64,000 bases of DNA, from the NCBI GenBank assembly GCA_902762875.1, contig CACWPS010000002.1, forward strand, positions 1-64,000, in the 5' to 3' direction. Shown here in pieces: positions 1 through 64,000 of this stretch. The stretch's first letter is position 1. Every line of letters begins with the position of its first letter. The notes beneath the pieces are model-generated. The model ran no database searches and had not been told where the DNA came from. It saw only the letters and a list, made by a program, of their open reading frames with translations. The stretch comes from Oscillospiraceae bacterium. GTDB taxonomy: Bacteria; Bacillota; Clostridia; Oscillospirales; Acutalibacteraceae. Position numbers and translations under genes: made by a program.

Positions 1-120
1 ACAAAAAAATCAAGCTTTTTCTCATATTTGTTTGAGAAAATCGCTTGTTTAAGCCTTTTTCTAGCGCGTATAGGTTAATTTGGATGGGAATTTAGGATAT
101 AACTCGTCGTAAGGCGAATA
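1..120. other. Intergenic sequence at window edge
   Basis: No gene is recognisable here. Bases 13-50 can form a hairpin: TTTTCTCA pairs with TGAGAAAA, extended by AAGC with GCTT. It could be an attenuator or the end of a gene lying outside the window. Nothing else stands out. Confidence 0.3.
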
Positions 121-124
121 TAAC

Positions 125-159
125 TGAAAAAAGCACTTGCGATTGCAAGTGCTTTTTTC
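125..159 (-). terminator. Rho-independent terminator of tRNA-Gln
   Basis: The arms AAGCACTTGC and GCAAGTGCTT enclose a 4-base loop, and runs of A and T flank both sides, so it could work in both directions. It lies 3' of the minus-strand tRNA, two bases after the encoded CCA. Confidence 0.85.
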
Positions 160-160
160 T

Positions 161-234
161 TGGCTGGGGAATAGGGATTCGAACCCCAACAAACAGAGTC
201 AGAGTCTGTCGTGCTACCGTTACACAATTCCCCA
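161..234 (-). tRNA. tRNA-Gln (CTG anticodon)
   Basis: Reading the minus strand, the acceptor arms TGGGGAA and TTCCCCA pair and are followed by a genomically encoded GCCA tail. The anticodon stem ACAGA/TCTGT encloses the loop CTCTGAC, so the anticodon is CTG and it reads CAG codons. The T arm has the normal GGTTCGAATCC pattern. It has its own promoter upstream and a terminator directly downstream, so it looks monocistronic. Confidence 0.93.
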
Positions 235-253
235 AAATTTTCACAGTAGTATT

Positions 254-281
254 ATTATACCCCATATTTTAATATTGTCAA
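254..281 (-). promoter_or_regulatory. Sigma-A promoter of tRNA-Gln
   Basis: On the minus strand there is TTGACA (276-281), a 16-base spacer, then TATAAT (254-259). The -10 box lies about 20 bases upstream of the mature tRNA 5' end. Confidence 0.8.
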
Positions 282-312
282 GACCTTTTTTAAATTTTTT
301 ATTGTTTCGCCC

Positions 313-1140
313 TTAATTTAAGCCGTCAAACAGCTTGAAGCCTGATTTTTTTAAAATTGCGCTTATCATTTTACCGCCCTTTACAGGCATAATTTTTCCC
401 ATCAGCTTCATAAACTGTGCGTCTGTACCGATTACGGTAAGCTCCCGTTTTTTTGCAATACTTTTGACAATCCTTTTAACCGCATAATCGCACGATGTAC
501 TAATTATACGGATTATTTTTTCTTCCCTTTTCTCGGTTAGGTTTTGACTGCGGAAAATATCGGTTTTAGTAAATCCCGGGCATATAAGTCCCACATAGCA
601 CCTGCCCCGAAGTTCCTCTCGTATTGCCTCGGTGAAGGCTTTAAGCGCCGCCTTGCTTGCGGAATAGGCGGCCGTTCCCGCAAGGGGCATAAGCGCCGCC
701 GAAGAATCGATATTTACAACCGCAGGTGTTGAGGATTTAAGAATTAACGATAGCAGTTCTTTCACAGAATACACCGCTCCGTAGAAATTTATGTTCATTG
801 TCCCCTCGATTTCTTCTGCGGAAGTATTCTCTGCCTTTTTAAATTCAGGCAAAATACCCGCATTATTTATAAGAATATCGGGCTTAATTCCCTTTTTCTC
901 AAGGTATAAACGGTAGTTTTTCCAATTTTCCTTACTTGACACATCAAAAAGACAGTAAGAAAACTTTTCCGAATCCGTGCCCAGCTCGGCAGAAAGGCGC
1001 TCCATTTTTTCCTTACTCCTTGCAATACCTAAAACCGTGCAGTTATATTCCTTAATAAGCTTTATTGCAATGCCCCTGCCTATGCCGCTTGACGCACCCG
1101 TGATAATTACGGTTTTATTATTAAGCCAGTTGTTTTTCAT
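313..1140 (-). CDS. Short-chain dehydrogenase/reductase (SDR)
   Basis: An NAD(P)-dependent oxidoreductase of the classical SDR family; the substrate is unknown. The Rossmann glycine motif TGASSGIGRG is at residues 14-23, an NNAG motif is near residue 90, and the catalytic YSASK (Tyr-x3-Lys) is near residue 158 with a Ser about 13 residues before it. The length of 275 residues is normal. I chose the ATG at 1140 because GGGGA sits 7 bases before it; an in-frame ATG at 1152 overlaps that ribosome site. It stands alone between tRNA-Gln and a terminated upstream gene, so the context gives no substrate clue. Many relatives reduce acyl or sugar carbonyls. Confidence 0.85.
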   Translation of the reverse strand: MKNNWLNNKTVIITGASSGIGRGIAIKLIKEYNCTVLGIARSKEKMERLSAELGTDSEKFSYCLFDVSSKENWKNYRLYLEKKGIKPDILINNAGILPEFKKAENTSAEEIEGTMNINFYGAVYSVKELLSLILKSSTPAVVNIDSSAALMPLAGTAAYSASKAALKAFTEAIREELRGRCYVGLICPGFTKTDIFRSQNLTEKREEKIIRIISTSCDYAVKRIVKSIAKKRELTVIGTDAQFMKLMGKIMPVKGGKMISAILKKSGFKLFDGLN

Positions 1141-1160
1141 ATAAATCCCCATTTTATATC

Positions 1161-1188
1161 AAAAAAAGCCCCCAAGTCTTATGGGGGC
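1161..1188 (-). terminator. Terminator of the small P-loop gene
   Basis: The arms GCCCCCA and TGGGGGC enclose a 7-base loop and are followed on the minus strand by a run of seven T. It lies just after the stop at 1206. Confidence 0.85.
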
Positions 1189-1205
1189 CTTTATTTATGC
1201 TGTTT

Positions 1206-1613
1206 TTAGCAAATTTCTGCCAAATCAAAAAGCTTCTTCGGGAGCTCCTCTTTATCAGCCGAAACCGTAAAGATGAACTCTACATCCGAGATTGAGGAAA
1301 TTCTCTCTAAGAAAGCGGCAAGCTTATCATAATCACGCTCGCCTATTCTAAGTGTAGCATCGCCGAAAATGTGGGTTACATCGTTGTTGCCTGCCTTGAT
1401 GCCCGCAACCATACCGAAATACTCACCATAGCCAAAAATGCCGTAGCTTTCCGCGTCAATAAGGCGCGCCTTATGTGTAACGGAATAAGTAAGAGTATCG
1501 CCCTTTTCAATGCATACAACATTGCCAAGACTGGTTTCCGTAGCGGCGTTCACCATATCTACGAGCTTTTTGGTTTTACCCGAACCTTTTTTTCCGATAA
1601 TGAGTTTAATCAT
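1206..1613 (-). CDS. Small P-loop nucleotide-binding protein
   Basis: A 135-residue cytoplasmic protein of unknown function. The Walker A motif GKKGSGKT is at residues 7-14, so it probably binds ATP or GTP. No convincing second catalytic motif is visible. Relatives in Clostridia are often labelled twitching motility protein PilT, but this protein lacks the PilT domain architecture, so that name should not be transferred. A strong GGAG site precedes the ATG. It lies 55 bases after pgi on the same strand and is probably read through from it; a terminator follows. Confidence 0.75.
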   Translation of the reverse strand: MIKLIIGKKGSGKTKKLVDMVNAATETSLGNVVCIEKGDTLTYSVTHKARLIDAESYGIFGYGEYFGMVAGIKAGNNDVTHIFGDATLRIGERDYDKLAAFLERISSISDVEFIFTVSADKEELPKKLFDLAEIC

Positions 1614-1667
1614 TTGTCACAACTCCTTTTTTATTTCACTGCAAAAGCAGTTTCTTCAAAATTTAAT

Positions 1668-3008
1668 TTATCCGTTAAGACGGGCTTCAAGCGCCGCCTT
1701 CTGCTCCTCATAACCGGGTTTTCCGAGAAGAGCAAACATATTTTTCTTGTAGCTTTCAACGCCGGGTTGGTCAAAGGGGTTTACGCCCAGCATATAGCCC
1801 GAAACCGCACACGCCTTTTCAAAGAAATAGATAAGGCGTCCCAAATTTTCTTCATCGGGCTTATCTACATTTACAACAAGGTTAGGAACGCCGCCGTCGG
1901 TATGGGCGAGCACCGTACCCTCGAAAGCCTTAGAATTAACAAAAGACATCGTCTTTCCTGCAAGGAAGTTAAGTCCGTCACCGTCGTCGCTTTCAGCCTC
2001 GATAGTAATATCCTTATCGCTCTCGCCAAAGGCAACTACCGTTTCAAACATTACACGGCTTCCGTCCTGAATGAACTGACCCATCGAGTGAAGGTCGGTT
2101 GAAAAGGTTACAGATGCGGGGAAAAGACCCTTATTGTCCTTACCCTCGCTCTCGCCGAAGAGCTGTTTAAACCATTCAGCCATCATTGTAAATCGGGGCT
2201 CATAGCTTACGAGCAATTCAACAGCCTTACCCTTACGGTAAAAGGCGTTGCGAAGTGCCGCGTAAAGATAGCAGTCGTTTTTATACATATCAGGCTCGTT
2301 ATAATCGGCCATAGCCGCCGCCGCACCTGACATAAGCTTATCAATATCCGCACCCGCCGCAGCAATGGGAAGAAGACCTACGGCTGTTAATACCGAGAAT
2401 CTGCCCCCTACATCATCGGGTACTACAAAGCATTCATATCCCTTTTCATCGGCAAGCTTTTTAAGGGTGCCCCGTGCCTTATCGGTTGTGCAGTAAATGC
2501 GCCTTGCCGCCTCTTCCTCGCCGTACTGCTCCTCAAGATACTTGCGTAATACCCTGAAAGCTACGGCGGGCTCGGTTGTTGTGCCCGACTTGGAAATAAT
2601 GTTGACCGAAACACGCTTGCCCTTGCAAAGCTCCATAATATCCGAAAGGTACGCTCCGCTTATGCTGTTGCCCGCAAAATAAATTTCGGGAGCGCCGTTC
2701 CTAAGATTATTGTAATACGGTCCTTTAAGAAACTCTATAGCCGCCCTTGCGCCTAAGTAAGAGCCGCCGATACCGATAACTATAAGAATATCTGTATCCT
2801 GTCTTATTTTAGCCGCCGCCGCCTTAATGCGGGAAAATTCCTCCTTATCGTAATTAACAGGTAGGTCTACCCAACCTAAAAAGTCATTGCCGAGACCCGA
2901 CTTTGCATTCACCGCTTCGTGGGCGGCGGCAACCTGAGCCTCAAGACCCTTAAGGTCGTTTTCCCTGATAAAATCTTTTGCGTATGCTGAGTTAAATTTT
3001 AGTGCCAT
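1668..3008 (-). CDS. pgi: Glucose-6-phosphate isomerase
   Basis: Interconverts glucose 6-phosphate and fructose 6-phosphate in glycolysis. The sugar-phosphate isomerase motifs are clear: GIGGSYLG at about residues 79-86, [10 protein letters not shown] at 139-148 (phosphate-binding), and [13 protein letters not shown] further on. The length of 446 residues matches the short bacterial and clostridial form. The start at 3008 has AGGGG about 8 bases upstream and a good promoter 37 bases upstream. With pfkA, glk, fruK and the PTS genes in this window it completes upper glycolysis. Confidence 0.96.
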
Positions 3009-3044
3009 TTGAAACCCCTGATTCTTTTGAAATTCTTTTATTAT

Positions 3045-3073
3045 ATTCTACTATATATCTTAAAGTTTTTCAA
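3045..3073 (-). promoter_or_regulatory. Promoter of pgi
   Basis: On the minus strand: TTGAAA (3068-3073), a 17-base spacer, TAGAAT (3045-3050). It lies between the carboxypeptidase stop and pgi. Confidence 0.65.
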
Positions 3074-3102
3074 GATAAAAAACGCATATTCATTAAAAGT
3101 TT

Positions 3103-4317
3103 TCATAATTGAAATAATCCTTTTAAAATCCATCCAAAAGTAACGCCCAAAGTAAGCCTTTTTACATCCTCTTTTGCAACCAAAGCTATCTCGCCCAGCT
3201 GTTCTCCGTTAAGGGTTACGGTGACCGTGCCCAAAACATCGCCTTTTTTTACAGGCGCTGTTACATTCTCGCTTAAAACGGTTTTCCGTTCGATATTACC
3301 CGAAGCGGTTTTCGGGAGCAGAACATTAAGGGTGCCTTGGGGCAAAATTTCTACTGTTTTTTGAGTACCCTTTAAAACTTCCAGCTGAGTTTTTTCTTTA
3401 AGTCCTGCATCAATACTCGAATAATTGTAGTTTGCGAAGCCGTAATCAAGCAGTTTTTTTGCCCCGCCGAATCGATCGTTACTGCTCTCTCCCGCCATTA
3501 CTACCGCCACAAGCTCAAGCCCGTTACGCTCTGCCGTTGCCGAAAGGCAGTACTTTGCGGTGGAGGTGGTTCCCGTTTTAAGCCCTGTTGTGCCCTCGTA
3601 AAAGCGCACCAGCTTATTTGTGTTTACAAGCTCGCTTTTGCCGTCCCTTAATGTATCCATCCAAACGGTGGAATAATCCTTTATAAGGTCGTGCTTTATA
3701 AGTGCGCCGGACATTAAGGCTACATCGTAGGCGGTTGTTAAATGCTCCTCGGCATCAAGACCCGTGCAATTAACAAAACGGGTATTCGTCATACCAAGCT
3801 CCTTTGCACGCTCGTTCATAAGGGCGACAAAGCCTTCCTCGCTCCCCGCTACAGCCTCACCCAGCGCCACGCAGGCATCGTTTGCCGAGGCTATCACCGC
3901 CGCCTTTAAAAGGTCGTTTACCGTCATGGTTTCACCCGGCTCAAGCCATATTTGAGAGCCGCCCATACTGCAGGCGTGTTCGCTTGCGGTCACTACCGTT
4001 TCAAGTGAAATATCCCCTCGGTCAATCGCCTCCATAACAAGCAAAAGCGACATTATTTTGGTAATGGATGCAGGCGGCAGCTGTTCATCGGAATTTGATT
4101 CATACAAAACCTTGCCCGTATTAGGCTCCATAAGCACAACCGATTTTGCCTTAATATCAAGGGTTTGACCGATAGCGGCATTAACAGGCGTACTGTCAAG
4201 CGGAACATCAATATCCGAAATGTCGCACTCGCTGGAGACCGTAACCGATTCCTTAGCAGAAACCGTCATACCAAACAGCATACAAACCGAAAGCATAAAA
4301 GCAATTATTTTTTTCAA
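3103..4317 (-). CDS. D-alanyl-D-alanine carboxypeptidase (S11, PBP5/DacF type)
   Basis: A penicillin-binding protein that trims the terminal D-Ala from peptidoglycan pentapeptides outside the membrane. Residues 1-21 form a signal peptide ending VSA. The serine peptidase motifs are SITK (84-87, nucleophile Ser84), SAN (144-146) and KTG (247-249). The C-terminal part resembles the PBP5 beta-sandwich domain and ends with a hydrophobic, amphipathic segment (WILKGLF) that may anchor it to the membrane. The length of 404 residues is usual. The start codon is TTG; its AAGGGG ribosome site lies inside an 18-bp hairpin. DacF and DacB paralogues act in sporulation, but the sequence alone does not decide which this is. 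Confidence 0.92.
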   Translation of the reverse strand: MKKIIAFMLSVCMLFGMTVSAKESVTVSSECDISDIDVPLDSTPVNAAIGQTLDIKAKSVVLMEPNTGKVLYESNSDEQLPPASITKIMSLLLVMEAIDRGDISLETVVTASEHACSMGGSQIWLEPGETMTVNDLLKAAVIASANDACVALGEAVAGSEEGFVALMNERAKELGMTNTRFVNCTGLDAEEHLTTAYDVALMSGALIKHDLIKDYSTVWMDTLRDGKSELVNTNKLVRFYEGTTGLKTGTTSTAKYCLSATAERNGLELVAVVMAGESSNDRFGGAKKLLDYGFANYNYSSIDAGLKEKTQLEVLKGTQKTVEILPQGTLNVLLPKTASGNIERKTVLSENVTAPVKKGDVLGTVTVTLNGEQLGEIALVAKEDVKRLTLGVTFGWILKGLFQL

Positions 4318-4365
4318 AACGGCACACCCCTTAAAGATAATTATCTGTTAAAGGATATGCCGTTT
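4317..4365 (-). promoter_or_regulatory. Long hairpin over the carboxypeptidase ribosome site
   Basis: On the minus strand the arms 4348-4365 and 4317-4334 pair over 18 bp with a few G-U pairs. The downstream arm contains AAGGGG, the only plausible ribosome site for the TTG start at 4317, and ends in GCCGTTTT. It could terminate the upstream mnmA-LUD transcript, or hide the ribosome site on read-through RNA. Confidence 0.6.
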
Positions 4366-4373
4366 AATTAATT

Positions 4374-5027
4374 TTAATAACCCAGCGTTTCGCCGCAGAG
4401 AATTACATTTATGCGTCCCTTTTCCTTTTGAAAGCCCGAAACAAGGTATTCTATACACATACGGCGGGGACTTTTACAGCCGTCGGTCATAGCGGGGCAG
4501 TCGCTTTTTTCCAAGGCTATGCAATGCCCTAATTTTTGGCAGGGCGTGCCCGTATTAAGTCTTACCGCATTTTTCGGTGCGGCAATTTTCTTTATTCTGA
4601 GCAGACCCTCGTCTATATCCTTTACGATTTTGTTGATACCTACAACCATAACAACCTTTTTAGGCCCGAAGGCGATAGAGGAAATGCGGTTGGCGTTGCC
4701 GTCCACATTTACAAGCTCCCCCTTTTCGGTGAGGGCATTTGTGGAGCAGAAGAAAAAGTCACAGCCTATAGCCGATTTAAAAGCTTCAAGTCTTTCTTCA
4801 TCACTAATTCCCGATTTGGTGCGGTCACGGAAATCGTATTCGGGAGAATTTATAATATCCCAAACGCCGCTTTCCTTAAGGGACATAGAACCGCCCGCAG
4901 TTATCACCGCACCGTAGGAGAGCATATTTTTTACAATTTCACAAACCTCTGCCTTGGTTTCGGCATAAACCGCATTAATATTGTTGCTTTCAAGGCCTAT
5001 TAAAACCTTGCTTACATTCTCGTTCAT
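4374..5027 (-). CDS. LUD-domain protein (LutC/YkgG-like)
   Basis: A 217-residue protein of the LUD (DUF162) superfamily, which includes LutC of the lactate utilisation complex. Typical features are GAVITAGGSMSLKESG in the first third and FGPKKVVMVVGINKIV in the middle. The C-terminal third carries a cysteine cluster (CQKLGHC, then SDC, DGC and MC) that could hold an Fe-S centre or zinc. No lutA or lutB genes lie nearby, so a role in lactate oxidation is not supported here. I chose the ATG at 5027, 10 bases after AAAGGA; the in-frame TTG at 5036 is too close to it. One base separates it from the mnmA stop, so the two are translationally linked. Confidence 0.8.
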   Translation of the reverse strand: MNENVSKVLIGLESNNINAVYAETKAEVCEIVKNMLSYGAVITAGGSMSLKESGVWDIINSPEYDFRDRTKSGISDEERLEAFKSAIGCDFFFCSTNALTEKGELVNVDGNANRISSIAFGPKKVVMVVGINKIVKDIDEGLLRIKKIAAPKNAVRLNTGTPCQKLGHCIALEKSDCPAMTDGCKSPRRMCIEYLVSGFQKEKGRINVILCGETLGY

Positions 5028-5028
5028 A

Positions 5029-6111
5029 TCAATCAATTCCTTTCACGATTGTGCCGCCGCCCACAACAATATCGCCGTCATAAAAGACCGCCGCCTGACC
5101 GGGGCTTGGGGCACGCTGGGGCTCATCAAACTCAACTGTAACTCCGCCCTCTGTAGGGTAAATCACCGCCGGCTGTTCGGTATGACGGTAGCGAAGCTTT
5201 GCGGTGACCCGCATCTCCCCCTCTAAATTATCAAAGGGAATAAAATTAAGATTGTTTACAAGCACCCGCTTATAAAAAAGCTTATCCTCATCGCCAAGCA
5301 CTACAGTATCGTTTTCGGCGTTTTTACTTATTACAAACTGCGGTTTGCCAAGGGCAATTCCAAGCCCCTTGCGCTGACCCACGGTATAGCGGATAATACC
5401 CTGATGCTCCCCTAAAGCCTTACCGTCTATATCGGTAAAATCACCCTTTTTCGCCGTTTTACCTGTATACCGTTCAATAAAGGAGGCATAATCCCCGTCG
5501 GGAACAAAGCATATATCCTGACTGTCGGGCTTTTTAGCATTAACAAATCCGTTTTCGGCGGCAATTTCACGCACCTGCGCCTTTGTAAGGGATCCTAACG
5601 GGAAAAGGGTTCGGGAAAGCTGCTCTTGAGTAAGGCAGTAAAGCACATAGGTTTGGTCCTTGGATTTATCCGCCGCCTTTTTTAGCAGATACCGCCCGTT
5701 TTCGCACCTTTCGATAACTGCATAATGACCTGTTGCAATTTTACTGTAGCCAAGTGTTTTAGCCCTATCAAGCATTGCCGCAAACTTAATTTTCCTATTG
5801 CACTCAATGCAGGGGTTAGGGGTTCTGCCAGATATATATTCATTTACGAAATTGTTTATTACGCTGTCACCAAAGGCGTCCTTAAAATTGAAAACATAAT
5901 GAGGTATGCCAAGCCTCATACAGACGGCTTTAGCGTCCTCCGCATCGGAAAGGGAACAGCAGGTTTTTGTAAGTCCCGCATCATAATCCTCGCCGTCATA
6001 AAGGCGAAGGGTCGCACCCGAAACCTCGTACCCCTCTTTTAAAAGCAGTGCAGCGCAGACCGAGGAATCAACCCCTCCACTCATTCCCGCCATTACCTTG
6101 TTGTGTTCCAA
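5029..6111 (-). CDS. mnmA: tRNA-uridine 2-sulfurtransferase MnmA
   Basis: Adds sulfur to C2 of the wobble uridine in tRNA-Lys, -Glu and -Gln. The PP-loop ATP-binding motif SGGVDSS is at residues 11-17. One catalytic cysteine is in NPCIECN near residue 100 and the second in SQDICFVPDG near residue 200; both are present, as in active enzymes. The length of 360 residues is normal. It starts the pair mnmA-LUD, 58 bases after pfkA, with a hairpin between. No cysteine desulfurase gene is adjacent. Confidence 0.96.
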   Translation of the reverse strand: MEHNKVMAGMSGGVDSSVCAALLLKEGYEVSGATLRLYDGEDYDAGLTKTCCSLSDAEDAKAVCMRLGIPHYVFNFKDAFGDSVINNFVNEYISGRTPNPCIECNRKIKFAAMLDRAKTLGYSKIATGHYAVIERCENGRYLLKKAADKSKDQTYVLYCLTQEQLSRTLFPLGSLTKAQVREIAAENGFVNAKKPDSQDICFVPDGDYASFIERYTGKTAKKGDFTDIDGKALGEHQGIIRYTVGQRKGLGIALGKPQFVISKNAENDTVVLGDEDKLFYKRVLVNNLNFIPFDNLEGEMRVTAKLRYRHTEQPAVIYPTEGGVTVEFDEPQRAPSPGQAAVFYDGDIVVGGGTIVKGID

Positions 6112-6127
6112 GCTATTGCCCCCCTAT

Positions 6128-6158
6128 AAATCCGCCCGAAAGACAAGTCTCTCGGGCG
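6128..6158 (-). terminator. Hairpin between pfkA and mnmA
   Basis: The arms CGCCCGA and TCGGGCG enclose a 12-base loop just after the pfkA stop. No clear T run follows on the minus strand, so it may be an incomplete terminator or an RNA-stability hairpin. Confidence 0.4.
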
Positions 6159-6169
6159 TAAAAAACATC

Positions 6170-7129
6170 TTAAATTGAGGTTGTATTGGCTATCTCATAC
6201 ATCTCATTGTCAAAGGGCTTTTTCATATTAAGACCCTCGTAAATGTCATAATTAACGATGTCGCCGTTCTTCCAGCCGATAACACGGTTGCCGATGCCAT
6301 CATTCAAAAGCTTAACTGCAGCATAGCCCATTTCGGTAGCCATAACACGGTCTCTTATGGTGGGATTGCCGCCTCGCTGAACATGGCCCAAAATAGTAGC
6401 TCTTGACTCAACCCCTGTTCCTTCCTCTATCTTCTTAGCGATTTCCTCAACTCCGCCGACACCCTCGGCCACAACGATGATAAAGTGCTTCTTACCCGTT
6501 TTTTGAGTTGCCTTGATTTTTTCGATTACATCCTCAATTTTAAACTCAACCTCGGGAACTAAAACAGCGGTAGCGCCTACAGCAATACCTGTCTGGAGTG
6601 CTAAATATCCCGCTCTTCTTCCCATAACCTCAACTACCGAGCAACGGTCGTGGGACTGGGAGGTGTCACGAAGTCTGTCCACCATTTCCATAGCGGTGTT
6701 CATAGCGGTATCAAAACCTATGGTGTATTCTGTAGAAGAAATATCGTTATCAATCGTGCCCGGAACGCCTACGCAGGGAATTCCACGCAAGGACAGGTCA
6801 CGAGCACCGCGGTAAGAACCGTCGCCGCCGATTACCACAATGCCCTCAATACCGTGCTTTTTGCAGTTGTCGATTGCCTCTTGAATACCCTCTTCGGTTT
6901 TAAAGCGGGGGCTTCTTGCGGTGTAAAGCACTGTGCCTCCGCGATGAATTATATCCGATACCGAGCGGACATCCAAATCAATAATATCCCCCTCGATAAG
7001 TCCGTTATATCCTCTGCGGATGCCCTTAACCTTCATACCCATAGCTATTGCCGTTCTTACAACCGCACGCACTGCGGCATTCATTCCCGGTGCGTCGCCG
7101 CCGCTTGTAAGTACACCTATTGTATTCAT
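6170..7129 (-). CDS. pfkA: ATP-dependent 6-phosphofructokinase
   Basis: Phosphorylates fructose 6-phosphate to fructose 1,6-bisphosphate, the committed glycolytic step. It begins with TSGGDAPGMN at residues 8-17 and shows the catalytic block GTIDNDI and the effector-site arginines of the bacterial PfkA group. GGDGSYRGA indicates ATP rather than pyrophosphate use, because the residue after GGD is Gly and not Asp. The length of 319 residues is standard. It has its own promoter upstream, although it directly follows dnaE in the same orientation. Confidence 0.97.
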   Translation of the reverse strand: MNTIGVLTSGGDAPGMNAAVRAVVRTAIAMGMKVKGIRRGYNGLIEGDIIDLDVRSVSDIIHRGGTVLYTARSPRFKTEEGIQEAIDNCKKHGIEGIVVIGGDGSYRGARDLSLRGIPCVGVPGTIDNDISSTEYTIGFDTAMNTAMEMVDRLRDTSQSHDRCSVVEVMGRRAGYLALQTGIAVGATAVLVPEVEFKIEDVIEKIKATQKTGKKHFIIVVAEGVGGVEEIAKKIEEGTGVESRATILGHVQRGGNPTIRDRVMATEMGYAAVKLLNDGIGNRVIGWKNGDIVNYDIYEGLNMKKPFDNEMYEIANTTSI

Positions 7130-7161
7130 AAGATCATCTCCGAAAAAACATTATTGATATC

Positions 7162-7190
7162 AGTATAAAACATATTTGTTAATTTTTCAA
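7162..7190 (-). promoter_or_regulatory. Promoter of pfkA
   Basis: On the minus strand: TTGAAA (7185-7190), a 17-base spacer, TATACT (7162-7167). CGGAGAT follows as ribosome site before the ATG at 7129. Confidence 0.7.
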
Positions 7191-7202
7191 CAATTTTTTT
7201 GA

Positions 7203-10200
7203 CTATTTAATAAATTTAACATTTTCTTTACCCAAAATGTCGCCCAAAGCCGAAAAAAGCGGCTCTGACGGGGTAATTTTAAGGCGTTCGGGTGCTTCCA
7301 GCTTCTTTTTTGTTTCGGTACAATATATGAATACCGAAATACTTCCGTGAAAGTTCTCTAAAATACCCTTTACCATTTGGAACTCCTCGCACTCGGTATT
7401 CTTAACCTTTAAATAAAGCCCGCTCTTATATTTTGAAGCTTTTATATCCTTTGCGGATTCAGGAATTTTCTCTGCCCTATCTACCACGATTTCGGCGTCT
7501 CTGTCCTCCCTTTCGGAAATTCTGCCTATAATCACAAGCGGTTCACCCGAAGTAAGGAGTGTTCGGTACTCCGAAAGTGCGGCGGCAAAAACCGTAATAG
7601 GCACCGAGCCGTCAATACCCTCGATAAAGCCTGAGCCCATCAAATTGTTGTTTTTAAGCTGGCGCACCTTAAAGCCCGAAACAAGCCCCGCAACAGTTAC
7701 CTTTTCCCCATCGCAGCATTTGTGCGCCGCTATATCCGAAGCCTTATTAAGTCTTGCAGAGGAAAGATACCCCGCATACTCATCAAGCGGGTGACCCGAA
7801 AGGTAAAGCCCAGTTGCCTCCTTTTCAAGGGACAAAAGCATTTCCTTGGGCATTTCCTCGACCCTTTGGGGCTCGTATTTAACGGCATCTCCCATTTCGT
7901 CAAAGAGGTTTAGCTGACCCTCTGAAGAAAAGCGCTTTTCGCTGTCCACCGCCGCTAAAACCCCTTCTATATTGTAAAGCATCTGTCTGCGGTTTTCACC
8001 GAGACCGTCCATAGCACCGCTTTTGATAAGTCCCTCAAGGGCCTTTCTGTTAAACTCACGGGAATAATTACGCAAGCAAAAATCATAAACAGAGGTATAA
8101 AGTCCATTTTGCTCCCGCTCCTTTATAAGCCTTTCTATTATGCCTATTCCCAGGTTTTTTACCGCCATTAGTCCGAAACGGATATTTTTTCCGTCAGGGG
8201 TAAAGCCCGCAAGGCTGTAATTCACCGAAGGGGGCAAAACCTTAATCCCCTCCCGCTTTAAATCGGCGGTATAAAGGGCAATTTTAGAGCCGTTATCCAT
8301 CATAGAGGTCATAAGCGCCGCAAAATATTCGGAAGTGTAGTGACACTTTAGATAGGCCGTCCTGAAAGCCACAAACGAGTACGCCGCCGCATGCGCCTTA
8401 TTAAAGGCGTAGGAGCTAAAGCTTGACATATCGTCAAAAATCTTGTTTGCGGTTTCTTCGCTTACTCCGTTTTTAAGGGCACCGCAGCACAAAACATTGC
8501 CCTTTTCATCCTTTTCGCCGTGTATGAAAAACTCCCGCTCCCGCTCCATTACAGCGTGCTTTTTCTTTGCCATAGCACGCCTTACAATATCCGCTCTGCC
8601 AAGGGAATAACCCGCAAGGCTCCTGAAAACCTGCATTACCTGCTCTTGGTAAACAATACAGCCGTAGGTTACATCAAGTATGGGCTTTAAAAGCGGGGTA
8701 TCGTATTTAATATCCTCAGGGTGGTGGCGGTTGTGAATGTATTTAGGAATAGAGTCCATAGGTCCGGGGCGGTAAAGGGAGAGTATAGCCGTCAAATCCT
8801 CAATGCTCATAGGCCCGAACTGCCTTAGCACACTTTTCATTCCCTCAGACTCAAACTGGAAAACCCCGTCGGTATGCCCCTTGCCCATCATTTTATAGGT
8901 ATCTATATCGTCAAGGGGTATCCTTTCAATATCAAAGTCGGGCTCTTTTTTCCTTATAAACTCCTGCGCATCGGCAATAACCGTCAGGTTGCGAAGGCCC
9001 AAAAAGTCCATTTTAAGAAGTCCCAGCTCGTCAAGGGCAGTCATTGTATACTGGGTCACAACCGCATCGTCATTAACGGCAAGGGGGACATATTCGGCAA
9101 TCGGCTTGTCCGATATAACCACCCCCGCCGCATGGGTAGAGGCGTGCCTTGGCATACCCTCTAATTTCATTGCCATATCTATAAGCTCTTTTATCTGCGG
9201 GTCGTTGTCGTAAAGAGCACTTAGCTCCTTAGAGCCTGTAAGCGCCCTCTCGATAGTCATACCAAGGGACTGTGGGATTAGCTTTGCGGTTTTATCGCAT
9301 ACGGCATAGGGTATATCCATAGCCCTGCCCACATCCCTTATTGCCGCTCTTGCCGCCATAGTGCCGAAGGTGACAATTTGGGAAACACGCTCTGTTCCGT
9401 ACTTTTTTATAACATAATCTATTACCTTTTGGCGGTTTACATAGCAAAAATCAATATCAAAATCGGGCATTGAAACCCTTTCGGGGTTTAAAAAACGCTC
9501 GAAATAAAGGTCATACTTAATCGGGTCTATTCCCGTAATTCCTATACAGTAAGCCGCAAGGCTCGCCGCACCCGAGCCTCTGCCGGGGCCTACGGGTATG
9601 CCGTGGCTTTTGGCATAATTAACAAAGTCGGCTACTATCAAATAGTAGTCAACATAGCCCATACGGTTTATAATCCCCAACTCATAACTAAGGCGGTCGG
9701 TCACCGCTTTATCGGGGTTTTCGCCGTAAATTCTATAAAGTCCCTCAAGGCATTTATTCTTAAAATATATAAAGTGATCCTGCTCCCCTATATCAAATCG
9801 GGGGAGCTTTATTTTGCCGAATTCAAAGGTGACACAGCACCGCTCGGCAATTTTTTCGGTATTTGTTAAGGCTTCGGGCGTACTGCCGAAAAGCTCTGCC
9901 ATTTCCTCTGCCGACTTTAAATAAAACTCGTTTGTTTTAAACTCAATCGGGTTATCCTCGGTGATTTTTGAGCCTGTTTGTATGCACAAAAGCACCTTGT
10001 GCATCTTAAAATCGCCGTGATTTATATAATGCACATCATTTGTAGCCACAAGACCTATTCCCGTCTCCTCGGACATTCGTATAATCTGAGGATTAACCCT
10101 TCTTTGCTCATCAATCCCGTGGTCCTGAAGTTCTAAAAAATAATTGTTCTCGCCGAAAACCTGCTTGTACCAAAGGGCGGTTTCCTTTGCCTTTTCGTAT

Positions 10201-10649
10201 TCGCCGTTTAAAAGAAGCTGGGGAATTTCCCCCGCAAGGCAGGCAGAAAGAGCAATTAACCCGCCGTGATATTTTTTTAAAAGCTCACGGTCAATGCGGG
10301 GCTTTGAATAAAACCCCTCTGTAAAGCCCGCCGATACAAGCTTTATCAGGTTTCGGTAGCCCTCGTTATTTTCACATAGCAATACCAAGTGGCTGTAACG
10401 GCTGTCCGCTCCCTTTTGCTTATCAAAACGGCTTCGGGGAGCAACATAAACCTCGCACCCGACAATCGGCTTAACCCCTTTTGAAAGAGCGTATTTATAA
10501 AAGCTTATCACACCGTACATAACGCCGTGGTCGGTGATTGCAAGCGCAGTTTGACCCATTTCGGCGGCACGGTCGATAAGCTTTTCAATTCTACAGCAGC
10601 CGTCTAAAAGGCTGTACTCGGTATGCACATGCAGGTGTGTAAAATCCAT
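7203..10649 (-). CDS. dnaE: DNA polymerase III alpha subunit DnaE
   Basis: A replicative polymerase subunit of 1148 residues, the DnaE (not PolC) form. The N-terminal PHP domain begins HLHVHTEYSLLDG. The palm shows GPGRGSGAASL and the catalytic aspartates in PDFDIDFC. A helix-hairpin-helix region and an OB-fold (VTVAGLVSG onward) follow towards the C-terminus. Clostridia usually carry both PolC and DnaE, so this may be the error-tolerant or lagging-strand enzyme. It follows whiA by 13 bases and precedes pfkA, an order common in the class. Confidence 0.97.
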   Translation of the reverse strand: MDFTHLHVHTEYSLLDGCCRIEKLIDRAAEMGQTALAITDHGVMYGVISFYKYALSKGVKPIVGCEVYVAPRSRFDKQKGADSRYSHLVLLCENNEGYRNLIKLVSAGFTEGFYSKPRIDRELLKKYHGGLIALSACLAGEIPQLLLNGEYEKAKETALWYKQVFGENNYFLELQDHGIDEQRRVNPQIIRMSEETGIGLVATNDVHYINHGDFKMHKVLLCIQTGSKITEDNPIEFKTNEFYLKSAEEMAELFGSTPEALTNTEKIAERCCVTFEFGKIKLPRFDIGEQDHFIYFKNKCLEGLYRIYGENPDKAVTDRLSYELGIINRMGYVDYYLIVADFVNYAKSHGIPVGPGRGSGAASLAAYCIGITGIDPIKYDLYFERFLNPERVSMPDFDIDFCYVNRQKVIDYVIKKYGTERVSQIVTFGTMAARAAIRDVGRAMDIPYAVCDKTAKLIPQSLGMTIERALTGSKELSALYDNDPQIKELIDMAMKLEGMPRHASTHAAGVVISDKPIAEYVPLAVNDDAVVTQYTMTALDELGLLKMDFLGLRNLTVIADAQEFIRKKEPDFDIERIPLDDIDTYKMMGKGHTDGVFQFESEGMKSVLRQFGPMSIEDLTAILSLYRPGPMDSIPKYIHNRHHPEDIKYDTPLLKPILDVTYGCIVYQEQVMQVFRSLAGYSLGRADIVRRAMAKKKHAVMEREREFFIHGEKDEKGNVLCCGALKNGVSEETANKIFDDMSSFSSYAFNKAHAAAYSFVAFRTAYLKCHYTSEYFAALMTSMMDNGSKIALYTADLKREGIKVLPPSVNYSLAGFTPDGKNIRFGLMAVKNLGIGIIERLIKEREQNGLYTSVYDFCLRNYSREFNRKALEGLIKSGAMDGLGENRRQMLYNIEGVLAAVDSEKRFSSEGQLNLFDEMGDAVKYEPQRVEEMPKEMLLSLEKEATGLYLSGHPLDEYAGYLSSARLNKASDIAAHKCCDGEKVTVAGLVSGFKVRQLKNNNLMGSGFIEGIDGSVPITVFAAALSEYRTLLTSGEPLVIIGRISEREDRDAEIVVDRAEKIPESAKDIKASKYKSGLYLKVKNTECEEFQMVKGILENFHGSISVFIYCTETKKKLEAPERLKITPSEPLFSALGDILGKENVKFIK

Positions 10650-10662
10650 ACGCTCCCTCCTT

Positions 10663-11559
10663 TTATCGGTTTCTAAGCTCGTTATAAATTTCTATTATTT
10701 TATTAAGCCTGTGATTAAGTCCCGATACCGTAATATGTTCATCGGAAACAGCGCAAAGCTCCTTTAAGGTTGCCTCGGGATTGCTCTCACGAAGCAAAGC
10801 CGCCTTTAAAAGCTCCTCGGGCAGACTGTCAAGCCTGTCGGTCTTCCTCAAATACTCAATCGCCGCACGCTGCTTAATCGACGCCTCAACGGTCTTCGAG
10901 ATATTCGCACTGTCACAATTATTCGCACGGTTAATATTATTCTTAACGCTTTTCATTATTTTAGTATCTATGAAATCAAGGGTTCTGTGGGGAACACCCA
11001 TAAGGGTCAAGAGATCCTCAATAAGCCCGCTTTCCTTGGTATAAAGCACGGTTGTATTTCCCCGCTGGGTTTTTTTAAGGGGTATTCCGCAGTTGGACAA
11101 AAGCTCCCGTAACTCCCCTGCCGTATCGCCGTTCCGTATCATAAACTCGGCACGGTACTCCTTTTCGGGGTCATTGATGTTACCGCAGGCTAAGAAAGCC
11201 CCTCTAACAAAGCTTTGAAAGCAGCATTCACGGTCTATTATTTCGGAATCGATTGAATTTTCGGCTATACCGAAATCAAAGGCGGCGAGGATTTTAAGCC
11301 TGTCCGCCTCAGAGACCACCTCTGCTTTATAGGTAGGCCGCACGCTCCCGCCCTCGGTTATTTGAGCCTTAGCGCCAAAGGTGCCGTAAAGCAACCGGGA
11401 GTAATACTCGGCAGTTTTTCTGTTATTGGTCTGCATAGAGATACGCTTTACCGAAAAAGACCTGCCGAACAGCATAAACCCGTATGCAAGGGGCAATTTA
11501 CAGCATTCCGAAACTTTTATGCCCGCAAGCTCATTCTTAACATCCTTACAAAACGACAT
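10663..11559 (-). CDS. whiA: DNA-binding regulator WhiA
   Basis: WhiA combines an N-terminal LAGLIDADG-homing-endonuclease-like domain without catalytic residues and a C-terminal helix-turn-helix; it affects cell division and chromosome segregation in Firmicutes and sporulation in actinobacteria. The protein begins SFCKDVKNELAG, a typical WhiA start, so I placed the ATG at 11559 rather than 24 bases upstream inside rapZ. It has 298 residues. The C-terminal part (NINRANNCDSANISKTV, then LRESNPEATLKEL) matches the DNA-binding domain. It lies 4 bases after rapZ. The gene usually found between them, yvcK, is absent. Confidence 0.94.
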   Translation of the reverse strand: MSFCKDVKNELAGIKVSECCKLPLAYGFMLFGRSFSVKRISMQTNNRKTAEYYSRLLYGTFGAKAQITEGGSVRPTYKAEVVSEADRLKILAAFDFGIAENSIDSEIIDRECCFQSFVRGAFLACGNINDPEKEYRAEFMIRNGDTAGELRELLSNCGIPLKKTQRGNTTVLYTKESGLIEDLLTLMGVPHRTLDFIDTKIMKSVKNNINRANNCDSANISKTVEASIKQRAAIEYLRKTDRLDSLPEELLKAALLRESNPEATLKELCAVSDEHITVSGLNHRLNKIIEIYNELRNR

Positions 11560-11563
11560 AATC

Positions 11564-12427
11564 TTAATGCTTATAAATATCACGGTGCTCTATAGAGCAG
11601 TTGTAATTTTCGTCTATCAAATGCTCGCCGATAAGCTTAGCAAAGGTAACAGAGCGGTGCTTTCCGCCCGTACAGCCGATTGAAATTATCAGCTGGCTTT
11701 TACCCTCTTTTGCATAAAGGGGTACGGCACAATCTATAAAGGCAAGCAGTCGGGACAAAAACTCCTTGCTTTCGTTGCTTTCCATAACATAGTCCCTTAC
11801 TTCCTTATCAAGGCCTGTCTTTTCCTTTAGCTCATCAACATAAAACGGGTTTGGCAGACAGCGCACATCCACCACCAAATCCGCCTCGTTATCCGAGCCG
11901 TATTTGAATCCGAAGGATTTGCACTGAATTTTAAGCACATTGCTTACACTGCCGCAAAAAATATTTGAAAGCTGTACCTTAAGCTGAGAAATGGAAATAC
12001 GGCTGGTATCCACAATAAAATCGGACATATTCCGTATTTTCTTAAGCATTTCCCGCTCTTTTTTTACAGCGGCCGAAACCGACATATTCTCCCCGTCTGA
12101 AAGGGGGTGCTTACGGCGGTTTTCCTTATAACGGCGTATCAGCACATCGTCCGCCGCATCAAGAAACAGTATTTTATATTCTGTGTGATTATTTTTAAGG
12201 TTTGTGAGCACATCCTCAATCTCATTAAACAGAATGCCGCCCCGCATATCGGTTACAATCGCCATTTTATTAAGCAAATCACCGCTTCGGGCCGAAAGCT
12301 CCACAAACGAGGGTATTATAGCGGGGGGAATATTATCAACGCAGTAAAAACCAATGTCCTCAAGAACATTTGCCGCCTGAGATTTTCCCGCTCCCGACAT
12401 TCCCGTTACAATTAAAAGCTCCGTCAT
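11564..12427 (-). CDS. rapZ: RNase adapter / nucleotide-binding protein RapZ (YvcJ)
   Basis: A P-loop protein with TGMSGAGKSQ near residues 8-17 and the C-terminal signature SIGCTGGKHRSV. In E. coli RapZ senses glucosamine 6-phosphate and delivers small RNAs to RNase E; in Bacillus YvcJ the role is less clear. The length of 287 residues is standard. The gene overlaps nothing and lies one base after murB, so it is in the hprK operon. Its position beside murB is consistent with a role in amino-sugar and cell-wall precursor control. Confidence 0.95.
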   Translation of the reverse strand: MTELLIVTGMSGAGKSQAANVLEDIGFYCVDNIPPAIIPSFVELSARSGDLLNKMAIVTDMRGGILFNEIEDVLTNLKNNHTEYKILFLDAADDVLIRRYKENRRKHPLSDGENMSVSAAVKKEREMLKKIRNMSDFIVDTSRISISQLKVQLSNIFCGSVSNVLKIQCKSFGFKYGSDNEADLVVDVRCLPNPFYVDELKEKTGLDKEVRDYVMESNESKEFLSRLLAFIDCAVPLYAKEGKSQLIISIGCTGGKHRSVTFAKLIGEHLIDENYNCSIEHRDIYKH

Positions 12428-12428
12428 T

Positions 12429-13346
12429 TTACTCTTCCTTTCCCTCTCGGCCGATAAAGATTACCTCTCTCTCTAATTTCACGCCATCGGCAGAAAAGAC
12501 CGTATTGCTAACCTTGCGGCCAAGTTTTTTCACATCCTCACAGGTGGCGCCGCCAAGGTTTATTATAAATCCCGCATGCTTTTGACTTACCTGCGCACCG
12601 CCTACACAAACTCCCTTAAGCCCGTTTTTTTCTATAAGCGCACCTGCAAAATAACCCTCGGGGCGTTTAAAAAAGCTACCCGCACTTGGGTATTCAAGGG
12701 GCTGTTTTGATTTTCGGCGGGATATATAATCCACCATTTTTTCTTTTATTTCCTTTTGGTCGCCCTTTTTGAGTCTCAACACTGTGCTTAATACCGTCAT
12801 ACCGTTTTCCTTAAAAACACTTTTACGGTAGCCAAAATTCATATCTTCAACTTGGACTCTTGCAATATCTCCGCCTTTTGTGAGGCATTCCGCACTTAAA
12901 ACCACAGCGGACATTTCGCCCCCGTATGCTCCCGCATTCATATAAACCGCACCGCCGATACTGCCCGGTATTCCGTAAGCGAATTCAAGCCCCGTAAGGG
13001 AATTATCAAGCGCCGCTCTGCACACATCGGAAAGAGCCGCTCCCGCACCGCATATAATTTCCTCACCTTTAACCTCAACACCGTTCATATCCGCAAGGCT
13101 TATAACCGCACCCTCAATACCAAGGTCAGAGACCAAAAGATTAGAGCCCTTCCCGATAATAAAGTAGGGAATATTAAGCTCGCCGCACATTTTAAGTACT
13201 TTAGAAAGCTCTAAGGCAGAGCGGACGGAAATAAAAATATCCGCCGCACCGCCGATTTTAAAGCTTGTATGAAGACTCATCGGCTCATTTACCTTAAACC
13301 CGATAGAATTTTCCCGGCAAAAGCTTATCAATGTGTTAAGACTCAT
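12429..13346 (-). CDS. murB: UDP-N-acetylenolpyruvoylglucosamine reductase MurB
   Basis: A flavoenzyme that makes UDP-N-acetylmuramic acid in peptidoglycan synthesis. It shows the FAD-binding segment SFKIGGAADIF near residue 30, the substrate loop GIPGSIGGAVYMNAGAYGGE, and the catalytic serine region SAGSFFKRP. The 305-residue length and the absence of the extra C-terminal insertion fit the type II enzyme of Gram-positives. It sits between glk and rapZ with short spacings in one operon. Confidence 0.96.
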   Translation of the reverse strand: MSLNTLISFCRENSIGFKVNEPMSLHTSFKIGGAADIFISVRSALELSKVLKMCGELNIPYFIIGKGSNLLVSDLGIEGAVISLADMNGVEVKGEEIICGAGAALSDVCRAALDNSLTGLEFAYGIPGSIGGAVYMNAGAYGGEMSAVVLSAECLTKGGDIARVQVEDMNFGYRKSVFKENGMTVLSTVLRLKKGDQKEIKEKMVDYISRRKSKQPLEYPSAGSFFKRPEGYFAGALIEKNGLKGVCVGGAQVSQKHAGFIINLGGATCEDVKKLGRKVSNTVFSADGVKLEREVIFIGREGKEE

Positions 13347-13367
13347 AACAACTCCGAAATTAAAAAT

Positions 13368-14324
13368 TTATCTGTAAAGGTCGCAAAGGTAGGCAGCACC
13401 GATTATTCCAGCATCATTACCAAGCTGGGCAACCTTCACCTCGGTTTTTTTCGCAAGATTTCTTGCGTAATTCTCGCCCTCTAAGAAAGCCTTTATGGGC
13501 TTTATAAGGTTGTCTCCCTCTTTTGAAATTCCGCCGCCTATGCAAAGCACCTCGGGCTGGAATATGTTAATATTATTGGAAACACCCACCGCAACATATT
13601 CAACATACTTATCTACCACCATTTTGCCCGCAGCGTCATTTTGGCGCATAGCATCAAATGCGGTTCTTCCGCTTACCCTGTTAATATCATTTTCGCAAAG
13701 TTCCCACATAACTGATTTCGGGTACTTTATCATCGCCTGCTTGGTCTGGCGGATAAGCGCAGTTGCAGAAGCATAAGCCTCCCAACAGCCCTGTCTTCCG
13801 CAGGAGCACATTTCACCCGACATTTCAATAACCGTATGACCAAGCTCTGCACCTGCATAGTTTGAGCCTGAGTAAAGCTTACCGCCGATTATAACGCCGC
13901 CGCCTACGCCTGTGCCCAAGGTAATAGCAATAAAGTTATTTGTTCCTCTGCCTGCACCTGCAATATACTCGCCGTATGCCGCCGCATTGGCATCGTTTTC
14001 AATGTAAAAATCTACACCCATACGCTCCTTAAGCATCTGCGCCATAGGAACATCGTAAAAGGCTAAATTATTGGCGTAGCAAACAACGCCGTGTACCGGG
14101 TCGATAGCTCCGGGAGAGCCTACGCCCATAGACTCAATATCCTCTATTTTGAGTCCCGCATTCTCAATCGCAATATTTGCCGCCTTCACCATATCATCCA
14201 CAATTTCCTCTGCGGGGCGGGGAAGACTTGTTTTAACCTTGCCGGTGGCAACTATATTATAATTATCGTCAACAACACCCGCTACAATATTTGTTCCTCC
14301 GAGATCAATTCCAAGCTTATACAT
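13368..14324 (-). CDS. glk: ROK-family glucokinase
   Basis: Phosphorylates glucose to glucose 6-phosphate. The ATP-binding motif DLGGTN starts at residue 7. The ROK zinc signature CSCGRQGCWEAYAS and the catalytic ENDANAAAYGE are both intact. No N-terminal helix-turn-helix is present, so it is an enzyme and not a ROK repressor. The 318-residue length is typical of clostridial GlcK. It follows hprK in the same operon and supplies the glucose route parallel to the PTS. Confidence 0.93.
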   Translation of the reverse strand: MYKLGIDLGGTNIVAGVVDDNYNIVATGKVKTSLPRPAEEIVDDMVKAANIAIENAGLKIEDIESMGVGSPGAIDPVHGVVCYANNLAFYDVPMAQMLKERMGVDFYIENDANAAAYGEYIAGAGRGTNNFIAITLGTGVGGGVIIGGKLYSGSNYAGAELGHTVIEMSGEMCSCGRQGCWEAYASATALIRQTKQAMIKYPKSVMWELCENDINRVSGRTAFDAMRQNDAAGKMVVDKYVEYVAVGVSNNINIFQPEVLCIGGGISKEGDNLIKPIKAFLEGENYARNLAKKTEVKVAQLGNDAGIIGAAYLCDLYR

Positions 14325-14355
14325 TTTTTACACTCCTATAAATTTAATTTATCAT

Positions 14356-15324
14356 TTAAAACGGCTCTACCGTTTTTGCTCTATTGTCTACACCCTCCGC
14401 ATCATCAGCCATACCCAGCTTTTGAAGCAGATCCTGCGCCGCATTGTAGCCGAGCTTCTTCTGGCGGCTGTTCATAGCGGCAACCTCGATTATAACCGCA
14501 AGATTGCGCCCGGGCTTTACCGGTATTGTATGTGAGGGCACCTCCAGTCCCAAAATATTTGTGGTCTGGTTTTCAAGCCCCATACGGTCGTAAACCTTGT
14601 TTATATCCCAGGGCTCCATATTAATAACAAGGTCAATCTTTTCGGTAAGCTTTACAGCGCCTGCACCGAAAATACGGCTTGCGTTAATAATACCTATTCC
14701 CCTAAGCTCTATAAAATGCCTGATATTATCAGGTGCCGTGCCCACAAGGGATTTATTTGATACACGCCTTATTTCCACAGCATCATCTGCTATAAGGCGG
14801 TGGCCTCTTTTAATAAGCTCAATGGCAGTTTCGCTCTTACCTACGCCGCTTTCACCAAGCAAGAGTATACCCTCGCCGTAAACCTCAACAAGCACGCCGT
14901 GGCGGGTAATCCTCGGTGCAAGGCAGAGATTAAGGTATGCAATAAGCGCCGCAGTAAACGAGGAGGTTGACTCCCCCGTTCTAAGAAGCGGAACGCCGTA
15001 TTCCTTAGCAATTTTAACATAAATATCCCCTACATCAAGGTCACGGCATATTATTACCGCAGAAGGCTTGTGAGAGAAAAACTCCCGCAGTCTGCTTTCC
15101 GCCTTTTCGGGGGTAAAGCGCAGGATAAAGCCTTCCTCGCTTTTTCCGATAATTTGAATTCTTTTTTCGTCAAAGAACTCAAAATATCCCGCCATATGAA
15201 GCCCCGGTCGGTTAACCTCGGTTGTGGTGATTTTGATTTTTTCAGGATTTTCGGGCATATTGAGCTGTTCAAGGGAAAATTCCGAAATAATTTTTTCAAG
15301 CGAAATGGTAAAATTAGTATGCAT
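14356..15324 (-). CDS. hprK: HPr kinase/phosphorylase
   Basis: A bifunctional enzyme that phosphorylates or dephosphorylates the regulatory serine of HPr, setting catabolite control through CcpA. Walker A GESGVGKS is at residues 157-164, preceded by the catalytic histidine in RHGVLVEVYG (about 142). The HprK signature SHTIPVKPGRN lies towards the end. The length of 322 residues is normal. It is first in its operon, with a good promoter, and its target HPr (with the Ser46-type site) is encoded at 39026 in this window. Confidence 0.96.
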   Translation of the reverse strand: MHTNFTISLEKIISEFSLEQLNMPENPEKIKITTTEVNRPGLHMAGYFEFFDEKRIQIIGKSEEGFILRFTPEKAESRLREFFSHKPSAVIICRDLDVGDIYVKIAKEYGVPLLRTGESTSSFTAALIAYLNLCLAPRITRHGVLVEVYGEGILLLGESGVGKSETAIELIKRGHRLIADDAVEIRRVSNKSLVGTAPDNIRHFIELRGIGIINASRIFGAGAVKLTEKIDLVINMEPWDINKVYDRMGLENQTTNILGLEVPSHTIPVKPGRNLAVIIEVAAMNSRQKKLGYNAAQDLLQKLGMADDAEGVDNRAKTVEPF

Positions 15325-15361
15325 ATCCTCACTGTCCTATAATTTACTATATACCACACTA

Positions 15362-15390
15362 ATTATACTATAAAGATATTAAAAAATCAA
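15362..15390 (-). promoter_or_regulatory. Promoter of the hprK operon
   Basis: On the minus strand: TTGATT (15385-15390), a 17-base spacer, TATAAT (15362-15367). The GTGAGGAT ribosome site precedes the hprK ATG. Confidence 0.7.
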
Positions 15391-15412
15391 AGCTTTTTAT
15401 ATCTTTTTGCAA

Positions 15413-15444
15413 AAAAAATAAAAGCGAACTACCCGTCCGCTTTT
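15413..15444 (-). terminator. Terminator after the flavoprotein gene
   Basis: The arms AAAAGCG and CGCTTTT enclose an 11-base loop and are followed on the minus strand by a run of T. It lies just after the stop at 15457. Confidence 0.75.
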
Positions 15445-15456
15445 AGGTTTCTGTTT

Positions 15457-16692
15457 TTAAGCATTTTTACCCGCCGCAAAGCCTGTTGAAAAGGCAATTT
15501 GCAGGTTAAAGCCGCCTGTATATGCGTCGGCATCGATTATCTCCCCCGCAAAGTAAAGCCCCTTTATAAGCTTTGATTCCATCGTGGTTGGGTTAATCTC
15601 TTTAACAGAAATTCCGCCACCCGTAATTATCGCCTCTTCAATGGGTCTAAAGCCCGTAATATGAAGGGGTAAGGCTTTAATTACCCTACAAAGTGATGTC
15701 CGCATTTCACGGCAAATTTGATTGACCTTTAGGGTGGGCTCTATACCCGACAGGGCTATTATTACGGGAATTAAGCTCTTAGGCAGTAATTTATCAAGAG
15801 AATTTGCAAAATCTTTATTTTTTTCGTCCTCAAAATCCCGTAAAATGCGGCTGTCAAGTTGTTCGAGACTTAGTGCGGGCTTTAAATCGATATATGCGGT
15901 GTAGGTTGTCTTTCCCATTCTCCGCATATGAGCCGATGCGCTTAAGGTAAGGGGGCCCGATATTCCGAAGTGGGTAAAAAGCATTTCGCCAAGCTCCGAA
16001 AAAACGGGCTTTTTCTTGCCCTCTTCAAATACCGAAAGGGTTACATTTTTAAGCGCTAGTCCCGAAAGTCTTGAGCAAAAGCCCTCGTGTACCGTAAGGG
16101 GTACTAATGACGGTTTTAGCTCTGTCACCGTATGCCCCAAAGCCTGTGCAATTTTATATCCGTCCCCCGTAGAGCCTGTAAGAGGGTAGGACATTCCTCC
16201 GGTGGCTAGAATCACGCTGTCCGCCGAAATAACCTCGCCGTTTTCAAGCAACACACCCGCAACAGCACCATTTTCGGTAAGAATTTTTTTCGCAACAGCG
16301 TGAAGAATATCGGCACCGCTTTTTTTGACCGCTCCCACAAGAGCGTCAACAATATCCACCGCCTTGTCCGAAATGGGGAAAACCCTGTTGCCCCGCTCGG
16401 TTTTAAGGGGAACCCCCAAGGTCTCAAAAAGCCCCATTGTATCCTTTGAATCAAAGCCCGAAAAGGCAGAAAACAGAAATTTCCCGTTTTTAGGCACATT
16501 GGCAACAAGGGTGTCAACATCACAGTTATTTGTAACATTACACCTACCCTTGCCGGTTATCATAACCTTTCTCGCCGGCCGCTCGTTTTTTTCTATAACG
16601 GTTATCTCGGCACCTTTGCCGTATTTAAGCGAGGCGCTGTAAGCCGCCATAAGTCCTGCCGCACCGCTGCCTATTATTACAATTTTTTTCAT
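15457..16692 (-). CDS. NAD(P)/FAD-dependent oxidoreductase (HI0933/BaiN family)
   Basis: A 411-residue flavoprotein with the N-terminal dinucleotide motif GSGAAGLMAAYSAS near residue 8 and a second FAD motif, GLYFAGEIIDADAYTGGFNLQIA, split across the last 45 residues. GKGRCNVTN near residue 48 is the family signature. The biochemical role is unclear: some members were linked to bile acid reduction (BaiN), but most housekeeping homologues have no proven substrate, so BaiN should not be assumed. It is monocistronic between two terminators. Confidence 0.88.
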   Translation of the reverse strand: MKKIVIIGSGAAGLMAAYSASLKYGKGAEITVIEKNERPARKVMITGKGRCNVTNNCDVDTLVANVPKNGKFLFSAFSGFDSKDTMGLFETLGVPLKTERGNRVFPISDKAVDIVDALVGAVKKSGADILHAVAKKILTENGAVAGVLLENGEVISADSVILATGGMSYPLTGSTGDGYKIAQALGHTVTELKPSLVPLTVHEGFCSRLSGLALKNVTLSVFEEGKKKPVFSELGEMLFTHFGISGPLTLSASAHMRRMGKTTYTAYIDLKPALSLEQLDSRILRDFEDEKNKDFANSLDKLLPKSLIPVIIALSGIEPTLKVNQICREMRTSLCRVIKALPLHITGFRPIEEAIITGGGISVKEINPTTMESKLIKGLYFAGEIIDADAYTGGFNLQIAFSTGFAAGKNA

Positions 16693-16759
16693 TTCGTCAC
16701 CGCATAAATTTTTTATAGTATTATTTTACACCAAAACCCCAAAAAAGTAAATATGATAA

Positions 16760-16793
16760 TACTAAAAGAGCATCGCCGTTTTCGGCAATGCCC
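16760..16793 (-). terminator. Terminator of serC-serA
   Basis: On the minus strand GGGCATTGCC pairs with GGCGATGCTC around a short loop, followed by TTTTAG. It lies 18 bases after the serA stop. Confidence 0.8.
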
Positions 16794-16810
16794 TTAAATT
16801 TAATTTCCTA

Positions 16811-17971
16811 TTAAATTACTCGAACGCGGATAACGCCGTCTATTGCGCCGATTTTCTCGGCAACCGCCGAAATATCAGCCCCGCATATATCAAGCATAGT
16901 GTAAGCGTAGTCACCACGGGATTTATTCAAGAGGTTTTCAATGTTGATGTTATCCCCCGCAAAAATTCCCGTAATAGCGGTGAGCATATTCGGAATATTT
17001 TTGTGGATAACGCATACACGGTTTTCGCCGCTTCTGGGCATTGTAACCTCGGGAAGGTTTACAGAGTTGACGATATTACCGTTCTCAATGTAATCCATTA
17101 ATTCCTTAGCCGCCATAGATGCACAGTTGTCCTCCGATTCGGGGGTAGACGCGCCCAAGTGCGGAATAGCTATAACGCCGTCAACACCTAAAACATCATC
17201 GGTGGGGAAATCGGTAACATAAGCCGCTACCTTACCCGACTCTAAAGCCGCCTTTAGGTCGGCATCGTTCACAAGTGCCGCACGGGAGAAGTTAAGAATT
17301 CTAACACCCTCCTTGCACTTTGCAAGGGTATCGGCATTAATTAAATTCTTAGTGCTGTCTGTAAGCGGAACATGAATGGTAATATAATCGCAGTTTGCGA
17401 AAATCTCGTTAATATCGTTAATATGAACCGCATTGTGATTTAAGTTCCAAGCAGATTTAACCGACAGATAGGGGTCGTAGCCGTAAACGGTCATACCAAG
17501 GTGGTTAGCGGCATTAGCCACCATAACGCCGATAGCGCCGAGGCCTATAACACCAAGCTTTTTGCCCTTAATTTCAGGACCTGCGAAAGCTCCCTTGCCC
17601 TTTTCAACAAGCTTGCCCACAGCATCGCCCTCGCCCTTTAATGTCTTTGCCCATTCAATACCCGAAACCACTCTGCGGGAAGAAAGCAAAAGACCTGCAA
17701 TTACAAGCTCCTTAACGGCGTTTGCGTTAGCACCGGGGGTGTTGAAAACAACGATACCCTGCTCGGAGCAACGGTCAATCGGGATATTGTTTGTACCCGC
17801 ACCTGCCCTTGCTATAGCCTGCAAGCTTGCGGGGAACTCCTCATCGTGCAAGGCGGCGGAGCGGACTATGGCACCGTCCGCATTTTCTACCTCGTCGCCT
17901 ATTGTATATTTATCGTCAAAAACCTCAAGACCGCTTTTGGAGATTTTATTGTAGGTTTTAATCTTATACAT
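16811..17971 (-). CDS. serA: D-3-phosphoglycerate dehydrogenase
   Basis: The first step of serine synthesis: oxidises 3-phosphoglycerate to 3-phosphohydroxypyruvate with NAD. The NAD motif GLGAIG is at residues 143-148 and the catalytic region includes ARAGAGTNNI near 55 and PHLGASTPES with its histidine. The C-terminal 75 residues, from RVCVIHKNIPNML, form an ACT domain for serine feedback. At 386 residues it is a short SerA with ACT but no intervening ASB domain. Its start overlaps the serC stop by one base. Confidence 0.95.
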   Translation of the reverse strand: MYKIKTYNKISKSGLEVFDDKYTIGDEVENADGAIVRSAALHDEEFPASLQAIARAGAGTNNIPIDRCSEQGIVVFNTPGANANAVKELVIAGLLLSSRRVVSGIEWAKTLKGEGDAVGKLVEKGKGAFAGPEIKGKKLGVIGLGAIGVMVANAANHLGMTVYGYDPYLSVKSAWNLNHNAVHINDINEIFANCDYITIHVPLTDSTKNLINADTLAKCKEGVRILNFSRAALVNDADLKAALESGKVAAYVTDFPTDDVLGVDGVIAIPHLGASTPESEDNCASMAAKELMDYIENGNIVNSVNLPEVTMPRSGENRVCVIHKNIPNMLTAITGIFAGDNINIENLLNKSRGDYAYTMLDICGADISAVAEKIGAIDGVIRVRVI

Positions 17972-19053
17972 TATGCGTTTTCCTCCTCAAACTTCTTCAT
18001 AAACTCAACCAACTTTTCAACGCCCTCTACAGGCATAGCATTGTAGATAGAGGCTCTCATTCCGCCTACAGAGCGGTGACCCTTGATGTTTACAAAGCCC
18101 GCCTTCTTTGCCTCTGCAACAAATTTAGCGTCAAGCTCCTCGTTGCCTGTAACAAAGGGAACATTCATCAAAGAACGGTCCTCGGGAACAACCGTGCCCT
18201 TAAAGAGCTTAGAATTATCAAGGAAATCGTAAAGGATTTTAGCCTTTTTCTCGTTGACCTTCTTCATTTCGTCAAGTCCGCCCATCTTCTTTATCCACTT
18301 AAAGGTAAGACCCGCAATATAAATTGCATAGCAGGGCGGGGTGTTGAACATAGAGCCGTTGTCTGCGTGGGTAGCATAGTTAAGCATTGTGGGAGTAATA
18401 TCCATAGCGTTGCCGATTAAGTCCTTACGGATAATTACTATTGTAACGCCTGCAGGAGCAACATTCTTCTGCGCACCTGCATAAAGCATACCGAACTTTG
18501 TAACATCGATAGGCTCGGACAAAATACAGCTTGAAATATCAGCTACCAGCGGAACATCCCCTGTGTCGGGAAGCTCGTGATACTTTGTACCGTAAATGGT
18601 GTTGTTCATACAAATGTGAACATAGTCCGCCTCGGGGTCAAAGTCAGCGGCTGTGGTCTTGGGGATATAAGAGAAGGTCTTATCCTTAGAAGACGCAACC
18701 TCACGGGCCTTACCGTAGCGTGCCGCCTCTTTATAAGCCTTGTTAGCCCACTGGCCTGTGATAATATAGTCTGCCTTGCCGTTTTTATTCATAAGGTTAA
18801 GGGGTACCATAGCGAACTGAGTGGACGCACCACCCTGCAGGAAAAGCACCTCGTAATCCTCGGGGATATTCATTATTTCCCTAAGGTCCGCTACGGTTTG
18901 GTCGAATATTGCCTGATATTCCTTTGAACGGTGGGACATCTCCATTACAGACTGACCTGTCTCACCGTACTCTAACATCTCTGCGGCAGCGGTCTTTAAA
19001 ACCTCCTCGGGAAGCATCGACGGCCCCGCACTGAAATTGTAAACTCTTGCCAT
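17971..19053 (-). CDS. serC: Phosphoserine aminotransferase
   Basis: A PLP enzyme that makes phosphoserine from phosphohydroxypyruvate and glutamate. It begins ARVYNFSAGPSMLPEEVL, typical of SerC, and the PLP lysine is in AGAQKNVAPAG. The length is 360 residues from the ATG at 19053. I rejected an in-frame extension to 19119 because it would run through the promoter, while GGAGGG sits 7 bases before 19053. It forms an operon with serA; no serB phosphatase gene is in the window. Confidence 0.96.
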   Translation of the reverse strand: MARVYNFSAGPSMLPEEVLKTAAAEMLEYGETGQSVMEMSHRSKEYQAIFDQTVADLREIMNIPEDYEVLFLQGGASTQFAMVPLNLMNKNGKADYIITGQWANKAYKEAARYGKAREVASSKDKTFSYIPKTTAADFDPEADYVHICMNNTIYGTKYHELPDTGDVPLVADISSCILSEPIDVTKFGMLYAGAQKNVAPAGVTIVIIRKDLIGNAMDITPTMLNYATHADNGSMFNTPPCYAIYIAGLTFKWIKKMGGLDEMKKVNEKKAKILYDFLDNSKLFKGTVVPEDRSLMNVPFVTGNEELDAKFVAEAKKAGFVNIKGHRSVGGMRASIYNAMPVEGVEKLVEFMKKFEEENA

Positions 19054-19090
19054 TTTAAAACCCTCCATATTATATAGCGTGATGTATAAC

Positions 19091-19119
19091 ATTATATTCC
19101 TACAGAGGTAATTTGTCAA
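19091..19119 (-). promoter_or_regulatory. Consensus promoter of serC-serA
   Basis: On the minus strand: TTGACA (19114-19119), exactly 17 bases, TATAAT (19091-19096). A perfect match to the sigma-A consensus. Confidence 0.9.
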
Positions 19120-19221
19120 TAGGATTGTTAAAATGTTGTCAATCTTTTTTCTGAATTATAAAAATTATGAAAAAAGATTGTTATTTTTTTAACAACGACA
19201 TTAGTTTTAAATGCTAATAAA

Positions 19222-19291
19222 GGATGATGTGGGCATCATCCCCTACTCATACTCAATTAGCATATGTAGGGGACGATGCCCACATCGTCCC
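19222..19291. repeat. Paired inverted hairpin repeat, copy 1
   Basis: Two arms face each other (19222-19246 and 19266-19291). Each arm is a hairpin: GGATGATG with CATCATCC in the first, GGACGATG with CATCGTCC in the second, each with a 4-base loop and an outer GTAGGGG or its complement. The two arms differ only by paired changes that keep the stem. Related copies lie at 32372-32444 and 47928-47954. It is in the 3' region of the protease gene. Confidence 0.8.
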
Positions 19292-19306
19292 ATATAAATA
19301 AAGCAG

Positions 19307-19331
19307 AAAGGACGGCGCATTACCGTCCTTT
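19307..19331 (-). terminator. Terminator of the HtrA-type protease gene
   Basis: The arms AAAGGACGG and CCGTCCTTT enclose a 7-base loop. It lies 13 bases after the stop at 19344, with a T-rich tract beyond. Confidence 0.7.
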
Positions 19332-19343
19332 ACATAAAATATT

Positions 19344-20810
19344 TCAGCTAACCGCATTATTTGACCCTACCGTAACCGTGGTGGTATAATACCGTCCGCT
19401 GCGGTAGATTTTAACATTTACCTTATCATTCGGCTTGCAATCCTCAAGCGTTTCGCTTAAAACGGTGTAGTCGCTGATTGTCTTACCTGCAAATTCGGTT
19501 ATAATATCCCCCTTTTGGAGACCTGCGTTTTGGGCAGGACTTCCCTCGGCAACGCTTGAAATAACCGCTCCTGTGGGATAGCCGTAATATTGAAGCACGC
19601 TTGCGGTATACTTTTCACTTATAGTAACGCCGATATAAGGCTCGGGGTCGTTTTGCTTCTCGATTATTTTTTTGCAGATTTCCTTAACCGTGTTTGACGG
19701 AATTGCAAAGCCCATTCCCTCAAACTCCTCGGAAACGATTTTTGAGCTGTTAATTCCCACAAGCTGACCCTTTACATTCACAAGGGCACCGCCGGAGTTA
19801 CCGGGGTTAATTGCGGCGTCGGTCTGGATAAGCTTTACATCGGAATCGGAAGAAACCACCCTGTTAAGACCGCTTATAACGCCGTAGGTTACGCTGTCCA
19901 TAAACTCAAGTCCACCGGGATTGCCCACGGTTATTACATACTGACCCACCTTTAAATCGGAAGAATCCGCAAACTCTGCGGCGGTAAGCCCGCTTGCGTT
20001 TATCTTTAAGACCGCAAGGTCGGTATTTATATTGTAGCCCACAACGCTCGCCTCATAGGAATCCGAATCAAGGCTATCCACAAACACCTCTATTTTAGAG
20101 GCCGATTTGTTTGAAACTGCGCCCGAAACCACATGGTAGTTGGTGATTATATATCCGTCCGAGGAGTAGACAACGCCGCTTCCCTCGCCTGTTGACTCGC
20201 TTGTACCGCCGAAAAAGCTCATAACCGAGGTTGTTGTTCTTATGCCGACTACGCTGGGAGTCACCTTTTTCGCCACCGCCTCAACCACCGATTCGGCGGT
20301 TTCATCAATATTGATATTTACATTTTGACCCGATACATTCGAGACAGTAGATGCAGAGCCGATATCGTCGTCACTTTTACCTATACCTACCGCCGCTATT
20401 CCGCTTACCGCACCTATAACCGCCGCAAGCAGAGCCGCGGCAATTACTACACCCGCGCCGTATTTCCTTTCCTTATTAGGCTTTTTTTGTTTCGGCGGTT
20501 TATAGCTGTAAAGGGGTCTTCCCGTATGGGGGTCAAAGTTTGCGCCGTACTCACCGCTCGGGAAAAAGTCCCTGCGGGGCGGCGGGGTCTGCTGCGGGCT
20601 TTCTTTCTGCTCACTATTGCCCACAGGCTCCGCCGTATAAGCGGTATCGCTCCCCGAAAAAGCCCCGTCCTGAATAATATCCTCACGGCTTTTGGTGTAA
20701 AAGCCGCCGTCGGGCGTTACGGTGTATCCGTTATTTTCACCCGGTGTATCATTACCGTTTACCGAATCAAATCCGTTCAGCTCGCCGCTTTGCTTATTGA
20801 AATCGTCCAT
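19344..20810 (-). CDS. Membrane-anchored HtrA/DegP-type serine protease
   Basis: A quality-control protease facing the cell exterior. A long polar N-terminal region (about 115 residues, rich in Gly, Pro, Asn) precedes one membrane segment (VVIAAALLAAVIGAVSGIA). The trypsin-like domain has the triad His in NYHVV, Asp in NTDLAVLK and Ser in NPGNSGGALVN; a single PDZ domain (AGLQKGDIITEFAGKTI) follows. I set the start at the ATG at 20810, because GAGGAG lies 8 bases before it; an upstream in-frame ATG at 20864 lacks one. It is 488 residues, like Bacillus HtrA/YycK/YvtA paralogues, and appears monocistronic. Confidence 0.92.
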   Translation of the reverse strand: MDDFNKQSGELNGFDSVNGNDTPGENNGYTVTPDGGFYTKSREDIIQDGAFSGSDTAYTAEPVGNSEQKESPQQTPPPRRDFFPSGEYGANFDPHTGRPLYSYKPPKQKKPNKERKYGAGVVIAAALLAAVIGAVSGIAAVGIGKSDDDIGSASTVSNVSGQNVNINIDETAESVVEAVAKKVTPSVVGIRTTTSVMSFFGGTSESTGEGSGVVYSSDGYIITNYHVVSGAVSNKSASKIEVFVDSLDSDSYEASVVGYNINTDLAVLKINASGLTAAEFADSSDLKVGQYVITVGNPGGLEFMDSVTYGVISGLNRVVSSDSDVKLIQTDAAINPGNSGGALVNVKGQLVGINSSKIVSEEFEGMGFAIPSNTVKEICKKIIEKQNDPEPYIGVTISEKYTASVLQYYGYPTGAVISSVAEGSPAQNAGLQKGDIITEFAGKTISDYTVLSETLEDCKPNDKVNVKIYRSGRYYTTTVTVGSNNAVS

Positions 20811-20912
20811 AATGCAACGCTCCTCTTGTTTGTTTGAGCTTATTATATATTCTTTTTGTTGCATTTCTAATTCAAATATGTGAATTTTCGGTTAATAAAT
20901 TTGGAGAAATTT

Positions 20913-22307
20913 TCATTTCATCGGATAGCGTATAAACAGCTCCAAAAATCCCTTTAAATTAAAGGGTATAATGGGATAAAGATAATTTCTGCCCGAAAGG
21001 GTTTTAATAAACAGCATACATATAAATATAAATACTATCCCGCCTGCAAAGCCCCAAACACCTAAAAGCTGGGTTAAAACAAGGAGTAACAGCCGTTCAA
21101 ACTTCATAGCGTAGCCCATTTCAAAGTTTGGCAGAGAAAAGCTGGCTATGGTGATGAAAGCCATAAAAAGTATCGCCTCGGTTATAAACCAGCCTGCGTC
21201 AATAGCAAACTGAGAAAGCAGTAAACCGCCGACAATTCCCAGGGAGTTTGAAAGAGAATCGGGGGTATTAAGGGAAGCAAGCCTTAGCCCGTCCACCATA
21301 AATTCAAGTATTAAAAACTGTAAAAATAAGGGTATCTGCCCTGTATCCTTCGGCATAATAACCCGAAGCCAATCGGGCACTATTAGGGGGGTATTAACAA
21401 GCAGTAAATAAAGCGGAGTTATAATCACATTCGCAACCGACACAAGCATTCTGATAATCCGTGTGTAGCTTGCGACTATGGGTTGGAAGTAATAATCGTC
21501 GGTCTCCCTAAAGAAGTCGGAAAGGGAAATCGGCATTACCATAACCGAGGGGGCATTGTCCATAACAAGCACTATTCTGCCGTCAAAAATACAGGCAGAG
21601 GCATAGTCGGGGCGCTCGGTGGTCTTAAATTTCGGAAAGGGATTGAAAAAGGCGTTTTTCTGGAGCTTTTCGGCAATGGCCTGCCCTGTCATTGAAGCGC
21701 CGTCAAGCTCCATATTTTGAAGCTTTTTCCTTAAAATACTAAGCACCCTTTCGTCCGCAACCCCCTCAAGGTAGCTGATGGCTATATCAAGCTTTGTGCC
21801 CTTACCTATCTGCATATATTCCATACGAAGTCGGCTGTCCCGTATTCTGCGGCGTATCATAGCGGTGTTCATAACAAGGGTTTCAACAAAGCCGTCACGG
21901 GCGCCCCTTAATGACTTATCCTTTTGCGGCTCCTCAACACCTCGGGCGGGATAGGTGCGGGTGTCTATCATCAGCGCACCGCTTATGCCGTCTATAACAA
22001 GCACAGAGGGGCCCGACAGCACCGCCGTCACCGCCGCATCCTTATCCTCTGTGCTGTCCACCTCAACATAGGGCATCTTAAGCCGTGCAAAATGCGTCAT
22101 ATCGGCGATTTTTTCAATATCCTCGGGTGTTTGTTTATAAAGAAATTCCAGTATCTTTTCGTAAACCTCGTCCTTTATAAAGCCGTCAATAAAGTAAAGC
22201 GCCGCCCTTCTTCCCCCTATTTCAAGCTCCCTTTTAATAATATCAAAGCTTTTATCGGGCTTTAGCTCACCGTCTAAATACTTGGTCCACAGGTCATAAT
22301 TATTCAT
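20913..22307 (-). CDS. GerA-family spore germination protein (GerAA/SpoVAF-like)
   Basis: A 464-residue membrane protein of the GerA family. It has a long soluble N-terminal half with DGFIKDEVYEKILEFLY, then the conserved ARTYPARGVEEPQKDKSLRG-type block (residues about 115-140), and at least four hydrophobic segments in the C-terminal half. GerAA proteins are germinant-receptor subunits, whereas SpoVAF accompanies the dipicolinic acid channel. The short N-terminus resembles SpoVAF, but no spoVA, gerB or gerC genes are beside it, so the subtype is open. The start follows directly after a terminator, whose 3' arm contains the only SD-like AAGGG. Confidence 0.85.
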   Translation of the reverse strand: MNNYDLWTKYLDGELKPDKSFDIIKRELEIGGRRAALYFIDGFIKDEVYEKILEFLYKQTPEDIEKIADMTHFARLKMPYVEVDSTEDKDAAVTAVLSGPSVLVIDGISGALMIDTRTYPARGVEEPQKDKSLRGARDGFVETLVMNTAMIRRRIRDSRLRMEYMQIGKGTKLDIAISYLEGVADERVLSILRKKLQNMELDGASMTGQAIAEKLQKNAFFNPFPKFKTTERPDYASACIFDGRIVLVMDNAPSVMVMPISLSDFFRETDDYYFQPIVASYTRIIRMLVSVANVIITPLYLLLVNTPLIVPDWLRVIMPKDTGQIPLFLQFLILEFMVDGLRLASLNTPDSLSNSLGIVGGLLLSQFAIDAGWFITEAILFMAFITIASFSLPNFEMGYAMKFERLLLLVLTQLLGVWGFAGGIVFIFICMLFIKTLSGRNYLYPIIPFNLKGFLELFIRYPMK

Positions 22308-22357
22308 TAAAAAAACCGCCCTTTCTCGGGATATTATTCCCGTAAAAGGAGCGGTTA
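22308..22357 (-). terminator. Terminator upstream of the GerA-family gene
   Basis: On the minus strand AACCGC...CCTTT pairs with AAAGGGCGGTT around an inner CGGG/CCCG stem, followed by seven T just before the ATG of the germination gene. It probably terminated the Ytr-like permease operon before the island separated them: the neighbouring 22366-22482 is the end of such a permease gene. Confidence 0.75.
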
Positions 22358-22474
22358 TTTACCCATTATTCAAGATTAAGCTTTTTTGTAAGGAAATGAC
22401 GGGTGATTATAAAATAAACCGCCGAAAGCAACGCCGAGTAAACAATCAAAAACGCTAAAAATACCTCTAAATAC
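22351..22474. repeat. Left direct repeat flanking the GRE island
   Basis: About 124 bases aligned without gaps to 30308-30431, with about 9 mismatches by my hand alignment (about 93 percent identity). Similarity stops abruptly after AAATAC on the inner side, next to the activase stop codon. Confidence 0.9.
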
Positions 22475-22482
22475 AAAATCAT
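22366..22482 (-). pseudogene. Remnant: C-terminal end of an ABC-2 permease gene
   Basis: Translating the minus strand gives a 38-codon open frame whose last 36 residues match the C-terminus of the complete permease at 30324 (shared YLEVFLAF, ITRHFLTKKLNLE). The rest of the gene is missing; the frame begins at an ATG that overlaps the activase stop as ATGA, which is probably a junction accident. It marks the left edge of the inserted island. Confidence 0.85.
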
Positions 22483-23282
22483 TCAAAAACCGATTTTAAT
22501 TCTATCATATGCTTTTCGTCGGGTACATTAAATTCATGCTTTACCATATTTAGCGCATCATATTTATGTGTTCCCAAGCTATGATACGGCAAAAGCTCAA
22601 TTTTTACAGGACAATACGGTTGCAAAAAGCTTTTAATTCTTTGCATCTCGCCGACTGAATCGTTAACGCCGCAGATAATCGGTATTCTGATACAGATATT
22701 TGCTCCCGCTTCAAATAATTTTTTCAAATTATCCAATATAACTTTATTGTCAGCTCCCGTATATCGTTTATGTTTTTCCCGATCAAAAAGCTTTATGTCA
22801 TACAAAAACAGATCGGTATGCTTCAAAATTCTTTCAAAATACTCCCAAGGAACATTTCCGGCGGTATCGACAGCAGTATGTATTCCGTTTTCCTTGCATT
22901 TTTCGAGTATTTCGCAAAGAAAATCAATTTGTAGCATACATTCTCCGCCGGAGAAGGTTACCCCTCCTTTTGAATTTTCATAAAAAGCTTTGTCTTTTAA
23001 AATCTCATTTAGGACTTCGTCGGAATTATATTCTTTTCCGCAAATTTCTTTTGCGCCGTTAAAGCATATAAAGTCAGCATCATTTTCCGTTACATTTTGG
23101 CAGCGTCCGCACCCGGTACATTTATCACTGTAAAACATAATTTGCGGTTTTGCGGATTGGCTTTCGGGATTGTGACACCACGCACATCTTAAATTACAGC
23201 CTTTGAAAAATACCGTTGTGCGAATACCCGGTCCGTCCACAAATGAATTTCGCTGTATATCAAAAATTGTTGCTTTTTTCAT
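22479..23282 (-). CDS. Glycyl radical enzyme activase (radical SAM)
   Basis: Probably installs the glycyl radical on the GRE encoded at 26716. The radical SAM motif CNLRCAWC (CX3CX2C) is at residues 29-36, after the family-typical DGPGIRTTVFFKGC. The insert that usually holds two ferredoxin-like clusters has only Cys55, Cys58, Cys61, Cys73 and Cys81 (CX2CX2CX11C), so probably one auxiliary 4Fe-4S centre. TFSGGE follows near residue 110. It is 267 residues, with GGAGG 5 bases before the ATG. It is last in the operon and its 3' end abuts the permease remnant. Confidence 0.92.
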   Translation of the reverse strand: MKKATIFDIQRNSFVDGPGIRTTVFFKGCNLRCAWCHNPESQSAKPQIMFYSDKCTGCGRCQNVTENDADFICFNGAKEICGKEYNSDEVLNEILKDKAFYENSKGGVTFSGGECMLQIDFLCEILEKCKENGIHTAVDTAGNVPWEYFERILKHTDLFLYDIKLFDREKHKRYTGADNKVILDNLKKLFEAGANICIRIPIICGVNDSVGEMQRIKSFLQPYCPVKIELLPYHSLGTHKYDALNMVKHEFNVPDEKHMIELKSVFE

Positions 23283-23309
23283 AAAGCCTCCGTTTCATAC
23301 TCCGTTAAA

Positions 23310-24458
23310 TTACACCGGCATTTTTTGCAGTTCCGATATCCTTTTCTGCCATATTTTTGTATTATCAACCTCAGCATTAAACAAAATTTCAAATATTTGT
23401 TTAGCTTGGCTCAAATGTGCTTCGCATTTAAGCAAATCATAATTTCCCGATGCATCATAATCGGTTAAATTATCAATATTTTTCGGTAATTGCGGAATCC
23501 AGATATGATTAAGAGACCAGCCTTTAAAATATTGCTTTAATTCAGAAGGGTTTTGTATTATTTCAGACAAATTATCAATGTATCGATTCATTTCAGCCTT
23601 GCTTTCGCCGTCAAAAACAGTTATTTTTGTACCCAGTATATCAAATTGATACGGAACAATATCAAAAGAAATCTTTGACTTATTTATGTCGAGTATTGTG
23701 AAATATCCGTAATACCACGAATCTTTATTGTCGGTTTTTTCGGTATTCTTAAAAAGAAAGTTTCCCATACTGTATATAATCGGTTTTCCGTTATAAGTTT
23801 CATATCCTTGCGGACAGTGGGTATGCCCCGCAATAACAGCATCCGCACCCATATCACAAATAAATCTGTAACGTTCTACTGTATCGGGCGACGGCAGCGG
23901 ATTGTGCTCATTGCCGCCGTGAAATACAACAATAATGAAGTCGGAAACATTTTTTTCGGCTTGGATTTTGTTCATCAAAAGTCTTGGGTTGTATCCTGCC
24001 GAACCTGCTTTATTTTCCTTGGCAATTCCAAATTCATTTTCGCATACAGATAACAAGGAAATTGTAATGCCCGCTTTTGATATTCGCATAGCTGAATATG
24101 CCTCGGAAATATTATTGCCTGCGCCTGCATATTTTATATTATTCTCATCTAAAAGCTTGAGAGTGTTATTCAATGCTCCGTCACCATAGTCTCCTATGTG
24201 ATTATTGGCAAGTGTAACCGCATATGTATTCATGGCTTTCAAAAAAGAAATGCAATTTTTCGGGCAAATTAAATTCGGACCGGCTTTTTTAATTGGCATA
24301 TAGTCCTCTTTGTTACCCAAAGGACATTCCAAATTCGGTATTACAAAATCCACACTTTTGGTATAAGGTATTATATCATTTAATATTTCCAAAGATTTAT
24401 CGTAATCGAGATTATCTATTCCTCTGAAATTTATATCTCCCGTAAATAACAGTTTCAT
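23310..24458 (-). CDS. CapA-like metallophosphoesterase-fold protein
   Basis: A 382-residue protein of the CapA/PGA_cap family. Visible motifs are FTGDINF at residues 4-10, NLECPLG near 51, LANNHIGDYG near 100 and the pair VVFHGGNEH and IAGHTHCPQG, all expected metal-site positions. CapA of Bacillus takes part in poly-gamma-glutamate export, but this copy has no signal peptide or membrane anchor and sits in a catabolic-looking operon, so it may be a cytoplasmic phosphatase or amide-handling enzyme. GGAGG precedes the ATG. Function is not assigned. Confidence 0.8.
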   Translation of the reverse strand: MKLLFTGDINFRGIDNLDYDKSLEILNDIIPYTKSVDFVIPNLECPLGNKEDYMPIKKAGPNLICPKNCISFLKAMNTYAVTLANNHIGDYGDGALNNTLKLLDENNIKYAGAGNNISEAYSAMRISKAGITISLLSVCENEFGIAKENKAGSAGYNPRLLMNKIQAEKNVSDFIIVVFHGGNEHNPLPSPDTVERYRFICDMGADAVIAGHTHCPQGYETYNGKPIIYSMGNFLFKNTEKTDNKDSWYYGYFTILDINKSKISFDIVPYQFDILGTKITVFDGESKAEMNRYIDNLSEIIQNPSELKQYFKGWSLNHIWIPQLPKNIDNLTDYDASGNYDLLKCEAHLSQAKQIFEILFNAEVDNTKIWQKRISELQKMPV

Positions 24459-24463
24459 AATAC

Positions 24464-25801
24464 TTATTCCTCCGTTTTATCACATTCGATAAGCATTTGT
24501 AAAGTCAGCTCCAGTGCCTCCAAAAAGCCTTCAATGTTTATACATTCATCCGATTGGTGCGCTCCGCCGTGCCCCTTAGGTGTGTTATCGGGAGTGCCCC
24601 ATCTCAGCGTTGTTCCAATCTCTGCAGCACACGGGAGTTGTCTTGCATATGTTCCGCCTGCGTTTATATATGCTTGCGGTTTACCGTCACCGGTAAAATC
24701 ACTGTATGCTTTGAGACACGCATTTATATAGCTGTTATCCGTCGGCACAATATAGCCTTTCTTTTCTTCTTCAAATTTGACTGTGCAGTTGTTTTTTTCA
24801 AAGAAAGAAACAATGCTTTTTTTGATATTTTCGGTATTGGCAGACAGCCCGAATCTCATATTAAATCCAAGCATAATTTTTTTGTTGTCGTTTTTAATTA
24901 TACCGTTTGTGCAGGTTAGTTTTCCGCACTCGTCTTGGTGTTCAATCCCATAAACTTCACCATAATATTTTTCCAAAACGCTCATTAAAAACAGCATTTG
25001 TTCTCTGTCTGATGCGCAAATATCCTCACGCTCGGAAAGCTTTTTTGCAAGCAAATATCCCGCATTTAACGAACCCTCCGGCAGCGCAGAATGACTTGAA
25101 ATTCCCGTTTCGGTTACAGTTTCACCATTCACCACAGCCGAAGCTTTGTCGAGAATGATATTCATTGCATTTCCGCCGTGAAAATTTTTAATGTCTTTTA
25201 ATTCTGTATTTAAAGTAACCCAAAAATTCATCATACTTTTATCTCCTCTGTAAAGAGGAAATGCCGTATCGCAAATCAAAGAAAAATCAGGTGCGGTATG
25301 CTTTTTTGAATATTCCTCAATATCCGACATTCCCGTTTCCTCGTTTGCGCCCGTAAACATAACCAGCCTCGAATTAAACGGAATATTAAGTTCCTTTAAA
25401 ATTTTTGCGCAGTAGAGCGATATTACAACGGCGGATTTATCGTCAAGCATGCCACGGCCTATTAAATATCCGTCCTTTTCAATCGGTTTAAAAGGCTTAG
25501 TATGCACCCAGTCTTCACCGACATCAACCACATCTGCATGGGCAAAAAGTCCAAGCGTCCTTTTTCCGTTACCGAAATACGAAAGCAAATATCCGCCCTG
25601 TCTGTCAAGCTCTGTTTCAAAACCGTTTTCTGAATAAAGCTTCTCTGTATATTCCAAAACATCGGCACAAGCCTTTCCGAAAGGTGCTTCAAGCTCCGTA
25701 GCTCCTCTTACTGACGGAATTTTGACGAGCTCCTTTAATGTTTTTAATATTTCATCTTTGTGTTCACCTACATAATCATGTATCTTTTCCGTGTATTCCA
25801 T
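24464..25801 (-). CDS. M20 family metallopeptidase (PepV/dipeptidase-like)
   Basis: A 445-residue zinc peptidase. Metal ligands expected for the family are visible: His and Asp in FAHADVV, Asp in GRGMLDDKSA, the catalytic Glu pair in GANEETGM, Asp in LICDTAFPL, and a C-terminal His in GGAHQSDE. A dimerisation lid domain sits between. The closest named groups are PepV and other dipeptidases that cleave Xaa-containing dipeptides such as beta-alanyl dipeptides. I chose the ATG at 25801 with GGAG 8 bases upstream. It lies between the hydrolase and the CapA-like gene with gaps of a few bases. Confidence 0.88.
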   Translation of the reverse strand: MEYTEKIHDYVGEHKDEILKTLKELVKIPSVRGATELEAPFGKACADVLEYTEKLYSENGFETELDRQGGYLLSYFGNGKRTLGLFAHADVVDVGEDWVHTKPFKPIEKDGYLIGRGMLDDKSAVVISLYCAKILKELNIPFNSRLVMFTGANEETGMSDIEEYSKKHTAPDFSLICDTAFPLYRGDKSMMNFWVTLNTELKDIKNFHGGNAMNIILDKASAVVNGETVTETGISSHSALPEGSLNAGYLLAKKLSEREDICASDREQMLFLMSVLEKYYGEVYGIEHQDECGKLTCTNGIIKNDNKKIMLGFNMRFGLSANTENIKKSIVSFFEKNNCTVKFEEEKKGYIVPTDNSYINACLKAYSDFTGDGKPQAYINAGGTYARQLPCAAEIGTTLRWGTPDNTPKGHGGAHQSDECINIEGFLEALELTLQMLIECDKTEE

Positions 25802-25814
25802 AACCAATTCTCCT

Positions 25815-26723
25815 TTATTTTCCGCATAGCATTGTCAGTGGATTTTCCTTCAATATTTTCTTTGCGATATTCTCATCAAGCTTAGGTACTATATGCTCAA
25901 ACATATATGACCACCGCGGTGCCTTTATTTGCGGCATATCGCAAAATCCTTGAAAAACCGAATCATCATGGGATAAAAGTAATCTATCTGCATATCCCGC
26001 TTCGCAAAGAGCATTTATCTGATTGATTTTTGATGTTATATAATCTTGCCGTTCGTTATCATACATTCTGTCAAGAGCAACATAACAGCCTAACTTTGCA
26101 AAATTTTTAATATATTCATTATCATTTGTGTCACTTAAATGCCCTACAACTATATTTTTCGGATTTACATTTTCGCCGAGCAAAATTTCAACCGCTTTTA
26201 TTCCGTTTTTGTTATTTGCGTTTGTATGCAAAATAATAGGAAGTCCTGTCTTCTTTTGAGCAAGTGCTGAGGCTTTCAAAAGCTTGATATTAAAAGGTGA
26301 AACCGTGTCATATTCAACCGCCGATTTTATTACTCCGGCACAAGTATTATTTGCATCCTCAGCAATAAAATCCGCAAGTGTTCGGGCGGACATACAGTCT
26401 AAAATCGGCTCATCGTTATAATAAAATCCCGTTGAGCAAACTATATCGACTCCCGACAATTCAGATACTTTTTTCAACAGTTCAACATCTCTGCCGATAT
26501 TTACGGGAGTGCAATCTATAAACAACGCCAAGCCGTATTTTTCTTTCATATTTTTCAGAATATCGGCTGATTTTTCCGCAAGCGTAGGCTTATCTAAATA
26601 GCCTTTTGACATTATATTAAGATATTCGGAATAACAGCATATATGCTCATGAGAAAGGGTTACTGTATTCTTGCTGATTTTCTTTTTTCCGAAAACGGTT
26701 CTTACTTCAACAAAATTATTCAT
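25815..26723 (-). CDS. Phosphotriesterase-like amidohydrolase/lactonase
   Basis: A TIM-barrel metal-dependent hydrolase of the phosphotriesterase homology family, 302 residues. Binuclear site residues are visible: HxH in TLSHEHICC near residue 24, the bridging lysine in GVIKSAVEYD, His in LHTNAN and VGHLSDTND, and Asp in LLSHDDSVF. Natural substrates of this family are mostly lactones and phosphorylated sugar lactones, not organophosphates. Its start overlaps the GRE stop by 8 bases, so the two are translationally coupled. It may process the substrate or product of the GRE. Confidence 0.86.
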   Translation of the reverse strand: MNNFVEVRTVFGKKKISKNTVTLSHEHICCYSEYLNIMSKGYLDKPTLAEKSADILKNMKEKYGLALFIDCTPVNIGRDVELLKKVSELSGVDIVCSTGFYYNDEPILDCMSARTLADFIAEDANNTCAGVIKSAVEYDTVSPFNIKLLKASALAQKKTGLPIILHTNANNKNGIKAVEILLGENVNPKNIVVGHLSDTNDNEYIKNFAKLGCYVALDRMYDNERQDYITSKINQINALCEAGYADRLLLSHDDSVFQGFCDMPQIKAPRWSYMFEHIVPKLDENIAKKILKENPLTMLCGK

Positions 26724-28836
26724 TGTGCGTTGTCCTTTTTATAATATCATTTTGTATGCTTTCCTGAAGATTTACAAAATAATCTGAAAATCCCGTAACT
26801 CGTACCCGAAGACTGTTATATTTTTCAGGGTCTTTTTGAGCGGCAAGAAGGTCTGCCTTTGAAACATATGTAAGCTGAAAATGCACACCGCCGTTTTTGA
26901 AATATGCCTCAAACATATCAACTACCTTTTCAAAATAGTCATCGTTTTTGATTAGCTGTTCATCAAGCGAAATATTCGTAACCGTACTTCCGCATGAAAT
27001 TCCGTATGGGTCAAGCTTGGCAACGGAATTTAAAAGTGCTGTCAATCCTTCCCTGTCCTTGCCCTCGCTCTGACCGATACCGAATTTAATCAAATCACCG
27101 TTAAAACGACCGTCGGGAGTGGCTTTTGTTTTTTCGCCGAACCATTTATGATGCTCGTTGTATCCCAGAAGGTCGCCTATAAGCCATTGATAGCCGAATA
27201 CATTTTTCTTATCCTTTAAGTGGTTATAAAAGCTTGTGTACACCCTCCCGGCAACATAATTGGATATTTCGTCATCGTTGCCGAAAAACTTCCCGGTTTT
27301 TAAAATCATTCTTCTCAAATTTTCATACTCGTTCCAATTAGACTGAACCGCATTAATAAGCTCGCTCATAGTTATGGCTTTGCTATCAAAGACAAATTGC
27401 TTTACAACTATAAGAGAATCGATAACGTTTGTTATTCCCAAAAGCATAGGCGAGGCGATTACAACATCTCCGCCGCCTTGTGTAAGGCTTTTTGCATTTT
27501 CTATGCAATCGTTAAAAACCAGACTTGATACATAGTTTATATCCTTTGCACGAGCAAGATTATATTTGTCATCGTATTCATAAATTTTATCAATATCAGA
27601 GAGCATTTCTCTTTCAAATACTTCGTAAAATTCGTCAAAGCTTTTGACTTTTTTTATACTCTCGGATTTTTCGTGGAAAACAGTTTCCACACACTTTACA
27701 ATGTTGCCCTTTGAATTACTTCCTGTAATTGCTCCCAAAAATGCAGGCTCATTGCAGCCGACCATAGTATAATTAACGGCTCGCTCAAAGGGAAAGCCGC
27801 AAATTTCGGTATAGCACTTAATACGCTTGTCATCATTTGTAAATGCAAAACGCTTGAATTTATCCTTTCTTTCGCAGTCCATCACAAATTTCAGCACTTC
27901 TCGGGGTGTTTTTTTCGTCCATCGTAAAGTGATTTGGGGGCAATAAATAGGTAATTCAATCAAGCTTTCGACAATCAATTCAGACACTTCGTTAAATCCG
28001 TCCTCGCCGTTCGGTAAATATCCGCCTATACAAAAATGCGATTCTCCGCCGCGTGTAAAATTGCCCGAAAGCGGCGATTTTGCCTGAATCATCAAAAATA
28101 ATTCCTGCAAATATTCCTTTGCTTTATCTTTTGTTATCGCCCCCGATTTTATATCATTTTCATAAAACGGTGTTAAATATCTGTCAAGAGTTCCCACACT
28201 GTCGGGGTCAAGGCTGAAGCAAACATAAATAGAAAGTACAGCCTCATAAAAATTGCTCGGACCGGTTTTCGGAACATTCAAAATCGCCTCTGATAATTTT
28301 TCCAAATTAGCTCTATATTCCGCTTCTTTAACGGTTTTTGAAAATTCAAGCACTTTAGCGGAGCATTTTTCCGCCCATCCGATTACAGCGTAGGCAATTT
28401 TTTTCAGGCCGTTTAAAAATTCAATTTCTTCCGTTTTATTGTGTATTTCAAGAGATTTTTCAATATCCCCGATTATTCCTAAAATACCCTTGTTTAAAAC
28501 CTTGGCATAGTCCGCCGTTGCGTGCTGCCATTCCATTGTGGAAAGATTATCCAAAGGCTTCAGATAAAACAAATTCATTATTTCTCCGGTGGCTTTATGC
28601 ACGCTCCTGCCAAAGGCGTCACCGACAACACTTCCGTCAAATCTGAAAAAGCCCGTCAATGTTGAATATTTTGTAATTTTGGGTTCTTGATTTAATATGT
28701 ATTCGCAAATTCTTTTTACCTGCATCTCATTTTCAGATAAAAATAAATCCTCTCGGTCAAATTTTGTTTTTATCGGATTTACATACATTTCTCCGCTTAA
28801 TGTAAGCTCTGTTAATTTTTCTATTCTTTCAATCAT
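26716..28836 (-). CDS. Glycyl radical enzyme of unknown substrate
   Basis: A PFL-superfamily enzyme of 706 residues, shorter than the usual 760-850. The C-terminal radical motif RVTGFSDYFVNL places the radical glycine about 25 residues from the end. The thiyl cysteine is in VGCNEPAF near residue 361; the Cys-x-Glu arrangement occurs in the dehydratase, choline lyase and arylacetate decarboxylase branches and not in pyruvate formate-lyase itself, which has two adjacent cysteines. GCNEP differs from the common GCVEP. It is therefore unlikely to be PFL. The start is the ATG at 28836, with AAGGTGAT 6 bases upstream. It leads an operon with a hydrolase, peptidase, CapA-like protein and activase. 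No microcompartment or transporter genes are near. Confidence 0.93.
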   Translation of the reverse strand: MIERIEKLTELTLSGEMYVNPIKTKFDREDLFLSENEMQVKRICEYILNQEPKITKYSTLTGFFRFDGSVVGDAFGRSVHKATGEIMNLFYLKPLDNLSTMEWQHATADYAKVLNKGILGIIGDIEKSLEIHNKTEEIEFLNGLKKIAYAVIGWAEKCSAKVLEFSKTVKEAEYRANLEKLSEAILNVPKTGPSNFYEAVLSIYVCFSLDPDSVGTLDRYLTPFYENDIKSGAITKDKAKEYLQELFLMIQAKSPLSGNFTRGGESHFCIGGYLPNGEDGFNEVSELIVESLIELPIYCPQITLRWTKKTPREVLKFVMDCERKDKFKRFAFTNDDKRIKCYTEICGFPFERAVNYTMVGCNEPAFLGAITGSNSKGNIVKCVETVFHEKSESIKKVKSFDEFYEVFEREMLSDIDKIYEYDDKYNLARAKDINYVSSLVFNDCIENAKSLTQGGGDVVIASPMLLGITNVIDSLIVVKQFVFDSKAITMSELINAVQSNWNEYENLRRMILKTGKFFGNDDEISNYVAGRVYTSFYNHLKDKKNVFGYQWLIGDLLGYNEHHKWFGEKTKATPDGRFNGDLIKFGIGQSEGKDREGLTALLNSVAKLDPYGISCGSTVTNISLDEQLIKNDDYFEKVVDMFEAYFKNGGVHFQLTYVSKADLLAAQKDPEKYNSLRVRVTGFSDYFVNLQESIQNDIIKRTTHNE

Positions 28837-28863
28837 ACAAATCACCTTTTTGCATTTTTGTTT

Positions 28864-28892
28864 ATTATATCGAATTTATGCTTTTCAGTAAA
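28864..28892 (-). promoter_or_regulatory. Promoter of the GRE operon
   Basis: On the minus strand: TTTACT (28887-28892), a 17-base spacer, TATAAT (28864-28869). The weak -35 box fits an activator-dependent promoter, and the divergent AraC-type gene is the obvious candidate. Confidence 0.6.
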
Positions 28893-28932
28893 TGTATTAT
28901 ATAGCTTTTTTATATTTTTCATCACTTTTTTA

Positions 28933-28961
28933 TTGACGTATAAAAATGCCCGCGATATAAT
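28933..28961 (+). promoter_or_regulatory. Promoter of the divergent AraC gene
   Basis: TTGACG (28933-28938), a 17-base spacer, TATAAT (28956-28961). Its position shows that the AraC gene starts at 28978 and not at the upstream in-frame start at 28858. Confidence 0.75.
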
Positions 28962-28977
28962 TTATACGGTGATTAAA

Positions 28978-29760
28978 ATGTTCGGAAATAAAAACTTTAA
29001 TATTAAAGAAATATCATCGGTGGCTTTGATAAAGCCAAAAGAAAACGAAAGCAGAATAATACACTACGGCAATAAATTACCGAGATATGAGCTGATTTAT
29101 AAGCTTTCGGGCGAAGTTATAACTCACTTTAACAAAAAAGTATTCCATATAAAGCCCGGTGCGGCGTATATTATCCCTAAATCCGAAAATGCCGATTATT
29201 ATATAGAACGAACAATTCCCGGCGATTGCATAGATATATTTTTTGACACGGATATTTCGTTAGGACAAAATCTGCTTTTACTTGATTTTGATGAAAATAA
29301 TAAAATTTTGAATTTGTTTCAAAAAATATATAGACTTTGGCTTACAAAACCTAACGGATACTATTTTAAATGTATGTCTGCTGTTTATGAAATTTTATAT
29401 GAAATGCTTTTAAAAAGTGAACAATATTCTACCAAAAGCAATTACAAGAAGCTTGAACCGGGTATAGAATATATCCATAACAACTTATACGATGACATAG
29501 ATTATAAACGGCCGTCGGAAATTTGCGGAATAAGCTATACGTATTTTAAAAAGCTTTTCATTGAAAAGTTCGGTGTGCCGCCCGTTCGCTATGTAAATGA
29601 TATGCGTCTTGAGAGAAGCAGGGAACTGCTTTTGACGAATAAATATTCGGTAGGTGAAATTGCAAAAATGTGTGGATTTGAAAATACATATTATTTTTCA
29701 AAAAAATTCAAAGAAAAATATCAATCTTCCCCGACTGCTTATAAAAATTCGGCACAATAA
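28978..29760 (+). CDS. AraC-family regulator of the GRE operon
   Basis: A 260-residue regulator. The N-terminal half is a cupin-like sensor domain (LIYKLSGEVITHF, then FHIKPGAAYIIPK). The last 100 residues hold two helix-turn-helix units: PSEICGISYTYFKKLFIEKFG and YSVGEIAKMCGFENTYYFS split across the domain, ending in the usual SSPTAYK. GGTGAT lies 5 bases before the ATG. It is divergent from the GRE operon, 141 bases away, with both promoters inside, so it probably controls that operon in response to its substrate. Confidence 0.9.
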   Translation: MFGNKNFNIKEISSVALIKPKENESRIIHYGNKLPRYELIYKLSGEVITHFNKKVFHIKPGAAYIIPKSENADYYIERTIPGDCIDIFFDTDISLGQNLLLLDFDENNKILNLFQKIYRLWLTKPNGYYFKCMSAVYEILYEMLLKSEQYSTKSNYKKLEPGIEYIHNNLYDDIDYKRPSEICGISYTYFKKLFIEKFGVPPVRYVNDMRLERSRELLLTNKYSVGEIAKMCGFENTYYFSKKFKEKYQSSPTAYKNSAQ

Positions 29761-29761
29761 A

Positions 29762-29808
29762 AATATGTTTCTCTTATTGAAAATCTCATCAGCAAGCGAA
29801 ACATATTA
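29762..29808 (+). terminator. Hairpin after the AraC gene
   Basis: AATATGTTTC pairs with GAAACATATT around a 27-base loop directly after the stop codon. No T run follows, so termination is uncertain. Confidence 0.4.
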
Positions 29809-29849
29809 ATGTTTACAACTCCCATTCATCCTTATAATGCCTATAGAAT

Positions 29850-29928
29850 ATCGAAACGCTGGAGAGCGTTTCGATAAGCCGATTTTATCGGCTTTTGCGA
29901 ATTCAAATAAGTAACTTTTTGAATTCGC
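29850..29928. repeat. Three consecutive perfect hairpins
   Basis: ATCGAAACGCT/AGCGTTTCGAT (29850-29875), AAGCCGAT/ATCGGCTT (29876-29894) and GCGAATTCAAA/TTTGAATTCGC (29897-29928) follow one another with almost no spacing. The middle one is followed by TT and could terminate transcription. Together they lie in the non-coding right part of the island (29761-30323), which otherwise holds only gene debris. Confidence 0.6.
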
Positions 29929-30056
29929 TCTATATTCATTGCAATGGGTATAGACAAATTTTACCACTATTTCGATTATCTATAACCATTATCATTATGC
30001 GAGATGTAATGTTCGGTTGATTGTTCCTCATTTCATCGTAAGCGGTATTGCTCACG

Positions 30057-30194
30057 TCATTTTAAGATGGAGCGTTTTTTGGTTTCGACGACTGATTTAT
30101 TCGTTTCAGAAGTTACTTCATCGAACATATCCACAGAAAACGAATTTCCGTAAATATGGTGCAAATCTTTTACCCATTCAAAGCGCAGATACAT
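30057..30194 (-). pseudogene. Small ORF, possible gene remnant
   Basis: A 45-codon minus-strand frame reading YLRFEWVKDLHHIYGNSF, then a mixed charged tail ending RSILK. No ribosome site is obvious. The composition (well-mixed, not low complexity) looks protein-like, but I do not recognise a family. It could be the leftover of a gene broken when the island formed. Confidence 0.25.
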
Positions 30195-30238
30195 ATATTA
30201 AGGATATTGAAAAAAGGAAAGCTCTGTCCCTCTTTGAG

Positions 30239-30283
30239 AAAAAAATCCCTCCTGTCCGGTGTTGTTTTACCTGACAGGAGGGA
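30239..30283 (-). terminator. Terminator of the GntR-ABC operon
   Basis: On the minus strand TCCCTCCTGTC and GACAGGAGGGA form an 11-bp stem with a 16-base loop, followed by seven T. It lies about 40 bases after the permease stop. Confidence 0.9.
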
Positions 30284-30307
30284 CTGTTGTTCATCCAAAT
30301 CATAAAG

Positions 30308-30431
30308 GGCGGTTATTTACATATTATTCAAGATTAAGCTTTTTTGTAAGGAAATGACGGGTGATTATAAAATAAATCGCCGAAAGCAACGCCGAATAGA
30401 CAATCATGAATGCCAAAAATACCTCTAAATA
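30308..30431. repeat. Right direct repeat flanking the GRE island
   Basis: The counterpart of 22351-22474. It includes the last 36 codons and the stop of the intact permease gene plus 16 bases beyond it. Confidence 0.9.
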
Positions 30432-31130
30432 CATCACCGAATTATTTATGAGGTTGTTAAACTCCTCCATACCGCCTGCGCCCACAAAGGCAATCGGTAT
30501 CATAATAAGCGAAGTGATTATCTGAACTGCGGCGTAAAGGCAGATATAGGATATCGCCGCACCGCCGACCTTGTTTTTAAACTGCTGACCCAGCGCCATT
30601 GCCGCATAGAACATCAAGAGCGACTGTAAGGGTGCCAATAGCAAAAGCAGTACTATTTCCGAAGAAATTAAGGCAATCTGCCCTACCGACAGATACTCGG
30701 GTAATACTGTAATTGTTAATTTTACAGCATCTAATATCTCCCCTAAGACTTCGGTTCCCGCACCTAAAATAAGGAGCGAGCCGATAACGATAATAAAATC
30801 AATTATTATCACAACAGCCCCGCAGACAAGCTTGCAGACTATGTGCTGTGTTGGGGTAAAGGGCAGAGTAAAGGTAAGATACCCCTCATGGGTCAAAAGG
30901 TTTTTGTAAAACCGCATTACCACGATTACAAGGCCCACTATAAATACGGCTATTATGGCGAATATGTATGCCGTTACGCTAAGTCCCCTAACCATATCTA
31001 AAACATCATTCTCCAAATCGGTTAAAAAGGTAAGGCGGGATAACGCCGCAAACCCGATAAGCGCCGCCCAAATAGGCAATAGGCTACGGAAGAGCGAATG
31101 AAATTCGTGTTTATAAAGCTTCTTTAGCAT
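30324..31130 (-). CDS. ABC-2 type transporter permease
   Basis: A 268-residue integral membrane protein with about six hydrophobic segments, for example AYIFAIIAVFIVGLVIVVM, VIIIDFIIVIGSLLILGA and FLAFMIVYSALLSAIYFII. Together with the ATPase that overlaps its start by 7 bases and the GntR regulator upstream it forms a Ytr-like system; in Bacillus such systems respond to cell-wall antibiotics. The substrate is unknown. A second copy of its 3' end lies at 22366-22482 across the GRE island. Confidence 0.85.
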   Translation of the reverse strand: MLKKLYKHEFHSLFRSLLPIWAALIGFAALSRLTFLTDLENDVLDMVRGLSVTAYIFAIIAVFIVGLVIVVMRFYKNLLTHEGYLTFTLPFTPTQHIVCKLVCGAVVIIIDFIIVIGSLLILGAGTEVLGEILDAVKLTITVLPEYLSVGQIALISSEIVLLLLLAPLQSLLMFYAAMALGQQFKNKVGGAAISYICLYAAVQIITSLIMIPIAFVGAGGMEEFNNLINNSVMYLEVFLAFMIVYSALLSAIYFIITRHFLTKKLNLE

Positions 31131-31822
31131 CTGAATACCTCCCTGAACAGCTCGTCAACGCTTTTACCCTCATTCTCGCGTATATTGTCAACCGTGTCAC
31201 ACAGCACAATATCGCCGTGATTGATGAAAACCACGTCGCTTAAAATCTGTTCCACATCCGCAATTAGGTGGGTGGAAATAATTATAGTTGCGTTTTCGTT
31301 GTAGTTGGCGATAATAGTGCGCAAAATATAATCACGGGTTGCGGGGTCAACTCCCGCAATCGGCTCGTCAAGCAGGTAAAGCTCAGCTTCCCTGCTCATC
31401 ACAAGGATAAGGGCAACCTTTTCCTTTGTGCCCTTTGAAAGGGTTTTTATCTTCTTGGTGCGGTCAATCCCCAAGCTTTCAAGCATTTTATCGGCTCTGT
31501 CAGGATTAAAGTCGCTATAAAAGTCGGAAAAATACTCAATCATTTGATTAACCGTCATCCACCCTGTTAAAAAATTATGGTCGGGCAGGTAGGAAACTAT
31601 CTTTTTAGTTTCAACCCCTATGGGCTTGCCGTCTATAAGAATATCCCCCATAGTTGGAGTAAGCAGACCGTTTGCAAGCTTTATAAGGGTGGTTTTACCG
31701 CTCCCGTTAGGGCCTAATAAACCCACAATTCTTCCCTTTTTGATTTGCAGATTAACGCCCGACAGCGCAATAGCATTTTTGTAAATCTTTGAAAGATTTG
31801 CACATTCTAAAATATTGTCCAT
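31124..31822 (-). CDS. ABC transporter ATP-binding protein
   Basis: A 232-residue ATPase. Walker A GPNGSGKT is near residues 37-44, the signature is degenerate (KTLSKGTKEKVALIL instead of LSGGQ), Walker B is LYLLDEPIAGVD, and the switch histidine is in ISTHL. The degenerate signature LSKGTKEK is common in the YtrB/CcmA-like exporters. It lies 5 bases after the GntR gene and overlaps the permease start. Confidence 0.92.
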   Translation of the reverse strand: MDNILECANLSKIYKNAIALSGVNLQIKKGRIVGLLGPNGSGKTTLIKLANGLLTPTMGDILIDGKPIGVETKKIVSYLPDHNFLTGWMTVNQMIEYFSDFYSDFNPDRADKMLESLGIDRTKKIKTLSKGTKEKVALILVMSREAELYLLDEPIAGVDPATRDYILRTIIANYNENATIIISTHLIADVEQILSDVVFINHGDIVLCDTVDNIRENEGKSVDELFREVFRC

Positions 31823-31827
31823 TAAAT

Positions 31828-32190
31828 TTACCTCCCTAATTCGTTATTTACCGCCTTTAAAATTTCCTCATCATTAAGCCCCAACGCCTTAAGCGATTCG
31901 ATAAACAAACGCACCTTGCCGGAAGCATAATCAGTTTTAGCCTCAGTTATTTTTTCTTCATCCTCGGTGACATAGCGCCCGTCACCCCGCTTTGTGAAGA
32001 TAAGACCCGTGCTTTCAATTTGGGTAAGTGCCCTTTGCATTGTGTTTGGGTTTACCCCCGCCACAACTGCAAGCTCTCTGACCGCTTCCAGCTTACTGCC
32101 CGCAGGGTATTCACCGCTTATTATCTTTAGCGTAATAATATCGACTAGCTGTTGGAAAATCGGTTTGTCGTTTGAAAAGCTCCAAGACAT
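31828..32190 (-). CDS. GntR-family regulator (YtrA subfamily)
   Basis: A 120-residue repressor-type protein: a winged helix-turn-helix (PIFQQLVDIITLKIISGEYP, then VNPNTMQRALTQIESTGLI) and a short C-terminal helical part without an effector domain, which defines the YtrA group. It is the first gene of its ABC operon, as usual for autoregulated members. AGGTGAT lies just before the ATG. Inverted repeats overlap the region between promoter and start and are probable operators. Confidence 0.92.
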   Translation of the reverse strand: MSWSFSNDKPIFQQLVDIITLKIISGEYPAGSKLEAVRELAVVAGVNPNTMQRALTQIESTGLIFTKRGDGRYVTEDEEKITEAKTDYASGKVRLFIESLKALGLNDEEILKAVNNELGR

Positions 32191-32203
32191 TTTATCACCT
32201 CAC

Positions 32204-32228
32204 TTCATTAGTGTATTAATGAACTAAT
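32204..32228 (-). promoter_or_regulatory. Putative YtrA-type operator
   Basis: Two interlocked inverted repeats: TTCATTA/TAATGAA (32204-32223) and ATTAGT/ACTAAT (32207-32228). They lie directly downstream of the -10 box of the GntR gene promoter, where a bound repressor would block transcription. Confidence 0.6.
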
Positions 32229-32231
32229 ACG

Positions 32232-32260
32232 ATAATATACTATTTTTTTGCTTTTGTCAA
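32232..32260 (-). promoter_or_regulatory. Promoter of the GntR-ABC operon
   Basis: On the minus strand: TTGACA (32255-32260), a 17-base spacer, TATTAT (32232-32237). Confidence 0.8.
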
Positions 32261-32301
32261 GCATTTTATGAATTATTTTTATTTTTCGGCAGATAATATA
32301 C

Positions 32302-32330
32302 TTGACAAATACCCCCACGGGGTATATAAT
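32302..32330 (+). promoter_or_regulatory. copA promoter with embedded CsoR operator
   Basis: TTGACA (32302-32307), 17 bases, TATAAT (32325-32330). The spacer holds a perfect inverted repeat ATACCCC-CAC-GGGGTAT at 32309-32325, matching the known CsoR operator pattern. CsoR encoded in the same operon would occupy the spacer and be released by Cu(I). Confidence 0.9.
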
Positions 32331-32371
32331 TCAATCAGATACCGGAAAAACAAACATTTTCGGAATTTGTG

Positions 32372-32444
32372 CGGGACGATGTGGGCATCGTCCCCTACAA
32401 CGGTAAATCGGATATTCGTAGGGGGCGATGCCCACATCGCCCCG
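32372..32444. repeat. Paired inverted hairpin repeat, copy 2
   Basis: The arms at 32372-32398 and 32418-32444 face each other; each is itself a hairpin (GGGACGATG with CATCGTCCC, and GGGGCGATG with CATCGCCCC). It belongs to the same family as 19222-19291. It lies between the copA promoter and start codon, so it is transcribed as a long structured leader. Confidence 0.8.
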
Positions 32445-32467
32445 TTTTAATATAGGGTGACAAAACA

Positions 32468-34684
32468 ATGAAACAAGAACAATACAATATAAGCGGTATG
32501 TCCTGTGCGGCCTGTTCAAGCTCGGTACAGAGGGTGGTTTCACGGCTTGACGGGGTCGAAAGCTGCGAAGTAAACCTGATAACAGGCAAAATGACCGTTA
32601 ATTTTGATGAAACCAAAACAGGCGAGCCTGATTTTATAAGGGTTGTTGAAAAGGCGGGCTTCGGCATTGAGGCGGATAAGCCAAAGCCGCAGGAAGCAAA
32701 AGAGAAAAAGGAAAAAAGCGGGACGGCACCCCTTATAATCTCGGCGGTGCTGTCGGCAGTATTACTTTATATATCAATGGGACAAATGCTCACAGATAAC
32801 CTCCCCGTGCCCTTTTTTATGAATATGCACTCTTCCCCGTGGGGCTTTGCGCTCACACAACTATTACTCTGTATTCCCGTACTGTTTTTGGGCAAAAAAT
32901 TCTTCACTTCGGGAATACCCCTATTATTTAAAGGTCACCCGAATATGGATTCGCTGGTGGCTGTAGGTGCGGGTGCTTCCTTTATATACAGCGTCGTGAT
33001 GACATATATGATACCTTATAATGCACACGCCGTGCATAATCTTTATTACGAAAGCGTGGCGGTGGTAATAACCCTTGTGGCTCTGGGCAAGTATATGGAG
33101 AAGCGGAGTATGAAAAAAACCGCCTTAGCCGTAAAAAAGCTTATGGAGCTGTCGCCCGATACGGCGTTAGTACTGCGGGACGGCAAGGAATACACAGTAC
33201 CGACAGCCGAGGTGGGTGTAGGCGAAACGCTTATTATAAAAGCGGGAGCCAAAATTCCCCTTGACGGGATTGTGACAAGTGGGGAATCCTCCGCAGATGA
33301 AGCTATGCTTACGGGCGAGAGTATGCCTGTTCCAAAAGCGGTCGGGAGCGAGGTTATAGGCGGAAGTATCAATTTAAACGGGGTTATATATGTAAAAGTA
33401 ACACGGGTCGGCGGCGATACCGCCCTCTCTAAAATAATAAAATTTGTTGAGGACGCACAGAACAAAAAAGCACCTATATCCAAAACCGCAGATAAGGTTG
33501 CGGGCGTATTTGTACCCGCAGTTATTTTAATCGCCCTGCTTTCTGCCGTAGCTTGGCTAATAGCCGGTAAGGATATTTCCTTTGCGCTAAGGTTATTTAC
33601 GAGCGTACTCGTAATCGCCTGCCCCTGCGCTTTAGGCCTTGCAACCCCTACCGCCGTGATGGTGGGAACAGGTCTCGGAGCATCTAACGGAATTTTAATT
33701 CGCAACGGCGAAATTCTTGAAATTACCCACAAGGTAAAGGCGGTTATTTTCGATAAAACGGGGACGGTCACAGTCGGAAAGCCTGTTGTAACAGATATTA
33801 TTTCGGACAACGAAAGGTTCTTGCTCGGAACCGCAGCGGCGGTAGAGGCTTTATCCGACCACCCCCTTGCAAAGGCGGTAACCGAATATGCCGAAAAAAA
33901 CGGTATCGCAATTAAAAGCCGCCCTGAAAACACCGAGAATATTTCGGGCAAGGGTATCAGAGCCAACATTGAAGGCAAGGAAATTTTGATAGGCAGTCTA
34001 TCCTTACTGAAAGAAAAAGGAATAGATACCTTAGAATACGAAAATATAGCAGAGAAGCTTTCAAGCGAGGGCAAATCCCTTATTTTTACCGCTGTCAACA
34101 AAAAGGCAATAGGTATAATCGCCGTAGCGGACAGCCTAAAAGAGACCTCGACAGAGGCGTTTTTAAGACTTCAAAAATTAGGGGTTAAAACCGTACTACT
34201 TTCGGGGGATAACAAGGCCTGCGCCGAATATATAGGAAAAAGCCTTAATGCAGACGAGATTTATTCCGAGGTGCTCCCCGAGCAAAAGGCGCTTATTGTA
34301 GGTAAGCTACGCAAAAAATACGGCACGGTTATGATGGTAGGGGACGGCATTAACGATGCCCCCGCCCTTACCGAGGCAGACATCGGCTGTGCGGTGGCGA
34401 GCGGAAGCGATATAGCCATAGAGTCGGCAGATATTGTCCTTATGAAAAGCGACCCTAACGATATTCCGAGGGCTATCCGTTTAAGCCGACTTACAATTAC
34501 AAATATAAAGGAAAATCTATTCTGGGCGTTTTGCTACAACACGGTCTGCATACCTATAGCGGCGGGGCTGTTATACGCCTTCGGCGGGCCGCTCTTAAGC
34601 CCGATGTTAGCGGGGCTTGCAATGTCCCTAAGCTCGGTTTTTGTTGTGGGAAATGCCCTTAGGCTTAGAGGTAAAAAGCTATGA
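32468..34684 (+). CDS. copA: Cu(I)-exporting P1B-type ATPase CopA
   Basis: Pumps Cu(I) out of the cytoplasm. One N-terminal HMA domain with GMSCAAC (residues 9-15) is followed by eight expected membrane segments. Diagnostic motifs are the transmembrane CPC in ACPCALGL, the phosphorylation site DKTGTVT, the TGES motif, the HP motif in SDHPLA and GDGINDAPAL. It is 738 residues, in the normal range for one HMA domain. The stop overlaps the csoR start by 4 bases. Expression is probably controlled by CsoR through the operator in its promoter. Confidence 0.96.
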   Translation: MKQEQYNISGMSCAACSSSVQRVVSRLDGVESCEVNLITGKMTVNFDETKTGEPDFIRVVEKAGFGIEADKPKPQEAKEKKEKSGTAPLIISAVLSAVLLYISMGQMLTDNLPVPFFMNMHSSPWGFALTQLLLCIPVLFLGKKFFTSGIPLLFKGHPNMDSLVAVGAGASFIYSVVMTYMIPYNAHAVHNLYYESVAVVITLVALGKYMEKRSMKKTALAVKKLMELSPDTALVLRDGKEYTVPTAEVGVGETLIIKAGAKIPLDGIVTSGESSADEAMLTGESMPVPKAVGSEVIGGSINLNGVIYVKVTRVGGDTALSKIIKFVEDAQNKKAPISKTADKVAGVFVPAVILIALLSAVAWLIAGKDISFALRLFTSVLVIACPCALGLATPTAVMVGTGLGASNGILIRNGEILEITHKVKAVIFDKTGTVTVGKPVVTDIISDNERFLLGTAAAVEALSDHPLAKAVTEYAEKNGIAIKSRPENTENISGKGIRANIEGKEILIGSLSLLKEKGIDTLEYENIAEKLSSEGKSLIFTAVNKKAIGIIAVADSLKETSTEAFLRLQKLGVKTVLLSGDNKACAEYIGKSLNADEIYSEVLPEQKALIVGKLRKKYGTVMMVGDGINDAPALTEADIGCAVASGSDIAIESADIVLMKSDPNDIPRAIRLSRLTITNIKENLFWAFCYNTVCIPIAAGLLYAFGGPLLSPMLAGLAMSLSSVFVVGNALRLRGKKL

Positions 34685-34980
34685 GTGAATGTAACTGTCA
34701 AAAAAAGCTAAAGCACCGTGAGGAAAAGGAATACCGCTCCCTTATAAACCGCCTTAACCGCATAGAAGGGCAGATAAGAGGTATTAAAGGTATGCTTGAA
34801 AACGACGCATACTGCACCGATATTTTAATTCAGGTGTCGGCGGTGTCTGCTGCGCTTAATGCCTTTAACAAGGAACTGCTTTCAAGCCACATACACACCT
34901 GTGTGGCTGAAAATATAAGACAGGGGGACGATTCGGTTATTGACGAGCTGGTTGCCACCCTTCAAAAATTAATGAAATGA
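34681..34980 (+). CDS. csoR: Copper-sensing repressor CsoR
   Basis: A 99-residue all-helical regulator of the CsoR/RcnR family. The Cu(I) ligands of true CsoR are present: Cys in AYCTDIL and the His/Cys pair in SHIHTC. The N-terminal DNA-contact helix contains LINRLNRIEGQIRGI. It overlaps copA by 4 bases and is followed by copZ, so it is made together with the pump it regulates. Confidence 0.94.
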   Translation: MSECNCQKKLKHREEKEYRSLINRLNRIEGQIRGIKGMLENDAYCTDILIQVSAVSAALNAFNKELLSSHIHTCVAENIRQGDDSVIDELVATLQKLMK

Positions 34981-34990
34981 GGAAATGAAA

Positions 34991-35185
34991 ATGGAAAAAG
35001 TAATTTTAGTACCCGATATGCACTGTGACGCCTGTGTAAGGCGCATAACCAATGCGCTAACAGAGGCAGGGCTTAAATTCACGGTATCCCTCGAAAACAA
35101 AACCGTAACCATTGACGGCTGTGAGCATTGCCTTAAAACCGCTTTATCCGAAATAGAGGACTTAGGCTTTACGCCGAGCGTATAA
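34991..35185 (+). CDS. copZ: Copper chaperone CopZ-like HMA protein
   Basis: A 64-residue heavy-metal-associated domain protein with the metal motif MHCDAC near residues 10-15 and an extra CEHC later, unusual for CopZ. It probably carries Cu(I) to CopA. I preferred the ATG at 34991, 8 bases after GAGG, to the one at 34985. It is the last gene of the operon; a terminator follows. Confidence 0.85.
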   Translation: MEKVILVPDMHCDACVRRITNALTEAGLKFTVSLENKTVTIDGCEHCLKTALSEIEDLGFTPSV

Positions 35186-35210
35186 AAGCCTTTCACATAA
35201 CAACGTTAAT

Positions 35211-35268
35211 ATATGACCGATTTGACTGTTGATTTTCAAAAATCAATCAAAATCGGTCATATTTTTTC
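35211..35268 (+). terminator. Terminator of the copA operon
   Basis: ATATGACCGATTTGA pairs with TCAAAATCGGTCATAT, with a second inner stem TTGATTTT/AAAATCAA, followed by TTTTTTC. Confidence 0.88.
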
Positions 35269-35350
35269 TTTAAACCACATAAAATTAACCAAACAGCCCC
35301 TTATTCCTTTATATGCTTGCACGAATTTGATTGAATATGATTAAAAACGA

Positions 35351-35379
35351 TTGAAATTACTTGTGATTTGTGTTAAAAT
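35351..35379 (+). promoter_or_regulatory. Promoter of the fru operon
   Basis: TTGAAA (35351-35356), a 17-base spacer, TAAAAT (35374-35379). GATTGAA occurs at about 35329-35335 and again over the -35 box at 35349-35355, a spaced direct repeat that could be the FruR operator. Confidence 0.6.
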
Positions 35380-35406
35380 ACACTTGACGAAAGAAGGCGT
35401 ATTAAA

Positions 35407-36156
35407 ATGCTCAATCAGGAAAGGCGCGAGGCCATTCTCAAAATAGTAAACGAAAAGGGCGCCGCATCGGTTGCCGAGCTTACAGAAGTGCTCGGAGTTT
35501 CGGAATCAACTATCCGCAGGGATCTTCTTGAGCTTTCAAACAGCGGCAGTCTTAAAAAGGTTCACGGGGGAGCTACCCTTAACCGAAAACAGTTTATTGT
35601 AAGCGAAGATACAGTAAGCGACAAGCAGGACAAAAATGTTGAAGAAAAGCGCCGAATTGCAAAATACGCCGCCGAGCAAATAATCGACAGCGACTTTGTA
35701 TATCTTGATGCGGGAACGACTACCCTATTTATGATAGATTACCTACCCGAGAATCTGAAAGCAAGCTTTGTCACCAACGGAATAAGCCACGCAAAGCTGC
35801 TTTCAAAAAGAAACTTTCGGGTTGTAATTCTCGGGGGACAGCTTAAAAGCACCACCGAGGCGGTCATAGGCCTTGCTGCGGCAAACAATCTGCAAAATTA
35901 CAATTTTACAAAGGCGTTTTTGGGGACAAACGGCATAACCGAGACTCAGGGCTTTTCCACGCCCGACAGCGAGGAGGCGTTTGTAAAGGCGGCGGCGATT
36001 AACCGTTCCTTTGTCTCCTATGTGCTTGCAGATTCTTCAAAGTTCGGTAAGGTCTCATCTGTAAGCTTTGCGACGGTTGACCGCGCCTGCGTTATAACAG
36101 GCATAAAGCCGGACGGACTTTTTGAAAAGCTGACGGTTGTAAAGGTTATAGAATAA
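35407..36156 (+). CDS. fruR: DeoR-family repressor of the fructose operon
   Basis: A 249-residue regulator. The N-terminal DeoR helix-turn-helix (VAELTEVLGVSESTIRRDLL, residues about 20-39) is followed by a sugar-phosphate-sensing domain with DAGTT near residue 100 and the LADSSKFG motif near the end. Family members next to fruK respond to fructose 1-phosphate. It is the first gene of fruR-fruK-fruA-ptsH-ptsI and probably regulates the operon and itself. Confidence 0.92.
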   Translation: MLNQERREAILKIVNEKGAASVAELTEVLGVSESTIRRDLLELSNSGSLKKVHGGATLNRKQFIVSEDTVSDKQDKNVEEKRRIAKYAAEQIIDSDFVYLDAGTTTLFMIDYLPENLKASFVTNGISHAKLLSKRNFRVVILGGQLKSTTEAVIGLAAANNLQNYNFTKAFLGTNGITETQGFSTPDSEEAFVKAAAINRSFVSYVLADSSKFGKVSSVSFATVDRACVITGIKPDGLFEKLTVVKVIE

Positions 36157-36177
36157 GCTTAGAAAGGAGAACAAAAA

Positions 36178-37080
36178 ATGGTATATACGTTAACATTTAA
36201 TCCCGCTATTGATTATGTGATGAATCTAAGCGCGCTTTCCGCCGACGATATAAACCGCACCGAATCCGAGGAGCTTTACTACGGCGGCAAGGGCATAAAT
36301 GTGTCGGCGGTTCTTTCACAGCTCGAAATTCCCAATATTGCTCTCGGCTTTACTGCGGGATTTACGGGAAAAAAGCTTAGGGAAATGCTTGACAAGGACG
36401 GGATAAAAAACGATTTTATTGAGCTTGAGAACGGCTTTACCAGAATAAATGTAAAGGTTAAATACGGCAAAGAGCTTGATATTAACGCAAATGGCCCCGA
36501 AATCACACAAGACAAGCTGACAGAGCTTTTTTCAAAATTAGGGCAGCTTAAAGAAGGCGACTGGCTGGTGCTTGCAGGAAGCGTCCCCCCCTCTCTTCCC
36601 GATGATTTATACAGCAAAATATTAGAAGCGCTTTGCGGCAAGGGAATACGGGTTGTTGTTGATACCACGGGGAATCAGCTTTTAAATGTTCTTAAATTTA
36701 AGCCATTTTTAATAAAGCCCAATCACCACGAGCTGGCGGAAATTTTCGGGCAGGAGATGGTAACAGCCGAAAAAATTACCGTTTACGCTAAAAAGCTTCG
36801 TGAAATGGGTGCGGTAAACGTCCTTGTTTCAAGGGGAAAAGACGGTGCGGTGCTCGTAGATGGGGACGGCGGCGTTCATATAGCAGACGCAGTAGTGGGA
36901 AAGCTTATAAACTCGGTAGGCTGCGGCGATTCAATGGTAGCGGGCTTTATTGCAGGCTGTATTAAAAGCGGCAATTATAAGGAGGCGCTTAAGCTTTCGG
37001 TTGCAAGTGCGTCCGCAACGGCATTCTCTAAAGAATTGGCTAAAGCCGAGGAAATAAATAAAATTTATAAAACTTTATGA
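36178..37080 (+). CDS. fruK: 1-phosphofructokinase
   Basis: A PfkB-family kinase converting fructose 1-phosphate to fructose 1,6-bisphosphate. The first signature YYGGKGINVSAVL is near residue 32-44, and the C-terminal ATP and anion-hole signature VGCGDSMVAGF, with the catalytic Asp, is near 245. It is 300 residues. Its stop overlaps the in-frame extension of the next gene, and AGAAAGGAG lies before the ATG. It acts directly after the fructose PTS transporter encoded downstream. Confidence 0.95.
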   Translation: MVYTLTFNPAIDYVMNLSALSADDINRTESEELYYGGKGINVSAVLSQLEIPNIALGFTAGFTGKKLREMLDKDGIKNDFIELENGFTRINVKVKYGKELDINANGPEITQDKLTELFSKLGQLKEGDWLVLAGSVPPSLPDDLYSKILEALCGKGIRVVVDTTGNQLLNVLKFKPFLIKPNHHELAEIFGQEMVTAEKITVYAKKLREMGAVNVLVSRGKDGAVLVDGDGGVHIADAVVGKLINSVGCGDSMVAGFIAGCIKSGNYKEALKLSVASASATAFSKELAKAEEINKIYKTL

Positions 37081-37094
37081 AAGGGGAAAACACT

Positions 37095-39011
37095 ATGCGC
37101 ATCACCGATTTGTTAAAATCAAACGCAATAGAGCTTGGAGTCAACCTCACTTCAAAGGACGAGGCTATCGACAAACTCATTGCACTCCACCAAAAGGCGG
37201 GCAATCTTAACGACCCCGCAAAATTCAAGGAGGACATTTTAAAGAGAGAGGAGCATTCCACAACCGCTATCGGCGAAGGGATAGCCGTACCTCACGCAAA
37301 ATCAGCCGCAGTTAAAGCTCCCGCGCTTTCCTGCATCACCGTTCCCGCGGGCGTTGATTACTCCGCACCCGACGGCAAGCCCTCTGACCTGTTGTTTATG
37401 ATAGCCGCCACCGAGGACGGAGATGTACATCTGGAAATTCTTTCCCGTCTTATGGTTATGCTTATGGACGCAGATTTCGCGAACACGCTCAGAAAGGCTA
37501 AAAGCGCCGAGGAATTCTTAAAAATCATAGACGATAAAGAAAACGAAAAATATCCCAATGAGAAAAAGGCAGAGCCCAAAAAGGAGGGCTACCGTATTTT
37601 GGCGGTTACCGCCTGTCCGACAGGTATAGCTCACACCTATATGGCGGCGGAAGCGCTCGAAAAGGCGGGCGAAAAAATGGGATACGCCCTAAAGGCGGAG
37701 ACCAACGGCTCGGGCGGCGCTAAAAATGTACTTACCAAAAAAGAGATAGCCGAATGTGACGGCATTATCATCGCCGCCGATAAAAATGTTGAAATGGCCC
37801 GATTTGACGGAAAGCCCGTCTTAAAGGTATCGGTTTCAAGTGGTATAAACAAGCCCGAAGAGCTTATACAAAAGGTTATTGACGGTAAAACACCCATTTA
37901 TCATCACGACGGCGAGGTAAGCTCTGATATTGACGGCGAAGAAAAAGAGAGCTTTGGCAGAAAGCTTTACAAGCACCTTATGAACGGTGTTTCTCATATG
38001 CTTCCCTTCGTTGTGGGCGGCGGTGTGCTGATTGCCCTCGGCTTCCTTATCGATACAATCGCAGGCAACGCCAATGTCGGCGGCAACTTCGGCTTTACCA
38101 ATCCGATAGCGGCGGTTGTTTTCTGGATAGGAAAAGCGGCATTCGCCTTTATGCTCCCGATTTTGGCGGGCTACATCGCACAGTCTATCGCCGACCGTCC
38201 GGGACTTTTACCCGGTATTGTAGGCGGTTATCTTGCGACCACAGGCGCTACGCTTACTTCCCCCACAGGCGACGATACAGCAATTTCGGGCTTTTTAGGC
38301 GCTCTGCTTGCGGGCTTTATCGCAGGCATACTTGTAAATCTGCTTAAGAAAGCCTTTAACTGGATGCCCAAATCAATGGACGGCATAAAGCCCGTGTTCA
38401 TTTATCCGCTCTTAGGAACACTTCTTATAGGCTTGTTTATGCTTATAATCAACCCGATTATGGGTGTTATCAACGGCGCAGTTTCAAGCGGTCTCTCTTC
38501 TCTCGGCGACACAAGCAAGCTGCTTCTCTCCATTGTGCTTGCGGGTATGATGGCGATTGATATGGGCGGCCCGTTCAACAAGGCGGCTTATGTATTCGGC
38601 ACCGCGGCTATTGCCGATGGCAACACCTGGATTATGGCGGCGGTTATGATAGGCGGTATGGTACCTCCCATTGCAATAGCCCTTGCAACCACCTTCTGCA
38701 AAAACCGCTGGACTAAAGAGGAGCTCAAGAGCGGCCCTGTAAACTATCTTATGGGACTTTGCTTCATCACAGAGGGCGCAATCCCCTATGCCGCTTCCGA
38801 CCCGCTGAGGGTTATCCCCTCCTGCATTGTCGGCTCTGCGGTAGCGGGCGCTGTCACAGCACTCTTCGGCTGCACCTGCCCCGCTCCCCACGGCGGAATC
38901 TTCACCTTCGCGGTTGTAGGCAATCCGATCGGATATTTGGTGGCTCTGGTAGCAGGCTCTGTAGCGGGCGCACTTATGCTGGCTCTCCTTAAAAAGAAAA
39001 GAACTAATTAA
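37095..39011 (+). CDS. fruA: Fructose PTS transporter EIIABC
   Basis: A three-domain transporter that imports fructose as fructose 1-phosphate. EIIA spans about residues 1-145 with the phosphorylated His in AVPHAKSAAV; EIIB spans about 165-260 with the phospho-cysteine in TACPTGIAHTYMAAEAL; EIIC follows with about eight or more membrane segments. The order A-B-C matches the Firmicute FruA. I placed the start at the ATG at 37095 with AAGGGG 9 bases upstream, giving 638 residues. It precedes ptsH and ptsI, so the operon makes the whole phosphorelay. Confidence 0.95.
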   Translation: MRITDLLKSNAIELGVNLTSKDEAIDKLIALHQKAGNLNDPAKFKEDILKREEHSTTAIGEGIAVPHAKSAAVKAPALSCITVPAGVDYSAPDGKPSDLLFMIAATEDGDVHLEILSRLMVMLMDADFANTLRKAKSAEEFLKIIDDKENEKYPNEKKAEPKKEGYRILAVTACPTGIAHTYMAAEALEKAGEKMGYALKAETNGSGGAKNVLTKKEIAECDGIIIAADKNVEMARFDGKPVLKVSVSSGINKPEELIQKVIDGKTPIYHHDGEVSSDIDGEEKESFGRKLYKHLMNGVSHMLPFVVGGGVLIALGFLIDTIAGNANVGGNFGFTNPIAAVVFWIGKAAFAFMLPILAGYIAQSIADRPGLLPGIVGGYLATTGATLTSPTGDDTAISGFLGALLAGFIAGILVNLLKKAFNWMPKSMDGIKPVFIYPLLGTLLIGLFMLIINPIMGVINGAVSSGLSSLGDTSKLLLSIVLAGMMAIDMGGPFNKAAYVFGTAAIADGNTWIMAAVMIGGMVPPIAIALATTFCKNRWTKEELKSGPVNYLMGLCFITEGAIPYAASDPLRVIPSCIVGSAVAGAVTALFGCTCPAPHGGIFTFAVVGNPIGYLVALVAGSVAGALMLALLKKKRTN

Positions 39012-39025
39012 AGAGGTATTGGATT

Positions 39026-39286
39026 ATGGTATCAAAGGACACGGTAGTAGTAGATAAAATGGGGCTTCATATGCGCCCCGCAAACAACTTCATCTCCGCT
39101 ATGACAAAGTACAAGTCGGACATAACGATTGTCTTCGGAGACAAAAAGATTAACGGAAAGAGCATTATGAATATTATGGCGGCCTGCATTAAGTATGGCA
39201 GTCATATTACAATCATCTGCGACGGCGAAGACGAACAGGCAATGCTTGACGAGGCGGTAAATCTTATCGAAAGCGGGTTGGAATAA
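39026..39286 (+). CDS. ptsH: Phosphocarrier HPr
   Basis: An 86-residue phosphocarrier. The active histidine is in MGLHMRPA (residues 12-19; the usual GLHARPA has Ala instead of Met) and the regulatory serine is in NGKSIMNIM near residue 46. Presence of this serine matches the HPr kinase encoded at 14356, so this HPr can act in catabolite repression and not only in transport. It overlaps ptsI by one base. Confidence 0.95.
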   Translation: MVSKDTVVVDKMGLHMRPANNFISAMTKYKSDITIVFGDKKINGKSIMNIMAACIKYGSHITIICDGEDEQAMLDEAVNLIESGLE

Positions 39287-40908
39287 TGAAAACTCTTAAG
39301 GGTATCGGCGTAAGCCCCGGTTATGCCGTAGGAAAAGCAATAGTAATAAGGGAAGCTCTAATAGATATAAACTCCTCTGCCTATACCTCGGCAGAGGAGG
39401 AACTGAAAAAATTTCAGAGCGCCGTAGCCGTTTTCACAAAAAAGACCCGAGAGCTTATCGAAAGTCTTACAAGGTCAGCGGGCAAGAAAAACGCCGACAT
39501 TTTAAACGGTCACATTGTAATGCTTAACGACCCCTTTATGCTTTCCCAGATAAACGACAGCATACAGGGCGGAAAAACGGCGGCTCAGGCAACAGACGCA
39601 GTATGCAACAGCTTTTACGATATGTTCGCCACGGTAGATGACGAAATGATGAAGCAAAGAGCCTCCGATATTCTTGACATTAAAAACAGCATTATCGGCA
39701 TACTCTGCGGAGAAAACGGCGTTGCTATCGAGGATGTTCCGAAAGGCTCGGTGATGATAGCTAAGGACTTCACGCCCTCTATGACCTCCAGGATAAACCG
39801 TGAAAATGTCTACGCTATTATAGCCGAGGCAGGCTCGGTCACCTCACATTCCGCCATTCTCGCAAGGGCTATAGATATTCCCGCCGTTTTGAGCGTTAAG
39901 AACGCCTCCGAGCTTATAAAGGACGGCGACCTGCTTGCAATAGACGGAAGTAAAGGTAAAATCCTTTTCGATCCCGACCAAGAAACCGTGCAAAAATACG
40001 AAAACGCACGCCAAAGCTATTTCGAGGAAAAAGCTTCCCTTGCCGAGTACTTCAGCAGGGAAACCGTTACGAAAAACGGGGTCAAAAAGGCTGTTTACGG
40101 CAACATCGGCAAGCCCGAGGACGCAGAAGCCGTTATACAGAACGGCGGCGAGGGAATAGGCCTTTTCAGAACCGAGTTTCTCTTTATGGATCGCCCGTCG
40201 CTACCCACCGAGGAGGAGCAGTTTGAAGCATACTCTACGGTTGCTAAAGCGATGGGAACCAAGGAGGTAATTATCCGAACACTGGATATCGGCGGAGACA
40301 AAGCCGTTCCTTACCTTGAAATACCCAAAGAGGACAATCCGTTTTTAGGCTACCGCGCCATCAGGTACTGCCTTGATAATCCCGATATTTTCAAAATTCA
40401 GCTCAGAGCAATTTTAAGAGCCGCATATTTCGGCAATATAAAAATTATGCTGCCCCTTATTACCGATACCGAAGAGGTGCTGTCCGCCAAGGCGCTTATA
40501 GCGGAATGTGAAAAGGAGCTTGAGTCAGAGGGAGTCCTCTTTAAAAAGGGCATACCCCTCGGCGTTATGATTGAAACCCCTGCGGCGGTGCTTATCGCCG
40601 ATGAATTAGCAAAAATCGCCGATTTCTTCAGCATAGGTACAAATGACCTGACAGGCTATGTTATGGCGGTTGACCGCGGAAACGGCAAGGTATCAGGGCT
40701 TTACAGCGTACAAAAGTCTGCGGTGCTTAAAGCTATTGAAATGACCGTAAAGAGCGCTAAAAGCGTGGGTATTCCCGTAGGTATGTGTGGCGAATCCGCA
40801 GCAGACAGCGAGCTTATCCCTAAGCTTGTAGAGTGGGGACTTGACGAGTTTTCGGTAACGCCCAATTCAATTTTAAGAACACGCAAGGAAATTTGCGAGT
40901 GTGACTGA
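39286..40908 (+). CDS. ptsI: PTS enzyme I
   Basis: Transfers phosphate from phosphoenolpyruvate to HPr. The phosphorylated histidine is in VTSHSAILAR near residue 188, the PEP-binding domain has GIGLFRTEFLFMDR, and the C-terminal cysteine motif is GMCGESA. The length of 540 residues is somewhat shorter than E. coli enzyme I (575) and normal for Clostridia. It is the last gene of the fru operon, with a strong terminator 10 bases after the stop. Confidence 0.96.
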   Translation: MKTLKGIGVSPGYAVGKAIVIREALIDINSSAYTSAEEELKKFQSAVAVFTKKTRELIESLTRSAGKKNADILNGHIVMLNDPFMLSQINDSIQGGKTAAQATDAVCNSFYDMFATVDDEMMKQRASDILDIKNSIIGILCGENGVAIEDVPKGSVMIAKDFTPSMTSRINRENVYAIIAEAGSVTSHSAILARAIDIPAVLSVKNASELIKDGDLLAIDGSKGKILFDPDQETVQKYENARQSYFEEKASLAEYFSRETVTKNGVKKAVYGNIGKPEDAEAVIQNGGEGIGLFRTEFLFMDRPSLPTEEEQFEAYSTVAKAMGTKEVIIRTLDIGGDKAVPYLEIPKEDNPFLGYRAIRYCLDNPDIFKIQLRAILRAAYFGNIKIMLPLITDTEEVLSAKALIAECEKELESEGVLFKKGIPLGVMIETPAAVLIADELAKIADFFSIGTNDLTGYVMAVDRGNGKVSGLYSVQKSAVLKAIEMTVKSAKSVGIPVGMCGESAADSELIPKLVEWGLDEFSVTPNSILRTRKEICECD

Positions 40909-40916
40909 ATATAACG

Positions 40917-40956
40917 GCTGTAGGCTATGCTAAAAGCATAGCCTACAGCACATTTT
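40917..40956 (+). terminator. Terminator of the fru-pts operon
   Basis: GCTGTAGGCTATGC pairs over 14 bp with GCATAGCCTACAGC around a 5-base loop, followed by ACATTTTT. Confidence 0.9.
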
Positions 40957-40976
40957 TAAGTACGAAAGAAAAACCG

Positions 40977-41010
40977 CAAAAAACAGCCGCAACGCTTCCG
41001 TTACGGCTGT
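40977..41010 (-). terminator. Terminator of the minus-strand transcript in the 41 kb gap
   Basis: On the minus strand ACAGCCG and CGGCTGT, extended by AACG/CGTT, form a hairpin followed directly by TTTTTT. No annotated minus-strand gene lies before it, so it must end an unrecognised transcript. Confidence 0.85.
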
Positions 41011-41346
41011 CTAAAATTTTATCATATTCAGTTTTTTCCTTTGCTCAAAATTAAATCTTAATTCGTTGACCGATAATTCGGTGACATTTTAATATTAATT
41101 GAAACTGTCGAACTTACTTTGAATTGCAAAGACAATTTAATATCTGATTTTAAGAATGCAATTTAACTGAGCGCTAACTCATATTGTACATTGGAATCAC
41201 CTTTAATAATTTATTTGATAGCGACTTTTCTCACAATCATAATAAATCTCCTGTTAAGGTTTTAAATATTTTTATCCCTTTTCGGGAGTTATAAACTTAA
41301 TACATTGGTTTCACCGTTTTGTGTAACATTTCGGGTTTACAAGTTC

Positions 41347-41412
41347 TTACTTCATTGGAATCACCGCTTTCATTTTATTTTGACAATTTGCCGGCGGAGT
41401 TGCTTCTTTCAT
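41347..41412 (-). CDS. Possible 21-residue micropeptide
   Basis: Starts with ATG behind two good ribosome sites (AAAGGAG and AAGGAAG) about 30 bases after the probable transcription start. It reads MKEATPPANC, then ends KAVIPMK. No signal peptide or known family. The ending VIPM recurs as VKPMY and VIPMY in other frames of the following RNA. Whether it is translated is not decided by sequence. Confidence 0.4.
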   Translation of the reverse strand: MKEATPPANCQNKMKAVIPMK

Positions 41413-41444
41413 CTTCCTTAACTCCTTTCCCTTTGTCTGGCTTT

Positions 41445-41473
41445 ATTATAAACTATAAAATTCAATTTGTCAA
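41445..41473 (-). promoter_or_regulatory. Consensus promoter on the minus strand in the 41 kb gap
   Basis: On the minus strand: TTGACA (41468-41473), exactly 17 bases, TATAAT (41445-41450). It points away from the ABC exporter gene. Confidence 0.85.
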
Positions 41474-41606
41474 GCATTTTTTAAAAAAATTTTAAAAAGT
41501 TAATAACTTTTGTGCAAATTAACAGTTTATTAAAAATTATGGCAAACTTTCTAAAATGTGTTAAAATATAATATGTACATATTGATGTAAGGAACGGAGA
41601 ATTTAA

Positions 41607-43493
41607 ATGAGACCTATGATGCCGCCTCCAGCGGGTATGAGGGGGCCTATGCACATCGGCGGAGGACCCCGCGGATATTTAACCGAAGAGGAAAGGGAAA
41701 CCAGACCTCGGGTCACAAAAAAGCTGTTACTTAGAATACTCGGCTACCTAAAGCCCTACAAATGGCAGTTTATTGCAGTTTTTGTTGCAATATTAATCTC
41801 GGCGGTGCTGGGACTGTTCCCCTCTATTATTACTGGAAAGATTGTTGACGCCATAATAAGCGACAGCCGAGAGATTAAAATATTGGCACAGCTTGTAGTG
41901 CTTGCCTTTGTGGTGCTTGCGGCGGCGCAGATAATAAGCGTGCTTGAGCAGTACATAAACTCCTGGATTTCGCAAAAAATAATCTACGATATGCGAAATC
42001 AGATGTACGACCATCTGCAGCATATGCCCCACTCCTTTTTTACAAACGAAAAGCAGGGGGATATAATCACCCGTATGAATAGCGATATAAACGGCGTAAG
42101 CTCGGTAATATCGGTAATGCTGACCTCAACACTCAGCAACGTGCTCACGGTTGCAACCTGTGTATTCTACCTTTTCTACACCGACTGGCGGCTTGCTATT
42201 GTAGGGTTGCTTGTTCTGCCGCTCCTTATTCTTCCCACAAAGGCGGTGGGCAAAAAGCGCTGGGAGCTTGTAAGTAAATCTCAGGCAAAGCAGGACGAAT
42301 TAAACCAACAGGTTGACGAAACCCTTTCGGTCAGCGGTTCAATGCTTGTAAAGCTCTTTACTAAAGAAAAGACCGAATACGAAAAATTCCGTAAAATCAA
42401 TAACGAGGCGACCGAAATTACAATAAAGGAACAGCGGGCGGGCAGTTGGTTTCATGTATTCCTCGGTATGTTTATTCAGATAGCTCCCCTGATGATTTAC
42501 TTTGTAGGCGGTTTTCTGATAATAGGCGGTCTTGATTCGGGGCTTACCGTGGGTGATATTTCGGTGGTGGTAGCACTTGTAAACAGACTTTATCAGCCTG
42601 TAAGGCAGTTGCTTGATTTGCAGGTCGACTTTGTGCGTTCCCTTGCCTTGTTCACCAGAATTTTTGAATATTTCGACCGCAAGTGTGATATTGAAAACCC
42701 CGAAAATCCCGTTAAACCGCCCCTTAATGACAGCACGGTTGAGTTTTGCGATGTTCATTTTTCATACGAAACTGGTCACGAAATTTTAAAGGGAATAAGC
42801 TTTTTTGTGCCCAGCGGCAAAATGTATGCGATTGTGGGCACTTCGGGTGCGGGAAAATCAACTATTATAGGTATGATACCAAGGCTCTATGATGTAAGCG
42901 AGGGCTGTGTAAAGGTGGCGGGCACCGATGTGCGTGACTTTGACCTGGCCTACCTTCGCACAAATATAGGAATAGTAACCCAGGACACATACCTATTTAA
43001 CGGCACTATTCTTGACAATCTGCTTTACGCAAAGCCCTCTGCCACAAGGGAGGAAATCGAGAACGCCTGCAAGGTGGCAAATATCTATGACTTTATTATG
43101 GGTCTTCCCGCTAAATTTGACACTGTTGTAGGCAATAGAGGGCTTAAGCTTTCGGGTGGGGAAAAACAGCGTGTATCCATAGCGAGGGTGGTGCTTAAAA
43201 ACCCGAAAATACTTATTCTTGACGAGGCCACATCTTCCCTTGATTCTATTTCGGAAAGCCTTATACAGTCAGCCCTCAATGCGGTTATGCAAAACCGCAC
43301 AAGCATTGTAATAGCCCACCGACTTTCCACCGTTATCGCCGCAGATAAAATAATGGTTGTGGAAAACGGGGAAATCACCGAGACGGGAACCCACTCACAG
43401 CTAATTGAAACGAGTGAAAAATACCGCAAACTTTATGAAACCCAGTTTAAAAAGGTGATTGATTACGAGTCGGCCAAGACGCAAAAAATATAA
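41607..43493 (+). CDS. ABC exporter, fused membrane and ATPase domains
   Basis: A 628-residue half-transporter of the MsbA/LmrA type, probably homodimeric. A polar Met- and Pro-rich N-terminus (about 35 residues) precedes six membrane segments up to about residue 340. The ATPase domain has Walker A GTSGAGKST, signature LSGGEKQRVSIARV and Walker B ILILDEATSSLD, all intact. The substrate (drug, lipid or peptide) cannot be told. Single gene; the preceding gap holds a separate divergent transcript. Confidence 0.93.
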   Translation: MRPMMPPPAGMRGPMHIGGGPRGYLTEEERETRPRVTKKLLLRILGYLKPYKWQFIAVFVAILISAVLGLFPSIITGKIVDAIISDSREIKILAQLVVLAFVVLAAAQIISVLEQYINSWISQKIIYDMRNQMYDHLQHMPHSFFTNEKQGDIITRMNSDINGVSSVISVMLTSTLSNVLTVATCVFYLFYTDWRLAIVGLLVLPLLILPTKAVGKKRWELVSKSQAKQDELNQQVDETLSVSGSMLVKLFTKEKTEYEKFRKINNEATEITIKEQRAGSWFHVFLGMFIQIAPLMIYFVGGFLIIGGLDSGLTVGDISVVVALVNRLYQPVRQLLDLQVDFVRSLALFTRIFEYFDRKCDIENPENPVKPPLNDSTVEFCDVHFSYETGHEILKGISFFVPSGKMYAIVGTSGAGKSTIIGMIPRLYDVSEGCVKVAGTDVRDFDLAYLRTNIGIVTQDTYLFNGTILDNLLYAKPSATREEIENACKVANIYDFIMGLPAKFDTVVGNRGLKLSGGEKQRVSIARVVLKNPKILILDEATSSLDSISESLIQSALNAVMQNRTSIVIAHRLSTVIAADKIMVVENGEITETGTHSQLIETSEKYRKLYETQFKKVIDYESAKTQKI

Positions 43494-43511
43494 ATTTACA
43501 CCTTTTTACCA

Positions 43512-43540
43512 TTGACTTAAATAAGGTTTAGGGGTACAAT
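43512..43540 (+). promoter_or_regulatory. Promoter of the DUF1292 gene
   Basis: TTGACT (43512-43517), a 17-base spacer, TACAAT (43535-43540); a GGAGG ribosome site follows before the ATG at 43571. Confidence 0.75.
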
Positions 43541-43570
43541 ATAGAAAAGACTTTTTTCGGAGGTCAAGTT

Positions 43571-43882
43571 ATGGACGAAATTAAGAATAAAGACGATTAC
43601 AATCCCGATATAGTAACCCTTTCGGATGATGATGGCAAGGAGTACACCTTCGAGGTGCTTGATGCCATTGAAACCGATATGGGGCGTTATCTCGCTATGC
43701 TTCCCATATACGATAATCCGCAGGACCAGCTTAATGACAGCGGTGAGCTTGTTATAGTAAAGGTGGGCGAGGAAGACGGCGACGAATACTATTACGAAAT
43801 CGAGGATGACGACGAATACGAGACGGTAGCCGACGCCTTCGTTGAAAGACTTGAAGATTTTTTTGAAATCGACAATCAGTAA
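43571..43882 (+). CDS. DUF1292 domain protein
   Basis: A very acidic 103-residue cytoplasmic protein. The DUF1292 core is visible as VTLSDDDGKEYTFEVLDAIE and YLAMLPIYDN. In many Firmicutes such genes follow ruvX/yrrK; the function is unknown. Here it is alone and directly precedes the 6S RNA gene, 11 bases away, so the RNA might be processed from or share its transcript. Confidence 0.85.
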   Translation: MDEIKNKDDYNPDIVTLSDDDGKEYTFEVLDAIETDMGRYLAMLPIYDNPQDQLNDSGELVIVKVGEEDGDEYYYEIEDDDEYETVADAFVERLEDFFEIDNQ

Positions 43883-43887
43883 ATCAC

Positions 43888-44092
43888 AGTAACGTCCTGC
43901 GCTGTACGCGGACCGTGTCTTATATAACCCTACAACCTTTTTAAAAAGGGGCCAAAGCTTATGCGGCGGGCTTGCAGACCTCCCGCGGCTGTGCCGAGTT
44001 CGGAAGAAGGGAGCACGAAACCGTATAGCCGGCACCCACCTGCTTTACGCAGGTTATTTTAAGCACATTACGGCAGTGCGGGACAGATTGTT
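43888..44092 (+). ncRNA. ssrS: 6S RNA
   Basis: A regulator that binds sigma-A RNA polymerase in stationary phase. The ends pair: GTCCTGCGCTG (43894-43904) with CAGTGCGGGAC (44074-44084), 11 bp with G-U pairs. Inside lie a large asymmetric bubble with CCCTACAACCTTTTT on the 5' side and a small hairpin ACCTGC/GCAGGT on the 3' side, then a long GC-rich apical stem. Length near 195 bases and architecture match 6S RNA. I excluded SRP RNA because its GGAAGCAGCC-type domain is not present. A terminator follows. Confidence 0.82.
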
Positions 44093-44101
44093 TTGTATTT
44101 T

Positions 44102-44131
44102 CGGCCGCCGAAAAGGCGGTTTGTTTTTTCT
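44102..44131 (+). terminator. Terminator after 6S RNA
   Basis: CCGCC and GGCGG form a stem with a GAAAA loop, followed by TTTGTTTTTT. Confidence 0.8.
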
Positions 44132-44161
44132 ATGTAAAAATAAAAACAAGGAAAGTAAATT

Positions 44162-45313
44162 ATGAAATACGAGGATTTTGAATTAAATTATAACTACGAT
44201 GACGAGGACGAAAATATAGATTTGTATTCAAGCTCCGGTAAAAGAAAATCCGCCTCGGAATATGAGGATATTTCTTCAACCTCAAAACAGCACCGCACAC
44301 ACACCGCAAGCAAGAAGAAAAAAAAGAGCAAAGCCCGCACACTTCGCAATGCGCTTATAATAGTTATCTGCGTTCTTATTGCGTCGATAGGCGCTCTTTA
44401 CGGCTATGCTTATAAAATCCTGTCGGGAATGGACCGCACCCCCCTTGACGAAAACAATTTGGGCATTGAAACCTCGAATTATGACAGTGTACAGAACATA
44501 GCTCTTTTAGGAATAGATTCAAGGGCTGACAACGATTCGGGCAGGAGCGATGCAATAGTTATTCTTACAATCGATAAAAAGCACAAAAAGCTTAAGCTTA
44601 CCTCTATTGCAAGGGATACATATGTGTCTATTGACGGTCATTCCAAGGACAAGCTCACACACGCCTACGCCTACGGAAAATCCCAGCTTGCAGTAAAAAC
44701 CCTAAATCAAAACTTCGGCCTTGAAATTGAAGATTATGTCACAATGAACTTTTACGGGCTTTCAAGGGTTATTGACTACATCGGCGGTGTGACGATAGAT
44801 GTTGACGAAAAAGAAAGGGTTGAGCTTAATACCGTCATTTTTCCTGAATTGCAGGATTTAGGCTTTGACTGCCCCAATATTACAAACGCAGGCACTCAGC
44901 TCTTAAACGGCGCACAGGCGGTTTGCTACGCCAGAATACGCCATACCGACAGTGATATTATGCGTGGAAACCGCCAAAAGGAAGTACTTACGGCTATGTT
45001 TGCCGCAGTAAAGAGTATGAATCCGTTAAAGCTTCCCAAGGTTGCCGAGATGGTTATAAGCGAGTGCCAAACCTCATTTTCGGCAAACGATATTATAGGT
45101 CTCGGCACATGGGCCCTCACCTTCTCCCCCGAGATTGAACAGCTGAGCATTCCCAACGAAAATATTTCTTCATCGGGAAAGACTATAAAGGGCGTTTGGT
45201 ATTATGTGTATGACCTTGATTCGGCAAAAAGCGAAATACATGATTATATTTTTGAAGAAAACTACTACTCTGCGGAATCGGTAGCACAGCGTGCCCAAGA
45301 AGAGGGCGAATAA
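44162..45313 (+). CDS. LytR-CpsA-Psr (LCP) family protein
   Basis: An enzyme family that attaches teichoic acids or capsule to peptidoglycan at the outer membrane face. An acidic and lysine-rich cytoplasmic N-terminus of about 60 residues precedes one membrane segment (NALIIVICVLIASIGALYGY). The LCP domain follows with NIALLGIDSRADNDSGRSDA, the Arg in SIARDTYVSI and the DYIGGVTIDV block. It is 383 residues with a short C-terminal tail. The response regulator gene lies 30 bases downstream and may be cotranscribed. Confidence 0.93.
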   Translation: MKYEDFELNYNYDDEDENIDLYSSSGKRKSASEYEDISSTSKQHRTHTASKKKKKSKARTLRNALIIVICVLIASIGALYGYAYKILSGMDRTPLDENNLGIETSNYDSVQNIALLGIDSRADNDSGRSDAIVILTIDKKHKKLKLTSIARDTYVSIDGHSKDKLTHAYAYGKSQLAVKTLNQNFGLEIEDYVTMNFYGLSRVIDYIGGVTIDVDEKERVELNTVIFPELQDLGFDCPNITNAGTQLLNGAQAVCYARIRHTDSDIMRGNRQKEVLTAMFAAVKSMNPLKLPKVAEMVISECQTSFSANDIIGLGTWALTFSPEIEQLSIPNENISSSGKTIKGVWYYVYDLDSAKSEIHDYIFEENYYSAESVAQRAQEEGE

Positions 45314-45343
45314 CAAAACACGGGAAACGGAGGTGAAGCTAAG

Positions 45344-46060
45344 TTGAAACGCAGAATTATTATCGCCGACTCTGATAAGCAGAGTAGTAGGCTTATTAAA
45401 AATCTGCTTTCCGCCGCAGGCTACGAGACGGTGACGGCCTCTAACTTCAACGAATGCTTTACCATGGTTTCACTTAATACGCCGGATATTGTTATAATAG
45501 ACCCGGCCTTTCCCCTGCCCGACGGAGTAAGAACAGTAAAAAAGCTGAGGGAACGGAGTTCTTTTCCGATAATTGCGGTTTGCGAAAACGGGAGTGAGCG
45601 TGCAGTCACCGAAACTCTTGATGCGGGGGCTGACGATTATATTAGAAAGCCCTTTTTATCAGGGGAGCTACTCTCCCGCATAAAGGCCGCTATAAGGCGG
45701 ATTGAGCAGTACGAAAAGCTTTTGGGACTCGATAATCTTGAAGGCTACGAGCATGGCAAACTGCGGGTTGAATATGACAGGCACTCTGTAACGGTTGACG
45801 GGAACGAGGTTCACCTCACAAAAAACGAATTTAAAATATTAACCCTGCTTTGCAGATATTCGGGCAGAGTGCTTACCTACGATTTTATAATAAAATCGGT
45901 ATGGGGCGACGGAGCGACAGGCGGAAACGGGATATTAAGGGTTAATATTACAAATTTGCGCAAAAAAATAGAACAGAACAGCAATGCTCCGCTGTATCTG
46001 TTCACAGAAAACGGTGTGGGCTACCGTATGGCAGAAAATCAGCGGGATACCTCACGCTGA
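45344..46060 (+). CDS. Orphan OmpR-family response regulator
   Basis: A 238-residue receiver plus winged-helix DNA-binding protein. The phospho-acceptor Asp is in VIIDPAFPLPDG near residue 53 and the Lys in DYIRKPF near 102 is present. The conserved Thr/Ser position appears to be Cys (PIIAVCENGS), and the acidic pocket reads ADSD. The effector domain ends NGVGYRM as in OmpR/PhoB. The start is TTG at 45344 with GGAGGTG 7 bases upstream. No histidine kinase gene is adjacent, so its partner and mode of activation are unknown. Confidence 0.9.
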   Translation: MKRRIIIADSDKQSSRLIKNLLSAAGYETVTASNFNECFTMVSLNTPDIVIIDPAFPLPDGVRTVKKLRERSSFPIIAVCENGSERAVTETLDAGADDYIRKPFLSGELLSRIKAAIRRIEQYEKLLGLDNLEGYEHGKLRVEYDRHSVTVDGNEVHLTKNEFKILTLLCRYSGRVLTYDFIIKSVWGDGATGGNGILRVNITNLRKKIEQNSNAPLYLFTENGVGYRMAENQRDTSR

Positions 46061-46756
46061 TTAGTTAAAAATGCTCCTAAAAAGTCGGCTTTGCGCCATT
46101 GAAACATAATCGTCATCGGCGATTACGATATGGTCAACCAGATTTACATTTATGTGCCGTAATGCACTTTTTATATTTTGCGTTACAGCAACATCCTCAT
46201 TACTCGGAACCGCCACACCGTTTGGATGGTTGTGAGCTATAACTGCGCATACCGCATTTCGTTTAAGTACGGTTTCAACCACTTCCCTGATTGAGATATT
46301 AACCTCGGAAACATTCCCCTCGCCCAGAACATCAAAGCCGAGCATACGCCCGTTGCCGCCAAAAGAAACAACCGAAAACACTTCCTTGGTGTAGCTAATA
46401 TACTGTTTCAGTAAAAAGTCGCACACATCATCAGTATTTGTATAGTTTATAGTTTTTTCGTTCTTTTCGGAAACATAAAAGCGGATTATGGGAATCATAA
46501 GCTTCAGTAAAGATGCGGTGTGAAGGCTTACGCCGTTTACCTTTACAAGCTCTTCCACAGGGGCTTCAAAAACACCGGAAACAGAGCCAAAGCGATTTAT
46601 CAGGTCGTGTGCGATTTCGTTGGTATCCTTTCGTGCAATACCGTAAAATAAAAGCATCTCAAGTATTTTATGCGGCGGTGTATTTTCGTTAAAGCCGTTT
46701 TTCAAAAATTCCTGCTTTACCCTTTCACGGTGGCCGTCGTGAATGCCTTTACCCAT
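46061..46756 (-). CDS. radC: RadC family JAB-domain protein
   Basis: A 231-residue protein with an N-terminal helix-hairpin-helix-like part and a C-terminal JAMM (JAB1/MPN) metal site HNHPNGVAVPSNED. The name DNA repair protein RadC is historical and repair activity is disputed. The start is the ATG at 46756, behind a run of six G; the in-frame extension to 46816 has no better site. It is convergent with the response regulator, with its stop adjacent to the other stop at 46060. Confidence 0.9.
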   Translation of the reverse strand: MGKGIHDGHRERVKQEFLKNGFNENTPPHKILEMLLFYGIARKDTNEIAHDLINRFGSVSGVFEAPVEELVKVNGVSLHTASLLKLMIPIIRFYVSEKNEKTINYTNTDDVCDFLLKQYISYTKEVFSVVSFGGNGRMLGFDVLGEGNVSEVNISIREVVETVLKRNAVCAVIAHNHPNGVAVPSNEDVAVTQNIKSALRHINVNLVDHIVIADDDYVSMAQSRLFRSIFN

Positions 46757-46848
46757 TTCCTTTTGCCCCCCTTTCGCTTTTTGTATTATTATATTATAAA
46801 TTCCCTTTGCTTTCAAGTTTTTTCGACATATTCTTTAAGGAGTTCTAA

Positions 46849-47829
46849 ATGAAAAGCTTTACCGTGACAAAAAATGACTCAAATAAGCGCCTTGATAAGT
46901 TTATCACCCAAAACTGCCCAGCTCTGCCCTCTTCGCTTATGTTCAAATATATAAGAACTAAGCGCATAAAGGTAAACGGAAAGCGTGGGGAAATTAGCAC
47001 CAGACTGAAAGAGGGCGACACCGTAGAAGCTTACATAAACGACGAATTTTTTGTTTCGAAGCAACCGAAATACGACTTTTTATCCGCCCCCGCAAAGCTT
47101 GATATTGTATACGAGGACGAAAACATACTGCTGGCAGATAAAAAGCAGGGCTTACTTGTCCACCCCGATAAAAATGAGTATAACGATACGCTGATTGCAA
47201 GAATACAGCATTATCTCTACGATAAAGGCGAGTACAACCCCGAAAATGAAAACAGCTTCCGCCCCGCCCTTGCAAACCGAATTGACCGCAACACGGGTGG
47301 AATAGTAATCGCCGCAAAAAACGCCGAGACGCTTAAAATTCTTTGCGATAAAATTAAATACCGAGAGATAGAAAAAAAATACCTTGCGGTTATCCACGGC
47401 ATACCCGAGAAAAAAACCGCCCTTTTAGAGGGTTTTCTCGAAAAAAATGAGGATAAAAACAAGGTGTTCTTAAAAAATCACAAGACCGAGGAAGCACGCA
47501 CGGTAAAAACAAAGTACACCGTGCTCCAAAGCAAAAACGGGCTTTCTCTTATTGAGGTTGAACTGCTCACCGGCCGCACACATCAAATAAGGGCGCATAT
47601 GGCATCTGTGGGCCACCCGCTTTTAGGTGACGGGAAATACGGCAAGCTTGCCGCCGATAAAAAGCTTGGTTTTAATAAGCAGGCGCTTTATTCCTACAGC
47701 CTTAAATTCACCTTTAATACCGACGGGGGAATACTTAATTACCTTAACGGCAAACGCTTTACCGTAAATGAGGTATGGTTTGCAGATGAGCTTTTCGGCG
47801 AAGGCTACCGTCGGCTTTTGGAAAAATAA
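46849..47829 (+). CDS. RluA-family pseudouridine synthase
   Basis: A 326-residue rRNA or tRNA pseudouridine synthase. An N-terminal S4 RNA-binding domain (KRLDKFITQNCPAL) precedes the catalytic domain with the Asp in ANRIDRNTGG near residue 145 and the HPLLGDGKYG block. Family: RluC/RluD type; the exact target uridine cannot be read from sequence. AAGGAG lies before the ATG. It is divergent from radC by 92 bases. Confidence 0.9.
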   Translation: MKSFTVTKNDSNKRLDKFITQNCPALPSSLMFKYIRTKRIKVNGKRGEISTRLKEGDTVEAYINDEFFVSKQPKYDFLSAPAKLDIVYEDENILLADKKQGLLVHPDKNEYNDTLIARIQHYLYDKGEYNPENENSFRPALANRIDRNTGGIVIAAKNAETLKILCDKIKYREIEKKYLAVIHGIPEKKTALLEGFLEKNEDKNKVFLKNHKTEEARTVKTKYTVLQSKNGLSLIEVELLTGRTHQIRAHMASVGHPLLGDGKYGKLAADKKLGFNKQALYSYSLKFTFNTDGGILNYLNGKRFTVNEVWFADELFGEGYRRLLEK

Positions 47830-47896
47830 TTTTCCATTTCTTATTAACAAAAGTCAATTAAACAGCCGTAGGGTAGGGGCTTAAATGCCTTCCCGA

Positions 47897-47924
47897 ATCT
47901 AACATCTAATATCTAACATCTAAA
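47897..47924. repeat. Two tandem 14-base units
   Basis: ATCTAACATCTAAT is followed directly by ATCTAACATCTAAA. It adjoins the third copy of the hairpin repeat. Confidence 0.7.
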
Positions 47925-47927
47925 TTT

Positions 47928-47954
47928 GTAGGGGACGGTGCCCACACCGTCCCG
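47928..47954. repeat. Single hairpin repeat arm, copy 3
   Basis: GTAGGGGACGGTG, CCCA loop region, then CACCGTCCC: the same element as at 19222 and 32372 but with only one arm. The changed base pairs keep the stem. It ends 7 bases from the spoVM stop and may act as its 3' hairpin. Confidence 0.75.
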
Positions 47955-47961
47955 TTTTTAA

Positions 47962-48045
47962 TTATATGTTCTGCTTTTTAATTCCGAAAATCATTCTTAA
48001 AATACCGCTTAAAAACTTCGGACTTTTAACTAATACTACCTTCAT
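47962..48045 (-). CDS. spoVM: Spore coat anchoring peptide SpoVM
   Basis: A 27-residue amphipathic peptide that I identify by its core PKFLSGILRMIFG, which aligns with PKFLGGIVRAMLG of Bacillus SpoVM, with the same length and the same MK start. SpoVM inserts into the curved forespore membrane and recruits SpoIVA for coat assembly. GGAGGG lies 7 bases before the ATG. In Bacillus spoVM lies downstream of prpC-prkC-rsgA-rpe-thiN; here it is 3' of rsgA with one small gene between, which supports the assignment. Confidence 0.85.
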   Translation of the reverse strand: MKVVLVKSPKFLSGILRMIFGIKKQNI

Positions 48046-48072
48046 ACAAGTACCCTCCGCTTTTTAAATTTA

Positions 48073-48222
48073 TCAGCAGCGCCAGCAGGAAATTCCGAGT
48101 ATTATAACCCAAATTGCGAGTATCGCCACCAAAAATTTAGGAGGGCAAAAACAGCTTATCAGCAGCCCCAAGGCAAAGGTAAGACCCACAGCCCCTTTGT
48201 TGATGTTGAAGCGTTTACGCAT
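48073..48222 (-). CDS. Small membrane protein between rsgA and spoVM
   Basis: A 49-residue protein with GGAGGG 6 bases before its ATG. A basic N-terminus (MRKRFNINKG) precedes two hydrophobic segments, VGLTFALGLLISCF and FLVAILAIWVIILGI, with a CFCPPKF turn between and a CWRC tail. It would cross the membrane twice. The location between rsgA and spoVM suggests a sporulation role, but this is only inference. I do not recognise a named family. Confidence 0.75.
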   Translation of the reverse strand: MRKRFNINKGAVGLTFALGLLISCFCPPKFLVAILAIWVIILGISCWRC

Positions 48223-48269
48223 CTCGTTCCCTCCTTACAGTACCATTATATAGAGAAAACGAAAAAAGG

Positions 48270-49163
48270 TTACTTTAATTTATTTTTAGCGGTATTCCAG
48301 GGCTTTAAATTCTTTAATTCTTCAAATAAAGCCACATACGATTTATGTCGGCTTTCCGAAATTTCGCCGTTTTCTACAGCCCCGATTATATTACAGCCCT
48401 TTTCAACCGTGTGGGTGCAGGAGTTAAATCGGCAACCGTCCGCATATTCACTTAAATCACGGAAGCAGTATACAAGGTTTTCCTTAAAGGAATAATCGTT
48501 ACACTCACATTCAAGGGAAGAAAAACCGGGAGTATCGGCAACAAAACCGCCGTCAGGCAGACTGAACAGCTCGGTATGGCGGGTGGTGTGCCTGCCTCTG
48601 CCAAGCTTTTCGCTTACAGCGCCTGTTTCCAGCTTTAAATCGCCGAATAATACATTAAGAATACTTGACTTTCCAACCCCCGAATTACCCGTAAAGGCGC
48701 TTATACAGTCTTTAAGCTCCGTTCTAAGCGCATCAATGCCCTCCCCGTTCTCGGCAGATACCGTATAAACCCTAAAGCCTGCGGTTTTGTATATATTTTC
48801 CCAGCTCTCAAAGCCGCCCATATCACATTTGTTGAAGACTATTATCGGCTCTATATCCTTATACTCGGCAAGGGCGGTCAGCTTATCAATAATATAAGCA
48901 TTTGGCGCAGGCTTTTCGTATGAGGAAATGATAAAAAGCTTGTCAATATTAGCCACAGGGGGTCTTGAAAGCAAATTTTTGCGGGGCAAAACGGCGGTTA
49001 CAACCCCTTTTTGCTCCCCTACCTGTTCAAACTCTGCTCTGTCTCCGACCAAAGGGGAAACTCCGCTTTCGCGGAAGCTTCCCCTTGCCTTACATTCATA
49101 GATTTTTTCACCGTCGGAAACATAATAAAAGCCTGAAATCGCTTTTATAATTATTCCGTTCAT
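48270..49163 (-). CDS. rsgA: Ribosome small-subunit GTPase RsgA (CpgA)
   Basis: A circularly permuted GTPase that helps mature the 30S subunit. An N-terminal OB-fold precedes the G domain in permuted order (NKCD before GNSGVGKSS, then DTPGFSS). The C-terminal zinc site has CRFNSCTHTVEKGC. About 297 residues. The start overlaps the prkC stop. The neighbouring kinase PrkC is known to phosphorylate CpgA in Bacillus, which fits the linkage. Confidence 0.95.
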   Translation of the reverse strand: MNGIIIKAISGFYYVSDGEKIYECKARGSFRESGVSPLVGDRAEFEQVGEQKGVVTAVLPRKNLLSRPPVANIDKLFIISSYEKPAPNAYIIDKLTALAEYKDIEPIIVFNKCDMGGFESWENIYKTAGFRVYTVSAENGEGIDALRTELKDCISAFTGNSGVGKSSILNVLFGDLKLETGAVSEKLGRGRHTTRHTELFSLPDGGFVADTPGFSSLECECNDYSFKENLVYCFRDLSEYADGCRFNSCTHTVEKGCNIIGAVENGEISESRHKSYVALFEELKNLKPWNTAKNKLK

Positions 49164-51235
49164 CATCTACTTACTGTGCTGTTTGTGCTCGAAGTACTGC
49201 TTGTGCCGGATGAGCTGTTTGAGTCCGTATCATCCAAATCCATATCAGTGCTTGGTATCAACAGTTCCTCCCATTTGCTGAATTCGCCCACTTTATTACA
49301 TTTTCTGGTTTTAAAATTAGCGCTGATGCTGCACATATCAAGCTTCTTGCTATTTGCGGTCTTAATTTTAACAGTATAAATGACCGATTCGCTTGTAGAT
49401 ACGATATTTTTGAATGTGTAACTCTTAGTATTCGAGCTTACCATTGAGCCCTCAGCAACCATTTTGCCGTCTTCATCATATAAAGACAGGCTGTAATCTC
49501 CGTTAATTTCCTTATCGCTTGGTATGTTAGGCAAATCCACGGTAATATTCATTGAAGAACCGGTACTTACATAAATTGTAACTGTAGAGCCCTCGGGAAT
49601 CTTTGAAGAGCCGGTATCAGGCTCCTGCTTTACAACATAGCCTACGGGGCAATATATGTCTTCTGCAGTTATAGTAACCTCTTTAACCTCAGGTACAAGC
49701 TTTTTGTCCTTAAGCTCTTCTTCGGCATCTTCTTTTTTCATTCTTACAACCGAGGGAACCGAAACATCCTGAATTGACTTTCCGCTGCTTACATAAACCG
49801 TAATTTTAGCGTTTTCTTCTACAACCTGAGTGCGCTGGGGCTCTGTTTTAATAACAATTCCCTTTTCCACATCCTCGCTGGGCATTTCGGTAACAACGGT
49901 CTCGAAGCCTGCGGCTTTAAGCTCAGAAACGGCGGCAGACTCGGTTTTACCGTAGGTATCGGGCACCTTTTTAGTGGTCTGACCCTTGCTTATATAAAGG
50001 GTAATTGTCGCTCCCTTTTTAAGCTTTTGACCTTCAGCCTTTGACTGCTCGTAAACATAGCCGTATGCGTAATCCGCATTAGTCTGCCATTCCTGCTCAA
50101 ATTTATAGTTATCGGTATATTCCTTATTTGCCGTGATTTCCTCTATGGTTTTACCCACAAAGTTAGGACAGCTGAGCTCATCCCCCGTGCCCGAAAGGAG
50201 CTTGGGAACAAAAATTGCGGCGAGTATTACAATAGCAATAACGAGGGTGACCGCTATTCCCGCAAGAATAGGAATCATATTGTTCTTTTCTTTTACCTCT
50301 TTTTCCTCTTCGGCATCCTCTATCTGCACGCTGTCGTAATCAAAATTAGAGGAGACGAACTTTGTGGGAGAATCGTCCACAAAATAAGAATAATCAAAGG
50401 TAACAGAGGGGTCTTTTCTGAACTGGCCTAAATCACAGAGCATCTCTGCCGCAGACTGATAACGGCGCTCGGGATTTTTCTGCATAGCGTGCATTGTTAT
50501 CTGCTCAAGGCCCAAAGGTATAGAACCGTTTATCTCGGTGGGGAGCTGCGGGTCACGCTGAAGCTGCATTATAGCCACCGAAACGGCGCTTTCTGCTTGG
50601 AAGGGCAGCTGGCCTGTAAGCATTTCATAAAGCATAACGCCTACCGAGTAAACATCTGCCTTCTCATCGGTGCGCTCTCCCCTTGCTTGCTCAGGGCTGA
50701 TATAATGAACCGAGCCTATCGCCTTATCGGTAATGGTGCGCTGTTCGCTCCTTGAAAAACGGGCAATGCCGAAATCGGCAACCTTTATAGTGCCGTCGGG
50801 CAGTACCATTATGTTCTGGGGCTTAACATCCCTGTGAACGATACCCTTATCGTGTGCGTGCTGGAGACCCTTTAAAATCTGAATAGTAAAATGCACCGCA
50901 TCCTTCCAGCGCAGGCTTCCCTCCCGCTCGATAAATTCCTTAAGGGTAATGCCGTCAATATACTCCATTACGATATACTGAATAAGGTCGCCGAAGCTTA
51001 CATCATATACCTTAACGATATTCGGGTGGGAGAGCATCGCAATAGCCTTGGACTCATTCTTAAAGCGGCGCACAAATTCCTCGTTGGAGATAAACTCCTC
51101 CTTTAGAATCTTAACCGCAACCGTACGGTTTTCCTGATTATCAAACGCCTTATAAACAACCGCCATACCGCCGACGCCGATAATCTCCTTGATTTCGTAT
51201 CTGCCGTCAAGTCGTTTTCCTACAAATTTATCCAT
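49163..51235 (-). CDS. prkC: Ser/Thr protein kinase PrkC with PASTA domains
   Basis: A membrane kinase that senses muropeptides and controls cell-wall metabolism and spore germination. The cytoplasmic kinase domain (about residues 10-270) has the catalytic HRDVKPQN and DFG motifs. One membrane segment (IPILAGIAVTLVIAIVILAA) lies near 325, followed outside by three PASTA domains (each ending in YISKG, YVSSG and YVSTG) and a Ser/Thr-rich tail. It is 690 residues. It pairs with the phosphatase PrpC 31 bases upstream. Confidence 0.96.
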   Translation of the reverse strand: MDKFVGKRLDGRYEIKEIIGVGGMAVVYKAFDNQENRTVAVKILKEEFISNEEFVRRFKNESKAIAMLSHPNIVKVYDVSFGDLIQYIVMEYIDGITLKEFIEREGSLRWKDAVHFTIQILKGLQHAHDKGIVHRDVKPQNIMVLPDGTIKVADFGIARFSRSEQRTITDKAIGSVHYISPEQARGERTDEKADVYSVGVMLYEMLTGQLPFQAESAVSVAIMQLQRDPQLPTEINGSIPLGLEQITMHAMQKNPERRYQSAAEMLCDLGQFRKDPSVTFDYSYFVDDSPTKFVSSNFDYDSVQIEDAEEEKEVKEKNNMIPILAGIAVTLVIAIVILAAIFVPKLLSGTGDELSCPNFVGKTIEEITANKEYTDNYKFEQEWQTNADYAYGYVYEQSKAEGQKLKKGATITLYISKGQTTKKVPDTYGKTESAAVSELKAAGFETVVTEMPSEDVEKGIVIKTEPQRTQVVEENAKITVYVSSGKSIQDVSVPSVVRMKKEDAEEELKDKKLVPEVKEVTITAEDIYCPVGYVVKQEPDTGSSKIPEGSTVTIYVSTGSSMNITVDLPNIPSDKEINGDYSLSLYDEDGKMVAEGSMVSSNTKSYTFKNIVSTSESVIYTVKIKTANSKKLDMCSISANFKTRKCNKVGEFSKWEELLIPSTDMDLDDTDSNSSSGTSSTSSTNSTVSR

Positions 51236-51266
51236 AAGTCTTTTCCTTTCTGCTTAGTAGGCAAAG

Positions 51267-51998
51267 CTAAATGCTTTGGCTAAGTGTGACAACTGTTATA
51301 TTATCTCCGCCGCCGTTCTGATTTGCCTTTAGGACAAGCATCTCCGGTACGGAGGATATATCCGTATTCTTAAAAACGCTTAAAATCTCGTTATCGTCAA
51401 GATAATTGCTAAGCCCGTCTGTGCAAAGCAGCAGCGTATCCCCGCTGTTAAGCTTTATAATGTCGCTGTCCGCCGTAACGGTGCCTTCAGCTCCTATCGC
51501 CCTTGTAATCACATTTTTTCGGGGGTGGAACTTTGCGTCCTCGGGGGTTATCTTGCCGCTTTCGATAAGGGACTGCACAACCGAATGGTCTCGGGTGAGC
51601 TGTTTGATTTCCTCATTTACAAGGTAAATTCTGCTGTCCCCCACATTTGCGATAACCGCTTCCCCGTCCTTTATGAGGGCAATAACTGCTGTAGTACCCA
51701 TTCCTGACAGACCCTGTTCGCTTGCCGACATATCAAACAGCTCGATATTAGCGCTGGCGACTGCGTTTCGCAGGGTTTTTTCAAGCTCGACCGCATCCAT
51801 ACCGTCTCTGTAAGACCTTATAATATACTCCGAAATGTGCCTTACGGCGTTCTCACTCGCCACATTCCCTGCGTTTGCGCCGCCCATTCCGTCGCACACA
51901 ACCGCAAAAGCCGCATTATCGGCTATACTGCCTGCAAAATATGCGTCCTGATTATCGGTTCTTACCTTTCCCTTATCGGTTTTACTGAATATTCTCAC
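51267..51998 (-). CDS. prpC: PP2C-type Ser/Thr phosphatase PrpC (Stp)
   Basis: A Mn-dependent phosphatase that reverses PrkC phosphorylation. The PP2C motifs are visible: RTDNQDAYF near residue 13, VCDGMGGANAG near 36, GTTAVIAL near 108 and LCTDGLSNYLDDNEI near 195, with metal-binding aspartates intact. It is 243 residues, standard. The start overlaps the rlmN stop by 17 bases. Confidence 0.96.
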   Translation of the reverse strand: MRIFSKTDKGKVRTDNQDAYFAGSIADNAAFAVVCDGMGGANAGNVASENAVRHISEYIIRSYRDGMDAVELEKTLRNAVASANIELFDMSASEQGLSGMGTTAVIALIKDGEAVIANVGDSRIYLVNEEIKQLTRDHSVVQSLIESGKITPEDAKFHPRKNVITRAIGAEGTVTADSDIIKLNSGDTLLLCTDGLSNYLDDNEILSVFKNTDISSVPEMLVLKANQNGGGDNITVVTLSQSI

Positions 51999-53034
51999 TT
52001 GCTTCCCCCTCCTTTGCTCGTTTTCTTAACTGCCCGCAGGAAGCGTCAATATCGGCTCCCAGCGTTCTTCTGACCGTGGCGTTTACGCCTTTTTTTATAA
52101 GTAAATCCCTGAAATGGATTATCTTATTTTTATCAGGCTTTTTAAAGGAATTTTCCTTAACGGGATTAGCAGGTATCAGATTAACATGGCACATAATACC
52201 CTTTAGCCTTTTTGCCAACTGAGCCGCACATTCATCACTGTCGTTCACCCCGTCAATAAGGGCATACTCAAAGGAAATCCGCCGTGTAGTAACCGCCTGA
52301 TATTCCTTACAGGCCCCAAGCAATTCCTCAATATTCCATTTTCTGTTGACCTTCATTATTGAGGAACGGATTTCATCATTGGGAGCGTGGAGCGAAATTG
52401 AAAGTGTTATGGGGAAATTATATTCTTTTAGCCTTTTTATCCCGCTTACTACCCCTGAGGTTGAAAGCGAAATATGTCTAAGCCCGATATTAAGCCCCTT
52501 ATCGTCCGATACAAGCCTTAAAAACCTTACCGAATTATCAAGGTTATCAAGGGGCTCCCCCATACCCATCATTACAACATTGGAAACCCTAATGCCGTTA
52601 TCCCGCCCGGCGGCGGTTATCTGGGCCAACAATTCCGAGGCGGTGAGGTTTCTTGTAAGCCCCGCAATACCCGAGGCACAGAAACTGCACCCCATTCGGC
52701 AGCCAACCTGTGTCGAAATACAAACCGTGTAGCCGTGTTCATACTTCATCAGCACCGACTCGATATACTCCCCGTCATAAAGCTCGTAAACATATTTAAC
52801 CGTTTCGTCAATCCGGGACTTAAATTTTCGCACAATCTTAACATCGGCAATATAGGTCTTTTCCTTTAGCTCATTTCTAAGAGACAGGGGTATATTTGTC
52901 ATACTGTCAAAATCGGTCTCGCCCGACTGCAACCAACGGAAAAGCTGTGCGGCGCGGAATTTAGGCTGTCCTAATTCGCCGAGCATCTCTTCAAGCTCGG
53001 TTAGATACATAGACCTTATATCCTGTTTTTCCAA
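51982..53034 (-). CDS. rlmN: 23S rRNA / tRNA adenine C2-methyltransferase RlmN
   Basis: A radical SAM enzyme that methylates A2503 of 23S rRNA and A37 of some tRNAs. The cluster motif is CRMGCSFC (CX3CX2C) and the second catalytic cysteine is in DIDASCGQLR near residue 338. The Cfr-type name is not supported because the order and neighbours fit housekeeping RlmN. It is 350 residues and follows rsmB by 13 bases. Confidence 0.95.
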   Translation of the reverse strand: MEKQDIRSMYLTELEEMLGELGQPKFRAAQLFRWLQSGETDFDSMTNIPLSLRNELKEKTYIADVKIVRKFKSRIDETVKYVYELYDGEYIESVLMKYEHGYTVCISTQVGCRMGCSFCASGIAGLTRNLTASELLAQITAAGRDNGIRVSNVVMMGMGEPLDNLDNSVRFLRLVSDDKGLNIGLRHISLSTSGVVSGIKRLKEYNFPITLSISLHAPNDEIRSSIMKVNRKWNIEELLGACKEYQAVTTRRISFEYALIDGVNDSDECAAQLAKRLKGIMCHVNLIPANPVKENSFKKPDKNKIIHFRDLLIKKGVNATVRRTLGADIDASCGQLRKRAKEGEASENIQ

Positions 53035-53047
53035 GCGCCGCCCTCCT

Positions 53048-54319
53048 TTACTCTTTTACAATCAAGGCGCAGTAGAACCCGTCTGTTTTATCAATATGCG
53101 GAAAATAGGTATGTTCATACATTTTATGAAACCCATTATACTCCATTATAAAGGAATTTACAAGCTTTTCATTTTCTTCCCGTCTTAAGGTGCAGGTTGA
53201 GTACAATATTCTACCGCCCTTTTTAAGGTATTTCGAGGCATTTCGGAGTATTTTATACTGTAGCTTCTGAAGCTCCTCAAAATCTTCTTCGGGCTTGTAT
53301 TTTATATCAGGCTTTCGTCTTAGAACCCCTAATCCCGAGCAGGGAACATCACAAAGAATACAGTCAAACTCGCCTAATTTTTCATTATAGCAGGACGCAT
53401 CCGCCGTTAAGGGCTTTATTATATCAATACCAAGCCTCTCTGCACCGCTTTTAATAAGACCTACCCGCTGTTCATACAGGTCGCAGGAAATTATCTCCCC
53501 TTTGTTTTCCATTAAAAGCGCCATAGTAAAGCTTTTGCCCCCGGGGGCGGCGCACATATCAAGCACCCGCTCCCCCTTTTTAGGGTTAAGCACCGAAACT
53601 GCGGTTTGAGAGGAAAGGTCTTCCGCATAGAAAAAACCTTTTTTATATAAATCAAAATCGGCGGCATCGATACCTTTTTTAAGTATAAGCGCATTTTCTT
53701 TTTCCGCTGTGTCTGACGGTACACCCTGCTTTTCAAGCTCTGCTTTAATGGTATTCGTATCGGTTTTCAGGGTGTTTACCCTTATAACAACAGGCGCCGG
53801 CTTAAGGCTTTCCTTTAACAGCTCCTCTGCCGTATCTGCGCCGTAATCCTTAATAAAGCTGTTTATTATCCACTCGGGGCAGGAATACCGCACCGAAAGA
53901 GAACGCAGGTCTTTACCGTCGGGCAGGGTAATTTCATTTCTTAATACATTACGCAAAACCGCATTTGCAAAGCCCGCATTACGGCTCTCTCGTGAAGACT
54001 TTATAAGCTTTACCGCCTCGTTTACCGCCGCACTGTCGGGCACCTTGTCCATAAACATTATTTGATAAACTGCGCTCCGCAAAGCCTCAAGTGTATAGGG
54101 AGCAACCTTTTTAATCGGGGTTTTAATGAATTTTGAAAGGACAAAATCTATCGTTATTTTACGGTCTAAAACACCGTAGAAAACCGCTGAGGCAAACGCC
54201 CTGTCTGAGCCGTCTAAACCGCTTTCCCTTAAAACGGCGTTAAGGGCGATATTTGAATATGCTCCGTCATTTTCCACCTTTAAAAGCGCCTTTACCGCCG
54301 TCTTCCTCGGGTTACTCAC
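53048..54319 (-). CDS. rsmB: 16S rRNA cytosine-C5 methyltransferase RsmB
   Basis: Methylates C967 (E. coli numbering) of 16S rRNA. An N-terminal NusB-like helical domain (about residues 1-140) is followed by the methyltransferase fold with AdoMet motif LDMCAAPGGKS, catalytic Cys in CDVPCSG and YSTCTL. It is 423 residues. The start overlaps the fmt stop by 8 bases, a classic operon coupling. Confidence 0.94.
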   Translation of the reverse strand: MSNPRKTAVKALLKVENDGAYSNIALNAVLRESGLDGSDRAFASAVFYGVLDRKITIDFVLSKFIKTPIKKVAPYTLEALRSAVYQIMFMDKVPDSAAVNEAVKLIKSSRESRNAGFANAVLRNVLRNEITLPDGKDLRSLSVRYSCPEWIINSFIKDYGADTAEELLKESLKPAPVVIRVNTLKTDTNTIKAELEKQGVPSDTAEKENALILKKGIDAADFDLYKKGFFYAEDLSSQTAVSVLNPKKGERVLDMCAAPGGKSFTMALLMENKGEIISCDLYEQRVGLIKSGAERLGIDIIKPLTADASCYNEKLGEFDCILCDVPCSGLGVLRRKPDIKYKPEEDFEELQKLQYKILRNASKYLKKGGRILYSTCTLRREENEKLVNSFIMEYNGFHKMYEHTYFPHIDKTDGFYCALIVKE

Positions 54320-55241
54320 AGCCTATCACCGTGCCTTGTGCTATCGGTCTTCCGCAAAGCATCTGTTTCGCAGTCATCGGCTTTGAGCCCTCTGGCTGAA
54401 CGGTTACAAGCTCAACCGCCGTACCGTCCTTACAGGCTATAACAAGGCTGTCATCACTTTTAATAACCGTTCCCGCCCGAGCGTCCGTATTGCCGGCTTT
54501 CGCCGCCTTTATAACCTTTACTCTCTTATTTTCAAGGAAGAAGTAGGCGCAGGGCCATGAATAATAGCCCCTTACCGCATTGTGGATTTCGGTTGCAGTT
54601 TTATTTATAAAATCAAGCTGTGCCATTTCTTTTTTTATTATAGGCGCATAGCTTGCCTTTTCTTCGTCCTGTTTTTGAGGGGTTATATTTTCTATATCCT
54701 CAAGTGTATTTACCAAAAGCTCGGCGGTGATACCCGATAAACGCTCAAACAGCTCCTCGGCGGTTTCCTCTTCACCGATTTTCGTTTCAGCTGTTTTTAG
54801 TATATCTCCGGTATCTATACCCTCGTCCATAAGCTGTGCGGTAACCCCTGTCACGGTTTCACCTGAAATTATCGCCTGCTGTATAGGCGCAGAGCCTCGG
54901 TATTTAGGCAATAGTGATGCGTGCCCGTTTACACAGCCGTATTTAGGAATTTCGAGTATTTCTTTAGGCAGTATCTTTCCGTATGCCACAACCACAATAG
55001 CGTCAGGCGCAATTTCCCTTAAAAGCCTCTCGGCTTCGCCGTCCCTTAAGGTATTCGGCTGATAAACCGCAATTCCGTGGCTTTGGGCGCAAACCTTAAC
55101 CGGGGGCGGGGTTATTATATGCTTTCTGCCCACGGGCTTATCGGGCTGTGCGAAAACCGCCGCCACATTATGCCCCGCCGCTATTAACGCCTCCAAGGTA
55201 TTAACTGCGTAATCGGGCGTTCCCATAAAAACAAGCTTCAT
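54312..55241 (-). CDS. fmt: Methionyl-tRNA formyltransferase
   Basis: Formylates initiator Met-tRNA. It begins MKLVFMGTPDYAV and shows the catalytic block NGHASLLPKYRGSAPI with Asn, His and the later Asp (ITDEGIDTG region reads LMDEGIDTGDI). The C-terminal tRNA-binding domain contains RGYYSWPCAYFF. It is 309 residues. One base separates it from def, its functional partner in N-terminal formyl-Met processing. Confidence 0.95.
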   Translation of the reverse strand: MKLVFMGTPDYAVNTLEALIAAGHNVAAVFAQPDKPVGRKHIITPPPVKVCAQSHGIAVYQPNTLRDGEAERLLREIAPDAIVVVAYGKILPKEILEIPKYGCVNGHASLLPKYRGSAPIQQAIISGETVTGVTAQLMDEGIDTGDILKTAETKIGEEETAEELFERLSGITAELLVNTLEDIENITPQKQDEEKASYAPIIKKEMAQLDFINKTATEIHNAVRGYYSWPCAYFFLENKRVKVIKAAKAGNTDARAGTVIKSDDSLVIACKDGTAVELVTVQPEGSKPMTAKQMLCGRPIAQGTVIGCE

Positions 55242-55703
55242 TTATTCACCTCTGCGACGAATTTTTTTATCGCTCTTATCTATATAAAGTATGCCGTCAA
55301 GGTGGTCAATTTCGTGGCATAAAGCCCTCGCCTTAAAGCCCTCGGCGGTTATGGTAAAGCTGTTACCCTTCCTATCCTGTGCACGGACGGTAACCGTCAT
55401 TGGTCTTGTCACGCTTTCATATCTGTTAGGGATGGAAAGACAGCCTTCCTCCCCCGTCTGCTCCCCGCTCATACTCTCAATAACGGGGTTTACAAGCTCA
55501 ATTATGCCGTCTCCCACATCTACAACGCAGTAACGCCTTAATATTCCAATCTGCGGTGCGGCAAGGCCTACCCCCTCCGCCTTATACATTGTCTCCGCCA
55601 TATCGTCAAGTGTAGTCGCCAGTTTTTCATCAAAGGTCATCTGGGTACGGCAAACCTTCCTTAAAACATCGTCGCCTAACTTTACTATATTTCTTATAGC
55701 CAT
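55242..55703 (-). CDS. def: Peptide deformylase
   Basis: Removes the formyl group from nascent proteins. The three metal-site motifs are present: GVGLAAPQIG near residue 45, EGCLSIP near 90 and HEIDHLDG near 132. It is 153 residues, the short type I form. It sits between priA and fmt, as in Bacillus. Confidence 0.96.
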   Translation of the reverse strand: MAIRNIVKLGDDVLRKVCRTQMTFDEKLATTLDDMAETMYKAEGVGLAAPQIGILRRYCVVDVGDGIIELVNPVIESMSGEQTGEEGCLSIPNRYESVTRPMTVTVRAQDRKGNSFTITAEGFKARALCHEIDHLDGILYIDKSDKKIRRRGE

Positions 55704-55714
55704 AACCTTTCCTC

Positions 55715-58141
55715 CTAAATAATGTTATCAGGATTCATATCCGCAATAATCGCCGTATCTGGCGGACGCTTTATTTCGAGTGCACGCCTTAGCATTTCCC
55801 TGAATCTTTTGCTGTTTTTGCATTTTATAATCATTCTGTATCGGTATTTACCGTTTACCACAGGCACCGCCGCAGGGGCGGGACCTAAAATTATCAGCTT
55901 AACATCACTGTATTCACCCTTTAGCATTTCCTTAATATTACCAAAAATGCCGTTTATTGCCGTTTCTGCGTTTTTGTGCTCTCCCGCACGGGCAGAAATT
56001 ACGCAAATATCGCAATAGGGCGGGTAAATCATAAGTTTTCGGGTCATTATCTCGCTTTCATAAAAGCCCTCATAATCCTGCTTTGCGGCAAGGCCTATAA
56101 GCTCACTGTCAGGGTTAATAGACTGAACTATGGCAAGACCTGCGTTTTCGCCCCTGCCCGCTCTGCCTACAACCTGTGTAAGGAGCGAAAATGTGCGCTC
56201 AAAGCTCCTATAATCCTCGCTGAAGGCGGCGCTGTCCGCCCCCAAAACCCCCACAAGGGTTACATTCGGGAAGTCAAGTCCCTTTGCAACCATCTGGGTT
56301 CCTAAAAGTATATCGTACTCTCCCGCCGCAAAGGCGTTTAAATACTCGGAATAAGACTCCCTCGCTAAGGTACTGTCCGCATCAACCCGCAGGACCCTCG
56401 CTTTAGGGAAAAGCTTTTTAATCTCTTCCTCTAATTTTTGAGTTCCCGCACCCAAAAACTTCATATGGCTGTTACCGCACTCGGGACACTTAGTATCCGC
56501 CGCAACAGAATAACCGCAGTAATGGCACATCATTCTGTGATTAGCCGAATGGTAGGTAAGGGATATACTGCAATTAGGGCAGGTCATAACATACCCGCAA
56601 TTAGGACAGGAAATATATGTATTATGCCCCCTGCGGTTTAAAAGCAGTATAACCTGTTTTTTATTATCAAGGGTTTCATTTACCGCCTCATAAAGCCTGC
56701 GGCTTATAGGGGAAGAATTACCGCTTAATATCTCTTTTTTCATATCCACGGTTTCTACCTTAGGCAAAACCGCACCGCCGTAGCGTTTTGTAAGCTTATA
56801 AAGGGAGTATTTACCCTTACTCGCCGCCGTAAAGCTTTCAACCGAAGGTGTAGCCGAAGCCAAGCACAAAAGCCCCTTATTATACCTTGTTCTAAAGGTA
56901 GCAAGCTCCCTTGCGTGAAAGCGGGGGGACTGCTCCGATTTATAGGTGTGCTCCTGCTCCTCGTCAATTATAATAAGACCTAAATTTTCAAAGGGAGCAA
57001 AAATTGCACTCCTTGTGCCTAAGGCTATCAGCGCTCTGCCGCTTCTCACCCGCTCCCATTCGTCCATACGGGCACCTTGGGACATTGCACTGTGAAAAAC
57101 TGCAATCTTATCTCCGTAACGCTCGGTAAAAATCTTCAGCATCTGGGGTGTAAGGGCAATTTCAGGCACCATTACAATGACCCCTCGCCCTTTAGCGGAA
57201 ACCTCGTCCACAAGCTTCAAAAAGACCTGCGTTTTACCCGAGCCGGTTATACCGTAAAGCAGGGAAACATTGCCCTTTTGCTCGTTATATTTTGAAATAA
57301 GCCCGTCAAAGGCGGTCTGTTGCTCCTCTGTAAGGGTGATTTCGGCATTTTCGGAAACCATGATACCTTTCCTCTCGGTTCTGAAAACCCGCTTTTCAAA
57401 GCTTATAAGCACTTCTCGGCTTATTAGACCGTCAATCACCGATTGGGAAACACCCGTAAAGTATTTAATCTCTTTAACGCTAATGCCGTCGGTTCCGCTT
57501 ACAAGCTCGGCTATTTCACGCTGTCTTTTAGTGAGGGTTATGCCTTCAAGCTCATCGAAAGGTACAGCAAGTCTAACCCATTTTTCATTAGCGTCGCCAA
57601 GCCTGCGTTTAGGCTCTCGACTTAAAATAAGGGCCTGCTTTTCGGCCATACAGTCTAAAAGCTCACCCGTTACGCTGAATATCCTTTTAAGGCTGTCTGC
57701 GTCCTTTTCTCCCTTTGTTTTAAGAAACTCATATATTTCTTTTTCAGTACCCTCAAGCGAAGAAAGCAAAGAAAACTCCTCGTTAGCCGAATAAAAGCTT
57801 GTAAGCTTAAAGCTCATTCCTGCGGGCAGGGCGGCGTGTATGGCTTCATAATATGTGCAGAAATAATTTTCCCGCATATATTCGCAAAGCACCAGCATTT
57901 CCTCGCTTAAAACAGGCGTCTTATCCGTAACCGAAAGAATAGCCTTAAGCCCCTTAAGCTGGGCAGTTTCAAGGTGGAAAATCATACCCTGTTTTTTAAG
58001 GTTTCCCTTTCCGAATGGCACGGTGACCCGCATACCGGGGTAAGCCTTTCCCTGAAGCTCGGGGGGAATTATATAGGTATAAAGCCTGTCAAAGGCAAAG
58101 GTCGCACCGTCAAGTGCGATTTGTGCCGTAAGGCCCTCCAT
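55715..58141 (-). CDS. priA: Primosomal replication-restart helicase PriA
   Basis: A 3'-5' helicase that reloads the replisome at stalled forks. An N-terminal fork-binding domain is followed by helicase motifs GITGSGKTQVF (Walker A) and DEEQEHTYK (Walker B, DEEQ variant). A zinc-binding insert has CPNCGYVMTCPNCS and CHYCG...CPECG. It is 808 residues. The coaBC gene that often lies between rpoZ and priA is missing here; the gap is 20 bases. Confidence 0.96.
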   Translation of the reverse strand: MEGLTAQIALDGATFAFDRLYTYIIPPELQGKAYPGMRVTVPFGKGNLKKQGMIFHLETAQLKGLKAILSVTDKTPVLSEEMLVLCEYMRENYFCTYYEAIHAALPAGMSFKLTSFYSANEEFSLLSSLEGTEKEIYEFLKTKGEKDADSLKRIFSVTGELLDCMAEKQALILSREPKRRLGDANEKWVRLAVPFDELEGITLTKRQREIAELVSGTDGISVKEIKYFTGVSQSVIDGLISREVLISFEKRVFRTERKGIMVSENAEITLTEEQQTAFDGLISKYNEQKGNVSLLYGITGSGKTQVFLKLVDEVSAKGRGVIVMVPEIALTPQMLKIFTERYGDKIAVFHSAMSQGARMDEWERVRSGRALIALGTRSAIFAPFENLGLIIIDEEQEHTYKSEQSPRFHARELATFRTRYNKGLLCLASATPSVESFTAASKGKYSLYKLTKRYGGAVLPKVETVDMKKEILSGNSSPISRRLYEAVNETLDNKKQVILLLNRRGHNTYISCPNCGYVMTCPNCSISLTYHSANHRMMCHYCGYSVAADTKCPECGNSHMKFLGAGTQKLEEEIKKLFPKARVLRVDADSTLARESYSEYLNAFAAGEYDILLGTQMVAKGLDFPNVTLVGVLGADSAAFSEDYRSFERTFSLLTQVVGRAGRGENAGLAIVQSINPDSELIGLAAKQDYEGFYESEIMTRKLMIYPPYCDICVISARAGEHKNAETAINGIFGNIKEMLKGEYSDVKLIILGPAPAAVPVVNGKYRYRMIIKCKNSKRFREMLRRALEIKRPPDTAIIADMNPDNII

Positions 58142-58161
58142 TACAATTCCTCCCTACTCAT

Positions 58162-58341
58162 TTAAGCTTCAAATTTTCCCGCCAATTTATCAATAGCCAT
58201 ACTTACGGGCTTTTCGGTTGTAATCTCGCCCGATTCCTCTATGCCCTTTGAAATCTCACGGGCATTGTATGCAATGTCGATTACAAGACGGTATCTGTTG
58301 TCATAATTCTTAATAAGTTTTCCAATGTTGGGATTCAGCAT
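58162..58341 (-). CDS. rpoZ: RNA polymerase omega subunit
   Basis: A 59-residue omega protein. The N-terminal [11 protein letters not shown]-type segment here reads [19 protein letters not shown], followed by AYNAREISKG, the characteristic block, and ends KPVSMAIDKLAGKFEA. Its start overlaps the gmk stop by 7 bases, matching the conserved remA-gmk-rpoZ order. It is easily missed because of its size. Confidence 0.93.
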   Translation of the reverse strand: MLNPNIGKLIKNYDNRYRLVIDIAYNAREISKGIEESGEITTEKPVSMAIDKLAGKFEA

Positions 58342-58943
58342 TTTGAAAGCACCTCATCAATAATAGTTTTCTGCCTGTCGGTTTTAAAGCTTGCGCTTAA
58401 AATCACAGATAATATATTATCGGCTGCCGCCGTAATATTGTCGTTTACAATGATATAATCGTATTCTGCCGCACGCTTAATCTCGCCGAGTGCGCTGTTA
58501 AGCCGCTTTTCTATAAGCTCCTCGGACTCGGTTCCCCTGCCCTTTAATCTTCTTTTAAGCTCATCAAAAGAGGGTGGCATAATGAATATGCTGACGGCTT
58601 CAGGCAGCTTCTCTCTTATCTGCGCCGCACCGTTTACATCAACCTCGATTATAATATCCTTACCCTCTTTGACCGCATTTTCAACAGGCTCACGGGGAGT
58701 TCCGTAATAATTCTCCACAAAAACATTATGCTCAAGCAGCATATCGTTTTCAATCATATAAAGGAATTTTTCTTTAGAGATAAAGTTGTACTTTTCCCCC
58801 TCTTTTTCACCCTGACGCATAGGTCTTGTTATAGAGGATATGGAAAAAAGCAGATCGGGCTTGTTTCTAAAAAGCTCGGCTAAAACCGTATCCTTGCCCG
58901 AGCCTGAGGGGCCCGATATTATAAATACACCGCCTTTATTCAT
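58335..58943 (-). CDS. gmk: Guanylate kinase
   Basis: Phosphorylates GMP to GDP. Walker [10 protein letters not shown] (residues 10-18; Asp replaces the usual Ser or Thr after Lys) and the GMP-binding [15 protein letters not shown] block are clear. I placed the start at 58943, with GAGGA 6-7 bases upstream, overlapping the remA end; an extension to 58973 is unlikely. It is 202 residues, standard. Confidence 0.95.
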
Positions 58944-59205
58944 CTTCTTCCTCCTCGTCGAGTACCTCCTCATCCTCGGTTATACGGTTTGCAACCGTTT
59001 CCGACTGGAGATAGGTTAAAATTATATGGTCGCTGTCGGTTATAATAACCGCCCTTGTGCGCCTGCCGTGGGTGGCGTCAATAAGCGTCCCCCGCTCCTT
59101 TGCGTCCTGAATTATACGCTTTATAGGCGCAGATTCGGGGCTTACTATCGCAACCATACGGCTTGCCGACACCATATTACCGAACCCGATATTAACAAGC
59201 TTCAT
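58936..59205 (-). CDS. remA: RemA/DUF370 regulatory protein
   Basis: An 89-residue DNA-binding protein of the RemA family, an activator of biofilm matrix genes in Bacillus. The core [20 protein letters not shown] and [16 protein letters not shown] are conserved. The C-terminal tail is strongly acidic ([12 protein letters not shown]), an extension not seen in all members. It lies between yicC and gmk, as in most Firmicutes, and its role outside matrix control is unclear. Confidence 0.93.
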
Positions 59206-59220
59206 ATTTTGCCACTTCCC

Positions 59221-60099
59221 TTATTCGATATTTTGTATCTGCTCTCTTATCTTTTCAATTTCGGACTTTATATCAACCACAGTGTGGGCGATTTCAATAT
59301 CCTGTGCCTTTGAGCCTATGGTGTTTGCTTCTCTGTTCATTTCCTGAACGATAAAGTCAAGCTTTCTGCCTATCGGCTCGCCAGAGTCAAGCAGACTGCA
59401 AAATTGCTTTATATGGCTTTTAAGTCTTACGGTTTCCTCGGCGACCGCCACCTTGTCGGCAAATATGGCAGTCTCGGTCAAAAGCCGCTGTTCGTCAACC
59501 TGAACATCCCCTATAAGTTCCTTGATTTTCTGCTCTAATTTCTCACGGTATGCCCTTACGGTTTCGGGTGAGCGCTCTTCTACAAAGGCCACCTTTTCCA
59601 AAATAAAATCGGTGCGTGCCTTAACATCGTTTTTAAGGCGCTCTCCCTCAGCCTGCCGCATTGAAATAAAGCTTTCCATAGCTTCTTCTGCGGTTTTAAG
59701 CACCGCCTCGGTAACAACTTCTTCAGGAAGCGACTGCTTTTTTACCGTGAAAAGCTCGGGATTGGTTACAAGGGACGACATTTTCACATCATTTTTTATA
59801 TGATACCGCCTTGACATATCCTTGACAGCCGCAAGATATGCCTGCGCATACGCCCCGTTAATCTCAACTACGGCCGCACTTTCGCTGTTATCCTCAATTA
59901 TGACCGCCGCCTCTACCTTCCCTCGGGAAATTTTCTGCTGACAAAAGCTCTTGAGCTTTTCATCAAGGAACATATAGCCCTTAGGCAGCCTCGAGGTAAA
60001 CTCAAAATACCTGTGGTTGACCGATTTAAATTCAACCGTTATGTTGAGTCCGTTTTCCGAGTATTTTGCCCTGCCGAAACCGGTCATACTTCTTACCAT
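59221..60099 (-). CDS. yicC: YicC-family endoribonuclease
   Basis: A 292-residue protein with the family start RSMTGFGRAK and the C-terminal block KLDFIVQEMNREANTIGSKA. E. coli YicC has endoribonuclease activity and affects small-RNA turnover; the Bacillus homologue is YloC. The start is the ATG at 60099, with AGGAAG 9 bases upstream. It is the first gene of the long minus-strand operon running to spoVM. Confidence 0.92.
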   Translation of the reverse strand: MVRSMTGFGRAKYSENGLNITVEFKSVNHRYFEFTSRLPKGYMFLDEKLKSFCQQKISRGKVEAAVIIEDNSESAAVVEINGAYAQAYLAAVKDMSRRYHIKNDVKMSSLVTNPELFTVKKQSLPEEVVTEAVLKTAEEAMESFISMRQAEGERLKNDVKARTDFILEKVAFVEERSPETVRAYREKLEQKIKELIGDVQVDEQRLLTETAIFADKVAVAEETVRLKSHIKQFCSLLDSGEPIGRKLDFIVQEMNREANTIGSKAQDIEIAHTVVDIKSEIEKIREQIQNIE

Positions 60100-60296
60100 A
60101 ATTTTCACTTCCTAAAAATATATAGTAGTTCATATTATTTTATCAAAAAAAGCCCCTTAATGTCAACCTTTAAATGCGTTTGTAACCTTTTTTAACCATT
60201 TCCGCCTTATTAACACAATTAATTTATAAGCGTATACTATTTGTAGGTGCCAATTAACATATTTTCCTGAAAACCCGAAAAATTTAAAATCTGCTA

Positions 60297-60324
60297 TTGA
60301 CAAATCTGTATTTTATGTTATAAT
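60297..60324 (+). promoter_or_regulatory. Promoter of the tRNA-CAT/tRNA-Trp unit
   Basis: TTGACA (60297-60302), a 16-base spacer, TATAAT (60319-60324), 16 bases before the tRNA start. The region 60109-60296 between yicC and this promoter holds nothing else I can identify. Confidence 0.85.
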
Positions 60325-60339
60325 AATTCTTGCTTGTTT

Positions 60340-60416
60340 GGGGCATTAGCTCAGTTGGTTAGAGCAACCGGCTCATAACCGGTCGGTCCGCGGTTCGAGT
60401 CCGTGATGCCCCACCA
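60340..60416 (+). tRNA. tRNA with CAT anticodon (elongator Met or Ile2)
   Basis: Acceptor GGGGCAT pairs with ATGCCCC followed by ACCA. The anticodon stem ACCGG/CCGGT encloses CTCATAA, giving anticodon CAT. A paired first base and no GGG/CCC anticodon stem exclude the initiator tRNA. Whether it reads AUG (Met) or, after lysidine modification, AUA (Ile) cannot be settled by eye. Confidence 0.9.
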
Positions 60417-60427
60417 AATAAGCATTT

Positions 60428-60503
60428 AGGGGTATAGCTCAGCTGGTAGAGCATCGGTCTCCAAAACCGAGTGCCGAGGGTTCGATCCCTTCTGCCCCTG
60501 CCA
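60428..60503 (+). tRNA. tRNA-Trp (CCA anticodon)
   Basis: Acceptor AGGGGTA pairs with TGCCCCT, with G discriminator and encoded CCA. The anticodon loop CTCCAAA gives anticodon CCA for UGG. It follows the CAT tRNA by 11 bases in one transcript. Confidence 0.93.
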
Positions 60504-60536
60504 AAAATCCCGATTGCGTAAGCAGTCGGGATTTTT
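60504..60536 (+). terminator. Terminator of the tRNA pair
   Basis: AAAAATCCCGATTGC pairs with GCAGTCGGGATTTTT around GTAA, ending in a T run. Confidence 0.9.
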
Positions 60537-60557
60537 ACTTATTAAGTTTTCACTATT

Positions 60558-60599
60558 AAAAATCCGAGACTCACTTATTATGCGAATCTCGGATTTTAA
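60558..60599 (-). terminator. Terminator of the AraC/peptide unit
   Basis: AAAATCCGAGA and TCTCGGATTTT form an 11-bp stem with a 16-base loop; on the minus strand TTTTTAAT follows. It lies 52 bases after the peptide ORF stop. Confidence 0.75.
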
Positions 60600-60650
60600 G
60601 ACCGCTTTTTACAACGATTTTTACTAAGTTGATATTAAAGCTTTAATGTT

Positions 60651-60782
60651 TCATTCCCACGGGCTGAAGCCGCCCATATCATCCCAATCATTATCGCTTG
60701 CAGTAATAATATCCTGCGCCAAAAACTCTATAACCTCTACTAAGGACTTTTCAAACTTTTTACCGTTTTTGTTTAAGGGCAT
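60651..60782 (-). CDS. Small acidic peptide ORF with VEVIEF...DIITAS motif
   Basis: A 43-codon frame that starts inside the end of the AraC gene in another frame. It reads a lysine-rich start (NKNGKKFEKS), then LVEVIEFLAQDIITAS, then DNDWDDMGGFSPWE. From memory, short clostridial proteins with a VEVI.F...D(I/V)I.TS pattern and a divergent acidic tail are common and look like precursor peptides; I cannot confirm it here. No strong ribosome site precedes the ATG, so it may be coupled to AraC translation. A terminator follows. Confidence 0.45.
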   Translation of the reverse strand: MPLNKNGKKFEKSLVEVIEFLAQDIITASDNDWDDMGGFSPWE

Positions 60783-61509
60783 GTAAAAGTGCCGATGAAT
60801 CGGAATATCCGCAAGCCGATGCCGTTTCCGAAAGGGTATTTCCCTCCTCCAGCATATAGCGGGCGGTCCGCAAGCGCAGTTGCTTTAAATAAGCATAGGG
60901 TGTTACGCCTACCGTACGCTTAAATCTTCGTATAAGTGCATCCGGTGTTATATATTGTTCTGCCGCAAGACTTTCTACCGTAAGCTTTTTATTTATTTTT
61001 GAAATCATTTCTTCCATTACCGCTATTACGATTTTATCATTAACAACGGTTGCGGAAGCGGATTTTGCGGCGGTAATAGCAAGATATACCGCTCCGGCAT
61101 TGCAAAGCGAATATAATTCGTTTTCATTTTTGAAATCGCCTACAGTAAGCCCGTTTACGGCGATTGTTTCAGCACCGCTCAAAAAAATATCCGTAGCGGC
61201 CTTTACCGACCGATTCTCATTAGGATTAATTTTGCAGATTTTTGAGCAAAGTATCGGCGGAACCAGCTCGAAATCCATATAACTATGCACAATAGGGTCG
61301 GTATGGCTGCTGGTTACTTTAAAATTCGATGTATACGGGAAATAGTAAAGCATATTTTTTTGGAAAATATGGTCCCTTCCGTTTTCGATATACCCGCCGC
61401 TTCCGCCATGGATATAATACAATCGGTTTATCCCCATTATAACATTATCCGGCCAATTTTCCGGAACCGCACATCTGCCGTAATAACGGATTTCACTTAG
61501 CCTTTCCAT
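60760..61509 (-). CDS. AraC-family regulator of the fucose locus
   Basis: A 249-residue regulator: a cupin-type sensor (YYIHGGSGGYIENGRDHIF) then two helix-turn-helix units (VESLAAEQYITPDALIRRF and TLSETASACGYSDSSALLHA). The last segment usually ending GxSPxxYR is missing: the protein stops at ALKQKR, about 10-15 residues early, where the peptide frame overlaps. I chose the ATG at 61509 with AGAGG 7 bases upstream. It is divergent from the fucosidase gene and probably controls it. Confidence 0.87.
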   Translation of the reverse strand: MERLSEIRYYGRCAVPENWPDNVIMGINRLYYIHGGSGGYIENGRDHIFQKNMLYYFPYTSNFKVTSSHTDPIVHSYMDFELVPPILCSKICKINPNENRSVKAATDIFLSGAETIAVNGLTVGDFKNENELYSLCNAGAVYLAITAAKSASATVVNDKIVIAVMEEMISKINKKLTVESLAAEQYITPDALIRRFKRTVGVTPYAYLKQLRLRTARYMLEEGNTLSETASACGYSDSSALLHALKQKR

Positions 61510-61575
61510 ATAAAACCTCTTGATTTTTGCATATAATCGATTTTGAACAATACACAAGCGATATTAAGCATTGTA

Positions 61576-61600
61576 AAAAACACCCATCGCAAGGTATAAT
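61576..61600 (+). promoter_or_regulatory. Probable promoter of the fucosidase gene
   Basis: A TATAAT box lies near 61595-61600 with TTGTAA 18 bases upstream, a weak -35 that suits AraC activation. Positions are approximate. Confidence 0.45.
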
Positions 61601-61692
61601 ACAGGTGTGATTTTACAGTGTTTAACCGCTGTCATCATCATAGCATAAAAGCAATTATTATGCAATACTTTAATAAGGAACGGAGATTTTTT

Positions 61693-62661
61693 ATGGATAT
61701 GAAAAAATGGTTTAAAGAAGAAGCAAAATTCGGTATGATGATTCACTTCGGCTTATACAGCCTGCTTGCAGGTGAATATAAGGGTAGGCGCACGGACAAT
61801 CTGGGCGAATGGATACAAAAAACCTTTAAAATTCCCTGCAGCGAATATTCCGAATTAGCCAAAGCCTTTAATCCGATATATTTTGATGCGGAGGAATGGG
61901 CAAGGGTTGCAAAGGAAGCCGGTATGAACTATATGGTTGTCACATCTAAGCACCATGAGGGATTTTGCCTTTTTGATTCGGAATATGACGATTTCAACTG
62001 TGTTAAGGGCTCGCCCTTTGGCCGCGATATTATTGCGGAATGTGCGGCGGCATGTAAAAAATACGGCTTAAAGCTGGGTATTTATTATTCACAGGAGTTA
62101 GACTGGCACGAACCAAACGGCGGCGGTTATGTAAGAACCTCTCAACTTAATACCAGCAAACCCCATTGGACAAATGACTGGGATTTTCCCGATGATGACG
62201 CTAAGGATTTTGATCAGTATTTCCGCGCCAAGGCACTCCCGCAGGTTCGCGAACTGTTAACAAAATACGGTGACCTTTGCCTTATGTGGTTTGATTTGCC
62301 CTCTGTTATAACTAAGGAACAAAGTACGGAATTGCGCCAACTTGTCAAGTCCATTCAGCCCGAGTGTCTCATAAACAGTCGCATCGGCAACGGCTTAGAG
62401 GATTACGGCTCCTGCGGAGATAATCAAATCGTCAATAATTACCATGAAAATTTAGCCGAATCTCCCATAACACTTAACGATACATGGGGCTTTAAGTATT
62501 TTGACGATAATTGGAAGAGTGCCGACAGGGTTATCGAAATTAAGGAAGCCCTTAATAAAAACGGCGTAAACTGCTTGCTTAATGTAGGACCTGACCATTT
62601 AGGCAGACTTCCCCTTCCCGCAGTTCAAATTCTTAAAGAGGTCGGAGAAAAATTAAGATAA
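61693..62661 (+). CDS. Alpha-L-fucosidase, GH29
   Basis: A glycoside hydrolase that releases L-fucose from glycans. The GH29 barrel shows MIHFGLYSLLAGEY near the start, VTSKHHEGFCLFDS, LGIYYSQELDWHEP and the catalytic nucleophile Asp in LMWFDLP. The protein ends after the barrel (VGPDHLGRLPLPAVQILKEVG), with no C-terminal beta-sandwich, at 322 residues. No signal peptide, so it should act on imported oligosaccharides. The start is the ATG at 61693 with GGAG 8 bases upstream. It precedes the L-fucose isomerase gene by 104 bases. Confidence 0.9.
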   Translation: MDMKKWFKEEAKFGMMIHFGLYSLLAGEYKGRRTDNLGEWIQKTFKIPCSEYSELAKAFNPIYFDAEEWARVAKEAGMNYMVVTSKHHEGFCLFDSEYDDFNCVKGSPFGRDIIAECAAACKKYGLKLGIYYSQELDWHEPNGGGYVRTSQLNTSKPHWTNDWDFPDDDAKDFDQYFRAKALPQVRELLTKYGDLCLMWFDLPSVITKEQSTELRQLVKSIQPECLINSRIGNGLEDYGSCGDNQIVNNYHENLAESPITLNDTWGFKYFDDNWKSADRVIEIKEALNKNGVNCLLNVGPDHLGRLPLPAVQILKEVGEKLR

Positions 62662-62765
62662 GAATAGAAAAAAAGCGATACAAAAAGTACCGAAGAAGCC
62701 ACAGTGATTTACAGTGTTTACTGTTTACCCAAAAAATATCTTAATGCAAAAAGGAGTCAAACTTT

Positions 62766-64000
62766 ATGTCAGAAAATAGATATATAGGCGAATATCCGGT
62801 AATAGGAATCAGGCCTACGATAGACGGTCGCAGAGGAGTTTTGGGCGTTCGTGAGTCGCTTGAGGAGCAGACAATGAATATGGCGAAAAGCGCCGCGAAG
62901 CTGTTTTGCGAGAATCTTAAATATTCAAACGGCGAGCCTGTAAGGGTTATAATTGCCGATACTACAATCGGCAGAGTGGCCGAAGCTGCCGCCTGTGCGG
63001 ATAAATTCCGCAAGGCAGGAGTGGATATTACTCTTACGGTCACTCCCTGCTGGTGCTACGGCGCGGAAACCATGGATATGGAAAAGGACACAATAAAGGC
63101 GGTCTGGGGCTTTAACGGAACAGAACGCCCCGGAGCGGTGTATCTTGCAAGCGTGCTTGCAACCCACGCGCAAAAGGGACTTCCCGCATTCGGTATTTAC
63201 GGCAAGGATGTCTGCGACGCGGACGATACCGAGATACCCGACGATGTAAGAGAAAAGCTTTTGCGCTTCGGCAGAGCGGCTGTAGCGGCGGCTACAATGA
63301 GGGGAAAATCATATCTTCAAATTGGCTCTATATGTATGGGTATAGGCGGTTCTATTATAGACACTGCTTTTATAGAGGATTATCTTGGTATGCGTGTAGA
63401 GTCGGTGGATGAGGTGGAGATTATCCGCCGAATGACCGAGGGTATATATGACGAGGAAGAATATAAAAAAGCCCTCGAATGGTCAAAGAAATACTGCAAA
63501 ATGGGCTTTGATAAAAACCCTGCTGAATTGCAGAAAACCGACGAGCAGAAGAAAGCCGACTGGGAATTTACCGTTAAAATGTGCGTTATTATAAAGGACC
63601 TAATGAACGGCAACAAAAATCTCCCCAAAGGCTGTGAGGAAGAGTCGGTAGGACACAATGCGATTGCTGCGGGCTTTCAGGGACAAAGACAGTGGACAGA
63701 CTTTTATCCCAACTGTGATTTCCCCGAGGCACTTCTTAATACCTCTTTTGACTGGAACGGAGCGAGAGAACCATACATACTTGCAACTGAAAACGATGTG
63801 CTTAACGGACTGGGCATGCTCTTTATGAAGCTACTTACTAATCGAGCGCAAATGTTTGCCGATGTCCGCACTTGCTGGAACGGAAAATCGGTTAAACGAG
63901 TAACAGGCTACGATTTAGAGGGTCACGCCAAAGAGGCAGGCGGCTTTATCCATCTTATAAATTCGGGCGCTTGCTGTCTTGACGCTAACGGCTCTGCAAA
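62766..64000 (+). CDS. fucI: L-fucose isomerase (3' end outside window)
   Basis: Converts L-fucose to L-fuculose, the first step of fucose catabolism. The N-terminal block [20 protein letters not shown] and later [10 protein letters not shown] are typical of FucI. 411 codons are visible of about 590 expected, and the frame is open to the last base. AAGGAG lies about 12 bases before the ATG. With the fucosidase and AraC gene it forms a fucose-use locus that continues beyond the window. Confidence 0.93.

Follow-up and report, generated by a model that had tools for sequence, protein, structure and literature searches.

Numerous abundant glycyl radical enzymes (GREs) of the gut have no assigned function, a gap acknowledged in the accessible part of a review (PMC11574389). 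What chemistry, then, is carried out by a GRE that is encoded beside three hydrolases, an activase and a regulator, as found in the window (the whole stretch of 64,000 nucleotides analyzed here)? No literature on a GRE with this partner set was found among the matches listed, which is no proof of absence. Our preferred reading, to which we give even odds, is that of a self-contained cassette for a plant substrate, acquired by horizontal transfer, in which exchangeable hydrolases would free a small polar core and the GRE would then act as an eliminase.

Genes of the operon

The preliminary description had located six genes here, and their positions and families agreed with the Pfam matches obtained (PFL-like and Gly_radical, PTE, Peptidase_M20, PGA_cap, Radical_SAM and AraC HTH); all except the regulator lie on the reverse strand. 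The GRE (26716..28836) contains both motifs previously ascribed to it, GCNEP and RVTGFSDYF, and exceeds the cut-offs of both Pfam domains; the domains, the radical glycine motif and the catalytic cysteine place it in the glycyl radical enzyme superfamily. Its reading frame opens at GTG 28845 (709 codons), and an RBS-like AAGGTGA sits 5' of the ATG at 28836, in agreement with the 706 AA originally proposed; the catalytic pair is thus C364/E366 in the 709-codon numbering and C361/E363 in the 706 numbering.

The adjacent PTE-family hydrolase gene (25815..26723) overlaps the GRE by 8 nt (26716-26723), as had been noted. The metal-ligand motifs HEH, K, H, H and D were found in its product, which scored 146.8 bits with Pfam PTE (cut-off 22.4) and 107.8 bits with the organophosphate hydrolase OPH (NF041153), under the cut-off of 500. 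The M20 metallopeptidase (24464..25807) has the ligand motifs and passes TIGR01887, the Sapep/PepV dipeptidase-like subfamily (239 bits, cut-off 207.95), while falling below both PepV equivalogs (NF005591, 237.1 vs 435; TIGR01886, 176.1 vs 632). It is followed by a CapA-like (PGA_cap) protein of metallohydrolase fold (23310..24458, Pfam match), in which no signal peptide was seen by eye, and by the radical SAM activase (22479..23282), which scored 318.1 bits with TIGR02494 (cut-off 174.35) and has only five Cys within the 75 residues following CX3CX2C. The regulator of the AraC family (28978..29760, forward strand, AraC HTH) is indeed divergent as first described, with ATG 28978 rather than TTG 28858 as its most likely start; the resulting 260 AA are close to the length of many relatives.

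Genes for a transporter, kinase or dehydrogenase that would handle the GRE product are missing from the window's operon, which counts against our preferred reading. The reported lack of microcompartment genes extends to the whole genome (97.6% complete), in which the BMC family PF00936 had no match. Two further Gly_radical matches occur in this genome, a 743-AA and a 725-AA ORF, which by their sequences and neighbors we take to be PFL and class III ribonucleotide reductase, respectively.

The glycyl radical enzyme and the named families

Judged by sequence scores, the GRE fits none of the named GRE families tested. The top NCBIfam equivalog was HypD (270.9 bits, cut-off 1100), and scores were also under the cut-offs for the sulfopropanediol dehydratases HpsG/HpfG (NF048011/NF048009, 263.3 and 227 bits, cut-offs 1000), CutC (choline TMA-lyase, TIGR04394, 218.5 vs 1050), the indoleacetate and HPA decarboxylases (NF033718/NF033715, 207.2 and 154.7 bits, cut-offs 1100 and 1150) and PFL (TIGR01255, 72.8 vs 994.2). 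The earlier assignment to a Cys-x-Glu type outside HypD, CutC and PFL was therefore upheld, by the structure-sequence scores as well, and the chemistry of the enzyme cannot be named from its family.

It does carry the eliminase signature, Cys-x-Glu with a partner His, and among the GRE structures compared eliminases scored highest (CutC 354, diol dehydratase 347 bits), above HPAD (208), TutD (212), MasD (230) and 7e7l (257). These lower scores make it improbable that the enzyme is a decarboxylase, a C-C lyase or a hydrocarbon-fumarate ligase instead, even though arylacetate decarboxylases are also Cys-x-Glu enzymes and the scores for structures of several chemistries lie close together, 8iof, whose deposition names it the alpha subunit of benzylsuccinate synthase, reaching 304 bits and exceeding several CutC entries.

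With the known GRE eliminases (glycerol/diol dehydratase, HypD, CutC, isethionate lyase) the enzyme shares the sequence family, Cys-x-Glu, a radical SAM activase and a histidine, since His164 of the glycerol dehydratase active site aligns with H108; these equivalences derive from HMMER alignments and from counting between conserved residues. It differs from them in its length (706 AA against 785-849 AA, one entry 1150), in an alignment to the structures listed that starts only at residue ~101-114, in residues found in this family and not in eliminases (Q107, D215, H270, N365, Y660), in a GY insertion at 561-562, in scores under every equivalog cut-off and in a genome without microcompartments. 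Placement of E268 and N563 relative to HypD is ambiguous owing to alignment gaps.

A HypD-like dehydratase for an amino acid bearing a hydroxyl group or another modification, which the M20 enzyme would free from small peptides, comes close to the interpretation first offered. It would suit the dipeptidase-like score of the M20 enzyme, which is also the commonest of the three hydrolases across related loci (10 of 20 copies), the activase, which among NCBIfam models scores highest with that of the HypD activase (338.6 bits, under the cut-off of 425), and the acidic D215, invariant in the family. We nevertheless consider it quite unlikely: the PTE and CapA proteins do not point to peptides, the HypD equivalog score is well under its cut-off, and HypD Asp278, counted from the shared Asp, lands on the variable position 213.

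The GRE and 54 relatives, 42-92% identical and derived from MAGs, mainly of ruminant and hindgut Clostridia, form one clade with a stem of 1.22 and a support of 100 (quick tree, SH-aLRT only, two long outgroup branches). A family HMM applied to 13 neighborhoods gave at least 993 for near-complete members and at most 349 for paralogues; a 305-AA fragment scored 462 and one member was not called. CxE and the eliminase-shared His are kept across the family. The catalytic Cys is present in 55 of 55 alignment rows, and GCNE is universal partly by construction, YT[MT][VM]GCNE having been one of the two patterns used to gather relatives; the radical glycine motif matched in 53 of 54 relatives, the exception being L048. 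Plasmid GREs reached just 27-28% identity in the 8 of 36 matches that were listed. One genome has up to 28 PFL-like matches, some of which are pieces of a single gene.

Exchange of the hydrolases

From 102 relatives 80 were retained, and L038, L082 and L089, which had no called GRE, were dropped to give 77 loci; L019-L031 are genomes already represented in L032-L111. The core of these loci is a divergent AraC gene and the GRE with its activase. Any of PTE, M20 or CapA was present in 14 of 77, in varying combinations along the same downstream run, so these hydrolases are dispensable to the GRE locus. That they are true operon partners, as originally suggested, is borne out by their location: all 20 homologues detected lie in the same-strand run downstream of the GRE, a run to which 95 of the 1126 ORFs belong (p 4.6e-23 by Fisher's test, with relatedness ignored), mostly between GRE and activase, with frames overlapping or almost touching.

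The five genes were not a fixed set as first supposed. Only L061 among the 77 relatives has all of them, there with an additional SDR, while L032 shows GRE-PTE-M20-CapA and then the contig end. L033, L043 and L073 have GREs 83-84% identical with different sets (none, M20+CapA and PTE+M20 among them), and the tree implies at least nine changes in the hydrolase set. A fixed five-gene pathway was rejected in view of these variable sets, and because the partners vary among loci no single dipeptide, amide or lactone substrate, as had been proposed, can be deduced from them. Other genes also occur beside the GRE: in L101 a 7-bladed lactonase gene lies immediately upstream, and the beta-propeller partner in L093 gave no match in a PDB search at E <= 0.01.

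Relatives of the hydrolases exist elsewhere, in 22 of 394 genomes for CapA and 3 of 394 for PTE (E <= 1e-40) and in 3 of 380 for M20 (E <= 1e-70), the window's genome counted in each case and a few candidates at most scored per genome. Around 25 other CapA, 2 PTE and 2 M20 loci, the 1.5-kb flanks contained no called GRE, activase or further partner; flanks of that size fall short of a GRE three genes off, and the ORF caller overlooked the CapA gene of 5 among 26 loci. On these grounds PTE, CapA and M20 were rejected as GRE-dedicated families. Of ten ORFs neighboring the non-GRE PTE and CapA relatives, only three look carbohydrate-related, one of these under cut-off, which leaves the plant link weak on this side. 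The isolation of these relatives from GRE-pathway partners, together with the patchy presence in 14 loci, is what could be expected if the hydrolases were passengers of a mobile cassette outside the GRE pathway; we find this highly improbable given their position between GRE and activase and the confinement of every detected copy to the GRE run.

It is likewise unlikely, although less so, that the GRE acts first on an intact molecule and the hydrolases later open a lactone, amide or ester thus made accessible. PTE relatives include lactonases (a phospho-furanose lactonase model matched, under its cut-off), a lactonase gene adjoins the GRE in L101, and reaction order is not readable from gene order; however, closely similar GREs whose hydrolases differ or are lacking suit an exchangeable trimming of the input better than a fixed product. 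We favor the eliminase cassette, in which cytosolic PTE, M20 and CapA would work first, releasing a small polar molecule from varied plant conjugates. Freeing one core from different conjugates would account for similar GREs having different hydrolases, and the hydrolase set narrows the search for the GRE substrate.

Probable regulation and insertion at gene 3' ends

The operon picture first drawn was right in its genes and missed a conserved operator-like site, an island with repeats and cassette arrays. The GRE promoter and operator-like site (28864..28919, reverse strand) read AAAAATATAAA-N14-CATTTAC-N18-TATAAT, the CATTTAC half overlapping the -35 hexamer; the AraC gene has a promoter-like TTGACG-17-TATAAT (28933..28961, forward strand), a consensus match only. 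Of 51 regions scored, 37 have the site 5' of the GRE, whereas it turned up in none of 50 coding controls and in 2 of 50 distal ones; the matrix was trained on the very regions that it scored. Besides the window, the set comprises 50 of the 77 loci, nine of them added later; these were chosen mainly for a divergent AraC gene, which is present in 36 of 36 relatives with the site and in 6 of 14 without it. The window's site is the sole match to the operator pattern in its genome, and across 10 genomes the pattern occurred at six places in five genomes, two of them 5' of family GREs. A narrower pattern, discarded, had missed the window's site owing to an overly tight -10 spacing, and those operator-like sites that contain TATTGAC might simply be promoters of the usual kind.

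In GC content the operon stands out as an island, 37% against 45%; the family as a whole shows no such drop (median of -0.4 points relative to the flanks, 41 loci). Direct repeats of 130 nt, 92% identical, enclose it. The right one (30304..30433) belongs to an ABC permease gene (30324..31130, reverse strand), whose 3' end it forms; the gene is named by eye and by its position adjoining an ABC ATPase gene. The left one (22346..22475) is a displaced copy of that end. Target 3' ends as direct repeats on both sides mark a cis-mobilizable element or 3'-end genomic island, and the permease gene was apparently the target of insertion; the operon of the nearest relative adjoins rplQ.

In several other genomes the module belongs to an array in which copies of the spoIVB 3' end stand between successive catabolic cassettes. 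Other cassettes of these arrays contain GH42+EamA, GH5+EamA, or an FGGY kinase with a GH120 insertion domain and a xylose-isomerase-like barrel (under the Pfam cut-off), a context in favor of a plant substrate. The junction matrix found 14 sites, 10 of which are its training set. Even with as many as 3 mismatches allowed, the pattern of the 28-bp junction had no match in the window, where the target gene differs, and viral contigs gave no exact match; loci L142-L221 without spoIVB matches are about 4-19 kb, shorter than most family loci. Neither the window's island nor the 20 array ORFs examined contained a recognizable recombinase; like the missing junction in the window, this speaks against the cassette reading. 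No literature on spoIVB as an integration site was found among the matches listed, which does not prove its absence.

Taken as a whole, AraC would activate the divergent GRE promoter through the operator, whose second half lies over the -35 box. Radical SAM activases put the glycyl radical into GREs; C364 would turn into a thiyl radical, and E366 and H108 would serve as acid and base in the manner of GRE eliminases, stripping water or a similar leaving group off the small polar molecule. The cassette would have inserted at the permease gene 3' end, bringing a copy of that end; related modules lie at the spoIVB 3' end, in tandem in several genomes. What we infer here is the order of the reactions, the substrate, the product and the mobility; the cassette probably lets herbivore-gut bacteria degrade some plant-derived compound.

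More tentatively, and with somewhat less than even confidence, we propose that herbivore-gut Clostridia keep a bank of plant-chemistry cassettes: operons under their own regulators, many built on undescribed ~700-AA GREs of new chemistry, recombined site-specifically into gene 3' ends (spoIVB foremost) and accreted in tandem, with front-end hydrolases exchanged and the GRE kept. One of the gut GRE families without assigned function now has a boundary, an operator-like site predicting inducible expression and a probable transfer unit. The results point to a radiation of GREs, as in the genome with many PFL-like matches, and to a possibly mobile system of plant-catabolism cassettes in uncultured ruminant bacteria.

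Two known systems resemble these arrays, as far as the accessible parts of their reports describe them. Dehalococcoides ssrA islands are tandem, with catabolic low-GC cargo, direct repeats of a gene 3' end and a conserved motif beside the repeats that is absent from the true gene, and some have no integration module (PMC3146451). All these features have counterparts here, including the repeat-adjacent motif; the target, ssrA in those islands, is here spoIVB or a permease gene, and our cassettes are mostly one regulator-controlled operon, with no integrase module in the loci examined. Cis-mobilizable elements have att-like ends and accrete in tandem at one gene end (PMC5704250). Judged by their repeats and junctions, the modules described here similarly retain att-like ends, show no recombinase or transfer genes and accrete in tandem.

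The operon and its glycyl radical enzyme

On the minus strand of the window the genes follow the order glycyl radical enzyme (GRE), phosphotriesterase-family hydrolase (PTE), M20 dipeptidase-like peptidase, CapA protein and radical SAM activase, with an AraC regulator gene divergent on the plus strand, just as the preliminary description had listed them. The best starts are ATG 28836 for the GRE (minus strand, 706 aa) and ATG 28978 for AraC (plus strand, 260 aa); these chosen starts leave 141 nt of intergenic sequence with promoter-like sites in both directions. Metal-ligand motifs were found in PTE and M20, and CapA-type motifs in CapA. In the activase (22479-23282) a CX3CX2C motif is followed by only 5 Cys within 75 residues. 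Counts of 8-10 were obtained for 34 of the 45 family activases and of 5 for the other 11, so one auxiliary cluster may be missing here. The genome (1.69 Mb, 97.6% complete) holds three Gly_radical matches in total, and no microcompartment protein was found in it.

The proposal that the enzyme lies outside HypD, CutC and PFL was borne out by a wide margin: it scored far below every NCBIfam equivalog cut-off, the best being HypD (271 bits vs 1100), with CutC at 218 vs 1050 and PFL at 73 vs 994. A profile built from 55 family members (this GRE and 54 relatives) matched CutC, diol dehydratase, 6lon, 8id1, glycerol dehydratase and HypD in the PDB almost equally (354-332 bits), followed by 8iof, deposited as benzylsuccinate synthase alpha (304 bits), and by the remaining decarboxylases and X-succinate synthases (208-257 bits). 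A tree that included six paralogues placed all 55 members in one separate clade (support 100, stem 1.22), and over 13 neighbourhoods the family HMM gave at least 993 to near-complete members and at most 349 to other GREs of the same genomes.

Among 394 genomes from the order, 12 had a relative at E <= 1e-90, the window's genome included, and the three others of its genus had none; the only hit among 398 phylum-wide genomes was the window's own. A wide scan of 84,980 species, one genome each, returned 102 relatives, of which 80 were kept, all from MAGs. Goat, roe deer, sheep, water buffalo and water deer were the commonest named hosts (45/80), and a further 20 carry a SIG, SUG or RUG code alone. 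GRE frames were broken or not callable in the MAG contigs of five loci (L099, L106, L038, L082 and L089).

PFL-like matches, some of them pieces of one gene, numbered 28 in G314, 28 in G253, 26 in G152, 23 in G243, 16 in G090 and 11 in G015. Most full-length ones measure ~650-790 aa, with varied C-x-E motifs (GCYEP, GCWEV, GCIEN, ACWEF and others). Ten GREs were scanned: equivalog cut-offs were exceeded by the two PFLs alone, and the PFL2-3 subfamily cut-off by one other enzyme.

In 709-codon numbering, H108, C364 and G685 are common to 94-100% of 71 paralogues, while Q107, D215, H270, N365, Q592, Y660 and the G561-Y562 insertion are conserved in the family and occur in 0-15% of those paralogues. 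His164 of glycerol dehydratase aligns with H108, and HypD His160, matched by eye, is presumably its equivalent; in the alignments H270 replaces an Asn of both enzymes. The account of HypD in PMC7077986 describes His160 as tuning Glu436 of the CXE motif, both variants being inactive. This sequence-based comparison with glycerol dehydratase, HypD and the paralogues supports a putative eliminase with a new pocket and does not identify the substrate; the chemistry would probably be an elimination.

Exchangeable partners and a conserved operator-like site

A divergent AraC gene adjoins the GRE run in 49 of 70 loci having enough upstream sequence, and an activase lies within the same-strand run in 40 of 61 having enough downstream sequence (both out of 77 loci). 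In one locus (L052, 3544-8557) a single activase follows two GRE genes in one run. The 77 loci contain 20 PTE, M20 or CapA homologues above 60 bits (6, 10 and 4, respectively), all within the GRE run, which makes up 95 of 1126 ORFs (p 4.6e-23). These hydrolases are spread over 14 loci in six different sets, or eight when the SDR partner (12 loci) is counted, and the presence of any hydrolase requires at least nine changes on the GRE tree. Three GREs that are 83-84% identical have unlike sets: M20 and CapA in L043, PTE and M20 in L073, and in L033 no hydrolase before the activase and a beta-lactamase-family serine hydrolase gene after it. The partners are exchangeable. The preliminary observation is correct and its interpretation holds in part, since the five genes do not form a fixed set.

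Further partners include a beta-propeller, a 7-bladed lactonase and GH3, and relatives of CapA, PTE and M20 outside GRE operons are uncommon and occur in different contexts. Of ten ORFs tested next to such relatives, three point to plant biomass, namely one GH1, one GH97-like (below cut-off) and one glucuronyl/acetyl-xylan-type esterase, and the rest have no such link or are unknown. We infer that the hydrolases would act first, trimming conjugates so that the GRE could take a common core, and that the substrate is probably plant-derived.

Of 51 regions upstream of the GRE, 16 contain the 7-mer CATTTAC, vs one of 50 coding and one of 50 more distal control windows. Extended to cGAAAAgTaCAAA-N14-yATTTAC, with a TATA ~17 nt further, the operator-like site exceeds the 99th percentile of shuffles in 37/51 upstream regions vs 0/50 coding and 2/50 distal controls; it is conserved in the family. 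A divergent AraC accompanies all 36 relatives with the extended site and 6 of 14 without it, most of these six having near-matches with shifted spacing, as judged by eye. In the window's genome the second, wider search pattern matches once, at the GRE promoter. G314 has a stand-alone activase gene (553-1461 of L251, contig 126) with the first pattern ~40 nt upstream of its start; in the same genome no activase lies in the run downstream of the family GRE (L091). On contig 58 of G314 (L254) the second pattern also precedes an ORF that begins with MKKIFFIGDSIRQGYDN and by eye resembles an SGNH hydrolase.

Gene-end repeats around the operon and in cassette arrays

In the window's genome the operon was acquired horizontally. 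It lies between two 130-nt direct repeats (22346-22475 and 30304-30433, 92% identical), with no further copies found in this genome; the right one is the 3' end of a permease gene, and in the left one the reading frame for the permease C-terminus is kept, with two conservative substitutions. GC between the repeats is 37.4% vs 45.4% and 45.0% in the flanks, and GC3 is 31-38 in the six operon genes vs 48-53 in seven flanking genes. In the closest relative (L032, GRE 92% identical, contig ending after CapA) the same genes neighbour what we take, from the translations, to be rpsD, rpoA and rplQ, and DNA homology ends 10 nt past the AraC stop. The GC difference between GRE and flanks is small in 41 other loci (-14.3 to +5.8 points, median -0.4), so low GC is a trait of this acquisition and not of the family.

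When 43 loci flanked by at least 3 kb were each compared with themselves, eight showed direct repeats of at least 40 nt spanning the GRE. They lie tightly around the module in L041, L061 and L090, reflect tandem GRE modules in L036, and are short, far off or at a contig end in L045, L059, L063 and L106. In the first three the repeats copy the spoIVB (PF05580) 3' end, with four copies in L041 and three in L090. Its C-terminal peptide matched 14 of 174 sequences, namely 13 of the 80 kept-relative loci (L033 and L097 being near copies of each other) and L021, a repeat of L058; among loci L142-L221, chosen mainly for other GREs, it matched 0/80. L036 reads spoIVB end, IclR gene-GRE-activase, copy, AraC/GRE-activase, copy, AraC/GRE-activase. 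Other array cassettes carry GH42 and EamA, GH5 and EamA, or an FGGY kinase, a GH120 insertion domain and a weak xylose-isomerase-like match. A paralogous GRE-activase-AraC cassette of opposite orientation adjoins the family cassette in L043 (15607-19941), between two spoIVB 3'-end copies.

Of 22 aligned copies, nine have spoIVB coding sequence upstream, for L041_8922 a 79-aa fragment only; twelve of the remaining 13 share their starting codons and have a common junction before them, L041_7545 being the exception. The consensus is TTGTTGTCCnnnnTTGACmACACTCsTG, with small variations. A matrix built from ten of the twelve junctions picked out 14 sites of at least 28.6 bits, spread over 11 loci, but not the two L090 sites, which have a one-base gap; shuffled sequence (571 kb) gave no site reaching 15 bits. 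The junction overlaps the last activase codons in some loci, and its conservation may thus be partly coding; in L051 other genes precede it. The window has the same geometry at a different target gene, and the spoIVB-array junction was not found in it. The 3'-end repeats suggest site-specific mobility of the cassette.

The ssrA islands of Dehalococcoides, as portrayed in PMC3146451, follow the same logic as these arrays, down to a conserved motif which adjoins the repeats and is missing from the true gene; cis-mobilizable elements, as outlined in PMC5704250, would account for the cassettes' missing recombinase.
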